Origin: OCS116 cluster bacterium AG-435-F03 | Lineage (GTDB): Bacteria > Pseudomonadota > Alphaproteobacteria > MED-G09 | DNA length: 64,000 nucleotides | Direction of reading: 5' to 3' | Assembly (NCBI GenBank): GCA_003212795.1 | Contig: QCOV01000001.1 | Span: forward strand, 153,321-217,320 | Part shown: one piece after another, positions 1 to 64,000 of the stretch | Layout: the number at the start of each line of letters is the position of its first letter | Numbering within the stretch: position 1 is the first letter of the stretch | Translations under genes and position numbers: made by a program | The notes under the pieces: model-generated | What the model was told of the DNA's origin: nothing | What the model saw: the letters and a program-made list of their open reading frames with translations, nothing else | Database searches by the model: none

Positions 1-1060
<1,060 letters not shown>

Positions 1061-1348
1061 TTAGCCGATTATTCCTAAAATATCGGACTCTTTCATGATT
1101 ATTAAATCGTCACCATCAACTGTAACTTCAGTTCCTGACCATTTACCAAATAGAATTTTATCACCTTTCTTTACATCAAGAGCAGTTACCTTGCCATCTT
1201 CAGATTTAGTTCCACTGCCAACAGCAACAACTTTTCCTTCAGAAGGTTTTTCTTTTGCAGTATCAGGTATAATAATACCTCCAGGTGATTTCTCATCTTC
1301 ATCTAATCTCTTAACTAATACACGATCGTGTAATGGACGAAATTTCAT
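1061..1348 (-). CDS. groES: Co-chaperonin GroES
   Basis: 95 aa [46 protein letters not shown], GroES signature, directly upstream of groL. Confidence 0.98.
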
Positions 1349-1435
1349 ATTTTTTCTCCTAAATAAAAATAATTAAGTTTAAAACTCCCCCCAATCTTTT
1401 TTCAAAACTTTATTAGGTTTAAATTGGGTATAGCT

Positions 1436-1464
1436 TAGATAGTTATGATGATAACAAGTGTCAA
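1436..1464 (-). promoter_or_regulatory. Candidate promoter for groESL
   Basis: On the minus strand TTGACA (1464-1459), 17-nt spacer, TATCTA (1441-1436), about 90 nt upstream of the groES start. Confidence 0.5.
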
Positions 1465-1622
1465 GTACTCATATAAGAAAAACGCAAATTTTTGATGTTT
1501 TTTGATAAAATTTGGTAAAAACTACATAATTTTTATAGAATTTGCATAAAATATAGTAAAAAATCGATAAAATTTGTGAAATTTTGTATAAAATAGAAAA
1601 ATATAGACGAATATACTAATAC

Positions 1623-2552
1623 TTGTTAGTTATTCTTATGTTCTTTTACATTTCAATAATTATAGGGATTATTTTGCTTTCTTTTGGAGGTGATTACCTA
1701 GTCAAAGGTTCTAGTGGCTTAGCAAGAAAGCTTAATATCTCTCCTATGATAATTGGAATAGTAATAATAGGTTTTGGGACTTCAGTCCCTGAAATCTTTG
1801 TTGCATCTAATGCTGTAATAAATAATTCATCGGATATAGCTCTTGGCAGTGTAGTGGGATCAAATATTGCTAATATACTTTTAGTTTTTAGTTTTGGTCT
1901 TCTTATAGCAAAGGACAATATACTAAAAGTTGTTTCGATAGGTGATATGTTTGTTATGTTGGGAGTAACTTTATTGCTTTCAATATTTTTAATCATAGGC
2001 TCAATTAAAACACCTTTATCTTTCCTTATGATTTTACTGCTACCAATATATTTTTATTGTTCTTATAATTTTTTCAATAAAAACATTGAAATGGATGAAA
2101 TTGATGTGAACGATAATTACTTAAAATTATCGGTAAGTATTTTTGTTGGTTTTTTTCTTTTGTTCTTAGGTTCAGATATTTTTATAAAAGGCCTAAAAGA
2201 TTTTGCCGTGTATTACAATATTCCTGAAGCAGTTTTAGGACTTACCCTTGCTGCAATTGGAACATCACTTCCAGAGTTAGCCGTTACTTTCGCTTCCGTC
2301 AAAAATAAAGCGGAAAAGGTTTTATTAGGCAATATTTTGGGGTCAAATATTATAAATGTTCTAGGCGCATTAGGAATTTCCTCTTTATTTGGTGCGATCA
2401 TAGTTCCTGAGAATTTTTCTTTTATAAGTTTATACTATTTAATTTTTTCAGCACTGTGGCTCTATTTACTAACAAAAATTCAAACCAAGAAAATTTACCT
2501 TGGATCATTTGGGTTAGCTTTGTATTTAATTTATATTATTTCTTTATATTAG
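1623..2552 (+). CDS. CaxA/YrbG-family calcium/sodium antiporter
   Basis: 309 aa multi-TM with duplicated alpha-repeats (GFGTSVPEIFVA...GSVVGSNIANILLV; AIGTSLPELAVTFAS...GNILGSNIINVLG). Confidence 0.9.
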   Translation: MLVILMFFYISIIIGIILLSFGGDYLVKGSSGLARKLNISPMIIGIVIIGFGTSVPEIFVASNAVINNSSDIALGSVVGSNIANILLVFSFGLLIAKDNILKVVSIGDMFVMLGVTLLLSIFLIIGSIKTPLSFLMILLLPIYFYCSYNFFNKNIEMDEIDVNDNYLKLSVSIFVGFFLLFLGSDIFIKGLKDFAVYYNIPEAVLGLTLAAIGTSLPELAVTFASVKNKAEKVLLGNILGSNIINVLGALGISSLFGAIIVPENFSFISLYYLIFSALWLYLLTKIQTKKIYLGSFGLALYLIYIISLY

Positions 2553-3463
2553 AATGGCTCATAAGGAAACACAGTTACAGTAGCGCCTAAGTCTTGACCA
2601 ACTGATTCAAATGCCGGAAATGCAGAATCAAGAAGTTTTTTAGGTGTCCATCCCTCCTTATCAACTAGACTTTTTATTGGCCTTGGCTGATTAAATAGAA
2701 CTACTTCATTTCCTCTAACAGATAAAATTTGGCCTGTTAATTTGCAATCAGGAGAGCAGAGAGCGACAACAGTTTGTGCAACTTGATCAGCGCGCATAGC
2801 ATTTTTCATTCTTTCAACTCTTTCCTTAGATGCCTCATCTTTAATTGGGATAGTTGCAATCATCCTTGTCCAAGCAAAAGGAGCAATAATATTTGACCTA
2901 ACATTTTTTATTTCATTCTCCATGGCTATAATCCTAGATAATCCTGCAATACCTAGTTTTGCAGCTGCATAATTGGCTTGACCAATATTTCCAATTAATC
3001 CAGTAGTTGATGTAAATAATACAAAATTTCCTTCTTCTTTATCTCTAAAATAATTAATAGCAGCTCTACAAATATTATAACTTCCGTTTAGATGAACATC
3101 TATTACCGCATCCCAGTCTTGATCATCCATTTTATGAAACATTTTATCTCTAAGAATTCCAGCAGGATTAACAATAGAATGAAGGCTTCCATAAGTATCT
3201 AAAGCTTGCTGAATCATAAATTCAGTACCTTTTTTAGAAGTAACTGAGTCAGAATTAGTAACGACTTCACCTCCATTTTTTTTAATTTCTTCAGCAACAA
3301 GTTCTATAGGGTTTTTATCGCCTTCATCTCCTCCGGCAACTGATCCCCCTAAATCATTTATAACTAACCTAGCTCCTTCTTTTGAAGCTAGAAGAGCGGT
3401 TTCTTTACCAATTCCATTAGCAGCACCAGTTACTAAAACAACTTTTCCTTCTAAAACACCCAT
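2549..3463 (-). CDS. SDR family oxidoreductase (17-beta-HSD4 / hydroxyacyl-CoA dehydrogenase-like)
   Basis: VVLVTGAANGIGKETA Rossmann motif, NPAGILRDKMFHKM, YAAAKLGIAGLSR catalytic YxxxK. Confidence 0.85.
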   Translation of the reverse strand: MGVLEGKVVLVTGAANGIGKETALLASKEGARLVINDLGGSVAGGDEGDKNPIELVAEEIKKNGGEVVTNSDSVTSKKGTEFMIQQALDTYGSLHSIVNPAGILRDKMFHKMDDQDWDAVIDVHLNGSYNICRAAINYFRDKEEGNFVLFTSTTGLIGNIGQANYAAAKLGIAGLSRIIAMENEIKNVRSNIIAPFAWTRMIATIPIKDEASKERVERMKNAMRADQVAQTVVALCSPDCKLTGQILSVRGNEVVLFNQPRPIKSLVDKEGWTPKKLLDSAFPAFESVGQDLGATVTVFPYEPF

Positions 3464-3498
3464 TGAAAAACCTCATAAAATAAAAAAATTAATAAAAT

Positions 3499-4107
3499 AT
3501 GGATAAGAAATCATATATATATCATCTTACTATGTCAGATTTAAGTAAAATTATTAAATTTGCAACTGAACTGAATGAGAAAAGCACAGATGGCCTTCCT
3601 CCAGTTGATCAATGGAATCCTGAGCATTGTGGTGATATCGGTATGGAAATTAAAAGAGATGGTACTTGGTATTATATGGGCACCCCAATAGGTAGAAAAA
3701 GAATTGTAAAACTTTTTTCAAGAATTTTAAGAAAAGAAGATGATAACACCTATGTTTTAGTGACACCGGTAGAAAAAGTTTTAATTAATGTTGAGGATGC
3801 TCCTTTTATTGCAACATATGTTGAAATTATGGGCGAGGGTAAGGAATTAAATCTTAAATTTAATACTAATGTAGACGATACAATTGTTGCTTCAAAAGAT
3901 TATCCTATAAGAGTTGTTATAAATAAAAAAACAAATGAACCTTCGCCATATATTTTAATTAGAAGAAATCTTGAAGCGAAAATATCAAGATCTGTCTTTT
4001 ATGAATTAATCGAAATTGCTGAACATTTTAATGATAAGTTTGGTGTTTGGTCAGGCGGGACCTTTTTCCCTTTTTCTAATTCAAAGGATGTTATTATTGA
4101 TGAATAA
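3499..4107 (+). CDS. DUF1285 domain-containing protein
   Basis: GLPPVDQWNPEHCGDIGMEIKRDGTWYYMGTPIGRKRIVKLFSRILRKE, typical of the DUF1285 family. Confidence 0.85.
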   Translation: MDKKSYIYHLTMSDLSKIIKFATELNEKSTDGLPPVDQWNPEHCGDIGMEIKRDGTWYYMGTPIGRKRIVKLFSRILRKEDDNTYVLVTPVEKVLINVEDAPFIATYVEIMGEGKELNLKFNTNVDDTIVASKDYPIRVVINKKTNEPSPYILIRRNLEAKISRSVFYELIEIAEHFNDKFGVWSGGTFFPFSNSKDVIIDE

Positions 4108-4735
4108 GAAAATATGGAAAAAAAATATTACTAACGCAATCGATCTTACGCCTCCCTCAAAAGAAGAATTAAATTTCTATCCAGGAAAAAAAAGTGATTT
4201 CGATCTAATTGAAGATCCAAACGATAGATTGGACCCAAAAAAATTGCGATTGGCATCAGTGTTGATTGCTATTACAAACACAGATAACCCCACGGTAGTA
4301 CTTACTAAGCGTTCAATACATTTAGAGCAACATTCTGGTCAAATTGCTTTTCCAGGCGGAAAGGTTGAGAAAAATGAAACTGTTACTGAGGCAGCAATAA
4401 GAGAAGCAGAAGAAGAGATAGGTATTTTAAGTAATGAGATTGAGGTTTGCGGATACTTAGATACTTATGAAACTGGAACAGGTTATAGAATTTTACCAGT
4501 TGTAGCATTTGTAAAAGAAAAATTTACAGTAAATATCAATAAAACAGAAGTAGATGAATTATTTGAAGTCCCTTTAGAGTTTATTTTAGATTCAAAAAAT
4601 CATGTTCTTAAAAGTGGTTTCTGGAATGGTGCTGTTAGACATTATTATACAATTAATTATTCTGATTATAATATTTGGGGAGCAACCGCAGGTATGTTAG
4701 TTAATCTTTTTGAGAGAATAAAAGCCAATGCTTAA
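4100..4735 (+). CDS. CoA pyrophosphatase-like NUDIX hydrolase
   Basis: Nudix box GGKVEKNETVTEAAIREAEEEIGI; start chosen at ATG 4100, overlapping the DUF1285 stop, rather than 4016. Confidence 0.88.
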   Translation: MNKKIWKKNITNAIDLTPPSKEELNFYPGKKSDFDLIEDPNDRLDPKKLRLASVLIAITNTDNPTVVLTKRSIHLEQHSGQIAFPGGKVEKNETVTEAAIREAEEEIGILSNEIEVCGYLDTYETGTGYRILPVVAFVKEKFTVNINKTEVDELFEVPLEFILDSKNHVLKSGFWNGAVRHYYTINYSDYNIWGATAGMLVNLFERIKANA

Positions 4736-4982
4736 AATTTTATATCATTTATTATATTTTCTTGCCCCATTTCTTGTTTATTTTTTATGGGTGATTTTAT
4801 CAAATAGTAATTTTACAAATAAAAAAACTTTTTGGGTTACAGTATTAGCAATTTTAATGTTTTTGATGAGTTTAGTTTTTTTTCGCCTTTCAGATACATC
4901 ATCCAAAAATTTAGACTATATTCCACCGCAAGTTATTGATGGTGAATTGAATGATGGATATTTTAAGGAAACAGATAATTAA
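4728..4982 (+). CDS. Small membrane protein, DUF6111-like
   Basis: 84 aa with two hydrophobic segments, located between the NUDIX and cca genes; family call is from size and context. Confidence 0.6.
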   Translation: MLKILYHLLYFLAPFLVYFLWVILSNSNFTNKKTFWVTVLAILMFLMSLVFFRLSDTSSKNLDYIPPQVIDGELNDGYFKETDN

Positions 4983-4983
4983 T

Positions 4984-6204
4984 ATGGATTTATCTAATTT
5001 CTATCAAAACAAAGATTGTCAAAAGATCCTTAAGATTCTTAATAATAATAATGAAACATCAAGGATAGTTGGAGGCTATGTTAGGGATTATCTTAGAAAT
5101 ATCGAAACTAAAGATATTGATATTGCTACAAAATTAAATCCTAATGAAGTCATTGAGCTACTTTCTAAAGAAAAAATTAAAACTGTCCCTACTGGTTTAT
5201 CGCATGGAACAGTTAGTGCTTTTATAAACGATCAAATATTTGAAATTACCACTCTAAGAAAAGACAGCAATCATGATGGACGTCATGCAAATATAGAATT
5301 TACAGAAGATTGGGAAGAAGATGCATCAAGAAGAGATTTTACAATTAATGCTATATACATGGATTACAATGGTGAAATATATGATCCTTTTGACGGCATA
5401 TCAGATTTAAATAATGGTGTTGTAAAATTTATTGGAGATCCAGAAAAGAGAATAAAAGAGGATTACTTAAGAATACTAAGATATTACAGATTTTTAACGA
5501 TTTACAATTCTTCAATTGATAATAAAACAAGGAAGTTAATACAAAAAAATGCAGATAAAATAATCAATTTATCTTCTGAAAGAATTCACCAGGAATTTTT
5601 TAAGATTTTATCCAATGATCATACTGGGAAAATAATAAATTTAATGAAAGATGACGGTATACTTGATTTAGTCTTTTCTGACTCAGTAAATTTAAAAACT
5701 TATGATCGAATTATTGATATTGATAATGAACTTTTCTTTGATCAAGATATTCTAATCAAATTTGCTTCGTTAGTTCCCAAAAAAATTCAAAAGATTAAGG
5801 ATTTAAAGTGTTTTGCTTTTTCAAACAAAGAAAAGAAAATAATTGACCTATTGATTAATCCTAATAATGAAATCAAAAGTTATCAATCTGTAAAAGAGGT
5901 TAGAGCAATTTTATATAATTTTGGAATTGATAATTTTACAAGTTTGACTCGACTATACTGGGCAAAAGATAAGAAAATTTCTAATATTTCCCAATGGAGG
6001 GCTCTCCTTGCAATGGGACAGTCTTGGAAAGCGCCTAAATTTCCTATAAGTGCAAAAGATATTTTGCTTCTTGGCGTGCCTGAAGGCCCATTAGTAGGAG
6101 AAATTTTAAGTGAAGTAGAGGATTGGTGGATAGAGTCAGATTTTATTGATGATAAAGCTTCGTTATTTGAAAGAATCAAGGCAATTGTAGGTGCTAAAAT
6201 TTGA
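4984..6204 (+). CDS. cca: CCA tRNA nucleotidyltransferase / poly(A) polymerase family
   Basis: RIVGGYVRDYLRNIETKDIDIATKLNP and RRDFTINAIYMD motifs; start ATG at 4984. Confidence 0.92.
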   Translation: MDLSNFYQNKDCQKILKILNNNNETSRIVGGYVRDYLRNIETKDIDIATKLNPNEVIELLSKEKIKTVPTGLSHGTVSAFINDQIFEITTLRKDSNHDGRHANIEFTEDWEEDASRRDFTINAIYMDYNGEIYDPFDGISDLNNGVVKFIGDPEKRIKEDYLRILRYYRFLTIYNSSIDNKTRKLIQKNADKIINLSSERIHQEFFKILSNDHTGKIINLMKDDGILDLVFSDSVNLKTYDRIIDIDNELFFDQDILIKFASLVPKKIQKIKDLKCFAFSNKEKKIIDLLINPNNEIKSYQSVKEVRAILYNFGIDNFTSLTRLYWAKDKKISNISQWRALLAMGQSWKAPKFPISAKDILLLGVPEGPLVGEILSEVEDWWIESDFIDDKASLFERIKAIVGAKI

Positions 6205-6293
6205 TGTTAAAAATGTCGCACTTCTCAATATTTTCTTTACTTTCTTGTTGAGATATTAGATACATCAAACATCATTTATTTAAGGGGCCCTTT

Positions 6294-6815
6294 ATGTCTG
6301 ATACTTTAGACGATGATAAACCAACTAGACGCGATTTTTTGTACATAACTACCGGCGCTTTTGGTGTAGTTGGTGCTGCTTCTGTTGCATGGCCTTTAAT
6401 TGATCAGCTAAATCCAGATGCCTCTGTTAAAGCTGTTTCAACGATCGAAGTTGATATATCATCGATTGAGCCAGGTAGCTTTCTTAAAGTAGCCTGGAGA
6501 GGTAAACCTATATACATCAGAAGAAGAACTAATGAAGAGATTGCTGATGCAGAAAAAGATGACAATTTGAATTTACCGGATCCTCAAAAAGATATGGAAA
6601 GAGTTCAAAAAAAGGAGTGGTTAGTTGTTGTCGGAGTTTGCACTCATTTGGGGTGTATACCTATAGCAAACCAAGGAGAATATGAAGGGTGGTTCTGCCC
6701 TTGTCATGGGTCTCATTACGATATTTCTGGTAGAATTAGAAAGGGTCCGGCTCCTACTAATCTTGAAATTCCTCCTTACGAATTTGTGAGTGATAGCTTA
6801 ATAAAAATAGGATAA
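6294..6815 (+). CDS. petA: Ubiquinol-cytochrome c reductase Rieske iron-sulfur subunit
   Basis: CTHLGCIP and CPCHGSHYD Rieske cluster motifs; N-terminal [13 protein letters not shown] Tat-like signal. Confidence 0.97.
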
Positions 6816-6817
6816 TT

Positions 6818-8056
6818 ATGGATACTGATTATAAATATGAACCTAAAAATGGACTAACAAGATGGCTTGACTCAAGACTTCCTTTGATGCGTTTTACAAG
6901 TGAGCATGTTCTCCAATTTCCGACACCTAAAAATTTAAATTATTTTTGGACTTTTGGTTTTATTCTTACAATGTGTCTGGTAACTCAGATTATCACAGGC
7001 ATTATATTAGCGATGCACTATGCTCCATCTACACTTCTTGCTTTTGATAGTGTTGAACATATTATGCGTAATGTTAATTATGGATGGCTAATTAGATATA
7101 TTCATTCTAATGGAGCATCTATGTTTTTCTTAGCTGTTTTCATTCATATGTTTAGAGGTCTTTATTATGGTTCATATAAAGAACCAAGAGAAGTTATATG
7201 GATACTAGGTTGCATTATATATCTTCTTATGATTGTTACAGCCTTTATGGGCTATGTGCTTCCTTGGGGACAAATGAGTTTTTGGGGGGCAACAGTTATC
7301 ATCAATCTTGTAGGAACCCTACCCTTAATAGGTGAATCACTTACTCAAATGTTACTTGGTGGTTTTGCGGTAGATAATCCTACTTTGAATAGATTTTTTA
7401 GCCTTCACTATCTTCTACCTTTTATAATTTTTGGAGTAGTTCTGCTTCACATATGGGCGCTTCATGTTCCAGGCAATAACAACCCTGTAGGACTTTCAGT
7501 TCAAGGAAAACAAGATACTGTAGCTTTTCATCCTTATTATACCGTAAAAGATTTTTTTGCTTATACAGTTTTCCTGCTGCTATTTTGTTATTTCATATTT
7601 TATAATCCTAATGCATTAGGTCATGCTGATAATTATATCGAAGCTGATGCGATGGTAACTCCCGCTCATATCGTTCCAGAATGGTATTTATTGCCTTTTT
7701 ACGCAATTTTAAGAGCAGTTCCCGATAAATTAGCAGGAGTTCTTTTGATGTTTGGTGCTATAGCAGTTTTATTTTTCCTTCCTTGGCTAGATACTGCAAA
7801 AGTTAGATCAGGAAGATATCGTCCTATATTTAGATATTTTTATGTTCTTTTTGTTATTGATTGCTTGATTTTAGGATATCTTGGTGCACAAGTTCCTGAA
7901 GGAATATATCTTTTCCTATCAAGGGTCACAACAATTTACTATTTCGCTTTCTTTTTATTAGTACTTCCTATTCTAGGTAGAATTGAGAAGATGAAACCAA
8001 TGCCTATTGGTATATCTAATTCAGAGTTAAGCAGAGACATGGTTGCAGCAGAATAG
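6818..8056 (+). CDS. petB: Cytochrome b of the bc1 complex
   Basis: 412 aa; [17 protein letters not shown] and [18 protein letters not shown] motifs. Confidence 0.97.
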
Positions 8057-8065
8057 GGTGATAAA

Positions 8066-8854
8066 TTGTTAAAGCTTATAAAAATAAAATCTTTAATCTT
8101 AATATTTTCAGTTTTTTTTGCATTAAGTAATGAAGCTTACAGTGCTGGCGGTGAGACCTATGATTTAATTAAACCTGGATTTTCATTTGAAGGTCCTACA
8201 GGCACTTATGATAGAGCGCAATTACGAAGAGGGTATCAAGTTTACAGGGAGGTTTGTGCATCTTGTCATAGCATGAAACAACTGGCTTTCCGTAATTTAA
8301 GTCAAAAAGGTGGCCCTGAATATACAGAAGATGATGCAAAGCTATTTGCTTCAGAATACACAGTAATTGATGGATTTGATGATTATGGAGATCCAGTTGA
8401 AAGAACTAGAATTTTAAGCGATCGTTTTCCTAATCCATATGACAGTAAAGAAGCTGCAAAAGCTTCTAATAATGGCGCTTATCCTCCAGATTTATCATTG
8501 ATAACTAAAGCTAGATCGGGTGGATACAATTACATTTATTCTCTCCTTCAAGGATATGGTAAAGAAATTCCTGAGGGCACAGAAATAAGTGATACCCTTA
8601 GCTATAATCCTTGGTTTCCTGGTAATGGCATTGCAATGTATCAGCCTTTATATGAAGAATCTGTAGAATATGAAGATGGAACCTTTGCTTCTATCGAGCA
8701 AATGTCTGCAGATGTAACAGCTTTTCTTGCTTGGTCTGCTGAACCAGAGATGGAAGAAAGAAAAAGGCTAGGATTTATTGTTATGAGTTTTTTAATTATA
8801 TTTGTTTTATTGATGTTCTTTACGACGACAAGATTGTGGAAAGATGTTCACTAA
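8066..8854 (+). CDS. petC: Cytochrome c1
   Basis: Haem motif VCASCHSMK, PPDLSLI, C-terminal TM anchor; TTG start. Confidence 0.95.
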   Translation: MLKLIKIKSLILIFSVFFALSNEAYSAGGETYDLIKPGFSFEGPTGTYDRAQLRRGYQVYREVCASCHSMKQLAFRNLSQKGGPEYTEDDAKLFASEYTVIDGFDDYGDPVERTRILSDRFPNPYDSKEAAKASNNGAYPPDLSLITKARSGGYNYIYSLLQGYGKEIPEGTEISDTLSYNPWFPGNGIAMYQPLYEESVEYEDGTFASIEQMSADVTAFLAWSAEPEMEERKRLGFIVMSFLIIFVLLMFFTTTRLWKDVH

Positions 8855-9952
8855 TTAAACATTGAATCTAAAGTTCATAATATCGCCATCCTTTACAATG
8901 TATTCCTTACCTTCAGATCTTAGTTTACCGCTATCTTTTGCTTCAATGAAGTTACCAATTGAATTTAATTCATTGTAGCTGATTGTTTCAGCTCTAATGA
9001 ATCCTTTTTCAAAATCAGTATGAATTTTACCTGCCGCTTGTGGCGCAAGAGAGCCTTTTTTAATTGTCCAAGCTTTTGTTTCTTTTGGTCCAGAAGTAAA
9101 AAAAGTTATTAATTGAAGGGCTTTATAACCCTCAATAATAAGTTTATTTAGGCCAGGTTCTTCCAGTCCTATGGTATTTAAAAATTCTTTTTGTTCTGAT
9201 ATTTCAAGAAGTGATAATTGACTTTCAATATCAGCAGAAATATTTATTTTTTTTAAGCCTTTATCTTTTAGGTAGCTTCCTACTAAATCAATATAACTAT
9301 TTTGCTGAGTTATGGATTCTTCATCTGTATTGCAAACATAAATTGTTTCTTTATTAGTTAGTAATTGGAATTCTCTAATATATTTCATCTCATCTTCATC
9401 AAATTCAGTTTCTTTAATTAAATTACCTAAATTTAAATTTTTAATAAGAGTATTAATTAATTTCAGTTTTTTTGGAGCATCCTTATCTCCACCTCGCTCT
9501 TTTTTTTCTAGATTAGCAATCCTGTTTTCTAAGCTTTCTATATCAGATAAAAGTAATTCTGTGTTTATTGTCTCTATATCTCTTATTGGATCGATACTTC
9601 CATTTACATGTGTAATATTTTGGTCATCAAAACATCTAATGATATGTGCTAAAGCATCAACCTCTCTTATATTTCCTAAAAACTGATTACCCAGTCCCTC
9701 TCCTTTAGATGCACCTTCAACCAACCCAGCTATATCAACAAAAGTGATCCTTGTTGGGATAGTTTTATCTGATGAACTTATTTTAGTGAGTTTTGATAAT
9801 CTTTCATCAGGTACATCTACTTCCCCAACATTAGGTTCAATTGTACAAAATGGATAATTCTCCGCTTGTGCCTGGGATGTTTGTGTTAGAGCATTAAATA
9901 AGGTAGATTTGCCGACATTTGGAAGGCCAATTATACCACACTTAAAGCCCAT
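8855..9952 (-). CDS. ychF: Redox-regulated ATPase / GTPase-like YchF
   Basis: MGFKCGIIGLPNVGKSTLFNALTQT...NYPFCTIEPNVGEVDVPDERL. Confidence 0.97.
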   Translation of the reverse strand: MGFKCGIIGLPNVGKSTLFNALTQTSQAQAENYPFCTIEPNVGEVDVPDERLSKLTKISSSDKTIPTRITFVDIAGLVEGASKGEGLGNQFLGNIREVDALAHIIRCFDDQNITHVNGSIDPIRDIETINTELLLSDIESLENRIANLEKKERGGDKDAPKKLKLINTLIKNLNLGNLIKETEFDEDEMKYIREFQLLTNKETIYVCNTDEESITQQNSYIDLVGSYLKDKGLKKINISADIESQLSLLEISEQKEFLNTIGLEEPGLNKLIIEGYKALQLITFFTSGPKETKAWTIKKGSLAPQAAGKIHTDFEKGFIRAETISYNELNSIGNFIEAKDSGKLRSEGKEYIVKDGDIMNFRFNV

Positions 9953-10525
9953 TTATTTCATATTTGACTGAAATTTTTTGATATTAGTATCAATAAGAAG
10001 ATCAAAGTTCTTAACTATTTTAGTTTGTATCTTTTCAAATTCTTCATTTTCTTCTTTTGAGAAATCTCCAAGAACATGCCCGGTAACTTTTTCTTTATCA
10101 CCTGGATGGTTAACTCCAATTCTTAGGCGTATATAATTATTTCCAATATTTTCGTCTATAGATGCTAAGCCATTATGACCCGCATTACTTCCGCCTTTTT
10201 TTAGTTTAACATCACCAAAAGATAGATCTATATCATCATGAAAAACAAAAATTCTTTCAGGATTTATTTTATAAAAATTAGAGGCTTCTCTAACTGCTCT
10301 TCCAGATTCATTCATGAAGGTTTGAGGTTTAAATGATATAAGCTTGATATTTTCATAAGAACCCATTGATGTTCTTCCTAGGAATTTTGTTCTACTTCTT
10401 CCAAATTTTAATTGATTGGTAACATAATCAAGAACCATGAAACCAACATTATGACGATTATTTTTATATTTTTCACCAGGATTTCCTAATCCTACAAGCA
10501 GCAATGTTTCCTCGGGCATAGACAA
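9953..10525 (-). CDS. pth: Peptidyl-tRNA hydrolase
   Basis: LLVGLGNPGEKYKNNRHNVGFMVLD, FMNESGRAV, GGSNAGHNGL. Confidence 0.97.
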   Translation of the reverse strand: MSMPEETLLLVGLGNPGEKYKNNRHNVGFMVLDYVTNQLKFGRSRTKFLGRTSMGSYENIKLISFKPQTFMNESGRAVREASNFYKINPERIFVFHDDIDLSFGDVKLKKGGSNAGHNGLASIDENIGNNYIRLRIGVNHPGDKEKVTGHVLGDFSKEENEEFEKIQTKIVKNFDLLIDTNIKKFQSNMK

Positions 10526-10533
10526 AATTTATC

Positions 10534-11244
10534 CTACTCTTTGCTTTCTTCTTTAGATTCTTCTGGCGTATCCTCTGAAGTCTCTGCTTCATCAGTTGTT
10601 TGATCTTCTTCACCCTCTACTGAATCCTCTCCGTCTTCTTCAGAGGCTTCTTCAATAATTTCTTCTTCAATCTCTTCAACTGGTGCTGTAACACTGGCAA
10701 TAGTTATATCTCTATCAGTAATAACAGGATTAACATCCTCTGGTAAATTAACATCAGATAATTTCACGCTTTCTCCCATTTCAAGATTAGATATATCGAC
10801 ATCTATTGATTCAGGAATGCTTAAGGCTGGGCAATCTAACTCTACGCTATAACGTGTCACAGTTAACACTCCGCCTGTCTTAATTCCTGGCGAATCATTC
10901 TCACCAACAAAATTTACTTGAATTTCAACCGATACTCTTGAATCTCCTGATAATCGAAGAAGATCAATATGAATTATGTTATCTTTTACTGGGTCAATTT
11001 GAATATCTTTAGGGATGACCTTCATTTTATCACCATTTGATAATTCTAGATCAAGTAATGTCGTTAACATTCTACCTGTGTTATATAATTTTAATGCGGA
11101 TACTGAATTAATATTAACTGCAACTGGATCTTTCTTATCACCATAAACTATGCAAGGAATATTACCTTCTTTTCGAACGGATTTAGTAAAGGATTTACCG
11201 GTATTCTCTCTTACTTCACCTTTTAAAATATTAAGTTCAGACAT
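10534..11244 (-). CDS. rplY: 50S ribosomal protein L25 / general stress protein Ctc, with long acidic C-terminal tail
   Basis: GEVRENTGKSFTKSVRKEGNIPCIVYG; HIDLLRL; acidic tail of about 50 aa. Confidence 0.93.
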   Translation of the reverse strand: MSELNILKGEVRENTGKSFTKSVRKEGNIPCIVYGDKKDPVAVNINSVSALKLYNTGRMLTTLLDLELSNGDKMKVIPKDIQIDPVKDNIIHIDLLRLSGDSRVSVEIQVNFVGENDSPGIKTGGVLTVTRYSVELDCPALSIPESIDVDISNLEMGESVKLSDVNLPEDVNPVITDRDITIASVTAPVEEIEEEIIEEASEEDGEDSVEGEEDQTTDEAETSEDTPEESKEESKE

Positions 11245-11308
11245 AATCTATTCTACCTTTTAAATAAACTTCATTGGGCTTATACCCTCACTTTGACTTC
11301 AAAGCAAG

Positions 11309-12241
11309 TTAATCAAACAAACTCGATACTGATCTTTCTTCAGAAATCCTTCTTATTGCTTCTCCAAGTAGGTGGACAACGCTTACCGTTTCTATTTTAT
11401 TGGAATTTTTAATATCATCAGTCTCATTAATGGTATCTGTAATTACCAATTTTGTAAGAGCGGAGTCGTTTACTCTTTTTATAGCTTCCCCAGATAAAAC
11501 ACCATGAGTTACATGTGCAAAAACTTCCTTAGCGCCAGAATTAATTAATGCCTCTGCTGCATTACATAAAGTTCCGGCTGAATCAACAATATCATCAATC
11601 ATAAAACAACTTCTATCCGATACATCGCCAATAATATTCATTACTTCTGATTCACCTGCTTTTTCACGTCTTTTATCAACAATGGCTAGATCAGAGTTTA
11701 TTCTACTCGCAATTAAACGCGCTCTTACAACACCCCCTACATCTGGAGATACTACCATAGCGTCATTTGATCCTATCTTATTTTCAATATCAGATAAGAG
11801 GATCGGTGCAGCAAAAAGATTATCTGTCGGAATATCAAAAAAACCTTGAATCTGCCCTGCATGTAAATCCATGCTTAATACTCTATCTGCTCCTGATTTA
11901 GCAATTAGATTAGCAACTAGTTTAGCTGTTATTGGTGTTCGCGGCCCAGGCTTTCTATCTTGTCTGGCGTATCCAAAATAAGGAATAACAGCCGTAATTC
12001 TTTTTGCTGAAGCTCTTTTCAAAGTATCAATTAAAATAAGAAGCTCCATTAAATTATCATTTGCAGGAAAGGATGTTGATTGAATAATAAAAACATCTTC
12101 ACCTCTACAATTTTCATTCATTTCAACAAAAATTTCCTTATCAGAAAATTTTTTGACAGTACAATCTGCCAACGGCGTGTCTAAATACTTACCAATATTT
12201 TCCGCTAGATTTATATTTGAATTACCAGATACTAATTTCAT
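11309..12241 (-). CDS. prs: Ribose-phosphate pyrophosphokinase
   Basis: [25 protein letters not shown] and [14 protein letters not shown] motif. Confidence 0.97.
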
Positions 12242-12282
12242 TTTAAAACTTCCCTTTGCCTTATTTAGCAGGGGATTGGATA

Positions 12283-13335
12283 CTAATCAAACCCTTCTGG
12301 AATTAATTTGTTTTTTGGCGATATTGCACAAACTTTAAAAAGTTCACCCATTTGAGAGTTCTCAATAACTCTAAGTAAACCTTCATCTAAATCACTTTTA
12401 ATTTTTTCAGAATTTGTAGATTTTTTTAATATTTCTAATCTTTCTAAAGCGCCCAAATTAATTAAAAAATTTCTTTGCGAAATTGGACCAAAGAAATCCA
12501 TTCCAAAATTTTTACTTTCATTAAGAATTTGAGAGAAATTAATATGTGATGTTAAATCTGAAGCTCCAGGAAAGCTCAAAGGATCAACATATTCATGATT
12601 TTTTATAGCCTGCAAAGTATTTCCATAACCTTTAGAGTATCCATAATCTATAAACAAACATATCCCATTATTTCTTTTTAAAAAATTTGAAATATCTTTA
12701 ACAATTTTTTTAATCCCAGTATTTACTTCAAAAAAGTCTGCCTCATCAGGAAAATTTTTTTTATTTTCTTCAAAAATAATTTTATCTTCAATATCTTTAT
12801 AACAATAAAGGAATCTATCATTATCTTTTGTTACAAACACTTCCTTCCATGTTTTTTTAATTTTTATATATTGTCTTATTGGAAAAACATCTAAAAATTC
12901 ATTTCCAATAAATATCGTTGGAGCATCGGGAATATCAGAAATACTTCTATAATGTTCTGCTTCAGGAAAAATTTGTTTTTGCGCGATCATTAACTTTTTA
13001 TTTATTTCAAGGAAGCCAAAGGAAATGCTATTGTCACTATTGACTCTCTTAATATCACTTAGAAGGGTTCCCCTTCCACCACCCAAATCAACTATCTGAA
13101 AAGATGATTTAGAATTAACTTTATTTATGATATCAATCGCCCAAGCACCAATAACTTCTCCAAAAATCTGAGTTATATCTGGTGCAGTAATAAAATCACC
13201 CGCTTTCCCAAGTGGCTTTTGTTTAATGTAGTAACCTTCTTCTGGATCAGTTAAGCTTATTTCCATAAACCTGGAAATTGAAATATAGCCTTTTTTACTT
13301 ATTTCTTCAGTTAATATTGATTTAATCTTTTCCAT
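12283..13335 (-). CDS. SAM-dependent methyltransferase, MidA/NDUFAF7 family
   Basis: [61 protein letters not shown]. Confidence 0.9.
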
Positions 13336-14128
13336 TTATTTTTATGGCATAAAACATTAAGCACATACCGGCAATCATGAATGGAAATGATAATATCATC
13401 CCCATTGTTACAAAATTGTATATATAACCAATATGTAGGTCTGGCTCTCTAAAATTCTCTACAAAAATTCTAAATAAACCGTATAAAAAAAGAAAAGAAC
13501 CGCTTATAAATCCTTTATAGTTAAGTAAATTCTTTTTTATCATTATAAATAATATTAAGAAAATTACTAAACCCTCTAAAATTGCTTCATATAATTGACT
13601 TGGGTGTCTTGGTAGGTTACCTGCATTAGGAAAAACAACACCCCAAGATACCGTAGTGACTTTCCCCCATAACTCTGAATTTATATAATTTGCAATCCTG
13701 CCAAAAAACAAACCTATTGGCACAACAGAACAAATAATATCTCCTAGCTCTAATAATGATATTTTTTTTGCTAATGAATATATTATAATTGCTAAAATAA
13801 CCCCTATAGCTCCGCCATGAAATGACATTCCTCCTTGCCATAGAGCAAATATAATTAGTGGATTTTGTAATAATGAAGATGGATTATAAAAAACTAAATA
13901 ACCAATTTTTGCGCCAAAAATTATTCCAAGCACCACCCATATAAAAATTTCATCAATATTACTGATTGATACTGATAATTTATTTTTTTCTCTATGATTT
14001 CCTATAATCCATTTTGCGTATTGTAGGCCTAAAAGCATTCCAGCAAGGTACGCAAGGCCATACCATCTTACTTCCAGGGGGCCAATTTTAAAAGCTATCG
14101 GATCTATACTTAGTAAAAATTCTAACAC
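13322..14128 (-). CDS. lgt: Prolipoprotein diacylglyceryl transferase
   Basis: GGMSFHGGAIG, FFGRIANYINSELWG, RHPSQLYEA motifs in a multi-TM protein. Confidence 0.96.
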   Translation of the reverse strand: MLEFLLSIDPIAFKIGPLEVRWYGLAYLAGMLLGLQYAKWIIGNHREKNKLSVSISNIDEIFIWVVLGIIFGAKIGYLVFYNPSSLLQNPLIIFALWQGGMSFHGGAIGVILAIIIYSLAKKISLLELGDIICSVVPIGLFFGRIANYINSELWGKVTTVSWGVVFPNAGNLPRHPSQLYEAILEGLVIFLILFIMIKKNLLNYKGFISGSFLFLYGLFRIFVENFREPDLHIGYIYNFVTMGMILSFPFMIAGMCLMFYAIKINGKD

Positions 14129-14230
14129 TGTATATCTATAGCAAATTTTTCATTTATTTTATGTTTTTATATATAAAAATTACGCTAACTGTAGTATATT
14201 AATTTAATACAACTACTATATATAGATATT

Positions 14231-14722
14231 ATGACTTCATTAGCGAAAAAAGATTTTTTAGATGATCCATTAGATAATGTAGAATTAGCAGCTAGTATTC
14301 AAAATTGGACTTATGATCGATCTGACAGTGAAGTCTCTATTATAGCAAATGGTAAACATAATAATTACCAATTATCCGTTTCTCTTCGCAATGACTCACA
14401 AGGATTAGATATTGTTTGTGGATTTGATTTAAGATTTAATGAAAAAAATAAATTTCAAATCTTAAAATTGGTTTCTTCAATTAATGCTCAAATTTGGTTA
14501 GGTCATTTTGATGTATGGGATAAAGAGGGGCTTATTATATATCGTAACAGCTCAATCATTGATAGAAATAACCTTAACCTTGAAAATGTAGAAACATTAC
14601 TATTGGATGCAGTCAACTCTATAGATTTATACTTTCCAGCTTTTCAATATATCTTATGGGCAGGTAAAACTAGTGAAGAAGCTTTGAGTACTGTTTTATT
14701 TGAAACCAGAGGTGAAGCATAA
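14231..14722 (+). CDS. YbjN domain-containing protein
   Basis: 163 aa; pattern ...INAQIWLGHFDVWDKEGLIIYRNSS..., located just upstream of proC as in many alphaproteobacteria. Confidence 0.8.
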   Translation: MTSLAKKDFLDDPLDNVELAASIQNWTYDRSDSEVSIIANGKHNNYQLSVSLRNDSQGLDIVCGFDLRFNEKNKFQILKLVSSINAQIWLGHFDVWDKEGLIIYRNSSIIDRNNLNLENVETLLLDAVNSIDLYFPAFQYILWAGKTSEEALSTVLFETRGEA

Positions 14723-14731
14723 AAATTTATC

Positions 14732-15562
14732 ATGAATGAGCTAAAAATCTTGTTAATTGGCTGCGGTAAGATGGGGAGTAGTCTCTTAGAAGGTATAGTT
14801 AAATCTGATAATTTTGATGGTATGGTAGATGTTATTGAGCCTGTCATACAAGATTCTTTTAAAGAAGACTTTAAGGAAAGCAAAGTAAATTTTTATTCAG
14901 ATATTAGAGAAAATAAAGACGCTATAAATTATGACCTTATTATTATAGCGACAAAACCAAATATATATGAAGAAATTTTTAATGGTTTGAAAAATAATTT
15001 AATTATTAATGATGAAACTTTAATCGTTTCAATTTTAGCTGGAATTAGAATAAGTAAAATTGAAGAGATAGTAGGTTCTATACCAATAATTAGAGCTATG
15101 CCAAATATAGCTGCCTCAGTCTTGGAAGGTATGACAGCTTTAATTGGAAATAAAAAAATAACACATGAAGATATTTTAAATGCTGATTTAATATTTGAAT
15201 TAATCGGTGAGAAGATGTGGCTAAAAAATGAAGCACAAATGGATTCTTTCACTGCAATCTCAGGTTCTGGGCCTGCCTATTTTTTCTTTTTTACTGAATG
15301 TCTAAAAAATATAGCCATTGAAGAGGGTTTTACAGAAGATGAAGCCAATAAAATTTCACAACAAATAATTATAGGATCAGGAAAGTTAGTAAAAGATTCA
15401 GGTATTGATCCTAAAGAATTACGAGAAAATGTTACTTCTCCTAACGGAACAACTGAAGCAGGTCTCAAAGTTTTAGCAGATAATAAAACGGGTTTGTTGG
15501 ATAAATTAAAACAGGCAATCATGGAAGCAAAAAATAGAAGTATCGAAATATCTGATAATTAA
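14732..15562 (+). CDS. proC: Pyrroline-5-carboxylate reductase
   Basis: LLIGCGKMGSSLLEG, RAMPNIAASV, SGSGPAYFF, TSPNGTTEAGL. Confidence 0.95.
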   Translation: MNELKILLIGCGKMGSSLLEGIVKSDNFDGMVDVIEPVIQDSFKEDFKESKVNFYSDIRENKDAINYDLIIIATKPNIYEEIFNGLKNNLIINDETLIVSILAGIRISKIEEIVGSIPIIRAMPNIAASVLEGMTALIGNKKITHEDILNADLIFELIGEKMWLKNEAQMDSFTAISGSGPAYFFFFTECLKNIAIEEGFTEDEANKISQQIIIGSGKLVKDSGIDPKELRENVTSPNGTTEAGLKVLADNKTGLLDKLKQAIMEAKNRSIEISDN

Positions 15563-16885
15563 TTAACTAGAAAACTTTAATTGTACTTTCAAGCCACCTA
15601 AATTACTTCTAGACATAATTAGTTTTCCACCATGATTGCTTGTTATATCTTGTGAAATAGATAGCCCTAAACCTGAACCAGGAATATTTTGATTCCTAGA
15701 TGAATCAAGTCTTATAAAAGGTTTTATCGCCTTATCATAATCAGTTTTATCGATTCCAGGGCCATTATCTTCAATTGAAATATCTATTACATCCCTTTTT
15801 TTCTCTAGAGCTACTCTTATATCATCTCCATATGAACAAGCATTATTCAAAAGGTTAGTTATACATCTTTTCATAGCTATTGCCCTACATTCAAAAAATA
15901 TTGGTTTGTCATTTTTAACATTAAATTCAATAACTTTATTTTCTATCGATTCAGAATTAATTATCTCTTTTATCATTTGCTTCAGATCAGTTTTTATTGC
16001 TTTTTCTCTTGTTACATCCTCTGCAAAATCGAGATAATTTTCCAACATTTTCTGCATCTCATTTACATCAGATAGTAATTCAATATTTGTTTTATCATCT
16101 GATAGCATCTCTAATTGTAATTTTAATCTCGTCAGAGGTGTTCTTAAATCATGACTTACTCCGGCCAACATTAATGTTCTTTGCTCAATAAATCTTTCTA
16201 TTCTCTCTTGCATTTTTAAGTAAGCTTCTGCTGCTCTTCTTACCTCAGTTGCGCCTGAAGGTTTAAAGTTTTCCATCTTTTTTCCTAAACCAAATTGTTG
16301 TGCAGCTTTTGATAATTTCTCTATGGGTTTGATTTGTTGTCGCATAAATATGACTGCAACAGAAACTAATAAAAGTGAGGAAATTACCATCCATACAAGA
16401 AATATATGACTATTTGTTGCGTAAACATTTCTGCGTGGAATAGTAAATTCATATATTCCTCCTTCTTTTTCTATTTGAACTATAACTCTTTTTTCATAAG
16501 TATGAGCATCAACCCAAAAATTATCAGTCATTATTTTTGAAAGTTCCTTGCTAAGAGTATTTTCAACAAGATTTATCGGTTTTGGAATATTATTAATAAG
16601 TTTTTGATTGGGTATGTAATTAACATCAGCGTCATAAAATTTCTTAGACAATTCAACAACTTTATTTAAACCTAAAGAAGGAGCGACATCTACAAATGTT
16701 GCAATTTCTGAAGCTACTGCAGATGATAATTTTCTTGTTACTAATTGCCAATGTCTGTCTAAAAAGACAAAAGTTAATATTCCTTGTAGAACTACAACCG
16801 GAACAATTATAATTAATAAGGATCTAGAATACAGACCTTTAGGTAAAATATCTTTAAATTTTTTTGAACTTTCTTTAAAAAACAT
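15563..16885 (-). CDS. EnvZ-like sensor histidine kinase
   Basis: Two TM segments, HAMP, SHDLRTPLTRLKLQLEM H-box, DNGPGID, GSGLGLSI. Confidence 0.9.
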   Translation of the reverse strand: MFFKESSKKFKDILPKGLYSRSLLIIIVPVVVLQGILTFVFLDRHWQLVTRKLSSAVASEIATFVDVAPSLGLNKVVELSKKFYDADVNYIPNQKLINNIPKPINLVENTLSKELSKIMTDNFWVDAHTYEKRVIVQIEKEGGIYEFTIPRRNVYATNSHIFLVWMVISSLLLVSVAVIFMRQQIKPIEKLSKAAQQFGLGKKMENFKPSGATEVRRAAEAYLKMQERIERFIEQRTLMLAGVSHDLRTPLTRLKLQLEMLSDDKTNIELLSDVNEMQKMLENYLDFAEDVTREKAIKTDLKQMIKEIINSESIENKVIEFNVKNDKPIFFECRAIAMKRCITNLLNNACSYGDDIRVALEKKRDVIDISIEDNGPGIDKTDYDKAIKPFIRLDSSRNQNIPGSGLGLSISQDITSNHGGKLIMSRSNLGGLKVQLKFSS

Positions 16886-17595
16886 TATTTATCAGGCCTT
16901 AAAATATATCCTTCACCTCTGACAGTTTGTAACCAAAGAGGCATTCTAGGGTCTTTCTCAATTTTTCTTCTAAGTCTATTAATGCCAACATCTACTGATC
17001 TTCCAGGCTCATCAATTCCAGCTAATTTTTCTCTGTTTAATGGTTGCCCAGGACTTTTTGCTAATGCAATTAATAGATTCATCTCTCTATCTGTTAAATA
17101 AACTCTATCTTTGGATTTTGTGAGCTCTCTTTTTTCAATGTTAAGAGTGTAATCTCCAAAAAATATTTCATTATCAATATTCTCTTCGCTTTTCGATCTT
17201 TTTAAAATAGATAAAACTCTTAGCAATAGTTCTTTAGGGTTAAATGGTTTTGTTAGATAATCATCAGCTCCTATCTCTAAGCCTTTAATTTTTGAATCTG
17301 TTCCAGATTTTGCAGTTAACAAGATAATTGGAATGTCTGAATTATCTCTTAATTCTTTTGTTAATGTAAGCCCATCATCTCCTGGCATCATAATATCTAG
17401 GATTATTAGATCAAATTTAATTAATTGAGTTTTTTTTCTAGCTTCTTCTGCACCACTTGCAGTAGATACAATAAAGCCCTCTTTTATGAGATATTCACTT
17501 AATAAGTTTCTTATTCTCTCATCATCATCTACTACAAGTAAATTATATGTTATTTCAGACACTTTTTTTTTCCTTTTTATTATTTTAATATACAA
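16885..17595 (-). CDS. OmpR-family response regulator
   Basis: VVDDDERIRNLL, LDIMMPGDDGL, LTAKS, KPFNPKELLLR, winged-helix C-terminus. Confidence 0.92.
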   Translation of the reverse strand: MYIKIIKRKKKVSEITYNLLVVDDDERIRNLLSEYLIKEGFIVSTASGAEEARKKTQLIKFDLIILDIMMPGDDGLTLTKELRDNSDIPIILLTAKSGTDSKIKGLEIGADDYLTKPFNPKELLLRVLSILKRSKSEENIDNEIFFGDYTLNIEKRELTKSKDRVYLTDREMNLLIALAKSPGQPLNREKLAGIDEPGRSVDVGINRLRRKIEKDPRMPLWLQTVRGEGYILRPDK

Positions 17596-17695
17596 ATGTA
17601 ATCTATCAAATAATTATGTTTACTTAATTTAGGCTATTGTATTAATTATGTGAGTTAATATTTGCTATTTGCAGTTACCTTTTTTGGAGATAATT

Positions 17696-18580
17696 TTGAA
17701 TATAGAGTCAATGGAAAATAAAGAAGGTTTAATTTGGTATAATGGAAATCTAATAGATTGGAAAGATGCTAAGTTGCATGTACTGACTCATGGGCTGCAT
17801 TATGCAAGCTCTGTTTTCGAAGGAGAAAGGTCATACTCTGGTCGAATTTTTAAACTTCACGAACATACCGAAAGATTATTTTTTTCTGCAAGTCAATTAG
17901 ATTTTGAGATTCCATATACTATAGAAGAAATAAAAGAGGCTTGTTATTTGACTTTAGAAAAGAATAATCTAGTTGATGCTTACATCCGCCCTATTGCTTG
18001 GAGGGGAGCAGAAACAGTAGGAGTTTCTGCACAATCTACAAAAATACATTGTGCAATTGCGGTTTGGGAATGGCCCTCATACTTCAGTCCAGAAGATAAA
18101 TTAAAGGGAATAAGACTTACTCTGTCAAATTGGAAAAGGCCTTCACCAGATACTATACCCTGTAAAGCTAAGGCTGCAGGGCTTTATATGATTTGTACAT
18201 TAGCCAAACATAAAGCAGAATCTCAGGGTTATGCTGATGCATTAATGCTTGATACAGAGAATAAGGTTGCTGAGGCTACGGGTGCAAATATTTTCTTTAT
18301 CTCTGGCAAAGAAATTCATACACCAGTACCTGATAGTTTTTTAGATGGAATTACAAGAAGAACTGTTATTGACCTTGCAAAGGATCATGGCTTAAAAATT
18401 ATTGAAAGAAAAATTGAGCTAGATGAATTATCGACCTTTGAGCAATGTTTTATCACTGGAACAGCTGCAGAGGTAACTCCTGTATCAGAAATAGATAATT
18501 TTAAATTTAAAGTTGGTGAAGAAATTAAAATATTATCCGATTCTTATATCAATTTAGTTAACAACTGGAAGGGTGATTAA
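17696..18580 (+). CDS. ilvE: Branched-chain amino acid aminotransferase
   Basis: WYNGNLIDWKDAKLHVLTHGLHYASSVFEGERSY...GTAAEVTPV; TTG start at 17696 is preceded by GGAGA (ATG 17711 is the alternative). Confidence 0.93.
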   Translation: MNIESMENKEGLIWYNGNLIDWKDAKLHVLTHGLHYASSVFEGERSYSGRIFKLHEHTERLFFSASQLDFEIPYTIEEIKEACYLTLEKNNLVDAYIRPIAWRGAETVGVSAQSTKIHCAIAVWEWPSYFSPEDKLKGIRLTLSNWKRPSPDTIPCKAKAAGLYMICTLAKHKAESQGYADALMLDTENKVAEATGANIFFISGKEIHTPVPDSFLDGITRRTVIDLAKDHGLKIIERKIELDELSTFEQCFITGTAAEVTPVSEIDNFKFKVGEEIKILSDSYINLVNNWKGD

Positions 18581-18996
18581 AGAGTTTGTTTAACCCATTT
18601 TGATTTATTTTCAAAAATTTCTTTTTTCCAAAATGGCGCATTAATTTTAAGCCAATCAATTATATATTGGTTAGCAGCATATGCTTCTTTTCTATGTTTT
18701 GAACAGGTTATTACCATTACTATGGACTCACCAGCCTTTAATGTCCCATATCTATGAATTATATAACAATAATCAAGATTCCATTTTTTTTCAGCATTTA
18801 AGGCGGTTTTATATATGATTTTTTCAGCCATATTTTTATAGTGCTCTATAAAAAGTTTTTTTACCTTGCCGCTATTCGTTTCCTCCCTTACTGAACCGAT
18901 AAAAGATACTAAAGCGCCATATTTTTTATCTTTTTCAGCATTTTTAAGAATCTTCTGAGGGTTGAATTGTTCCTTTTGAATTTTAACTGTAATCAT
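18577..18996 (-). CDS. moaE: Molybdopterin synthase catalytic subunit MoaE
   Basis: GALVSFIGSVREETN...IIHRYGTLKAGESIVMV...WLKINAPFWKKE. Confidence 0.93.
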   Translation of the reverse strand: MITVKIQKEQFNPQKILKNAEKDKKYGALVSFIGSVREETNSGKVKKLFIEHYKNMAEKIIYKTALNAEKKWNLDYCYIIHRYGTLKAGESIVMVITCSKHRKEAYAANQYIIDWLKINAPFWKKEIFENKSKWVKQTL

Positions 18997-19247
18997 TATC
19001 CGCCTGTAACTGGTGGAAATATAGCTATTTCTTTTGTGTTTTTTAAAATAAAATCTTTATCTACATGATCCTCATCGCAAGCAATATGGATTGCTTCTTT
19101 ATTGCTTAAAGCTAGATCATATTTATTTTCTTTAGAAATAAGATAATCCAAAAAATCTTCAACGGTTTGTATATTTGAAGGTAAATCTATATTTTCCTCA
19201 GGTAAACCAATAATTTCTCTTACTTTAGCAAAATATAGTACTCTCAT
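18996..19247 (-). CDS. moaD: Molybdopterin synthase sulfur carrier MoaD
   Basis: 83 aa beta-grasp protein ending EIAIFPPVTGG. Confidence 0.93.
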   Translation of the reverse strand: MRVLYFAKVREIIGLPEENIDLPSNIQTVEDFLDYLISKENKYDLALSNKEAIHIACDEDHVDKDFILKNTKEIAIFPPVTGG

Positions 19248-19858
19248 ATTCTATCCTTTTCTTTCATAAAATTCCTAGTTACCTCTGCATATTTGAAGGC
19301 TGAAAGAATAGAAATTAAAGAAGCAATGAGAATCAATAAATTACCAAGTAAATATGAAGATGTATACATCCACTGAGGAAATAGTAATTCTTCATATGAA
19401 TTATTATAGGTTGAAATATTTAAAAATAATAAAATAATTGAAGTTAATTGAGCTGCAGTTTTCCATTTTGATAATTTTGTAACATTTAATGTTAGGCCAT
19501 TTGATTTAGTGATTTCTCTTAATCCAGAAATTAATATTTCTCTGAAAATAATAACAATTGATGAGAAAAATATTATTGGGTTTTCGGAGAATGATATTAT
19601 TAAAATAATAAGTGATATTATTACTAGGAGTTTATCTGCGATAGGATCAAGTATTTTTCCAGTAATACTCTCTTGATTGTATTTTCTAGCAATAAATCCA
19701 TCAAAGAAATCTGAAATTGAGGCTAATACAAATAAAACTAACAATACTAAAAAAAACTTTTCTTCATTATACCTTGATGAGAAATTAATTATTAACCAAA
19801 AACCTATAGGTATAATTAAAGAGATAATAATTCTTAAAAATGTTAAAATATTTGCCAT
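19244..19858 (-). CDS. pgsA: CDP-diacylglycerol-glycerol-3-phosphate 3-phosphatidyltransferase
   Basis: SDFFDGFIARKYNQESITGKILDPIADKLLV CDP-alcohol phosphatidyltransferase motif. Confidence 0.95.
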   Translation of the reverse strand: MANILTFLRIIISLIIPIGFWLIINFSSRYNEEKFFLVLLVLFVLASISDFFDGFIARKYNQESITGKILDPIADKLLVIISLIILIISFSENPIIFFSSIVIIFREILISGLREITKSNGLTLNVTKLSKWKTAAQLTSIILLFLNISTYNNSYEELLFPQWMYTSSYLLGNLLILIASLISILSAFKYAEVTRNFMKEKDRI

Positions 19859-19871
19859 AATTACTATTAGT

Positions 19872-21704
19872 TTAATTTAATTCATTAAACCAGTTATAAA
19901 TATTTTGAGCTAAATTTTTTGAAATACCATCAACCTCACTTAATTCTTTAATTTTTGCTTTACTTACGCTTTTAGCTGAACCAAAAGCATTCAATAAATC
20001 TTTTTTTCTTTTTGAACCAATGCCAGGTATTTCATCTAAAGGGTTAAAGTGAATGTTTTTATCTCTTTTTTGTCTATGAGAGCCAATAGCAAATCTATGT
20101 GCTTCGTCCCTAAGTCGTTGAAGAAAAAATAATGAAGGATCTGATTTTCTTAATACAATACTTTCTTTTCCTAAAGTATGAATAATTTCATTTCCGTCGT
20201 TTCGGTTTTCCCCTTTTGAAATACTAATAACTTTAATATTACTAATATTTGTTTTTTTCATTGCTTTATCTGCCATCGATAATTGTCCTTTTCCGCCATC
20301 AATAATAATTAAATCAGGAAAATCTTCATCATTTTTGGATTTATTTTTCAGTCTTAAGAATCGTCTATGTAATACTTCGTACATCATACCAAAATCATCA
20401 TTAGTTTTTGCTTCTTTAATATTAAACTTTCTATACTGATTTTTTATGAATCCTTCAGCTCCAGATACAATCATAGCTCCTGTAGAAAAAGAACCCTGTA
20501 TATGACTGTTATCAAAAACTTCAATCCTTTGAGGGATTTGATTTAGTTGAAGTGTTTTTTGAAGATTCTGTAGGTTTATTTTTTTACTCAACATATCTCT
20601 TGTGTATTTCTTTAAGGCATCTCTAGAATTCTCAATTGCATGGTCAATAATTTCCTTTTTTTCTCCCCTCGAAGGAGTCAGTATCTTAACTTTTATCTTA
20701 TTTTGTGAGGCTAAAAGATTTTGAATAATCTCTTTTTCATTAATTCTACTACTCGTAAGTATTAATTTTGGAGACGGTCGGTTTCTATAAAATTGAGGTA
20801 TAAACGACTCTAATATTTCTAACTCATTTAAACCTTTAATATTATTAATGAAAAAAGGTTTATTACCTAGGTTTTTTCTTGATCGAAAAAAGAAGACCTG
20901 TATACATGCATATTTTTCATTTTTAGAAATAGAAAATACATCTGCATCAATTAAATTTTTTGGATTTATACTAAATGAGTTTGTTAAATTTGAAAGTGAC
21001 TTAATTCTATCACGATAATAAGCTGCTTCTTCATATTTTTGATTCTTAGATGCCACCTCCATTTTTTTTGCAAATTGCGATTTTATTTGTTTAGAATCAC
21101 CTTTAAAAATTTTTTTTACATCATTTACAAGTTTGCCATATTCTTCTTTACTAATCTTACCCCCACAAGGACCACTGCAACGCTTAAGGTGGTAATTAAA
21201 GCAAGGTTTATTTCCAGCTTCGACCTCTTTATCGCTGCAAGTACGTAATAGGAATGCTTTCTGAATAGTTTTTATCGTCCTATTTATAGCGCCTGCATTT
21301 GGAAAGGGACCATAGTAATTTCCAGGTCTTTTTCTTGCACCTCGATGCTTTTCAAGGCGCGGAAAATCATGATCGGTTGAAATGAAAATATACGGAAAAG
21401 ATTTATCATCCCTCATTAATATATTGTATTTTGGTTTATGTAGTTTAATTAAATTTACTTCAAGTAAAAGAGCATTTTCTTCACTATCTGTTGTTGTAAA
21501 TTCAACCTCATGAATTAAATTCACCATTTTTTCTATACGCTTGTTTTCAATATTTTTACTTGCGTAGCTTTTCACTCTTTTAGATAAGTTTTTTGCCTTT
21601 CCCACATAGATAATATTTTTATTTTTATCCAGCATTCGATATACTCCGGGCTTATTCGGAATAGTTCTTACTGTGTCTTTTATTATTTCTTTACCAGTTT
21701 TCAT
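19872..21704 (-). CDS. uvrC: Excinuclease ABC subunit C
   Basis: GIY-YIG N-terminus (PNKPGVYRMLDKNKNIIYVGKAKNLSKRVKSY), DNSHIQG, C-terminal HhH. Confidence 0.97.
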   Translation of the reverse strand: MKTGKEIIKDTVRTIPNKPGVYRMLDKNKNIIYVGKAKNLSKRVKSYASKNIENKRIEKMVNLIHEVEFTTTDSEENALLLEVNLIKLHKPKYNILMRDDKSFPYIFISTDHDFPRLEKHRGARKRPGNYYGPFPNAGAINRTIKTIQKAFLLRTCSDKEVEAGNKPCFNYHLKRCSGPCGGKISKEEYGKLVNDVKKIFKGDSKQIKSQFAKKMEVASKNQKYEEAAYYRDRIKSLSNLTNSFSINPKNLIDADVFSISKNEKYACIQVFFFRSRKNLGNKPFFINNIKGLNELEILESFIPQFYRNRPSPKLILTSSRINEKEIIQNLLASQNKIKVKILTPSRGEKKEIIDHAIENSRDALKKYTRDMLSKKINLQNLQKTLQLNQIPQRIEVFDNSHIQGSFSTGAMIVSGAEGFIKNQYRKFNIKEAKTNDDFGMMYEVLHRRFLRLKNKSKNDEDFPDLIIIDGGKGQLSMADKAMKKTNISNIKVISISKGENRNDGNEIIHTLGKESIVLRKSDPSLFFLQRLRDEAHRFAIGSHRQKRDKNIHFNPLDEIPGIGSKRKKDLLNAFGSAKSVSKAKIKELSEVDGISKNLAQNIYNWFNELN

Positions 21705-22009
21705 GTATTTGTATTCTAAATATTAAATTATATAATTTTATTACAAAAAAATGCTATTTAAAACCTGTGGATAACTTTGTTGAAAAATAATGTTTTATTA
21801 AAATAAAATTACAAAAATTATACATAATATATAGTTATCAATTTATAATATCCTATAAGTATCTGAATCTATTATATTAAAAAATAATTTGTTTATACTA
21901 TATGAATTTTTAATTCAAAATTAGGCAATTAAGATCAAAAAAACCATGTTGTGAACAAATTAAGATTTTTTAGATATTATTCTTAAGTTACTGATTCAAC
22001 TTATTTTTA
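21705..22009. promoter_or_regulatory. AT-rich intergenic region with a perfect DnaA box; possible oriC-like or regulatory region
   Basis: TGTGGATAA at 21766-21774 is the exact reverse complement of TTATCCACA; TGTGAACAA at 21950-21958 matches 7/9; long AT-only stretches; no supported ORF. Confidence 0.35.
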
Positions 22010-22768
22010 CTACTCAACAAATTTTTTATCCTTTGATTCTTCCCATTTAAGGTGCTCTCCACCATCAAGAACTATCATCTGTCCGGTAAACGAATTATTT
22101 TTGATAATAAAATTAATTGCATTATTAATTTCCTCTAAATCAGGTCCAATTCCAAGCGGTGTAACTTTTTTTTGAGTTTCAAAATCTTTTTTTGTTTGTC
22201 TTTTCCCCTGCAATGTAGGTCCTGGTCCAATAGCGCATACTCTAATACTAGGGCTTAATGCTTGAGCTAATGATCTTGTAAGATACCATAATGAATTTTT
22301 TGAGACAGAATATGAGATAAAGTTTGGTCTATATGTTAGTACGCTTTGGTCAAGGAAATTTATAATAATTCCACCTTTCCTTTTTGAATACTGGTTTGCA
22401 AAATCTTTTGATAAAAATAAGGGGGCCTTAAGATTGACATCTATATGTTTATCCCATAATTCAGACGAAATCGATTTGATATCATCTTTTTCAAAAATTG
22501 ATGCGTTATTAATTAGCATTGATAATTGACCATATTTTTTGTTAATTTTAGGAATTAAATTTCTAACCTGAATGGTTGAAGATAAATCTGCTTTAATTAA
22601 ATTAGCTTTTCCATTGCTTTCTATAATTTCCTTAAGGGTTCGCTCAGCCTCTAATTTGCTATTATTGTAATGAATAATAACATGATAACCTTGAAGCGCT
22701 AAAAACTTACAGATGAAAGAGCCTACTCTTTTTCCTGCCCCTGTCACTAATGCATATTCATTTTTCAT
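22010..22768 (-). CDS. SDR family oxidoreductase, pteridine reductase/FolM-like
   Basis: YALVTGAGKRVGSFICKFLALQGYHVIIHYNNS; INNASIFEKD; YSVSKNSLW. Confidence 0.8.
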   Translation of the reverse strand: MKNEYALVTGAGKRVGSFICKFLALQGYHVIIHYNNSKLEAERTLKEIIESNGKANLIKADLSSTIQVRNLIPKINKKYGQLSMLINNASIFEKDDIKSISSELWDKHIDVNLKAPLFLSKDFANQYSKRKGGIIINFLDQSVLTYRPNFISYSVSKNSLWYLTRSLAQALSPSIRVCAIGPGPTLQGKRQTKKDFETQKKVTPLGIGPDLEEINNAINFIIKNNSFTGQMIVLDGGEHLKWEESKDKKFVE

Positions 22769-22771
22769 TTC

Positions 22772-24892
22772 TTACCTTTTCCTATTATTTCTTAATTTTT
22801 TTTGTTTAAACATTGGATCATCTGCATATTTAAGACTTGTTTCCTCAAGTCTTCGGATTTCGTCTCTAATTTTTGCTGCATTTTCAAAATCTAAATCTTC
22901 AGCAAATTTTAGCATTTTATTATTAAGATCTTTTAAGTGTTTTTCAAAATTATCTCCAAACAAAACTCCATTCTCAAAAAATTCCGGGGCCTCTATTTCA
23001 AGATGATCTCTTTCATAAATGCTTCCAAGAATATCTTTGATATTTTTCTTTATACTTTCAGGTGTTATTCCATTTTCTTTATTATATTCTTTTTGTTTTT
23101 CTCTTCTTCGTTCTGTTTCTCCTATGGCTCTATCCATAGAGCCCGTAATTTTATCGGCATATAGGATAACTTTTCCATCAACATTTCTAGCGGCCCTTCC
23201 AATGGTTTGAATTAAAGATGTTTCCGATCTCAAAAAACCTTCTTTATCAGCATCTAAAATCGCAACAAGGGAACACTCAGGTATATCCAATCCTTCTCTA
23301 AGAAGATTAATACCGACCAAGACATCGAATAATCCGGTTCTAAGATCTTTTAAAATTTCAATTCTTTCTAAAGTGTCAATATCTGAATGTAGATATCTAA
23401 CTTTAATTCCTTGTTCATTCATATATTCTGTTAGATCTTCGGCCATCTTCTTTGTTAAGACAGTTACAAGGACTCTTTGGTTTTTTTTAGCTATTTTCTT
23501 ACATTCATATATAAGATCATCGACTTGGCTTTTTGACGGTCTTACTTCACAAACCGGATCAATAAGACCAGTCGGGCGAATGATTTGTTCAACAAATACT
23601 CCATTTGTTTCACTAATCTCCCAATTTCCAGGAGTTGCTGAAACAAATACACTTAAAGGCCTCATAGAGTCCCATTCTTCAAATTTTAGTGGCCTGTTAT
23701 CTATGCATGAGGGCAATCGAAACCCATGCTCTGCTAATGTAGATTTTCTATTGAAATCCCCTCGATACATACCTCCTAACTGAGGAACAGTTACATGACT
23801 TTCATCAATAAAAACCAAGGACTCACTGGGTAAATATTCAAATAGTGTTGGAGGTGGTTCACCGGGCTTCCTACCAGTTAAATATCTAGAATAATTTTCA
23901 ATTCCTGCACATATTCCTGTAACTTCCATCATTTCAAGATCAAAATTTGTTCTTTGTTCAAGTCTTTGCATTTCTAATAATCTATTTGAGTTTTCGAGCT
24001 CCTTAAGTCTCACATTAAGATCTTTCTTAATTTTTTTTATTGCTTGGTTGATTGTTGGACGAGGGGTAACATAATGTGAATTTGCATATATTTTAATATT
24101 CTCAAGCTCTCTTTCCTTTTTTCCTGTTAAGGGATCATATTCTCCAATGCTTTCAACCTCATTTCCCCATAGCGATATTCTCCAAACAATATCCTCTAAA
24201 TGAGCTGGCCAAATTTCAATTAAATCTCCTCTGACTCTAAATGTTCCTCTAGTAAAGTTTGTATCATTTCTAATGTACTGAAGTTCAACCAGTTTTTTAA
24301 GAATAGTTTGTCTTTCAATTTTTTCATCTTTTGAAATATTAATAATCATATTTGAATAAGTTTCTACTGAGCCTATTCCATAAATACATGATACAGACGC
24401 AACAATTATCACGTCTCCTCTTTCTAAAAGAGATCTCGTGGCTGAATGTCTTAACCTGTCAATTTGTTCGTTTATTGAGGCATCTTTTTCGATATATGTA
24501 TCTGTTCTAGGTACATATGCTTCTGGCTGATAATAATCATAATAAGAAACAAAATATTCAACTGCATTATCCGGAAAAAAATCTTTAAATTCGCCATAAA
24601 GTTGAGCAGCTAATGTTTTATTTGGGGCTAAAATTAAAGCTGGTTTTTGACTTTTTTCTATAATCTGAGCCATAGTGAATGTTTTTCCAGAACCAGTTAC
24701 ACCCAAAAGGACTTGTGATCTTTCATTATCTTTTATTCCTTTTACCAGTGACTTTATTGCTTCAGGCTGATCTCCTGAAGGAGAGAATTCTGTATTAATC
24801 TTAAAGGGATTAATCTTTTCATTAATATTTCGACCGAGAGAGGGATTTTCCCATATTTCTTTTTTATTGGAGTTAGCTTTCTTTGATTCCAT
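22772..24892 (-). CDS. uvrB: Excinuclease ABC subunit B
   Basis: [35 protein letters not shown]-terminal UVR domain. Confidence 0.98.
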
Positions 24893-26100
24893 TATGATGT
24901 TGCTTCATCACAAAGCTCACCAATTCTATCGCAAGCTAATTTTATGTTATCCATGGAAGTTGCGTATGAAATTCTGAAGAAGGGCGATAAACCGAAGGCC
25001 CCTCCATGTACAACACTAACTAATTTTTCTTTAAGTAAAATCATTGCGAAATCTTTATCATTTGAAATTATTTTACCCTTATATTCCTTTCCAATGAGAC
25101 CTTCACAAGATGGGTAAACATAAAAAGCCCCTTCAGGATTTAAGCAGCTTATACCATTACATTGATTCAAATAATTAACTATAAAATCTCTTCTTTCTTT
25201 GAAAGATTCTATCCACAAATTAAGAAAGTCTTTTGAACCATTTAATGCTTCTACAGTTGCCCATTGAGATATTGAGGATGGGTTAGATGTAGATTGGCCC
25301 ATTAATTTCCGCATGGCATTAATAATTTCAATTGGACCTCCACAATAGCCAATACGCCATCCTGTCATTGAGTAAGCTTTTGAAACACCGTTCATTGTTA
25401 ATGTTCTGGAAAAGACCTCTTCATCTAGCTCAGCGATTGTATAAAAACGCTCATTATTTTGGTATCGAATATATTCATATATATCATCTGATAAAATGTA
25501 TAAATTTTTATGTTTCTTAATAATTTCAGCTAGGTTAATTAGCTCAGCTTTAGAATAAACTTGGCCAGTTGGATTTGAAGGTGAATTAATAAAAAGCCAT
25601 TTAGTTTTTTCAGTTATATTTTTTTCAAGATCATCAGGTGATATTTTAAAATTATTATCTGGTGATGTTTCTATTATCACTGGATTACCTCCAGCAAGTT
25701 TTACTATATCAGGATAACTAACCCAATATGGAGCAGGAATAATTACTTCATCTCCTGGATTTATTGTAGACAAAATTGCATTAAAAATTATTGATTTTCC
25801 ACCTGGGGCAATAGAAATATTACCTTTTTCATAATCTAGATTATTATCGTTCTTAAATTTATCTATTACCGCTTGTTTAAGGTCATCAATTCCGTCAACT
25901 GCTGTATATTTAGTTTCGCCTCTATTAATGGCATCTATAGCTGCTTCTTTGATAGTTTTGGGTGTATCAAAATCAGGTTCCCCAGCACTCATGCTTATTA
26001 TATTTTTACCTTCTGCTTTTAAATCTCTAGCAAGCTGTGTCATTAGCATTGTCGCTGAAGGTGGAATATTTTCTATATTATGTGATAGTTTTATTGGCAT
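24892..26100 (-). CDS. aatA: Class I/II PLP-dependent aminotransferase (aspartate aminotransferase-like)
   Basis: [40 protein letters not shown]. Confidence 0.92.
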
Positions 26101-26189
26101 CCTACAAACAAATTCTTTGAACCCAAATTATTCCTAATATTTAAAATATGCAATAATCATATTAAAACAATTTAATTATTTATAATTTT

Positions 26190-26963
26190 TTATAAACCAG
26201 CTGTTTGCCCTCCATCAACAGGAATCAATTGGCCAGTTATAAATTTTGAAGCATCTGAGGCAAAAAAAACCATAACTGGAGCCAAATCATTATCAGGGTC
26301 TCCATATTCTTGACCTAGAGCAATAGGAACAGAGTTTCTCCAATGTGCAACAGTATTTTCTTCATCAGTTGAACGCTCTCTTGCCGCATAATACATTGGT
26401 GTCGCTATTGCAGGTAATATTGCGTTAACTCTTATATCATGCTTTCCCCATGTTCCAGCTGCCGTTCTTGTCCACGAGTGAACAGCTCCTTTTGCAGCTG
26501 AATAAGCTGAAGCAGAAGGTTCCGGTCTCAATCCAGATATTGATCCAAAGTTTATTATTGATCCTGAACCATTTTTTTTCATATATTTGAATGCATTTTG
26601 GTTTGTTAGCATTGTTCCTCTTACATTAACTGCAAACATATTATCCCAATCTTCAACTTTAACAGAAGAAGCATCTGCTGGACCTTGGATTGCAGCAGGA
26701 TGAGCAAGAACATCAAGAGTTTTTAATTCTTCCAATGCTAAATAAAATGCATTTTTTACACTATCCTCATCTGAAACATCAATATGGATAAATGAGCATG
26801 TTCCAGGACCATGATTGTTTGCATTTGTCGATATATCTTTACCTTTATCGTCTGAAATATCCATTCCTACGACATTTGCTCCTGCTTTAACATATGCTTT
26901 CAAAGTAGCTTGACCCATTCCGCTGGCTGAACCGGTTACTATGATTTTCTTTCCTTCTAACAT
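26190..26963 (-). CDS. SDR family oxidoreductase
   Basis: KKIIVTGSASGMGQAT, YSAAKGAVHSW, C-terminal DGGQ. Confidence 0.87.
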   Translation of the reverse strand: MLEGKKIIVTGSASGMGQATLKAYVKAGANVVGMDISDDKGKDISTNANNHGPGTCSFIHIDVSDEDSVKNAFYLALEELKTLDVLAHPAAIQGPADASSVKVEDWDNMFAVNVRGTMLTNQNAFKYMKKNGSGSIINFGSISGLRPEPSASAYSAAKGAVHSWTRTAAGTWGKHDIRVNAILPAIATPMYYAARERSTDEENTVAHWRNSVPIALGQEYGDPDNDLAPVMVFFASDASKFITGQLIPVDGGQTAGL

Positions 26964-27068
26964 GCTATCTACTCCCGTTTTGTATCAAAAAAATTTTATG
27001 GGTATAATTTAATTTATAATAATATATCTTAAGATGTTATTTTTAATAGAGAGATTAAACTAATAATA

Positions 27069-28853
27069 ATGAATAACAATTTAAATGAAATAGGGTCTAT
27101 TGAAACTATAAGAAGAATCTGGAGAAGTTACGCATCTGGTTTAACTGGGTATTTAACAGTTGCTTTGTTATGTAATGCAGTTGTTGCTTTAAGCACGCCT
27201 GCCTTACCAGAGCTAATTCGAAGAGTAATTGACGATATCTTTATAGACAAAAATGAAAATATGTTGGTTATTCTTCCTATTGTAGCTGTTTTGATAATGT
27301 TTATTAGAGCATTAGGTACTTTTGGAGCTAATGTTTCAATTAATTTGATAGGACAAAAAATTGTCGGATCACTTCAAAATGATTTATATCTTTCTCTATT
27401 AAAATCAGATATTTCGTATATTAATTCAATACATTCTGCCAGATTTATATCTAATTTTACCGCGGACTCAACAAAGCTACGCGAAACTATGTCCTCAGTT
27501 GTTGTAAATTTATCAAGAAATATTCTAATGGTTTTGGGTTTAGTAGGTTATTTACTCTGGGTAGATTTTAAACTTGCTATGATATTTCTTATAGTCCTTC
27601 CTCCTGCTGCATTTGGTTTAAGATACTTAGGAAAGAAATTACGAAAAGCTGTTCGTGATAGCTTAGAAGAAATTGGAACACTTTCATCTTTAGTATCAGA
27701 AACATTAAAAGGAATGCGAATAATAAAGGCATATCGTAAAGAAAATTTTTATCTAAATAAAGCAAATGAAACTATCAGAAAAGTTGTTTCACTATCAATG
27801 AGGGGTGTAAGAGCAAGATCTGCTTCAGCTCCAATAATGGAGATTGTGACTGGATTTGCGATAGCTGGGATCATTTATTATGCTGGAGGTAAGTCAATAA
27901 ATTCTGATATGAGTGTAGGAAGCTTTATGGCATTTACTACTGCTGCAGGTTTGCTATATGATCCATTAAAAGCAGTTGCTAACTTACAAGCAATGCTTCA
28001 AGAAGGCGTAGCCGCGTCCCATAGATTATTTCCAATTATTGATAACAAACCACAGATAGTAGAGCCTATTAATAAAAAAACCATATCTAATCCAAAAGGT
28101 TTAATTGAATTTGAAAATGTATCTTTTTCATATTTTGATAATTCTGATGATTTAGCGATTGATAGTGTTTCATTTGTTGTAAATCCAGGGCAAACAGTTG
28201 CGTTAGTTGGTCCTTCTGGAGCAGGTAAAACTACACTTTTAAATCTAGTTCCTCGTTTTTACGATCCAACCAATGGCGTTATCAAAATTGATAATATAGA
28301 TATTAAGAGTCTTTCCTTATCTACGGTAAGAGGGAGTTCGGCCTTAGTGTCCCAGGACTCTTTGATTTTTGACGCATCAATAAGGGAGAATATTTTGTTT
28401 GGTTCCTCTGATATCTCCGAGGATGTATTTATTACAGCTTGCAAAGAAGCATTAGTAGATGATTTTGTTAAAGAGTTCCCTGATGGTTATGAAACTTCAG
28501 CCGGAGAATCAGGTTTAAAACTTTCCGGTGGTCAAAAACAAAGAATTGCTATTGCTCGAGCAATGATAAAAAATTCTCCTATTTTATTACTTGATGAAGC
28601 TACATCCTCTTTAGATAGTGAAGCAGAAGCAAAAGTTCAAATTGCACTCGAAGCTTTATTGAAAGAAAAAAGTGCTTTAATAATTGCTCATAGATTATCA
28701 ACTATTAAAAATGCAGACATGATTTATGTTTTTGATAAAGGTAAAATTATTGAAAAAGGTAATCATGATGAATTAATTAAAGTAAATGGTTTGTATAGGA
28801 CCCTATTTGAAATGCAATTTCCGGAGAGCGGGAGTGATAAAGAATATTCTTAA
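27069..28853 (+). CDS. msbA: ABC transporter, fused permease/ATPase, MsbA-like
   Basis: TM domain plus GPSGAGKTTLLNL Walker A, LSGGQKQRIAIARAM signature, LLLDEATSSLD Walker B; followed by LPS genes. Confidence 0.82.
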   Translation: MNNNLNEIGSIETIRRIWRSYASGLTGYLTVALLCNAVVALSTPALPELIRRVIDDIFIDKNENMLVILPIVAVLIMFIRALGTFGANVSINLIGQKIVGSLQNDLYLSLLKSDISYINSIHSARFISNFTADSTKLRETMSSVVVNLSRNILMVLGLVGYLLWVDFKLAMIFLIVLPPAAFGLRYLGKKLRKAVRDSLEEIGTLSSLVSETLKGMRIIKAYRKENFYLNKANETIRKVVSLSMRGVRARSASAPIMEIVTGFAIAGIIYYAGGKSINSDMSVGSFMAFTTAAGLLYDPLKAVANLQAMLQEGVAASHRLFPIIDNKPQIVEPINKKTISNPKGLIEFENVSFSYFDNSDDLAIDSVSFVVNPGQTVALVGPSGAGKTTLLNLVPRFYDPTNGVIKIDNIDIKSLSLSTVRGSSALVSQDSLIFDASIRENILFGSSDISEDVFITACKEALVDDFVKEFPDGYETSAGESGLKLSGGQKQRIAIARAMIKNSPILLLDEATSSLDSEAEAKVQIALEALLKEKSALIIAHRLSTIKNADMIYVFDKGKIIEKGNHDELIKVNGLYRTLFEMQFPESGSDKEYS

Positions 28854-29508
28854 AAAATTACTTCCATTTATTTTTTCAAAATACATAAAGTTTGTTTATC
28901 AAACAAATAAGTGGACCAGAGTAAATGATGTTAAAATAAAAAAACTATGGTCAGAAAATAAAACTTTTATATGGATGCATTGGCATGGTCAGAGCCTAAT
29001 GCTACCAAATAATTGGTCTAATAATTCTCAAAAATTAAATGCTTTAGTTTCTCTTCATGGAGATGGGGAATTAATTGCAAAAACATTAAATAATCTAGGA
29101 ATAAACTTAATAAGAGGAGCTGGAAATCCAGACAAGCTTGGGTTAAAAGAAAAAGGTGGCACAGCTGCCCTAAGAGCAATGCTGAAGGTTCTTAAAAATG
29201 GTCAATCAGTTGCTTTTACTGCTGACCAACCTCCTGGCCCAGGAAGGGTTGCCGGCAAAGGTTCTATAGTTTTAGCAAAATTATCTGGTTGTCCTATTGT
29301 CCCTGTCGCAGCAACTACATCAAGAAGATTTGAATTTGATAGTTGGGATAATTTTACTCTTAACTATCCATTTGGAACAGGTTCTTTGGTTTTTGGAGAT
29401 CCTATTTATGTAGATAAAAATTCATCTGAAGAGGAGATTGAAAATAAAAGATTATTGCTTCAAGAAAGTCTAAATATGGTTACAACTCAGGCAAAGGAGT
29501 TAGTTTAA
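28834..29508 (+). CDS. Lysophospholipid acyltransferase family protein (DUF374-type)
   Basis: WMHWHGQSLMLP...SLHGDGELIAKTLNNLGINLIRGAGN...TADQPPGPGRVAGKGSIVLA; GTG start at 28834 preferred. Confidence 0.87.
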   Translation: MIKNILKKLLPFIFSKYIKFVYQTNKWTRVNDVKIKKLWSENKTFIWMHWHGQSLMLPNNWSNNSQKLNALVSLHGDGELIAKTLNNLGINLIRGAGNPDKLGLKEKGGTAALRAMLKVLKNGQSVAFTADQPPGPGRVAGKGSIVLAKLSGCPIVPVAATTSRRFEFDSWDNFTLNYPFGTGSLVFGDPIYVDKNSSEEEIENKRLLLQESLNMVTTQAKELV

Positions 29509-29510
29509 AT

Positions 29511-30767
29511 ATGTCTACACCTTTTTTGATAATAATATACAAATTCTTCACTCATTTATTGAGCTTATTTACATGGATTATTTTTATTATTAGAACTATC
29601 AGAAAAAAAGAGGAATGGATCAGAAGAAAAGAAAGATTTGGAATAGTTGATATCGATAAAAAATCAAATAATTATATTTGGTTCCATGCAGCTAGCGTTG
29701 GAGAATTGCTTTCAATACAACCGCTAGTTAAAAAATTATTAAATGAAAATTATGATATCTTAATAACCACTACTACAGTAAGTTCAGCAAAATTATTTAA
29801 AAAAATACTACCCAATGGCGTTCAGCATCAATACATACCTTATGATGTAACAAAATACGCAAAACGTTTTTTAAATAGCTTAAATATTCAATTGGCAATT
29901 TTTGTTGAGTCAGAAATATGGCCAAATTTTATATTGGAATGTAAAAATAAAAATATTCCTTTGCTTCTCATAAATGCAAGATTTTCAGATAAATCATTTC
30001 AATATTGGGGTTATGCAAAAAAATCTTTAATTTATATATTAGATTCTTTTAAATTTATTATTCCTCAAAATAAGAAAACTTATAATTTTTATAAAAAATT
30101 AGGTTATGAAAATACTCAATTTTTCGGGAATATGAAACATGATGCTGATATATTGGAAGTAAATAATAATAAATTAGAGAATCTAAAAAAATCTATCTCC
30201 GATAAGAATATAATTTTAGCTGTTTCAACACATAATGGTGAAGAAGAAATTATATTTTCATTATTTAACAGAATGAAGCTCGAAATCACAGATTTGATGC
30301 TAATTATAGCGCCGAGGCATCCAGAAAGAGCTCAATCAATTTCTAATATAGCGTTAAAAAAAGGTTTTATTGATAAAAATATAAAATTTCTCTCTAAGAA
30401 TGAAGATGTTTCAGGTGAAACAGAGTTAATAATTTATGATAAGATTGGCGAACTTGGCGAGCTCTATACTATAGCAGATTCAGTTATTCTAGGCGGGGCA
30501 TTTAAAAATTATGGAGGTCACAATCCATTTGAACCAGCTAAATTTTCTATTCCTGTATTTACTGGACCAAATTTTCATAATTTTGAAGATGACTACAAAA
30601 ATCTTTTAAAAGCTGGAGGTGCAATTAATTTTACCGAAGAAAACTTTATAAAATTATTTAAAGATAAAAAAAGTTTAATTGATATGGGAAAAAAAGCTGA
30701 GAGATGTGTAAATGGATTTGGAGGGGCATCAGAAGATATTTTCAATATAATAAAGGATATAAAATAA
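29511..30767 (+). CDS. waaA: 3-deoxy-D-manno-octulosonic acid transferase
   Basis: IWFHAASVGELLSIQPLVKKL, FVESEIWPNF, GGAFKNYGGHNPFEPA. Confidence 0.95.
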   Translation: MSTPFLIIIYKFFTHLLSLFTWIIFIIRTIRKKEEWIRRKERFGIVDIDKKSNNYIWFHAASVGELLSIQPLVKKLLNENYDILITTTTVSSAKLFKKILPNGVQHQYIPYDVTKYAKRFLNSLNIQLAIFVESEIWPNFILECKNKNIPLLLINARFSDKSFQYWGYAKKSLIYILDSFKFIIPQNKKTYNFYKKLGYENTQFFGNMKHDADILEVNNNKLENLKKSISDKNIILAVSTHNGEEEIIFSLFNRMKLEITDLMLIIAPRHPERAQSISNIALKKGFIDKNIKFLSKNEDVSGETELIIYDKIGELGELYTIADSVILGGAFKNYGGHNPFEPAKFSIPVFTGPNFHNFEDDYKNLLKAGGAINFTEENFIKLFKDKKSLIDMGKKAERCVNGFGGASEDIFNIIKDIK

Positions 30768-31759
30768 TGGATATTAAGTTTTGGTGGAAGAAAGCTCCTG
30801 ATTTTATGTTATTTATAAATTTCTTTTTTGATTTTTTAATTTTAATAAAAAACCTTTTTATAAAAAAATATCAATCAAGATTAAAGGTAATATGTGTTGG
30901 TAATTTTACTCTTGGAGGTTCCGGTAAAACACCCACGGTAAGATATCTTAGGGAGGCTCTGACTAAAAAGGGCTATGACTGCGCAGTTCTTCTTAGAGGA
31001 TATAAAGGTAAATTTAAAGGTCCTCTAATTGTTGATATCAATACTCATTTATCATCTGAAGTTGGTGATGAAGCCTTATTGCATGCTAAAGATGGTTTAA
31101 CCATAGTTTCAAAAAACAGAGTCAAAGGTTGCAAATATATTGAAAAACTTGATGTCGATTTAATTATACTTGATGATGGTTTTCAAAATCCAAGTTTAAT
31201 TAAAGACTATAATCTAATTGTTGTTTCATCAAATAAAGGAATTGGCAACAAACTAATCTTTCCATTTGGCCCTTTGAGAGAGTCAATTAGAAATGGCAGA
31301 GAAAAAGTGAATATGGTAATTAAGTTAATAAATTCAAAACAAGATCATCATTCACTTTCATATGTTCATAAGTATTTTAGTAAAATTATAGATGCAGAGT
31401 ATCTAACTAAAATTAATGAAGATTTATCTGAAAATGTTGTTGTTTACACTGGCATAGCCGATCCTGATAAATTAATGTCTTCAATAATAAATAATAATAA
31501 AGTTATTAGCTCTTTTATTCTTAAGGATCATCAAGAGATCAATGAAAATCTTGCTAAAAAAATATTAATAAAATCTAAAGAAAATAATGCTGATATAATC
31601 ACCACTGAAAAAGATATTGTAAGGCTTTTAGGGGCTAACGAAGGTTCTTTTAAAGCTAAGCTATTTATAAAATCAAATGTAGTTGATTTAGACATAAAAG
31701 CTGATGAAGAATTATTAATTAATGATATAGAAGATTCAATTAATATAATTAAAAAATAG
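30767..31759 (+). CDS. lpxK: Tetraacyldisaccharide 4'-kinase
   Basis: VICVGNFTLGGSGKTPTVRYL, LRGYKG, GDEALLHA, LDDGFQNPSL; ATG at 30767 overlaps the waaA stop. Confidence 0.95.
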   Translation: MDIKFWWKKAPDFMLFINFFFDFLILIKNLFIKKYQSRLKVICVGNFTLGGSGKTPTVRYLREALTKKGYDCAVLLRGYKGKFKGPLIVDINTHLSSEVGDEALLHAKDGLTIVSKNRVKGCKYIEKLDVDLIILDDGFQNPSLIKDYNLIVVSSNKGIGNKLIFPFGPLRESIRNGREKVNMVIKLINSKQDHHSLSYVHKYFSKIIDAEYLTKINEDLSENVVVYTGIADPDKLMSSIINNNKVISSFILKDHQEINENLAKKILIKSKENNADIITTEKDIVRLLGANEGSFKAKLFIKSNVVDLDIKADEELLINDIEDSINIIKK

Positions 31760-32531
31760 CGTAACCGCCATCAACAATAAACATATCACCTGAATGATAA
31801 GCTGAAGCATCAGAAGCCAAATATGCAGCAATTCCACAGAAGTCCTTAGGCTCTCCCCATCTTCTCATTGGTACTCTACTTATTACTTTATCCGTGAATT
31901 TTTGATTATTTTGATTTATTGTTGTCATGTCAGTAGCAATCCAACCTGGTAAAATTGTATTTGCTCTTATTCCATATCTTGCATGTTCAACTGCAATTCC
32001 TTTAATCATTGAGATAATTCCACCTTTAGAAGCTGAATAAGGTTGAGTTTTAGCTGCGCCTTCTATACCAGCTAAACTAGCCACACCCACTACAGAGCCG
32101 CCAATATCACCATCTTTCGCTCTTTCAACCATATGTTTTGTTGTTTCTCTTAAAGTAAAAAAAACTCCATCTAAATTTACAGATAATACTTTTCTATAGG
32201 CATCGGTATCCATTTCTTCAAAAGATCCTCCAAAGACATTCATACCGGCATTAGCAAAAACTGAATCTATTCTTCCAAAATCATTCAGAACAGATTTAAC
32301 ATTATTAATTACTTCTTTTTCTTGTGATACATCAACCTCATAAGTCTTAACTTCGATGCTATATTTAGATAACAAATTTTTAGACTCTTCGTTTTTTTCT
32401 TTATTTCTGCCCCAGATTGCTATACTGGCGCCACATTCAGCTAAGCCCTCAGCCATTCCAAGTCCTATTCCACCATTTCCACCTGTAATTAATGCGACTT
32501 TTTCTGATAAATCAAATATTCCTTTTTTCAT
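31749..32531 (-). CDS. SDR family oxidoreductase
   Basis: VALITGGNGGIGLGMAEGLAE, NAGMNVFGG, YSASKGGIISM, DGGYAIF. Confidence 0.88.
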   Translation of the reverse strand: MKKGIFDLSEKVALITGGNGGIGLGMAEGLAECGASIAIWGRNKEKNEESKNLLSKYSIEVKTYEVDVSQEKEVINNVKSVLNDFGRIDSVFANAGMNVFGGSFEEMDTDAYRKVLSVNLDGVFFTLRETTKHMVERAKDGDIGGSVVGVASLAGIEGAAKTQPYSASKGGIISMIKGIAVEHARYGIRANTILPGWIATDMTTINQNNQKFTDKVISRVPMRRWGEPKDFCGIAAYLASDASAYHSGDMFIVDGGYAIF

Positions 32532-32573
32532 ATTTCTTGCCTTATAATTTTTTTTCCTAAATAAATAGATAAT

Positions 32574-33023
32574 ATGTTCATTAAAGTTTTTCTTATATTT
32601 TTATTTTTATACAACAATAGCGTATTTGCAGAGTCTTATATTGAGAATCTTGAAATTATTAATGATATTGGAAAACCAATTCAATACCATGTTGAGGTTG
32701 CAAAAACTGATGAGGAACAAGCAATGGGCCTCATGAATAGATTAGATCTTAAAAATAATAGTGGGATGCTTTTTTTATTTGATAATGAAAAAAAAGCGTC
32801 ATTCTGGATGAAAAATACATTTATACCTTTAGATATTATTTTTATAAATAAGAATGGTAGTATTAATAGGATATATAAAAACACCAAACCAAAGAGTTTG
32901 AAAAGAATTAAATCAAAGGGAGAAGTTTTGGCAGTTTTAGAAATTAATGCAGGCGAAGCTAATAAACATAATATCGGTTATAGATCATTTATTAATTTGG
33001 AGGAGTTTATTTCCTCTTTTTAG
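32574..33023 (+). CDS. DUF192 domain-containing protein with signal peptide
   Basis: [45 protein letters not shown], canonical DUF192. Confidence 0.92.
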
Positions 33024-33493
33024 TTGTATGAAACTTTTATAATTTCATAAGATTTACCTCCACCTGGAGTATTTACATCTACTTCATCACCAACAGATTT
33101 TCCAATAAGTGCTTTTGCAATAGGAGAAGAAATCGAAATCTTTTTTTCTTTAAAATCAGACTCTATATCCCCCACTATTTGATAATTTGCTTCTTCGTCA
33201 GTATCAAGATCAATTAATAGCACTTTGGCCCCAAATTTTATGTCTTTACCTGTTAATTTACTTGGGTCAATTACTTCTGCTTTGCTTAATAAATCCTCAA
33301 GTTCCATTATCCTCGTTTCATTATGAGCTTGCTCTTCTTTTGCAGCATGATATTCAGCATTTTCTGATAAATCTCCATGAGCTCTTGCTTCTGCAATAGA
33401 ATTAATAATTCTTGGCCTTTCGATGGTTTTAAGATTTTTGAGTTCATCTTCCACCTTTAATTTTCCATCACTTGTTATTGGTATTTTTTCCAT
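33020..33493 (-). CDS. greA: Transcription elongation factor GreA
   Basis: [46 protein letters not shown]. Confidence 0.97.
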
Positions 33494-33542
33494 AGTAAAT
33501 CTCTTTACTTATTATGCTTTAAAGAAAAAAATTATTCAAACT

Positions 33543-36500
33543 CTACTTTTTATATGATTGAATTGTGTCAACATCCATTTCACCATTTTTAATAGCTTTT
33601 ATCCCTGAAACTGCAGCAATAGCACCAGAAACGGTTGTGTAATAAGGTATGCTATTTTCAAGAGAGGATCGTCTAATTGATTTAGAGTCTTTGATTGCTT
33701 GAGGTGTTTCAGTTGTATTGAATACAAGTGCAATATTATTATTTGTGATCTCATCTACAATATGAGGGCTTCCCTGAAGCACTTTATTAATTCTTTTTGC
33801 TTTTATTCCTTTTTCCTCTAAGAAGTCACATGTACCTCCGGTAGCTAAGATTGAAAAACCTATATCTTCTAACTCTTTAACTGGTTTATATATTTTTTCT
33901 TTATCAGTATCTTTTACTGAAACAAAAACAACTCCTCCAATTGGAACATTGGTTCCTCCAGCTATCTGGCTTTTTGCAAAAGCGATACCGAATTCCTTAT
34001 CTATTCCCATAACTTCACCCGTTGATCTCATTTCAGGACCTAAAATAGTATCCACTCCAGGAAATCTTTTAAATGGGAAAACTGCCTCTTTAACAGCAAT
34101 ATGCTCTAGTTTATTATCCTCATAATTTAGATCCTTCAATTGAACACCAGTCATAATTTTTGTAGCAATTTTGGCTATTGGATTGCCAGACACTTTTGCA
34201 ACGAAAGGAACAGTTCTACTTGCTCGAGGATTCACTTCAAGGATAAATATATCATTATCTTTAATTGCAAACTGAACATTCATTAATCCCTTCACATTCA
34301 TTGCCTTAGCAATTTTTATGACATTTATTTTTAATTTAGCAATAATTTCTTCGTTTAAAGAGAATGGTGGCATAGAACATGCAGAGTCTCCAGAGTGGAC
34401 GCCAGCTTCTTCAATATGTTCTAAAATTCCAGCAATATAGAAATCTTTACCGTCCGATAATGTATCTATATCAACTTCGATTGCATCTCTTAAATAAGAA
34501 TCTATTAGAACTGGGCTTGATCCAGACACTACTACAGCCTCGTTTATATATTTCTTAAGCTGATCTTCAGAATGAACTATTTCCATAGCCCTGCCTCCAA
34601 GAACATAAGACGGCCTAATTACAACCGGATAACCAACCTCATTAGCAATATTTATTGCCTCATTTGCTGATTTTGCAATACCATTATTTGGTTGCTTTAT
34701 TTGGAGTTCATCCATTAGATTTTTAAATCGATCTCTATCTTCTGCTAAATCAATGGCATCTTGATCAGTTCCTAATATTTTTATAGGAATATTATTAACT
34801 TCAAAATCTTTAGACAGCTTTAAAGGAGTTTGTCCACCAAATTGAACTATCGCACCAAGAAGATCACCGTTTTTAGACTCAATATTTATTATCTCTGAAA
34901 CATCCTCAAGAGTTAATGGCTCAAAATATAATCGATCAGATGTATCGTAATCAGTTGATACAGTTTCAGGGTTACAGTTAATCATTATGCTTTCAATATT
35001 TAAGTCTGCGAGAGCGAATGAGGCATGACAACAACAATAATCAAATTCTATTCCCTGCCCAATCCTATTTGGCCCTCCACCAAGGATAATTACCTTTTTA
35101 TTTTTAGTTGGAAAAGATTCGCAGTATTCATTTTCATTATAAATATCTCCTACATATGTTGAATACATATAATCTGTTTTTGTTTCAAATTCTGCAGCGC
35201 ATGTGTCGACTTTTTTATAAACAGGTCTCAAACCCATCTTAATTCTTTCATTTCTAACAATTGCCTCTTCCTCATTAATAAGTTTAGCTAGTCGCGAGTC
35301 AGAAAAACCCATTGATTTAATTAATTTGAAATTCTCTTTATCTTCTGGCAATCCATCTTTTTGAATAAGTTTTTCCCACATAATAATTTCTTCTATTTGT
35401 CTCAAGAACCATGGATCATAAAAAGTAATCGAATTTACTTCTTCAACTGTAAGACCAGATCTAAATGCTTCTGCGATATATAATAATCTCTCAGGGCAAG
35501 CAATTTTAAGGCTCTTTCTTATTTCTTCTTTTGTGAAGCCTTTTTCAGATAATTCATTAAAGCCTTCAAGGTCGTTCTCAAGAGATCTCAATCCTTTTTG
35601 TATAGATTCTTGAAAATTACCACCTATAGACATGGCCTCACCAACAGATTTCATTGAGGTAGTTAATGTGGATTCTGATCCTGGAAATTTTTCAAAAGCA
35701 AATCTTGGTATTTTTGTAACAACATAATCAATTGAAGGCTCAAATGAGGCAGGTGTTGTCGTTGTAATATCGTTCACCAATTCATCAAGATTATAACCTA
35801 CTGCCAATAGTGCTGCTATCTTAGCTATTGGGAAACCTGTAGCTTTTGAGGCTAGTGCAGATGATCTTGATACCCTTGGATTCATTTCAATTATAACAAT
35901 TCTTCCATCTTTTGGATTAACAGCAAATTGAACATTAGAGCCACCGGTATCTACTCCTATTTCTTTTAAAGTTTTTATTGATGCATTTCTAAGTTCTTGA
36001 TATTCCCTGTCTGTTAATGTCAATGCTGGTGCAACAGTTATTGAGTCACCAGTATGAACACCCATAGGATCAATATTTTCAATAGAACAAATTATTATGC
36101 AGTTGTCAGATTTATCTCTAACAACTTCCATTTCAAATTCTTTCCATCCTATAACCGACTCTTCAACTAGAACTTCACTATTAGGTGAGTTTTTTAATCC
36201 ATCACCAACAATTTGATTAAATTCCTTAACATTATAAGCTATTCCACCTCCTGTTCCACCAAGCGTAAAAGAAGGCCTAATTATTGCTGGTAATCCAATG
36301 CTATCAATTTTACTATTAGCTTCTTCAAGTGTGTGAGCGATAAAGGATTTTGGTGTTTCCAGGCCTATAGAATTCATTGCCACTCTAAATTCTTCTCTAT
36401 TTTCAGCTTTTGAAATTGCTTCTTTATTTGCACCAATTAATTCAACATTATTTTTTTCAAGAAAACCTGAACTTGCAATTTCTAGAGATACATTTAAGGC

Positions 36501-36797
36501 CGTTTGACCCCCCATTGTGGGCAATAAAGCATCCGGTTTTTCCTTCAATATTATTTTTTCAATAATTTCGCTAGTAATAGGTTCGATATAAGTTGCATCA
36601 GCAACCTCGGGATCCGTCATAATTGTTGCAGGATTAGAATTAACTAGAATAATTCTATAGCCTTCTTTCTTAAGAGCTTTACATGCTTGTGTTCCTGAAT
36701 AATCGAACTCACAGGCTTGGCCAATTATAATTGGGCCTGCACCTATAATTAATATACTTTTGATATCTTCTCTTTTAGGCATTCGTTTGTTTCTCAA
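33543..36797 (-). CDS. carB: Carbamoyl-phosphate synthase large chain
   Basis: 1084 aa; [37 protein letters not shown] and duplicated ATP-grasp halves. Confidence 0.98.
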
Positions 36798-37938
36798 TAT
36801 TTTCTAAAAATTTATCAAATAAATAATAGCTATCATTTGGTCCAGGGGATGCTTCAGGATGATGCTGAACTGAAAAAATCGGCTTATTAATCATCTCAAT
36901 TCCACAATTGCTACCATCAAATAAACTAGTATGAGTTTCTATAATACCTTCAGGTAAATTATCACTCCTTACAGCAAAACCATGATTCATGGATGTAATG
37001 CTTACACTTGAGTCATAATTATTTTTTACTGGATGATTTGCCCCATGATGACCTTGGTGCATCTTATATGTCTCTAACCCTAATGATAATGCAAGTAATT
37101 GATGACCGAGACAAATACCAAATATTGGTATATTTGAGTCAATTAGTTTTTTGATTACAGGAATTGCATATATTCCAGTAGCACTTGGATCGCCAGGACC
37201 ATTTGATAAGAAAACTCCATCTGGTTTTAAATTAATTATGTCACTATATGATGAAGTGCAAGGAACCAATGATATTTTTTTAAATCTTGAAGATAGACAT
37301 CTTAATATATTTTTTTTCACTCCATAATCGACAACAACAACATGAGCATTAATTCTTTTTCTTTTAATCTTACTGTTATAAATATTAATTTCTTTTTCAT
37401 CCCATAAGGTTGTTTCTTTACAGGTTACAAGTTTAGCAAGGTCTTGATCATTTATTCCTTTAAACTTTTTAGTATCTTCTAAATAATCTTCAAATTCTTC
37501 AATACCATTATTATTGTGTACTATAGTGCCATTTATAAGGCCTTTTTCTCTAATTAAATTAGTTAGAGCTCTTGTATCTATTCCATAAATACCTACTATT
37601 GAATTATCCTTTAGCCAATTGTCTAGGTTAATTTCAGATCTCCAATTTGAAGGGTCAGTTATTAGGGATCTAAAGACTGCACCGCTAATATAAGGTCGGT
37701 CTGAACTTTCATTATCCTCTAAATTTAGACCGACATTGCCTATATGAGGAAATGTAAAAGTTATTATCTGCGAACAATAAGATGGATCTGTCATGATTTC
37801 CTGGTAGCCTGATATTGCAGTATTAAAACAGACTTCTCCAGAAGATCTTCCTATAGTCCCAAATCCAAAACCTTTGAAAATAGTACCATCATTTAAAATT
37901 AATGCGCCCGTTGGTTTTTTTGAAACCCAATTTACCAT
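36775..37938 (-). CDS. carA: Carbamoyl-phosphate synthase small chain
   Basis: [15 protein letters not shown] glutaminase motif, [11 protein letters not shown]. Confidence 0.98.
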
Positions 37939-38180
37939 GCTATTGACCTTTTAAAAAAATGAAAAAAATATGAATTTATTAAGAGTGGATTAGAAATAAA
38001 AAAATTAAATAGGCCCATCAAGTTTTTCTCAGTAAAAAGATAATTGAAAACGAATCAATTATTTTAAACACAAATTGACGAAATTTATAAATACTAAACG
38101 AGTGAGTCAAGAAACAAATCAAATGATGGTTTTTTTTTTAATTTTATATATCCTTATTAACTTAAATATTGGAGTGATAA

Positions 38181-38639
38181 ATGCTTAAAACTAAACTAAA
38201 AGATGAATTGATTTTATCAATGAAAGAAAAAAATCAGTTAAGGGTTTCTACTCTTAGGATGATTAATGCATCTATTAAGGATTTAGAAATTAGTCAAAGA
38301 ATAAATAAACAAACTGAAGACGCTTCAGATAATGATATAATTGGGATTCTTGTTAAAATGGTTAAACAAAGAAAAGAATCTGCTGAAACTTACAAGCAAG
38401 GTAATAGAGATGATTTATATAAAAAGGAGATAGAAGAAATTAAAATTATTGAGGAATTTTTACCAAAACAGCTATCAGAAGATGAGATCATTAAAATAAT
38501 TGAGGATTTAATTTCACAAAATAATATATCAGATATTAGTGGAATGGGTTTAATAATGTCTGAACTCAAAAAAAAATATTCTGGACAATTAGATTTAGGT
38601 TTGGCTTCTCAAATAATTAAGGATAGAATTAATTTTTGA
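38181..38639 (+). CDS. GatB/YqeY domain-containing protein
   Basis: LKTKLKDELILSMKEKNQLRVSTLRMINASIKDLEI...RKESAETYKQGNRDDL. Confidence 0.92.
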   Translation: MLKTKLKDELILSMKEKNQLRVSTLRMINASIKDLEISQRINKQTEDASDNDIIGILVKMVKQRKESAETYKQGNRDDLYKKEIEEIKIIEEFLPKQLSEDEIIKIIEDLISQNNISDISGMGLIMSELKKKYSGQLDLGLASQIIKDRINF

Positions 38640-38653
38640 GGAACAAAATAGTA

Positions 38654-40468
38654 ATGAAATTTTCGAAATCCCTTCTAGATGAAATCAAAAACAAAATAGA
38701 AATATCTGATATTGTAGGAAAAAGAGTAGTACTTCAGAAAAGAGGTAAGGAATTCGTAGGTTTATCACCTTTTCAGAATGAAAAAACACCTTCCTTTACA
38801 GTAAATAATGAAAAGCAATTTTATCATTGTTTTTCCTCAAATAAGCATGGGGATATTTTTACATTTCTTGTTGATGTAGAGGGACTCTCATTTCCTCAAG
38901 CGGTGGAGCAACTAGCAGAACAGGCTGGAGTAGAATTAAGAGCATTAACCAAAGATGAAGAAAAAAAAATTTCTGGTAGAAAAAAACTTTATTCTATCGT
39001 GGAAATGGCAAATAATTTTTTTATGAATAATCTATTAAGCGATAATAGAGCTTTAGGTTATCTAAATGAAAGGGGGATAAATAAGGAAGTAATTTTAGAA
39101 TATAAGATTGGTTATGCAAAAGATAGCTTTTCTTCACTTCATGAATATCTCCTTGATAAGGGCATATTGAACGAAGATATATTGCTTGCAGGATTGATTA
39201 TTAAAAGTGAGAAGAAAAAAAATAGTTACTATGATCGTTATAGGGATCGAATAATATTCCCGATTACCAATAAATTTGGAAAAATAGTTGGTTTTGGAGG
39301 AAGAGTTATAAATGAAGATGATAAACCTAAATATATGAACTCCCCTGAAACAGAAATATTTCACAAAGGTAGTTTGTTATATAACTACTCGAATATAAAA
39401 TCTCCTGTAAAACAAATAGATGATCTTGTTGTTGTAGAGGGTTATATGGACGCTATAAGTTTATGCTCTCAGGGCTTTAAAAATGTTGTTGCCCCATTAG
39501 GTACGGCTATGACAGAGAAACAACTCAATTTAATTTGGGAATTAGTCGACTCACCGATTTTATGTTTTGATGGAGATAAGGCAGGTAAAAAGGCATCAGA
39601 AAGAGTAATTGAATTAGCTATACCAAATTTAAAACCAGGAAAGAATATAAGGTTTATAAGTCTAAATGATGATTTGGATCCTGATGATTATGTGAAAAAA
39701 AACGGAATCAAATCTTTTTTCCGATTAGCTAAAGATTCTACTTCGCTAAATGATCAAATATGGCGAAATTATTTAAATAAAGCTGATATTTCAACTCCTG
39801 AGGGTAAGGCAAATTTAGAGAAAGAATTGCGCTCTTTATTAAGACTTGTAGGAGATAAAAATATAAGAAAACATTATGGTTTATTTTTTAAAGAGTCTTT
39901 GGATAAAATTTTTTATAATAATAAAACAAATTTTGTACCTCTAAATAGGAAAAATAAATCAAATATATTTGATAAAATAAAAATTAAAGATAGTAAGGTT
40001 GGATCAGGAGAAAAAATTCCTTCTGGCCTCGAAACATTGTTAATCTCAGGGATTTTGATTTATCCAGAAATCATCGAAAGTAATATTGAAGAGATTGAAT
40101 CTCTTATTATTAATCATACTCTTCTTGATCAGGTAAGAAATGAAATATTAGATTTATTTGTTTCTGAAAAATCACCTGATTTAGTAATAATAAAGGATTT
40201 TATAAGTAATAACTATAATGAGATTTTAAAAAAGGAGTTAAAATTTTCAAAGAAATACTGGTCTAACTATGAAAATTCCACTATAGAAACTATTTCATCA
40301 ATTTGGGTTGAAATATTAGAGGATGATCAACATATTAAATCTTTAGAAATTGAAATAAATAATTTTGATAAGAATGTCAAAGATGACAATAATGAAAAAA
40401 GGTTAATAAGTATTTTAGAGAAGAAAGACTTTGAATTAAAAAAAATAACTGAAAAATATGGCCAATAA
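38654..40468 (+). CDS. dnaG: DNA primase
   Basis: [59 protein letters not shown] start at 38654. Confidence 0.96.
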
Positions 40469-42377
40469 AAGAAAAAGTAAAAAAAGAGATAATCAAAGCC
40501 AAGGTTCTGAATCAGCCTTAATAGATATGTCCAATAGAGATGTAAAAAAAATGATAAAGGCTGCAAAGTCTCAAGGGTTTGTAACTTATGAACAGTTAAA
40601 CAAAGTAACATCTGCTGAAAGTCTGACATCAGAACAAATAGAGGATGTTATGTCTATGCTATCTGAAATGGGTATTAATGTTATCGAGAATGATGAAGAT
40701 GAACAATCAAGCGAAATAACTCCAACAAATAAGAAAACCAAGACTGAAAGAGCTGATAGAACTGATGATCCTGTCAGGATGTATCTGCGTGAGATGGGTT
40801 CTGTAGATCTTCTATCAAGAGAGGGAGAAATAGCTATAGCCAAAAGAATTGAGGCTGGAAAAGAAGCAATGATTGAGGGGCTATGTGAAAGTCCATTAAC
40901 ATTTCAAGCCATAATTATTTGGAGAGATGAATTGAATGAAGGTCAGGTACTTTTGAGAGATATTATTGATTTAGAGGCTTCATATGAAGGACCAGATGCA
41001 AAAAATAAAAAAATTGTGATTGATAAAGCAGATGAAGAAAAAAAAGAAAAAGATGATAATGAGAAAGCTGAATCTGAAGGATCTGATAGTGATAATGATT
41101 ATGATAATAATTTATCATTAGCCGCTATGGAAGCTGAACTTAAACCAGATGTTTTTGATATCTTTGACTCCATTTCCAATAAATATAAAAAGCTAAGAAA
41201 GCTTCAAGACAAAAGAAATGAATTTAAAAAACAAAAGAAAGATTTAACTTCACGTCAACTGGACACTTACAATGATTATTCATCTGAATTGAAAGATCTA
41301 ATGAAAAGACTATCTCTAAATCCAAATAGAATAGAAGCTCTCCTTGATCATTTATATGATATTAATAAAAGGTTAGTAGATTTAGAAATTTCGCTATGGA
41401 AACTTGCCAATTCTTCTGGGATAGATCGTAAGGATTTTTTGAAAGAATATCATGGTAATGAGTTAGACCCAACTTGGATTAATCGCGTTGTTAGACTTAA
41501 AAGAGATGGATGGCAGAATTTTGTTAAAGAAAACAGAAAAAGCATTAAATCTATTTTTACGGATATTCATGATCTTTCAGATGAGACTGGTCTTGAGATT
41601 GAAGAGTTTAGGAAAATAGTTTTAAAAGTTCAAAAAGGTGAAAGAGAAGCTGCTGTTGCAAAAAAAGAAATGGTTGAAGCAAATTTAAGATTAGTAATAT
41701 CTATTGCAAAAAAATATACTAATCGAGGTCTGCAGTTTCTTGATCTAATTCAAGAAGGAAATATTGGGTTAATGAAAGCAGTAGATAAATTTGAATATAG
41801 AAGAGGTTATAAGTTTTCGACATATGCAACCTGGTGGATAAGGCAAGCTATTACCAGATCCATTGCCGACCAAGCAAGAACTATTAGAATTCCTGTTCAT
41901 ATGATTGAAACAATTAATAAATTGGTTAGGACATCAAGACAAATTTTACATGAAATAGGTAGAGAGCCTACACCTGAAGAATTATCTGAAAAACTCCAAA
42001 TGCCTCTTGATAAAGTTAGAAAAGTATTAAAAATCGCCAAAGAACCTATATCTCTTGAGACGCCAGTAGGTGATGAAGAGGATAGTTATTTAGGAGATTT
42101 TATTGAAGATAAAAATGTTTTATTGCCTGTCGATGCTGCAATACAAGCTAATTTAAGAGAAACTACAACTAAAGTCCTTGCAATGTTAACTCCAAGAGAA
42201 GAAAGAGTTTTAAGAATGAGATTTGGTATTGGGATGAATACTGATCATACACTTGAGGAAGTAGGTCAACAATTTTCAGTTACAAGAGAAAGAATAAGAC
42301 AAATAGAAGCAAAAGCACTGAGAAAATTAAAGCATCCTACTAGATCCAAAAAATTACGTAGCTTTCTTGATAATTAA
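40458..42377 (+). CDS. rpoD: RNA polymerase sigma factor RpoD
   Basis: [64 protein letters not shown]. Confidence 0.98.
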
Positions 42378-42394
42378 AATATAAAAGATTATAG

Positions 42395-42471
42395 GGGCCT
42401 GTAGCTCAGTTGGTTAGAGCAAACCGCTCATAACGGTTCGGTCGCAGGTTCGAATCCTGCCAGGCCCACCA
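42395..42471 (+). tRNA. tRNA with CAT anticodon, probably tRNA-Ile2 (lysidine-dependent) rather than Met
   Basis: GGGCCTG acceptor pairs with CAGGCCC, encoded CCA, anticodon arm AACCG-CTCATAA-CGGTT, T-loop GGTTCGAATCC; 77 nt; located 3' of rpoD. Confidence 0.93.
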
Positions 42472-42485
42472 TTAAAGGGATTAGG

Positions 42486-44141
42486 ATGGCATCTTACCAA
42501 TATATTTTTTCTCTAGAAAATCTGTCTAAAACTTGGTCTGGAGGTAAAACACTTTTTGAAAATATTAATTTATCTTTTTTGCCAAATGCTAAAATTGGTA
42601 TTGTAGGTATAAATGGTTCAGGTAAGTCGACTTTTCTTAAAATTTTATCTGGCATAGATAAAGAATATAATGGTGAAATTATTGCTGCTAAGGGCATTAA
42701 AGTAGGTTACCTACCTCAAGAACCTGACTTAGATCATACAAAAAATGTTTATGAAAATGTTTGCGAAGGGGCTATCGAAAAACTTTCATTAATTGAAAAA
42801 TATAATGAACTATCCATGAATTATTCTGAAGATATTGCAGATGATTTAGCTAAATTACAGGATGAAATAGAGGCAAAAGATTTATGGGATCTTGATTCAA
42901 AGATTGAACAGGCTATGAATGCTTTGCGATGCCCTGAAAAGACCATGAATATTAATAATTTATCGGGAGGTGAAAAAAGACGAGTTGCTATTTGTAAGTT
43001 GCTTCTTGAAGAGCCAGATTTACTTTTACTTGATGAGCCAACCAATCATCTAGACCCAGAAACAGTCTCTTGGTTAGAGAATTATCTTAAAAATTATAAG
43101 GGTACAGTTATATTGATTACTCATGATAGGTTTTTTCTTGATAATATTACCGAATGGATACTTGAGTTAGATAGAGGAAAAGCAATTCCTTATGAAGGAA
43201 ACTATAGTAAATGGCTAATTCAGAAACAAAAAAGAATTGAATTAGAAGCTAAACATGAAAATGCAAGATTAAGAAGATTAAAGAGTGAAGTTAATTGGAT
43301 TTCATCATCTCCTAAAGCTAGGCAATCTAAATCGAAAGCAAGAATTAACAACTATGAGTCTCTTTTAAATAAAGAAAATATTCAATCTATAGATGACCCT
43401 CAAATTATAATTCCAACTGCACCAAGGCTTGGAGATCTGGTAATTGAAACAAATAATTTAAAGAAAGTTATAGAAGATAAAGTACTTTTTGAGGATCTCT
43501 CTATCAAAGTTCCAAAAGGAGCTATAGTTGGAATTATAGGTGCTAATGGCGCAGGTAAAACAACACTTTTTAATATTATTTCAGATAAATTAGATTCAAC
43601 AGCTGGATCGGTAAGATTAGGCGAAACAGTTAATTTAAGTTATGTAGATCAATCAAGAGAAACTCTTGACCCCGGTAAAACAGTTTGGGAAGAAATTTCA
43701 GAAGGAAATGATGTTGTTGAAATTAATTCAACAACAATTAATACACGTGCTTACACCAGTTCGTTTAATTTTAAAGGCTCTGATCAGCAAAAAAAGGTAG
43801 GAAAATTATCTGGGGGAGAACGAAATAGAATTCACCTCGCCAAAGCACTTAAATCTGGCGCTAATGTGCTATTACTTGATGAACCAACAAATGATTTAGA
43901 TGTAGAGACATTATTTGCCTTAGAGTATGCGTTAGATAAGTTTTCAGGCTGCGCAATGATAATTAGTCATGATAGGTGGTTTTTAGATAGAATATGCACA
44001 CACATACTAGCTTTTGAAGGTAATAGCAGTATTGAATGGTTCGAGGGAAGTTATTCAGATTATTCGGTAGATAGAAAAAATCGATTAGGTGAAGAAAGTG
44101 AAATCCCCTCGCGAATTAAATATAAAAAATTTTCAAGATAA
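42486..44141 (+). CDS. ettA: ABC-F family energy-dependent translational throttle protein
   Basis: Two ABC domains, GINGSGKSTFLKI and GANGAGKTTLFNI, no TM, EttA-like start and linker. Confidence 0.93.
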   Translation: MASYQYIFSLENLSKTWSGGKTLFENINLSFLPNAKIGIVGINGSGKSTFLKILSGIDKEYNGEIIAAKGIKVGYLPQEPDLDHTKNVYENVCEGAIEKLSLIEKYNELSMNYSEDIADDLAKLQDEIEAKDLWDLDSKIEQAMNALRCPEKTMNINNLSGGEKRRVAICKLLLEEPDLLLLDEPTNHLDPETVSWLENYLKNYKGTVILITHDRFFLDNITEWILELDRGKAIPYEGNYSKWLIQKQKRIELEAKHENARLRRLKSEVNWISSSPKARQSKSKARINNYESLLNKENIQSIDDPQIIIPTAPRLGDLVIETNNLKKVIEDKVLFEDLSIKVPKGAIVGIIGANGAGKTTLFNIISDKLDSTAGSVRLGETVNLSYVDQSRETLDPGKTVWEEISEGNDVVEINSTTINTRAYTSSFNFKGSDQQKKVGKLSGGERNRIHLAKALKSGANVLLLDEPTNDLDVETLFALEYALDKFSGCAMIISHDRWFLDRICTHILAFEGNSSIEWFEGSYSDYSVDRKNRLGEESEIPSRIKYKKFSR

Positions 44142-44747
44142 TTACTTACTTAATTGTTTTTTTAATCTATCCATTAATTTATCAATATTTCCATTATTTT
44201 TACTTAAAAAAGATGTAAATGTTGACCTTTGTTCTTGAGCCATCCAAATTCCAACAACACGTATATCAAATATTTTAAAATTACCGTCTTGTTTTTTAAT
44301 AAGTCTCCAATCAATTTTTGTTGGATTTGGGTCATTTAAAAATTGAATTGAAGTTTTTACTATGATTCCCGATCTTCCATTATCAGTTGAGCTAAGAATA
44401 CTAAAATCACCTGATGGAAAGGAAGCTAATCTAATAGAATAAATTTCTGATACAAATCTTTTAATTAGATTTATATATTCGGTTTTTTGGACAGAATCTA
44501 AATTTCTTCTGTAAGGCCCTAGCACAAATAATGATATTTCTCTTACAGCCAAATTAGATAAAAAGATATTTGTAATATTTTCTACCTTCTCATCAGTACT
44601 TTTATTTTTATTTCCAAGAACATCAAGAGTTTCTTGGGCTATATATGTGACATAATCTTCAGGTGATAAAATTTTACTATCAGATAGGGCAGAATTAACT
44701 GGTAGAAAAGAGAATAATAAAAATAATATTAAAATCTTTTTAATCAT
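44142..44747 (-). CDS. mlaC: MlaC/Ttg2D phospholipid-binding periplasmic protein
   Basis: Signal peptide; GPYRRNLDSVQKTEYINLIKRFVSEIYS...DWRLIKKQDGNFKIFDIRVVGIWM. Confidence 0.88.
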   Translation of the reverse strand: MIKKILILFLLFSFLPVNSALSDSKILSPEDYVTYIAQETLDVLGNKNKSTDEKVENITNIFLSNLAVREISLFVLGPYRRNLDSVQKTEYINLIKRFVSEIYSIRLASFPSGDFSILSSTDNGRSGIIVKTSIQFLNDPNPTKIDWRLIKKQDGNFKIFDIRVVGIWMAQEQRSTFTSFLSKNNGNIDKLMDRLKKQLSK

Positions 44748-45483
44748 TTTTATTTTCTACTTCTAGGGATTCAAAAAAATCATCAAATACTTGTTCATCT
44801 AAACTTTCATTTAGACCAGAAGACCTGCTTTGATAGTATATTGATTTTAAAGAACTATAATAATCTATTGATGTTTCTCGTAAATTATCAATAGTCTCCA
44901 TATTTCCTGATCTTGCTGAAACAGCATATAACATAGTAGGTGAAATTCTTATTATATCATCCTCATCTTTAAGAAAATAATTAAGTGGATTTAAACCTAT
45001 GTCAATTATGCTTCCAGCAAGATGACGTGAAGATCTTGGTCCAATGAAAGGTAGGACCAAATAATTACCTTCACCTGCCCCCCACTTTTCAAGAGTTTTA
45101 TCAAAATCAGTATCATTTCTTTTTAAATTTAATTGATCTGCTAAATCAAATGTACCCAGAAGACCAAAGGAAGAATTAATAATAAAGCGCATTAAACTCG
45201 ATAAGGCATTTTTAATCTCACCTTGTAAAATATAATTAGTAAAGTTGATTGGCTCTCCCGAGTTTTGAAGTATATTTGAAATTCCAACTTCTATAGGGTT
45301 TGGCAATAAGCTATATCCAACAGAAACAGGCCTTAATAAATAAACATCAATTTTATCATTAAACTCATGAATACTTCTATTAGAATTTTCGTATGGATCA
45401 GACATATCTGAATTACTGTAAGAAGCGGGTGAGGCTATTACAATTAAGAAAAAGATTAGATTTATTTTAAAAATTTTTATCAA
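44740..45483 (-). CDS. mlaA: MlaA/VacJ family lipoprotein-like protein
   Basis: DPYENSNRSIHEFNDKIDVYLLRPV...GEGNYLVLPFIGPRSSRHLAGSIID. Confidence 0.92.
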   Translation of the reverse strand: MIKIFKINLIFFLIVIASPASYSNSDMSDPYENSNRSIHEFNDKIDVYLLRPVSVGYSLLPNPIEVGISNILQNSGEPINFTNYILQGEIKNALSSLMRFIINSSFGLLGTFDLADQLNLKRNDTDFDKTLEKWGAGEGNYLVLPFIGPRSSRHLAGSIIDIGLNPLNYFLKDEDDIIRISPTMLYAVSARSGNMETIDNLRETSIDYYSSLKSIYYQSRSSGLNESLDEQVFDDFFESLEVENKND

Positions 45484-45506
45484 CTAAAACCTATTTAAAA
45501 ATAACA

Positions 45507-46307
45507 CTATAATTTTATCTCCTCAACTCTCTCAATTATTTTATCATGTAGGCCCTCACATGTACCTATAATTGATTTTTTTGATATATTTTTAAGATTA
45601 TATATTAATTGATTCCCTTTGTGATCTGTAACTTTTCCGCCAGATTCAGTAATTAATAAATCACCAGCAGCAATATCCCAATCTGATTTAGTGTTTAATG
45701 CCATCATCGAGTCAAATCGACCGCTGGAAACAAGAGCCATTCGGTATGCTATAGAATTTTTATTATCAATAAACATTTTTGGCCAAGGCCTTTTCCAAGC
45801 AGGGTGTGAAAACATTGGTTTGAATGCACACATTTTTGAGTTTTCAAGTTTTGATGTTTTTGTTGTTCTAATTTTTTTTGAATTTAACCATGAGCCTTTA
45901 TTTTTTTCAGCCTCAAATAATTCTTCATTTATTGGGTTGTATATAACAGCTGAAATTGGTCTTCCATATTTTATTAAAGCAATTGCAATACAAAAATCTT
46001 TTTTACCAGTAAGAAAAGATTTAGTACCATCTATAGGGTCCACTATTAGTGTTTTTTCATAATCCAATCTAGAATAATCATCTTTATTTTCTTCAGACAG
46101 CCAGCCGGTATTTGGTATTTTCTTTTTTAATTCTAACTGAAGGAAATTATCAATTTCGATATCAGCTTCTGATACATCTGTGCCGTCTTCTTTTTTCCAT
46201 ACATTGGGTTTATTATTGAACCATTTAAGAGCAATTTTACCTCCTTCAATAATTGTTTCCTTAATTATATTATGTTCTTTAGAGAAATTTAGATGAGCTG
46301 TATTCAT
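45507..46307 (-). CDS. Inositol monophosphatase family protein (CysQ-like 3'(2'),5'-bisphosphate nucleotidase)
   Basis: LSEENKDD, VDPIDGTKSFLTG, SDWDIAAGDLLITESGG. Confidence 0.88.
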   Translation of the reverse strand: MNTAHLNFSKEHNIIKETIIEGGKIALKWFNNKPNVWKKEDGTDVSEADIEIDNFLQLELKKKIPNTGWLSEENKDDYSRLDYEKTLIVDPIDGTKSFLTGKKDFCIAIALIKYGRPISAVIYNPINEELFEAEKNKGSWLNSKKIRTTKTSKLENSKMCAFKPMFSHPAWKRPWPKMFIDNKNSIAYRMALVSSGRFDSMMALNTKSDWDIAAGDLLITESGGKVTDHKGNQLIYNLKNISKKSIIGTCEGLHDKIIERVEEIKL

Positions 46308-46318
46308 TTTAAATAAAT

Positions 46319-47377
46319 TTAGTGATTAGTATTTGAGAAAACATGTTTATAAACTTTCTTCATCAAGCTTGGCAAGTTCAGGTCAGAAATATCATTTTCT
46401 TTTTTCCAAATACCTTCTAACTTTTTTTCATTAACATCTCTACATATATAAATTTTTAATGATAATTGAAAATGAGAAAAAGTATGCAATACATTGCCAG
46501 TGACTGGCTTCCAATTTCCTTTAATAGGAAATGATATTTCTTTTCTAGTTTTTTTATTTTTAGTAATCCAATCAGAAGATGGAAATTCTAACATACCAGG
46601 CAATAACCCCGTCAAGGGTCTTCTACGAAGAAAAACTCTATTCTGATTTGATACAATCCAAAACAAATAAGCTTCTCTAATTTTTATTGGTTTTTTTATT
46701 TTTTTAATTGGTATCAAATTTGTTAAGTTGTTTTTGTAAGAATAACAAAATTTTTTAATAGGACATAAATTGCACTTAGGATTATTTGGCTTACAAATTG
46801 CTGAACCTAAATCCATCATTCCTTGAACATAGTCTCCGCTTCTATTATCTGGACATAGTTCTTCAGAAATTTTTATTAACTCTTTTTTAACCTTATCCTT
46901 TGGTTTTTTGATGCCTTGTATTCTTAGAATTATTCTTTCTATATTAGAGTCAATTACCGAAGCTTTTTTATCATAAGCAATTGTTAATATTGCGCCTGCA
47001 GTATATGGACCAATTCCAGGTAATTTTATTAACTCTTCATAATTATCAGGTATTTTGTCGTTATATTCTTTGTTGACTATTTTTGCAGTTTTATGAATAT
47101 TTTTTGCTCTTGAGTAATAGCCCAATCCTGACCATGCATCCATTATATCTTCGACATTACTTTCAGAAAGTTTTTTAATTGTTGGCCATTTTGAAATGAA
47201 TTTATGAAAGTATGGGATCACAGCCTCAACAGTAGTTTGCTGTAACATGATCTCTGATATCCATGTTTGGTATGGATTTAAATCGTTTTTTGATTTTCTC
47301 CAGGGTAAATCCCTTTTGTTTTTATCATACCAAATTAAGATTTTTTTTGATAAATTATCTTTTATTGAAACTTTCAT
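46319..47377 (-). CDS. mutY: A/G-specific adenine glycosylase
   Basis: DLPWRKSKNDLNPYQTWISEIMLQQTTVEAVIPY, GLGYYSRAKNIH, CX6CX2CX5C Fe-S motif (CKPNNPKCNLCPIKKFC). Confidence 0.95.
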   Translation of the reverse strand: MKVSIKDNLSKKILIWYDKNKRDLPWRKSKNDLNPYQTWISEIMLQQTTVEAVIPYFHKFISKWPTIKKLSESNVEDIMDAWSGLGYYSRAKNIHKTAKIVNKEYNDKIPDNYEELIKLPGIGPYTAGAILTIAYDKKASVIDSNIERIILRIQGIKKPKDKVKKELIKISEELCPDNRSGDYVQGMMDLGSAICKPNNPKCNLCPIKKFCYSYKNNLTNLIPIKKIKKPIKIREAYLFWIVSNQNRVFLRRRPLTGLLPGMLEFPSSDWITKNKKTRKEISFPIKGNWKPVTGNVLHTFSHFQLSLKIYICRDVNEKKLEGIWKKENDISDLNLPSLMKKVYKHVFSNTNH

Positions 47378-47885
47378 AATTTGTGAGACTCAAATAACTA
47401 AAAAAACAAATGATAAAAATTTTTTTCCAACTAAGCAACTCAGTTGGTACATTTCTAAAATTTCTAAACCTTTTTTCAATAAGCAAGGTTTTGTAAAAAG
47501 TTATATAATTGATAACTGGAAAGAAATTGTTGGAGAAGAGTATTATAAAAAATCTATACCTGAAAAATTAAGAATTCAAAAAGGTGGTGGAGTTTTAACT
47601 ATTGCTACAGATGGAGCGACATCTACAGAAATGGAATATATCAAAACTGATATTATACAAAAAATTAATGATTATTATGGGTATCGAGCAGTTAATAGAA
47701 TTAGATTTCGAAACTCTTTTATCCAAGATGAAATAAAAGAGAAAAAGTCAAAAAAAGAAAATAGTAAAAATTTAAATACAAAAAATGAAAGGGTTGATGC
47801 TTTTCTTGATAAAGTTGAAGAAAGTGAATTGAAAGAAGCAATTAACTCTTTAGGTAAAATTATAATTGGTAAAAATAACAAATAA
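47316..47885 (+). CDS. DUF721/DciA-like protein (start uncertain: ORF opens at ATG 47247; TTG 47316 or ATT 47379 also possible)
   Basis: KQGFVKSYIIDNWKEIVGEEYYKKSIPEKLRIQKGGGVLTIATDGATSTEMEYIKTDIIQKINDYYGYRAVNRIRF, typical of DUF721, between mutY and a dsbA-like gene. Confidence 0.8.
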   Translation: MFLSYQIKIFFDKLSFIETFIICETQITKKTNDKNFFPTKQLSWYISKISKPFFNKQGFVKSYIIDNWKEIVGEEYYKKSIPEKLRIQKGGGVLTIATDGATSTEMEYIKTDIIQKINDYYGYRAVNRIRFRNSFIQDEIKEKKSKKENSKNLNTKNERVDAFLDKVEESELKEAINSLGKIIIGKNNK

Positions 47886-47902
47886 TATTAAGTGAGGTAA
47901 TT

Positions 47903-48586
47903 ATGGGTAAAAAAAATATAATTCTTGTGGTTGGTTTTGTTGTATTAGGTTTGATTCTTGCAATCTTTTTCCTCTCGCCAAATCAGCAATCATCAAATTT
48001 GACTGATAATATTAACGCATCAAGAGATTTATCTTCAAATATAAGTTTTTCCACTGGCGTTTCTGCAAATCTTGAAGGAGATCATATTTTAGGTTCAGAT
48101 GAATCTGAGAACATTATTGTTGAGTATGCCAGTCTTACATGCCCACATTGTGCTACTTTCCATGGAGACGTTTTCCCTAGAATAAAATCAGAATTAGTAG
48201 ACACCGGAAAAGTCAAATATATTTTTAGAGATTATCCTATAGACCCCCTTGCAATGGCCGGCTCAATGATAGCTCATTGCTCAGGGGATGCTATGTATTT
48301 TGGTGTAATTGATGTTCTTTTAAAAACACAGGAAGAATGGTTGTTTGATAATGAGAATCCCTATAATGGATTATTAAAGGTTGCACGTTTAGCTGGCTTA
48401 TCTGAAGAAGATGTTAAATTGTGTCTTAGTAATACTGAGTTGTTTAATATGATTGAAGGAAATCAAAGGTTAGCATCATCAAGGTTCGGAGTTAATAGCA
48501 CGCCTGCAGTTTTTGTTAATAACAAAAAAATATCATCATTAGATTTTGACACCATATTGACTGAGCTTGGTATTTCTAAGGATTAA
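47903..48586 (+). CDS. DsbA-family thiol:disulfide interchange protein
   Basis: N-terminal TM/signal, EYASLTCPHCATFHGDVFP active site, FGVNSTPAVFVNNK. Confidence 0.92.
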   Translation: MGKKNIILVVGFVVLGLILAIFFLSPNQQSSNLTDNINASRDLSSNISFSTGVSANLEGDHILGSDESENIIVEYASLTCPHCATFHGDVFPRIKSELVDTGKVKYIFRDYPIDPLAMAGSMIAHCSGDAMYFGVIDVLLKTQEEWLFDNENPYNGLLKVARLAGLSEEDVKLCLSNTELFNMIEGNQRLASSRFGVNSTPAVFVNNKKISSLDFDTILTELGISKD

Positions 48587-48603
48587 ATTAATATAGGGAG
48601 TAA

Positions 48604-51414
48604 GTGTTGGATTTTAGCAAATTAAGGTTATCAAGTTTTAAATCTTTTGTTGAACCAATAGAAATAGATATAAAAGATGGGTTGACTGGAGTAGTTGGTC
48701 CAAATGGTTGTGGTAAATCAAATTTGGTTGAAGCGATTAGGTGGGTTATGGGCGAAGCTTCCTATAAATCCATGCGAGCATCAAGTATGGAAGGCGTTAT
48801 TTTCCAAGGAACTCAAAATAGACCTTCAAGAAACTCAGCTGAAGTATCTCTAGTATTAAATAATAAAGACCGTGATGCTCCTCTTATGTGCAATGATACT
48901 GACATAATTGAAGTTACAAGGAGAATAGAAAGGGAAGCAGGCTCTGTTTATAAATTAAATGGTAATGATACAAGGGCAAGAGACATACAAATGCTTTTTG
49001 CTGATGCTTCAACTGGCGCAAGATCGCCATCTTTAGTAAGACAGGGTCAAATTCAAGAATTAATTGATCAAAAACCTAACGAAAGAAGAAGAATTCTAGA
49101 AGATGCTGCAGGTATTTCTGGTCTTCATGTTAGAAGACATGAGGCTGAGCTAAGAATTAAATCTGCTGAAACAAATATTGATAGGCTTGATGATATATTA
49201 AAAGAATTAGCATCTCAGGTAAGATCTCTTAATAAACAATCAAGGGAAGCAAGCAGATATAAAAATTTATCACAAAAAATTCGAGAAACAGAAATCCTAC
49301 TTCTTGCAAGAAAATACAAAACAATTGAACTAGAATGTAAAGAAAACGAAGATAACCTCCATTCTCTTAATGTTGAACATCAAAATATAGTTAGGAGTGT
49401 AAGTAATAAAAAAACAGAAGAATTAAATATTCAAGAATCATTACCTGAGTTAAAAAAAGGATCGAATGATTCTTCTGCAATCCTTCAAAGGTTAATTATT
49501 GAGATGGAAAGATTTGATAATGATCAAATACAGTCTGATAGAAGAAAGCAAGAATTAGATGACTTAATTTCAACTACCAATCTTCAATTAAAAAGAGAAA
49601 TTCAGATTTTAGAGGATATAAACAATAATGTTATAGGTAACGATAAAGATACAAATACTAACGAAGATGAAATAAAGCTTAAAATAAATAAAAAAGAAAC
49701 TTTAATTATAGATTTAGATAAAGAAATAAATGATCTTACAAAACTTAATGCTGAAAAAGATGCTTTAGAAGGAATAATTGGAGATAATGTTGATGCAACT
49801 AATTCTCTTATAGAGAATCTTGATGTTAAACCTGGCTTTGAAAAAGCATTAGATGCCTTACTTGGTGATGAATTATACCACTCTTTGGATACTAAAAATG
49901 ATATACATTGGAAAAAACTATCGATTAAAGAAAGATCTCAAAATCTTCCATCAGGATGTAAACCGCTTTCAGAATTTGTTCATGGTTCAGATGTTTTAAA
50001 CGAAAGACTTAACCAAACTGGTTTGGTAAATAAATCAGATGGTGAAAAGCTTTCCTCCAAACTAACATATGGACAAAGAATAGTATCAAAAGAAGGTGAC
50101 TTATGGAGATGGGACGGTTTGGTCGTAGCTGCTGGTGCACCAGGATCTGCAGCTGAAAGATTAGGGCAAAGAAATCGTTTGATTGAAATATATGAAGAAA
50201 TAAAAGAATTTGAAAATAATTCTGGAAATATCGATTCTTTAAGAAAAAAATTAAAAGATGCTCATAAAGATTTATCTGATTTGAGGTTAAATTTTGAAAA
50301 AATTCAACTTAATAAAAAAAATGTTTCTGATTTAAATAAAAGAAAAGATATAGCAGCTGAACAAATTACTATTCTAGAAAATAGAATTGAGAAGTTTGAA
50401 GAAGAAAATATAAATCTTGAACAAAAACCTGAAGATATTGATACAAAAAAAATAGACTTGAGTGAGAAAATTTTAACAGCAAGAAAAAAATCTAATGAAG
50501 ATAATGACAAATTAGCTGAATTAGAAAATAACCTAAGAGATACAGTCCTTAAAATTAGAGAATTATCTGATCAAGAGTCACATCTAAGAGAGAATAAGGG
50601 TAGAGTTGAAGTAACGCTTGAATCAAATAAAACTCGATTATCAGAAATCATTAACTTAATTGAAAAAGAACATAAAAAAGAGACTTCAAAATTTATGGAA
50701 GAAGTAGATGTTTCATTGGATAATGAAGATGAAGATGAAGATGAAATGCAAATGACTATAGATAGATTAAAAAGAGAAAGAGATGATCTTGGGGGTGTAA
50801 ATTTAAAAGCTGAGGAGGAAGCAGAGGAAATAAAAGAGAGAATTAATGAAATTAAGATCGAAAGAGATGATCTAGTTGAGGCAATTAAGAAGCTTAGAAC
50901 TGGAATTAACGACTTAAATAGAGAAGGAAGAGAAAGAATGCAACGAGCCTTCTTAGAAGTGAATGAACAATTTCAAAATGTATTTAAGAAATTTTTTGGC
51001 GGTGGAAATGCCGAATTAAAGTTTATAGATTCTGATGATCCTCTTGAGGCAGGGCTAGAAGTTTTTGCTCAATTACCAGGTAAGAAATTAATAGAAATGT
51101 CATCCTTATCAGGTGGAGAAAAAGGTTTGGTCTCATTGTCTTTAATTTTTGCTGTATTCTTAACAAATCCATCACCAATTTGTGTTCTTGATGAGGTTGA
51201 CGCAGCTCTAGATGATAGTAATGTTGAAAAATTTTGTGATTTAATTGAGGAAATTGCTTCAAATGTAAAAACAAGATTTCTTGTAATTACACATCATCCT
51301 TTAACTATGGCAAGAATGGATAGGCTTTATGGTATAACAATGCAAGAAAAGGGAGTAAGTCAATTAGTTTCAGTCGACCTTAATGTTGCTGAGAAAATCA
51401 GAAATATTGCTTAA
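48604..51414 (+). CDS. smc: Chromosome segregation protein SMC (short form, 936 aa)
   Basis: FKSFVEPIEIDIKDGLTGVVGPNGCGKSNLVEAIRWVMGE Walker A; hinge around residues 390-540; SLSGGEKGLVSLSLIFAVFL signature; CVLDEVDAALDDSNV Walker B. GTG start. Confidence 0.95.
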   Translation: MLDFSKLRLSSFKSFVEPIEIDIKDGLTGVVGPNGCGKSNLVEAIRWVMGEASYKSMRASSMEGVIFQGTQNRPSRNSAEVSLVLNNKDRDAPLMCNDTDIIEVTRRIEREAGSVYKLNGNDTRARDIQMLFADASTGARSPSLVRQGQIQELIDQKPNERRRILEDAAGISGLHVRRHEAELRIKSAETNIDRLDDILKELASQVRSLNKQSREASRYKNLSQKIRETEILLLARKYKTIELECKENEDNLHSLNVEHQNIVRSVSNKKTEELNIQESLPELKKGSNDSSAILQRLIIEMERFDNDQIQSDRRKQELDDLISTTNLQLKREIQILEDINNNVIGNDKDTNTNEDEIKLKINKKETLIIDLDKEINDLTKLNAEKDALEGIIGDNVDATNSLIENLDVKPGFEKALDALLGDELYHSLDTKNDIHWKKLSIKERSQNLPSGCKPLSEFVHGSDVLNERLNQTGLVNKSDGEKLSSKLTYGQRIVSKEGDLWRWDGLVVAAGAPGSAAERLGQRNRLIEIYEEIKEFENNSGNIDSLRKKLKDAHKDLSDLRLNFEKIQLNKKNVSDLNKRKDIAAEQITILENRIEKFEEENINLEQKPEDIDTKKIDLSEKILTARKKSNEDNDKLAELENNLRDTVLKIRELSDQESHLRENKGRVEVTLESNKTRLSEIINLIEKEHKKETSKFMEEVDVSLDNEDEDEDEMQMTIDRLKRERDDLGGVNLKAEEEAEEIKERINEIKIERDDLVEAIKKLRTGINDLNREGRERMQRAFLEVNEQFQNVFKKFFGGGNAELKFIDSDDPLEAGLEVFAQLPGKKLIEMSSLSGGEKGLVSLSLIFAVFLTNPSPICVLDEVDAALDDSNVEKFCDLIEEIASNVKTRFLVITHHPLTMARMDRLYGITMQEKGVSQLVSVDLNVAEKIRNIA

Positions 51415-51465
51415 TTAATTTAAATAATTCAATTATTACAATAACTTATGTATAAATATATATAG

Positions 51466-51494
51466 TTGACACTAGCTTCTTATATTAGTAATTT
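51466..51494 (+). promoter_or_regulatory. Candidate sigma70-type promoter upstream of atpI
   Basis: TTGACA (51466-51471), 17-nt spacer, TAATTT (51489-51494). Confidence 0.5.
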
Positions 51495-51536
51495 CTGTAT
51501 GGAAGCTATCATAAAAAGGGAATTCTCAAGTAAACT

Positions 51537-51872
51537 TTGACTCAAGATTCACAAGAAGATAAAGAAAAAGAAATGCAAAATATTATTGAAGACAAAGATA
51601 GAATTTCTGAAAAAATTGGTGAATTTCAAAAAAAATACAATCAAAAATCCATTAATGAAAACGATAATGCTAAATCATCTGCTTTTGGTCTTGCAATGAG
51701 AATAACAACTGATTTAATGTCTGGAGTTATAATAGGCGGTATTATGGGTTGGTCTTTTGATAAGTTATTCGGAACCTCTCCATGGCTTTTGATAGTATTT
51801 TTTATTTTGGGTGTTGCTGCTGGGATATCAAATATTATTCGAACAGCAAATAAAATGAATAAGTTAGGATAG
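51537..51872 (+). CDS. atpI: ATP synthase protein I (AtpI/F0F1 accessory)
   Basis: FGLAMRITTDLMSGVIIGGIMGWSFDKLFGTSPWLLIVFFILGVAAGISNIIR; upstream of atpB; TTG start. Confidence 0.9.
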   Translation: MTQDSQEDKEKEMQNIIEDKDRISEKIGEFQKKYNQKSINENDNAKSSAFGLAMRITTDLMSGVIIGGIMGWSFDKLFGTSPWLLIVFFILGVAAGISNIIRTANKMNKLG

Positions 51873-51874
51873 TA

Positions 51875-52648
51875 ATGGCGTCTTCAGATCATACTGGCGA
51901 TCATCATGGATCTGGCTCTTTTCCAGCTGATCCTATGCATCAGTTTGAAATTAAACGATTATTAGATATCAATATTGCAGGATTCGATATCTCCTTTACA
52001 AATTCGGCTTTATTTATGCTTATTGCAGTATTTATTATAAGTTTTACAACAATTATTTCTGTTCGAAAAAATTCAATAATTCCCTCAAGAATGCAGTCAA
52101 TTGTTGAATTATCTTATGAATTTGTTGCAGATATGGTTAGGCAAAATGTTGGTTCTCAAGGAAAGAACTATTTCCCCTTTATTTTTACTTTATTTATGTT
52201 CGTACTCTTTTTGAATATGCTCGGAATGATACCATATGGTTTTACTGTTACTAGTCATATAGCCGTTACATTTGCTTTAGCAATGTTAATATTTATAGGC
52301 GTTACTATTATAGGGTTTGTTAAACATGGTTTGGGGTTTTTTGGTTTCTTTGTACCTAAAGGCGTGCCAATTTTTATGCTTCCATTATTAGTTGTGATTG
52401 AGGTAATTTCTTATTTTACAAGACCGATTAGCCTTTCTGTGAGATTATTTGCCAATATGATGGCAGGCCACACTATGTTAAAAGTATTTTCTGGATTTGT
52501 TATTTTAATGGGTTTTTTAGGTGGCTGGCTTCCCCTAGCCGTCATGGTAGCATTCACAGGTTTAGAAATTTTAATTGCATTTTTACAAGCTTATGTTTTT
52601 GCTATATTAACATGTATCTATCTTAACGATGCATTACATATGCACTAA
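51875..52648 (+). CDS. atpB: F0F1 ATP synthase subunit a
   Basis: FTRPISLSVRLFANMMAGHTMLKV; FLQAYVFAILTCIYLNDALHMH. Confidence 0.97.
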   Translation: MASSDHTGDHHGSGSFPADPMHQFEIKRLLDINIAGFDISFTNSALFMLIAVFIISFTTIISVRKNSIIPSRMQSIVELSYEFVADMVRQNVGSQGKNYFPFIFTLFMFVLFLNMLGMIPYGFTVTSHIAVTFALAMLIFIGVTIIGFVKHGLGFFGFFVPKGVPIFMLPLLVVIEVISYFTRPISLSVRLFANMMAGHTMLKVFSGFVILMGFLGGWLPLAVMVAFTGLEILIAFLQAYVFAILTCIYLNDALHMH

Positions 52649-52675
52649 TTTATTTTATTAAAAGGAGATAAAAAA

Positions 52676-52903
52676 ATGGAACCAGAAGCAGCAAAATTAA
52701 TTGGAGCAGGTATAGCCTGTATAGCTCTCGCAGGTGCAGGAATTGGGATTGGAACAATTTTTGGTAACTATCTTGCAGGAGCCTTAAGAAATCCAAGTGC
52801 AGCACAATCACAATTTCCAAATTTGTTATTAGGTTTTGCATTAGCAGAAGCTACTGGACTTTTTGGCCTTGTTGTTGCGCTTATTCTATTGTTTGTTCTT
52901 TAA
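52676..52903 (+). CDS. atpE: F0F1 ATP synthase subunit c
   Basis: 75 aa; [24 protein letters not shown]...[24 protein letters not shown]. Confidence 0.97.
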
Positions 52904-52917
52904 ACGATTGATAAGTA

Positions 52918-53397
52918 ATGCCTCAGCTTGATTTTTCAACATTTTTGCCACAAATTTTCTGGCTTTTTATAAGCCTTTCTTTTTTGTACATTGTTTTGTC
53001 ACGATATGCTCTTCCAAGAGTTTCCGATGTTATTGAGGAAAGGAAAGATATCATTGCGCAGGATATTGACTCTGCAAAAGAATATTCTGAAGAATCTGAA
53101 AAAGCTATTGAAGAGTTAAATTTAAAGTTATCTGAGGCTAAAACAAGTTCACAAAATTTAATCAACAAATCAATTCAGGATATTAAAGAAGATAGTGAAA
53201 TAAAAAAAAGCAGCTTAATAAAGAAAATAAATAATGAAATTTCAGAAGCTGAGGGTGAGATTAAAGAAAAAAAAGAAACTGCTCTCGCTGAAATATCATC
53301 TATATCTGAAAGCTTAGCTATTGAAATGCTTGAAAGTTTGTCTGTTGGTGAAATTGATAAAGGAAAAATAGCTGCTTTATCTAAAACGGATAATTAG
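52918..53397 (+). CDS. F0F1 ATP synthase subunit b' (first b-type subunit)
   Basis: N-terminal TM (FLPQIFWLFISLSFLYIVLSRYALPRVSDVIEERKDII) and long charged helix; after atpE. Confidence 0.92.
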   Translation: MPQLDFSTFLPQIFWLFISLSFLYIVLSRYALPRVSDVIEERKDIIAQDIDSAKEYSEESEKAIEELNLKLSEAKTSSQNLINKSIQDIKEDSEIKKSSLIKKINNEISEAEGEIKEKKETALAEISSISESLAIEMLESLSVGEIDKGKIAALSKTDN

Positions 53398-53408
53398 GTG
53401 TAATTCGA

Positions 53409-53888
53409 ATGTTTGATTCAAGTTTTTTTGTAGCTATTTCATTTTTAATTTTTGTTGTTTTGGTAATCTATATGGGTTTACCAAGAATGATTATATCTGC
53501 TCTTGATAAAAGGTCTGAGGATATTCAGGAAGAATTAGATGAGGCAAGAAATCTGAGGGAAGAAGCGCAAAAGATTCTAGCTAAAGAAAAAAAGAATTTA
53601 GACAAAGCCGAGGAAGAATCTAAAAACCTAATAGAGAAAGCCAAACAGCAAGTTGATGAATTGACTAAAAAAGCTGAAGAAACCCTTAAAGAGGATATTG
53701 AAAGAAAGAAAAAAATAGCAGAATTGAAAATTGAACAAGCTGAAACTGAAGCCTTAAATGATGTTAAAGCCAGAGTCGCAAATCTTTCATTCGAAATAAC
53801 AAAGAATTATTTAAGTAAAAATTTAGACAAAAAGGTTTCAAGGTCGATACTTGATGACAGTATTTCAGAAATTAAAAAAAATCTTTAA
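53409..53888 (+). CDS. atpF: F0F1 ATP synthase subunit b
   Basis: N-terminal TM and charged coiled coil (ALDKRSEDIQEELDEARNLREEAQ), last gene of the F0 cluster. Confidence 0.93.
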   Translation: MFDSSFFVAISFLIFVVLVIYMGLPRMIISALDKRSEDIQEELDEARNLREEAQKILAKEKKNLDKAEEESKNLIEKAKQQVDELTKKAEETLKEDIERKKKIAELKIEQAETEALNDVKARVANLSFEITKNYLSKNLDKKVSRSILDDSISEIKKNL

Positions 53889-53891
53889 TAC

Positions 53892-54527
53892 TTATTCTTC
53901 TAATCTATCAATTATTTCTATTAAGTTACAAGGTTTATGCCTGATGTCTAATTGATTTATTAAAATCTCATCCCATGCGTCTTTTACAGCCCCTGGAGAG
54001 CCAGGAAGGCAAAAAATGTAAGTATTATCAATTATTCCTGCAGTTGCACGAGATTGAATAGTTGATGTTTTAATTTTTTGAAATGATATCAGATGAAAAA
54101 TAGTTGAAAACCCATCTATTTTTTTATCAAATAAATTTTCTAATGCTTCTGGTGTAACATCTCTCCCTGTTAGCCCTGTACCCCCACTTGTAATTATCAC
54201 ATTTGTATTTTTATTCTTTGACCACTCTATAATCTTGCTTTCTATTAACTCTTTATCATCTTTTAAGATCTCATAATCGTTAAGATTATGGCCGCTTTGC
54301 TTGATTTTATTTATTAATAAATTACCAGATATGTCAGTATCTTTTGTCCTACTATCAGAAACTATTAGAACCGATATATTTACTGGAAAAAACTCTAGCG
54401 ATTCTTCTAACTTTTCTTTGATCTTTTTTTCTTCTTCATTAGTAGTTTTTATAATAATCAATATTAATGTCGTTGCCATTATTGCTGCGAACAAAACCCA
54501 GCTATAGGACAAAACTAAATCACTCAT
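53892..54527 (-). CDS. MoaB/MogA-like molybdopterin-binding protein with N-terminal hydrophobic segment
   Basis: VNISVLIVSDSRTKDTDISGNLL...VIITSGGTGLTGRDVTPEAL...CLPGSPGAVKDAWDEIL; preceded by a TM-like N-terminus. Confidence 0.87.
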   Translation of the reverse strand: MSDLVLSYSWVLFAAIMATTLILIIIKTTNEEEKKIKEKLEESLEFFPVNISVLIVSDSRTKDTDISGNLLINKIKQSGHNLNDYEILKDDKELIESKIIEWSKNKNTNVIITSGGTGLTGRDVTPEALENLFDKKIDGFSTIFHLISFQKIKTSTIQSRATAGIIDNTYIFCLPGSPGAVKDAWDEILINQLDIRHKPCNLIEIIDRLEE

Positions 54528-54573
54528 TTTAAGTATAACTTTCTTGAATTCTTATTATTTAATTAAATTAGTT

Positions 54574-55293
54574 TTATTCTTTATATTGTATTTTTCTATT
54601 AAGCAATAATATATCTTTCATCACCAATGATTTGTTGGTTGGTCTTCTTAATAAATAAGCAGGATGAAAGATTGGTAGAGCTGGAATTTCTAATTTTTTG
54701 TCCTTATAGCTATGCCATTCTCCCCTCAATTTTGTAATACCAAGGTCTTTATCTAAAATTGATTTTGCTGCGATTGAGCCAACAAGAACTAAAATATCAG
54801 GCTTTATAATTTCTATATGCCTTTTTACAAATGGTAAACACTGTTTAATTTCTTTTGTAGTTGGATTCCTATTACCTGGAGGTCTCCAAGGTATTATATT
54901 AATTATGTAACAATTTTTTCTAGTTATGTTAATAAATTCCAAAATCTTATCTAGCAACTTACCTGATTTTCCTACAAATGGCTTACCTTCGATATCTTCT
55001 TGATTACCGGGAGCTTCTCCAATTAGCATTATTTTTGATTTACTATTGCCATCACTAAATACAGTTGATCTTGATGTATTTTTAAGTTCGCACTTATCAT
55101 AATTTTCAACATAAGATTTTAGTTCTTCTAAGCTTTTTATTTCTGATAAATCATTGTTATCATTAGTAAATCTATTTTCCTCTAAATCAGTTTTATTAAA
55201 ATCTTCATTTATATTGGACTTTATTGTTTCTGTTACACCTAACTCATTCTGGAATTTAAGATCATCTATATTTTTTTCAAAACTTTTTATCAT
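54574..55293 (-). CDS. Uracil-DNA glycosylase family 4-like
   Basis: IMLIGEAPGNQEDIEGKPFVGKSGKLLDKIL...IIPWRPPGNRNPT...PIFHPAYLLRRP. Confidence 0.9.
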   Translation of the reverse strand: MIKSFEKNIDDLKFQNELGVTETIKSNINEDFNKTDLEENRFTNDNNDLSEIKSLEELKSYVENYDKCELKNTSRSTVFSDGNSKSKIMLIGEAPGNQEDIEGKPFVGKSGKLLDKILEFINITRKNCYIINIIPWRPPGNRNPTTKEIKQCLPFVKRHIEIIKPDILVLVGSIAAKSILDKDLGITKLRGEWHSYKDKKLEIPALPIFHPAYLLRRPTNKSLVMKDILLLNRKIQYKE

Positions 55294-55403
55294 CTTTTAG
55301 TGAATCTCTATATAGAATATTAACTGATAATATTAACTGCGACAATAATGTTAAGGGTTTAAAATTTGAAAAAAAGTATTATCTATAGATTATAAGGTAG
55401 CGA

Positions 55404-57116
55404 ATGAGCAATAAACCAGTTAATGAACTTAATGAGCAACAGGGTCAGGTTCTAGATTCTTCAAATAGAGAATCTATGGAATATGATGTTTTAATTGTTG
55501 GGGCCGGGCCCGCAGGTTTATCTGCGGCAATACAAATAAAGCAATTATCTCAAAAAAGTAACTTAGATATTTCTGTCTGCGTACTTGAGAAAGCCAGTGA
55601 GATTGGTGCTCACATATTATCTGGCGCTGTTATTGAAACTAGCGCTCTTGATAAACTTTTACCTAATTGGAAAGAACTGGATAGCCCAATTAAAACAAAG
55701 GTTAAAAAGGATAAACTTTCATACTTAGGTAAGGATTGGTCAATAAATTTTCCTCAATTTTTACTTCCCCCTATGATGAAAAACCATGGAAATTATATTG
55801 TAAGCCTGGGAAATGTTTGCAAATGGTTAAGCGAGGTTGCAGAAAATTTAGGTGTTGAAATCTACCCTGGTTTTAGTGCTGCTGAAGTTCTTATTGATGA
55901 CAATGGGAAAGTTTATGGTGTTGCTACAGGCGATATGGGTGTTTCCAGAGATGGTTCGGCTAAAGACTCTTGGGAATCAGGAATGGAGCTTCATGCAAAA
56001 TATACTCTTTTCTCAGAAGGAGCCAGAGGATCTCTTTCTAAATTCTTAATTGATAATTTTAATCTTTCTGAAGATAGGGATCATCAAAAATACGCAATTG
56101 GAATTAAAGAATTGTGGGAGATAAAAGATGAGAACCACCAAGAAGGTTTAGTTGAACATTCAATGGGTTGGCCTTTAAGTGATGGAACTGGGGGAGGTTC
56201 ATTTCTTTATCATTTTGGACAAAATCAAGTTTCAATAGGTTATGTTGTTCACCTTAATTATACTAATCCTTATGTTTCTCCATTTGATGAATTTCAACAA
56301 TATAAGACACATCCTTCAGTTAAAAAAGTTTTGGAGGGTGGAAAAAGAATATCATATGGAGCAAGAGCAATAACTGCAGGAGGTTATCAATCAGTGCCAA
56401 AATTATTTTTTCCAGGTGGTGCTTTAATAGGTTGTTCTGCAGGATTTTTAAATTATCCAAAAATAAAAGGAACCCATAACGCTATGGAGTCAGGTATTCT
56501 TGTTGCTGAATCTATTGTTGAAAACTTTGTTAATGGAAATCAAACTGATGATCTATCAAATTATCAGGAAAAATATGAAAAAAGCAAAATAGCAAAAGAA
56601 TTAAAGAAGGTTCGTAATGTTAAACCGTTTCAATCCAGGTATGGAGTTATTTTAGGCACTATTTTAAGTGGTTTAGATATGTGGTTAAATACCTTCGGAA
56701 TTACTTTACCATTCACATTAGGTCATATTAAACCTGACTATAAAACATTACGAAAAGCATCTGAGTGTAAGGAAATAATATATCCAAAACCTGATGGGGA
56801 GTTTTCTTTTGATAAATTATCTTCAGTCTTTCTTTCAAGCACTAATCATGAAGAGGATCAACCAGCTCATTTAACATTAAAAGATAGTAATATACCTATT
56901 AAAGTGAATCTAGTTGAATACGATGAGCCTGCACAAAGATACTGTCCTGCAGGAGTTTATGAGGTTCTCTCAGCTGATGAGAATAGTGAGCCAGTTTTTC
57001 AGATTAATGCGCAGAATTGTGTGCATTGTAAAACTTGCGATATAAAAGATCCCTCACAAAATATTAATTGGGTTGTACCACAAGGTGGAGAAGGTCCTCT
57101 ATATGGTGGTATGTAA
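55404..57116 (+). CDS. Electron transfer flavoprotein-ubiquinone oxidoreductase
   Basis: DVLIVGAGPAGLSAAIQIKQL FAD motif; C-terminal 4Fe-4S region CPAGVYEVL...NCVHCKTCDIKDPSQNINWVVPQGGEGPLYGGM. Confidence 0.96.
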   Translation: MSNKPVNELNEQQGQVLDSSNRESMEYDVLIVGAGPAGLSAAIQIKQLSQKSNLDISVCVLEKASEIGAHILSGAVIETSALDKLLPNWKELDSPIKTKVKKDKLSYLGKDWSINFPQFLLPPMMKNHGNYIVSLGNVCKWLSEVAENLGVEIYPGFSAAEVLIDDNGKVYGVATGDMGVSRDGSAKDSWESGMELHAKYTLFSEGARGSLSKFLIDNFNLSEDRDHQKYAIGIKELWEIKDENHQEGLVEHSMGWPLSDGTGGGSFLYHFGQNQVSIGYVVHLNYTNPYVSPFDEFQQYKTHPSVKKVLEGGKRISYGARAITAGGYQSVPKLFFPGGALIGCSAGFLNYPKIKGTHNAMESGILVAESIVENFVNGNQTDDLSNYQEKYEKSKIAKELKKVRNVKPFQSRYGVILGTILSGLDMWLNTFGITLPFTLGHIKPDYKTLRKASECKEIIYPKPDGEFSFDKLSSVFLSSTNHEEDQPAHLTLKDSNIPIKVNLVEYDEPAQRYCPAGVYEVLSADENSEPVFQINAQNCVHCKTCDIKDPSQNINWVVPQGGEGPLYGGM

Positions 57117-57119
57117 TTA

Positions 57120-58016
57120 TTGATGCAAGTCATTGAAAAAGCCTATGCTAAAGTTAATATTTCTTTAAATTTAACAGGTCAAAAAGAGCATAATCTTCAT
57201 TATCTCGTTAGCATGATTTGTTTTAGTGATTTCTATGATACAATAGTAATAGAAGATTCTAACGAATTTAAATATGTTATTAATGATGATGTTAAATTTA
57301 ATAAGCCAGACCTCATTCTGAAGACAATAGAATTTTTATCAAAAGAAATTGGTAAAGATTTACCTCCATTTCAAATTACTTTGAACAAGCAAATACCCAT
57401 TGGAGCCGGTCTTGGTGGTGGTTCTGCTAATGCTGCAGCTACTTTAAGAGCAATTGATAAATTTTTTAATCTCAACCTTACTTATGACCAGAAAGTATTA
57501 ATTGGTAATAAAATTGGATCTGATGTACCTAGTTGTATTGTATCAAAACCTCTAATTTTATCAGGATATGGAGATCAAATTCGTCTATTAGAAGGATTAA
57601 ATGATAAAGATATTATTATAATTTATCCTAATATTAGCGTAAGTACAAAAGAAGTATTTGATAATGTAGATGTTAATCTAATTGAAAAAAAAGACAGCCA
57701 AAAACTTGAAAAACAAATAGAAGATAATATTAGTTTTTATAACGATGGCGCTAATTTTGATAAGTTATTTTCTAATGATTTACAAAGTTTAGTTCTTAAA
57801 AAATACCCTGCTATTAAAGATGTTATAGGTTGCCTTACAAAGGCAGGTTCTTCTTTCGTATCTATGACAGGATCTGGTTCAGCATTTTTTGGATTTTTTG
57901 AAGAGTCCTCAATAAATCATGCTTATAAAAAAATTAATGATTTGAACAAGGATTGGGTGATTATTAAATGTAAATTAATGGGATCTAATAATAGAGAAAT
58001 CAACAAGCTTCATTAA
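57120..58016 (+). CDS. ispE: 4-diphosphocytidyl-2-C-methyl-D-erythritol kinase
   Basis: AYAKVNISLNLTGQKEHNLHYLVSMICF; QIPIGAGLGGGSANAAATLRAI; GSGSAFFGFF. Confidence 0.95.
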   Translation: MMQVIEKAYAKVNISLNLTGQKEHNLHYLVSMICFSDFYDTIVIEDSNEFKYVINDDVKFNKPDLILKTIEFLSKEIGKDLPPFQITLNKQIPIGAGLGGGSANAAATLRAIDKFFNLNLTYDQKVLIGNKIGSDVPSCIVSKPLILSGYGDQIRLLEGLNDKDIIIIYPNISVSTKEVFDNVDVNLIEKKDSQKLEKQIEDNISFYNDGANFDKLFSNDLQSLVLKKYPAIKDVIGCLTKAGSSFVSMTGSGSAFFGFFEESSINHAYKKINDLNKDWVIIKCKLMGSNNREINKLH

Positions 58017-58994
58017 TGCAGCTTTAAACTCTGTTTCTGGAAATATTGCAAGTGCGTCTTTAGCAACTCTTCCATGTTGCTTTGCTTTAGATAATGTATC
58101 ATTAATTGTGTTATATTGATTTATTATTTTTATTGCTTTCTTCAAAAGATCCTTATTTCTAATTTTATTATTAAATGAGTTTTCTAAGAATTCTCTTTCA
58201 GAGACATTACCTCTTCTATAAGCAAGAATGATAGGAAGAGTAACTTTACCTTCGAAAAAATCATCACCAATATTTTTACCTAAGATTTTTTCGTCACCAC
58301 TATAGTCTAATGCGTCATCTTTTAATTGAAAAGCAATACCCAGATTCTTACCGAATGAAATTAGGGCATTAATTTCTTCTTCTTTTGACTCTGCAATAAG
58401 TGCGCTAACTACACAAGCAGTTGAAAATAATTCTGCTGTTTTCGCTTCAATTATATGCATGTACTGATCTTCAGTAGTTTTAATATTATCTGACGCAATA
58501 AGTTGCATAACTTCACCTTCAGCTATCTTTGCTGATGCATTTGATAAATTTTTTAAACATTCTAATGATTTAGTTTCAACCATGAGTTGAAAGGCTTTAC
58601 CTAGAAGAAAATCACCAACCAGAATACTGGATTTATTATCCCAAACAATATGAGATGCTGATTTCCCCCTTCTAAAATCACTATCATCTACAACATCATC
58701 ATGTAAAAGAGTAGCAGTGTGCATTAATTCAACTGCCGCCGCTAATTTAATATGCATATCACCCTTGTAATGACATATTTTAGAAGTTGTTAGTGTAAGA
58801 ATAGGCCTTAATCGTTTACCACCAAGCTCTATAATATGGTTTGATACATCAGGAATTCTATCGACCTGACTTATAACTTGTTCATTTATTAAATTATTCA
58901 CTCTAACGAAATCGTTTTCAATTAATGATAATAGTTTTTGAATAGGCTCTTCGTCTTTATATTTGTTTTTTACTAATTTAATTACATTTCCCAT
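57975..58994 (-). CDS. ispB: Polyprenyl synthetase family protein (octaprenyl/all-trans polyprenyl diphosphate synthase)
   Basis: GGKRLRPILTLTTSK, LLHDDVVDDSDFRRG, AFQLKDDALDYSGD. Confidence 0.92.
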   Translation of the reverse strand: MGNVIKLVKNKYKDEEPIQKLLSLIENDFVRVNNLINEQVISQVDRIPDVSNHIIELGGKRLRPILTLTTSKICHYKGDMHIKLAAAVELMHTATLLHDDVVDDSDFRRGKSASHIVWDNKSSILVGDFLLGKAFQLMVETKSLECLKNLSNASAKIAEGEVMQLIASDNIKTTEDQYMHIIEAKTAELFSTACVVSALIAESKEEEINALISFGKNLGIAFQLKDDALDYSGDEKILGKNIGDDFFEGKVTLPIILAYRRGNVSEREFLENSFNNKIRNKDLLKKAIKIINQYNTINDTLSKAKQHGRVAKDALAIFPETEFKAALMKLVDFSIIRSH

Positions 58995-59020
58995 ATTTTC
59001 TTATATTTTAGAATTTATCT

Positions 59021-59764
59021 ATGATCAAAGAAAATTCTAAAAATAAATTTCTTGGCGGTAAACTTACTATTCTTCAGCAAAGAGAGGGGTTTAGAGCAGG
59101 GCATGACTCTGTTTTATTAGCCTCTTCAATTCCAGCTAAAAAAGGAGATAGATGTTTGGAATTAGGTATAGGTGTTGGAGTTGTTTCTTTATGTTTAATG
59201 AAAAGAGTTCCTGGCTTATCTGTAATAGGAATTGATAATGATAGAGATATTATAAAGCTCTTAAAAGAAAACATCTCCTTGAATGGATTTGACGACCATA
59301 TTTCAGTTATTAAAGGAGACCTTAATGATGGAAGCAATAAATTTAAAAATTTAAAAAGACATAGCTTTGATCATATTTTTTCTAATCCGCCTTTTTATGA
59401 GAAAGGGGAGATTGTTTTACCTAAAAATATAAACAAGAGAAATGCATATTATGGTGAAAAAGATTTTATTAATAACTGGATTAAATTATCTCTTACTTTT
59501 GTTAAGAGTAAGGGCTCGATAACATTTATAAACCATATAAAAAATTTTCCTGATATTTTATCGCTTTTTAAGAATTCGATGGGTGATGTGACGGTTATTC
59601 CAATTTTTACAAATGTTGAAAAACCTGCAACTCGCTTTTTAATAAGTGGCGTTAGAGATTCAAAAAAACCACTTAAATTGAAAAGAGGATTAATTTTAAA
59701 CACTAGAAATGGCAAAACTCCAAAAAAAATTGAGAATATTTTGAGACATGGTAAGCCATTATAA
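59021..59764 (+). CDS. TrmN6-like tRNA (adenine-N6)-methyltransferase
   Basis: GGKLTILQQREGFRAGHDSVLLASSIP, ELGIGVGVVSLCL, SNPPFYEKG (NPPF motif). Confidence 0.88.
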   Translation: MIKENSKNKFLGGKLTILQQREGFRAGHDSVLLASSIPAKKGDRCLELGIGVGVVSLCLMKRVPGLSVIGIDNDRDIIKLLKENISLNGFDDHISVIKGDLNDGSNKFKNLKRHSFDHIFSNPPFYEKGEIVLPKNINKRNAYYGEKDFINNWIKLSLTFVKSKGSITFINHIKNFPDILSLFKNSMGDVTVIPIFTNVEKPATRFLISGVRDSKKPLKLKRGLILNTRNGKTPKKIENILRHGKPL

Positions 59765-59833
59765 TCAATGACTTTATTACTATTTTTTAAGACAGAATTA
59801 CTATAATAAAAAATATAGACATTGGAGGTGTCA

Positions 59834-61189
59834 GTGACAGCAAAAAAAATGGAAGAATTAGTCTCTCTGTGTAAAAGAAGAGGATTCATTTATCAAACTA
59901 ATGAATTATACGGCGGAATGCAGGGTGTATATGACTATGGTCCATTAGGAGTTGAATTAAAAAATAATCTAAAACAAGCTTGGTGGAGCTCTATGGTTTA
60001 TGAAAGAGATGATATAGAGGGCTTAGACTCTTCAATATTAACTCATCCAAATGTTTTGAGATACTCTGGTCACGAAGAGACTTTTACTGACCCACTTGTA
60101 GATTGTAAGGACTGCAAATCAAGGTTTAGAGCTGATCATATCGATAATAATAAATGTCCTTCATGTGGTTCAGAAAATTTAACTGACCCTAGGCCTTTTA
60201 ATCTTATGTTTAAAACAACAATTGGGCCTGTTGATGATGGAAGTAGTTTTGCATATTTAAGACCAGAAACCGCTCAACAAATTTTTACAAATTTTAAGAA
60301 TGTAGTTGATTCAACATCAAGAACATTACCTTTTGGAATTGCTCAAATTGGAAAGGCTTTCAGAAATGAAATAACTCCAAGAAATTTCATTTTTAGAGTA
60401 AGGGAATTTGAACAAATGGAATTAGAATTTTTTGTAGAGCCTGGTAGTGATGAGGAATGGCATCAAAAATGGGTTGATGAAAGAGTCAGTTGGTGGGAAC
60501 GACAAGGCGTGGATAAAAGTAAATTAGAAATTATTGATGTCGATAAAGAAGATTTATCGCATTATTCAAAAAAAACGGTTGATATAATGTACGAATTTCC
60601 TCATGGGCTTGAGGAATTAGAAGGTATCGCAAATAGAACTGATTTTGATATAGGATCACATACTAAAAATCAGAAAGATTTTGAAATAAATGCTGATGTT
60701 ATAAAAAATGATGACTCAGTAACAAAATTAGCAATTCAAGATAAGATTAACAATACATGGACTATACCTTATGTAATTGAGCCATCGGCAGGAGTTGATA
60801 GAGGATTTTTAGCTGTATTAAACGAGGCATATAAAGTTGAGAAGCTAGAAAATGGTAAAGAGAGAACTGTCTTATCTCTAAAATCTCACTTATCGCCTAT
60901 AAAGGCTGCGGTTATTCCATTAAAAAGAAATAATCAAGATTTAGTTAACAAAGCAGTAGAATTAAAAAAGCAATTGCAGTCAATCGGCTTAGGAAGAGTA
61001 GTGCTTGATAATGCAGGCAATATTGGTAAAAGCTATAGAAGACATGATGAAGTTGGAACACCAATGTGCATAACAATTGACTTTGAAACATTGGATGATA
61101 ATTCTGTTACAGTAAGAGATAGAGATTCTATGGAGCAAAAAAGAATTAAATTAGATGAAATTTCTAATTTTTTTGTAAAAAATCTCTAA
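59834..61189 (+). CDS. glyS: Glycyl-tRNA synthetase, single-chain (alpha2, eukaryotic/archaeal/Gram-positive-like) type
   Basis: [100 protein letters not shown] start at 59834 with GGAGG. Confidence 0.95.
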
Positions 61190-61198
61190 TAAATTGAA

Positions 61199-62866
61199 AT
61201 GACAAAATATATACACGCTTTTTCAGATCCTATAACTGATGAAATTGATCAATCATTGATAGGTAATAAAGGCTATAATCTGTGTTTAATGCATGGAATG
61301 GACTTACCTATTCCTGAAGGATTTATAATTAACGCAAATGCCACTAAAGAATATAAAATTCAAAATAATTTTAGTGATAAATTTTTTGATGAATTAAAAA
61401 TTAATTTAGACCTTATTCAAAATAAGACAAATCTTCAAATTGGGAATCCAGAAAAACCGCTAATCTTATCAGTGAGATCAGGCTCAATGATATCAATGCC
61501 AGGAATGCTTGATACAATTTTAAATGTAGGCCTAAATCATGAAATAGTTAAAACTTTAGCAAAAAATAACAATGGTTTTTTTGCATATGATACATGGAGA
61601 AGATTTATTCAAATGTATTCTCATGTTGTTCATAGAGTCGATACTTATGATTTTGATGAAATACTGGAAAATTATCTTCTTGGAGCAAATTTAAATGCCG
61701 TTAGTCAATTAGATGCTGAAGACTTAGAAGAAATATGTAAAATGTATTTGGATCTATTCAGGGAAAGAGTGGGTAAAGATTTTCCCGAAGATCCATATGA
61801 TCAAATAAATAAATCCATAATTGCTGTTTTAAATTCATGGGATAATGAAAGGGCGATTTCATACCGAAATATAAATGATATTCCTGATAATATTGGTCTA
61901 GCAGTAACTATACAAAGAATGGTTTTTGGAAATTTAAACGATAAAAGTGCTTCTGGTGTTATTTTTTCAAGAAATCCAGATACAGGTGAAGATAAGATTA
62001 AAGGAGAGTATTTAATTGAGTCACAAGGAGAAGATGTTGTTTCAGGGTTTGTTACACCAAAAAATATTTCGGAAAAAGCCAATGATGAAGCTTTCATAAA
62101 TATTTTTCCGGATATTTATTCTCAAATAAATATAATTTCTAAAGATTTAGAAAGGTATTTTGGGTTTGTTCAGGATATTGAATTTACAATTGAGTCAAAT
62201 ATATTATGGGTTTTGCAATCACGAGATGCAGAGTTAAACGCTCAAGCATCTTTTAAGGTTTTAAGTGATTTTGTTAATGAAAAAATAATAAATCAAACTG
62301 AAGCTTTAAAATTAATCAAAGATGCCCATATTGAAAAAGCTTTTGTTCCAATTCTTGATGATTCACAAAAGTTAAAAAGTTTAACAAAAGGATTACCAGC
62401 ATCTCCAGGAGTAGTATCGGGTTTAGTTGCTTTTGATATTGAAGGAATAAATAGAATTAAAAATAGAGATGAGAAATCTATATTAATTCTTATTGAAACA
62501 AATACTAATGATATTAAAGCCATGCATGCATCTGATGGTATATTAACTTCTAGAGGAGGGCTTACTAGCCATGCTGCAGTTGTTGCAAGAGGTTTAAATA
62601 AGCCTTGTATTACAGGCGCCATAGAAATTGAAATAAACCCCAAAGACAAAAATATTTCTATTAATGATAAAGTTATTTCTGAATTTGATACAATTACCCT
62701 TGATGGCCATTCAGGAGAAGTTTTTGAGGGTATAGCAAAAACAAAACTTCAAGAACCAACTTCAGATCTAAAAGAAATACTAGATTGGTGTAAAGAGATC
62801 GTTTCTGATGAGGAAATTATTGACCCTTTAAAGATTATTAGTAAAGCCAAATTAAAGTTAGAGTAA
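61199..62866 (+). CDS. PPDK-like protein: ATP-grasp plus phosphohistidine domains, lacking the C-terminal PEP/pyruvate barrel
   Basis: GNKGYNLCLMHGMDLPIPEGFIIN, LSVRSGSMISMPGMLDTILNVG, MVFGNLNDKSASGVIFSRNPDTGED, GGLTSHAAVVARGLNKPCITGA; stop at 62866 where full-length PPDK would enter its C-terminal domain. Confidence 0.9.
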   Translation: MTKYIHAFSDPITDEIDQSLIGNKGYNLCLMHGMDLPIPEGFIINANATKEYKIQNNFSDKFFDELKINLDLIQNKTNLQIGNPEKPLILSVRSGSMISMPGMLDTILNVGLNHEIVKTLAKNNNGFFAYDTWRRFIQMYSHVVHRVDTYDFDEILENYLLGANLNAVSQLDAEDLEEICKMYLDLFRERVGKDFPEDPYDQINKSIIAVLNSWDNERAISYRNINDIPDNIGLAVTIQRMVFGNLNDKSASGVIFSRNPDTGEDKIKGEYLIESQGEDVVSGFVTPKNISEKANDEAFINIFPDIYSQINIISKDLERYFGFVQDIEFTIESNILWVLQSRDAELNAQASFKVLSDFVNEKIINQTEALKLIKDAHIEKAFVPILDDSQKLKSLTKGLPASPGVVSGLVAFDIEGINRIKNRDEKSILILIETNTNDIKAMHASDGILTSRGGLTSHAAVVARGLNKPCITGAIEIEINPKDKNISINDKVISEFDTITLDGHSGEVFEGIAKTKLQEPTSDLKEILDWCKEIVSDEEIIDPLKIISKAKLKLE

Positions 62867-62868
62867 AT

Positions 62869-63654
62869 TTACTCTATCGGCATTTTCATTGGTCCAGTAC
62901 TAATTACTTCATCTCTTGCTTTTATAGGATCTTCAACAACTAGTTTTTCTAAATCCTCAAGGTCTTCTGGTACATACCAGTGTATTTTATCATCTTCATA
63001 TGCTCGATAAACAGTTTTAGCTATATCTTCAGCTGGAATAAGTCTCCACATTCCATTAGACGGAAGTGTAGACCTAATGTCTTGGCTAATTATGGGCGTA
63101 TCAATTACACCAGGTAATATATCAGAGACCTTTACACCAAACCTTTTAAATTCAGCTGAAAGAGATTCTGTTAATCCTTTTACCGCATGCTTAGATGCTG
63201 AGTAAACTGAAGTCATTGGTAGACCAATTATTCCAGTTGAAGATGATGTATTTAAACATAATGAATTATCAGTATTTTTTAAAAGATCTATTGCTGAATA
63301 TATACCATTTATTACTCCAAAGAGATTAATATTAACAACTCTTAGATGGTTTTCATAAGGCTGATCTTCAAAAAAGCCACCTTCAGCAATTCCAGCGTTA
63401 TTAAATAAAATATCTAATTTATTATTAGATATATTAGAAAATTCTTTCACTGCTTTTTCAAACATATCTTTATTTGAAACATCAAGTTCTCTGCAAATTA
63501 AATTTTCTGAATTTATTTCTTCTTCTAATGCATTTAGATTGTTTTTGTTGATATCATAGCAACCAACAAACCAACCTTTATCAATAAATAACTGAACAGT
63601 AGATTTTCCCATACCACTTGCACCACCAGTTATGAAAATATATTTTTTACTCAT
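62869..63654 (-). CDS. SDR family oxidoreductase
   Basis: YIFITGGASGMGKSTV, NNAGIAEGGFF, YSASKHAVKGLTESL. Confidence 0.88.
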   Translation of the reverse strand: MSKKYIFITGGASGMGKSTVQLFIDKGWFVGCYDINKNNLNALEEEINSENLICRELDVSNKDMFEKAVKEFSNISNNKLDILFNNAGIAEGGFFEDQPYENHLRVVNINLFGVINGIYSAIDLLKNTDNSLCLNTSSSTGIIGLPMTSVYSASKHAVKGLTESLSAEFKRFGVKVSDILPGVIDTPIISQDIRSTLPSNGMWRLIPAEDIAKTVYRAYEDDKIHWYVPEDLEDLEKLVVEDPIKARDEVISTGPMKMPIE

Positions 63655-63664
63655 AAATCCCCCT

Positions 63665-64000
63665 TTAATTTTTTATTAAATCTAAACCTATATCAAGAGA
63701 TTTTGAAGAGTGCGTTATCCAACCAGAAGATATAAAATTAACCCCTGTCGCAGCTATTTTTTCTACATTTGAATAATCTATCTTACCTGAAGCCTCTAAT
63801 ATTACTTTTTTTTGACCTAGATTGACCGCCTTTTTTAAATCGTTAATTTTGAAGTTATCAAGCATAATAACATCTGGATTAAATTTAAAGGCCTCTTTAA
63901 ATTGCTTTAAATTATCTACTTCAATTTCAATTTTTATCTTATTTTTTAGCTTTTTAACTTTTTTTAGAGCATTAGAGATTGATCCAGCTATAGCTATATG
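63665..64000 (-). CDS. nadC: Nicotinate-nucleotide pyrophosphorylase (C-terminal part; runs off the right edge)
   Basis: Reverse-strand reading from the edge HIAIAGSISNALKKVKKLKNKIKIEIEVDNLKQFKEAFKFNPDVIMLDNF...ILEASGKIDYSNVEKIAATGVNFISSGWITHSSKSLDIGLD is the QPRTase C-terminus. Confidence 0.93.
   Translation of the reverse strand, partial: HIAIAGSISNALKKVKKLKNKIKIEIEVDNLKQFKEAFKFNPDVIMLDNFKINDLKKAVNLGQKKVILEASGKIDYSNVEKIAATGVNFISSGWITHSSKSLDIGLDLIKN

Follow-up and report, generated by a model that had tools for sequence, protein, structure and literature searches.

What does a pyruvate, phosphate dikinase (PPDK) do once the half that binds pyruvate and PEP has gone? The question is posed by a 555-aa open reading frame in the 64-kb stretch of DNA analysed here (the window, 64,000 nucleotides), which an earlier note, made from the letters alone, had described as a PPDK-like protein stopping after its phosphohistidine domain. 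Here, we ask whether the barrel is truly missing, how widely and for how long it has been so, and which function the remaining protein may serve.

A PPDK that ends where the barrel would start

Profile searches bear out the description. The ORF, read from an ATG start to a TAA stop, matches positions 2-526 of the 865-position PPDK model TIGR01828 with 571 bits, under the curated cut-off of 843, and ends at the would-be start of the barrel (model position 526/865). PPDK_N and PEP-utilizers are its sole Pfam domains, with no PF02896 match; of the parts that make up a PPDK, the ATP-grasp domain and the swivel domain with the catalytic His are present and the PEP/pyruvate barrel is missing. The segments SVRSGSMISMPGMLDTILNVG, LQSRDAELN, GGLTSHAAVVARG and HSGEVFEG are each found in the translation. 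Over residues 18-532, its identity to PPDKs of solved structure is 38-40%. Features of the locus are compiled in Table 1.

Table 1. Features of the short PPDK locus (window positions) and of the encoded protein
Feature	Position	Strand	Evidence
Single-chain glycyl-tRNA synthetase (GlyRS; name from sequence), 9 bp upstream, same strand	59822..61189	+	
Barrel-less PPDK, 555 aa: ATP-grasp domain, linker, phosphohistidine swivel domain, short tail	61199..62866	+	profile + alignment
ATP-grasp nucleotide-binding part, residues 1-342	61199..62224	+	alignment
DAELN, residues 343-347, where canonical PPDK has xGKRT after the catalytic Arg	62225..62239	+	alignment
Phosphohistidine swivel domain, ~residues 393-511 (Pfam PEP-utilizers 425-506)	62375..62731	+	Pfam, structure comparison
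Thr456-Ser457-His458: regulatory Thr (C. symbiosum T453), catalytic His (H455)	62564..62572	+	alignment; PMC2817694, PMC8100219
Residues 512-555: end of ancestral linker helix and lineage-specific predicted helix 543-554	62732..62863	+	alignment, model
Short-chain dehydrogenase (SDR), convergent neighbour, conserved in family	62869..63654	-	

Alignment places K24, R93, R135, E278 and D279 at K22, R92, R135, E279 and D280 of C. symbiosum PPDK, and D326, E328, Q340 and R342 at D321, E323, Q335 and R337. In C. symbiosum numbering, K22, R92, G101, M102, R135, Q240, E279, D280, D321, E323, Q335, R337, T453 and H455 are identical in 12/12 aligned family sequences; what these residues do in the ATP/Pi half-reaction was reportedly worked out by McGuire, Ye and Dunaway-Mariano. 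The catalytic His segment is thus intact as first read, His458 (C. symbiosum H455) being invariant, and all family members carry GG[LM]TSH, in which the Thr lies two residues before the catalytic His. Where LQTRxGKRT had been seen to read LQSRDAELN, the GKRT part is indeed altered, being AExN here and AExN or ATxN in every family member, but the change stops short of the Arg, which is not lost (R342, the counterpart of R337). With AExN in place of GKRT beside this Pi-binding Arg, the half-reaction could be altered or weakened.

Structure matches include PDB entries for the K22A, R337A and T453A mutants of PPDK. An AlphaFold2 model built from an alignment with viral relatives (pLDDT 77; a five-sequence alignment gave pLDDT 32) superposes on 1kbl with a TMq of 0.82 and a short extra helix at its end, its inter-domain orientation being unreliable. 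The extra helix, predicted at residues 543-554, would occupy the site where the barrel would start.

The short form is fixed throughout a marine family

The genome measures 1.44 Mb and is 96% complete. Its GTDB order was sampled with 18 genomes of PS1/OCS116-type marine Alphaproteobacteria, constituting one family with 3 genera, and a scan of named genome contigs added five close relatives among OCS116-cluster, PS1-clade and 'Rhodobiaceae' marine records. Each family genome has one PPDK match, and in the 18-genome order every copy without contig-end cuts (13/13) encodes 555-564 aa at the same locus, with no ~880 aa form there. With 13 intact copies in independent genomes, an assembly error or frameshift was rejected. 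Outside the family, a class-level comparison of best PPDK matches covered 387 genomes; among the ~160 matches listed, nearly all lie in open frames of ~870-1,500 aa, mostly ~890-930, with one of 705 and one of 771. PPDK has been replaced family-wide and permanently by a form without the pyruvate-binding half.

Family loci are syntenic, with the GlyRS gene directly upstream (an adjacency kept in 10/10 loci examined) and the SDR gene directly downstream; apart from GlyRS, they contain no conserved operon partner hinting at a target. Elsewhere in the window, an SMC-like protein (48604-51414) of 936 aa falls below the usual bacterial SMC length, and both of its terminal domains match.

Within the genus, dN/dS of the short PPDK ranges from 0.06 to 0.23 (YN00) or from 0.17 to 0.39 (NG86), the top values stemming from the least diverged pair, whose dS is small. 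Since genera are only ~45-56% identical, this selection is long-term purifying. A set of 33 full-length PPDKs shares 214 conserved columns, of which the PS1-clade family keeps 117 invariant and has 44 replaced in all its members. A tree with 52 rows, built from the two domains that all forms share, resolves the family as one clade (100/100) on a stem of 1.88 changes per site, placed within a mostly alphaproteobacterial group of full-length PPDKs (84/94) and apart from other short forms; a rerun minus four long-branch rows again recovered one clade. The single clade, the family-wide occurrence and the purifying selection agree with the view, already put forward in the earlier note, that divergence is long-standing rather than a recent frameshift. 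Read most simply, the tree has the barrel disappear a single time, in the common ancestor of the PS1-clade family. This truncation is likely independent of that in other short PPDKs, which is unproven because AU tests allow the family to join other short forms (p 0.18 and 0.24, no rejection).

No barrel is encoded elsewhere

The 3' end of the SDR gene lies 2 bp downstream of the ORF and leaves no room for a barrel remnant, as had been noted from the coordinates. The window as a whole agrees: tblastn with three alphaproteobacterial barrel domains gave nothing above chance (best E 1.8), while in the positive control the same queries found real barrels at E<1e-120. At the genome level, PF02896 does not exceed its curated cut-off in this genome or in any g1 or g2 family genome, with the search being positive in 14/14 control genomes. 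The only match in this genome, at a sub-cut-off 21.9 bits, is a 350-aa protein that by its sequence resembles an HpcH/CitE-type aldolase and occurs in g1 and g3 only; a true PF02896 domain occurs in a single family genome, G008, inside a 591-aa enzyme I (EI). The suggestion that the protein is one half of a split PPDK fails on this absence of PF02896, which excludes a separate barrel gene for this genome.

The metabolic setting tolerates loss of PEP formation

ATP-PEPCK was found in 9/11 family genomes, the other two being 82-83% complete, and in 0/4 full-length-PPDK genomes of other families. Pyruvate kinase is present in 5/6 family genomes (the copy of this genome is incomplete at the locus edge). 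With both enzymes present, PPDK activity is dispensable for PEP and loss of the PEP-forming half is tolerable, which ties barrel loss to these two enzymes.

Two candidate roles were rejected on gene content. PrpD (PF03972) is absent from 6/6 family genomes tested, so the methylcitrate-cycle control proposed for the mycobacterial protein VadK, with PrpC/PrpD as partners, cannot apply in the PS1-clade family. HPr (PF00381) and EI are absent from the g1 and g2 genomes tested, where a PTS phosphorelay acceptor was accordingly dismissed. G008 (L037:1378-3153, L064) is the sole family member with PTS enzyme I and HPr, and it is also the one high-quality genome lacking the PPDK regulatory protein.

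The PPDK regulatory protein is retained

DUF299 proteins (PF03618), among them the PPDK regulatory protein (PDRP), phosphorylate the regulatory Thr of their client with ADP once the catalytic His is phosphorylated, and reverse this with Pi (PMC2817694, PMC8100219); PDRP acts only on a His-phosphorylated client (PMC2817694). PF03618 was detected in 13/15 family genomes tested (5/6 and 8/9), the copy of G014 being a fragment. Elsewhere in the class it occurs in 44/51 PPDK-bearing and 2/20 PPDK-lacking genomes, so that the family frequency compares with that of PPDK bearers at p=1.0 and with that of PPDK lackers at p=1.1e-5, rough values given the phylogenetic non-independence of the genomes. In this genome, PDRP comprises 269 aa and matches the whole Pfam model with GVSRTSKTP intact; its gene, on the minus strand at L070:1483-2289, adjoins maf- and aroE-like genes (names from sequence).

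The short PPDK combines the two marks of a PDRP client, a Thr two before the catalytic His and, except in G008, a regulator in the same genome; G008 keeps the short PPDK without PDRP. No other PPDK or PEPS was detected as a client (one PPDK match per genome; PF02896 absent from this genome and those of g1 and g2), leaving the short protein as the only evident one. Retention of PDRP under these circumstances implies that the short protein still passes through a phosphohistidine, which is the strongest functional inference of this analysis; PDRP could instead be retained for some unrecognised client. For the study of PDRP the family is an experiment of nature, since the regulator has been conserved alongside a client that has lost the ability to make PEP.

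A putative histidine autokinase and its alternatives

With moderate confidence, and judging from sequence evidence, we propose that the protein is an ATP-dependent histidine autokinase gated by PDRP, acting as a regulator or phosphocarrier. As the lineage's only PPDK-family protein it would keep running the ATP half of the PPDK cycle: ATP, together with Pi or water, would phosphorylate His458 on the swivel domain and AMP would be released. Rather than feeding PEP synthesis, the phosphohistidine form would constitute a regulatory state or a phosphocarrier for another protein, and PDRP would set the active fraction by ADP/Pi via Thr456. Autophosphorylation, regulation at Thr456 and signalling are what we infer for the short PPDK. 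Bolder, and put forward tentatively, is the possibility that the whole clade has converted its housekeeping PPDK, still at the native locus, and the dedicated ADP/Pi-driven PDRP into a stand-alone phosphohistidine energy-charge switch, in which the His would be charged by ATP and then locked or released by PDRP via the adjacent Thr, depending on ADP and Pi. If true, a metabolic enzyme and the protein regulating it would have given rise to a signalling pair unlike two-component systems, the PTS or VadK.

The complete half-reaction site and the conserved His would also suit a true transferase, a catalytic enzyme and no regulator, handing phosphate from His458 to an acceptor, either a protein dedicated to this task or a small molecule, by a logic likened to that of glucan water dikinase and rifampin phosphotransferase. 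In keeping with such a role, other barrel-less PPDKs adjoin catabolic genes, namely pyk in Azospirillum and pyk together with gcl/glxR in Skermanella. The PS1-clade protein, however, has no added acceptor domain but a tail of ~45 aa, its gene surroundings lack a conserved metabolic operon, and g1 and g2 have neither HPr nor EI, which would be the obvious acceptors of the phosphocarrier type; we regard a transferase as rather unlikely. The protein might alternatively do without any acceptor, converting ATP (and Pi) to AMP and PPi/Pi with slow hydrolysis of the phosphohistidine, as an adenylate/PPi adjuster or a pure conformational ATP sensor. In support of this, a C. symbiosum truncation without the C-terminal domain is said to catalyse the ATP/Pi partial reaction (McGuire et al. 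1998), but such a cycle would be wasteful in a streamlined 1.4-Mb genome unless tightly gated, making this reading improbable.

PPDK activity in trans, with a non-homologous or highly diverged PEP/pyruvate-binding protein docking on the short protein, is very doubtful. The swivel-domain His is intact and the AlphaFold model adopts a 1kbl-like arrangement, albeit one whose domain orientation is unreliable; against this, g1 and g2 genomes lack PF02896 over the curated cut-off in a test that does detect the EI barrel of G008, and for Mtb the authors of the VadK study dismissed the corresponding idea on the basis of the genome (PMC13400623). That the gene is a decaying PPDK remnant with residual or no function is highly improbable: its long stem branch (1.9 changes per site) and an evolution faster than that of several neighbours would fit decay, but selection is purifying, the active site is strictly conserved across 45-56% identity between genera, intact loci show no interrupted copies and PDRP is kept. 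Between regulator and phosphotransferase, PDRP retention and the VadK precedent (PMC13400623) favour an autophosphorylating His kinase or regulator by analogy.

Comparison with known systems

Canonical PPDK (EC 2.7.9.1; 1kbl, 1dik) shares with the short PPDK the fold over residues 18-532 and the half-reaction residues; it possesses the C-terminal barrel and GKRT, whereas the short form is without a barrel and has AExN instead. Rifampin phosphotransferase, PEP synthase and PTS enzyme I have the swivel phosphohistidine domain in common with it, but differ in domain order or in acceptor or barrel domains missing from the short PPDK, and their curated models score low. The analogy to rifampicin phosphotransferase drawn in the earlier note is therefore weak: model NF041857 yields 46.8 bits against a cut-off of 999, and no RIF-binding domain lies between the ATP and His domains.

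Phage PPDK-like 'kinases' (phrog_18609) likewise combine the ATP and His domains of PPDK and give no PF02896 match; these proteins are, however, 615-678 aa long, with an unrelated C-terminal extension and the AKRT motif kept. They were seen on four IMG/VR viral contigs (L113:3938-5785, L114:3956-5854, L115:3950-5941, L116:3884-5920). ORF98 of Vibrio phage vB_VneS_J26 is PPDK-like with 691 aa (PMC12038007), and phage PPDKs reported as AMGs may also lack a real pyruvate barrel.

Barrel-less paralogs in other Alphaproteobacteria (G021, G044, G050, G067; Skermanella and Azospirillum plasmids) have the same two-domain architecture with 527-575 aa. In the sampled genomes, however, they are second copies next to a full-length PPDK, whereas the PS1-clade copy is the only one, and their neighbours differ: a PhoU-like 665-aa partner, pyk or methylmalonyl-CoA genes. 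The PhoU-like partner was looked for in the PS1 family and is absent. In two other alphaproteobacterial families, short PPDK paralogs directly follow a 663-665 aa protein with overlapping frames (L055:5792-9386, L056:7119-10726); the two proteins share 35% identity and match PhoU/DUF47 weakly. PPDK and partner make a candidate two-gene system, and a PhoU-like partner also adjoins a longer PPDK-like gene in G059. The plasmid-borne short PPDKs of Skermanella (L104:2502-5656) and Azospirillum (L105:678-5629) lie beside or near pyruvate kinase, with gcl/glxR in Skermanella. Given to barrel-less proteins of this kind, the RefSeq-style label 'pyruvate, phosphate dikinase', as seen on these two, would lead metabolic models of abundant marine bacteria to include a conversion of pyruvate to PEP that is false.

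Closest in concept is Mtb VadK (Rv1127c), through which barrel-less PPDK regulators have been known since 2025-26: with no barrel in its genome, it uses ATP/Mg to phosphorylate itself on the equivalent His and has a regulatory role (PMC13400623). Like VadK (PMC13400623, PMC12636432), the window protein joins a PPDK ATP-grasp domain to a catalytic His domain, keeps the site residues and has no barrel in its genome. The model used here for VadK-type short PPDKs, NCBIfam NF004531/PRK05878, has a curated cut-off of 456, which the short PPDKs of L057, L058, L104 and L105 pass, whereas the window protein scores 416 and those of the other genera 394 and 414. That of L058 (L058:440-12062; G044, alphaproteobacterial) reaches 693 bits. 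Immediately upstream, a gene encodes a 717-aa protein that matches no Pfam model; other neighbours resemble a carboxylase and a subunit of methylmalonyl-CoA mutase by their sequence, which makes this another propionate context.

The PS1-clade protein differs from VadK in that it fails the VadK-type cut-off, occurs without PrpD and has kept PDRP (the VadK paper is silent on DUF299). Also unlike the VadK type, the family branches within the radiation of alphaproteobacterial PPDKs, although grouping it with other short forms is not rejected. Because of the NF004531 score and the different regulator and target, we do not class the window protein as a VadK, although by analogy it plausibly works partly like VadK, at the level of autophosphorylation. 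PPDK can shed its product-forming half yet stay under selection as an organism's only PPDK-family protein, which was first shown in actinobacteria and is met here outside them. Lasting loss of the pyruvate-binding half, with every known catalytic residue of the ATP side and, in most genomes, PDRP retained, suggests that a metabolic enzyme has turned into a switch or carrier based on phosphohistidine, for which mycobacterial VadK is the recent precedent.
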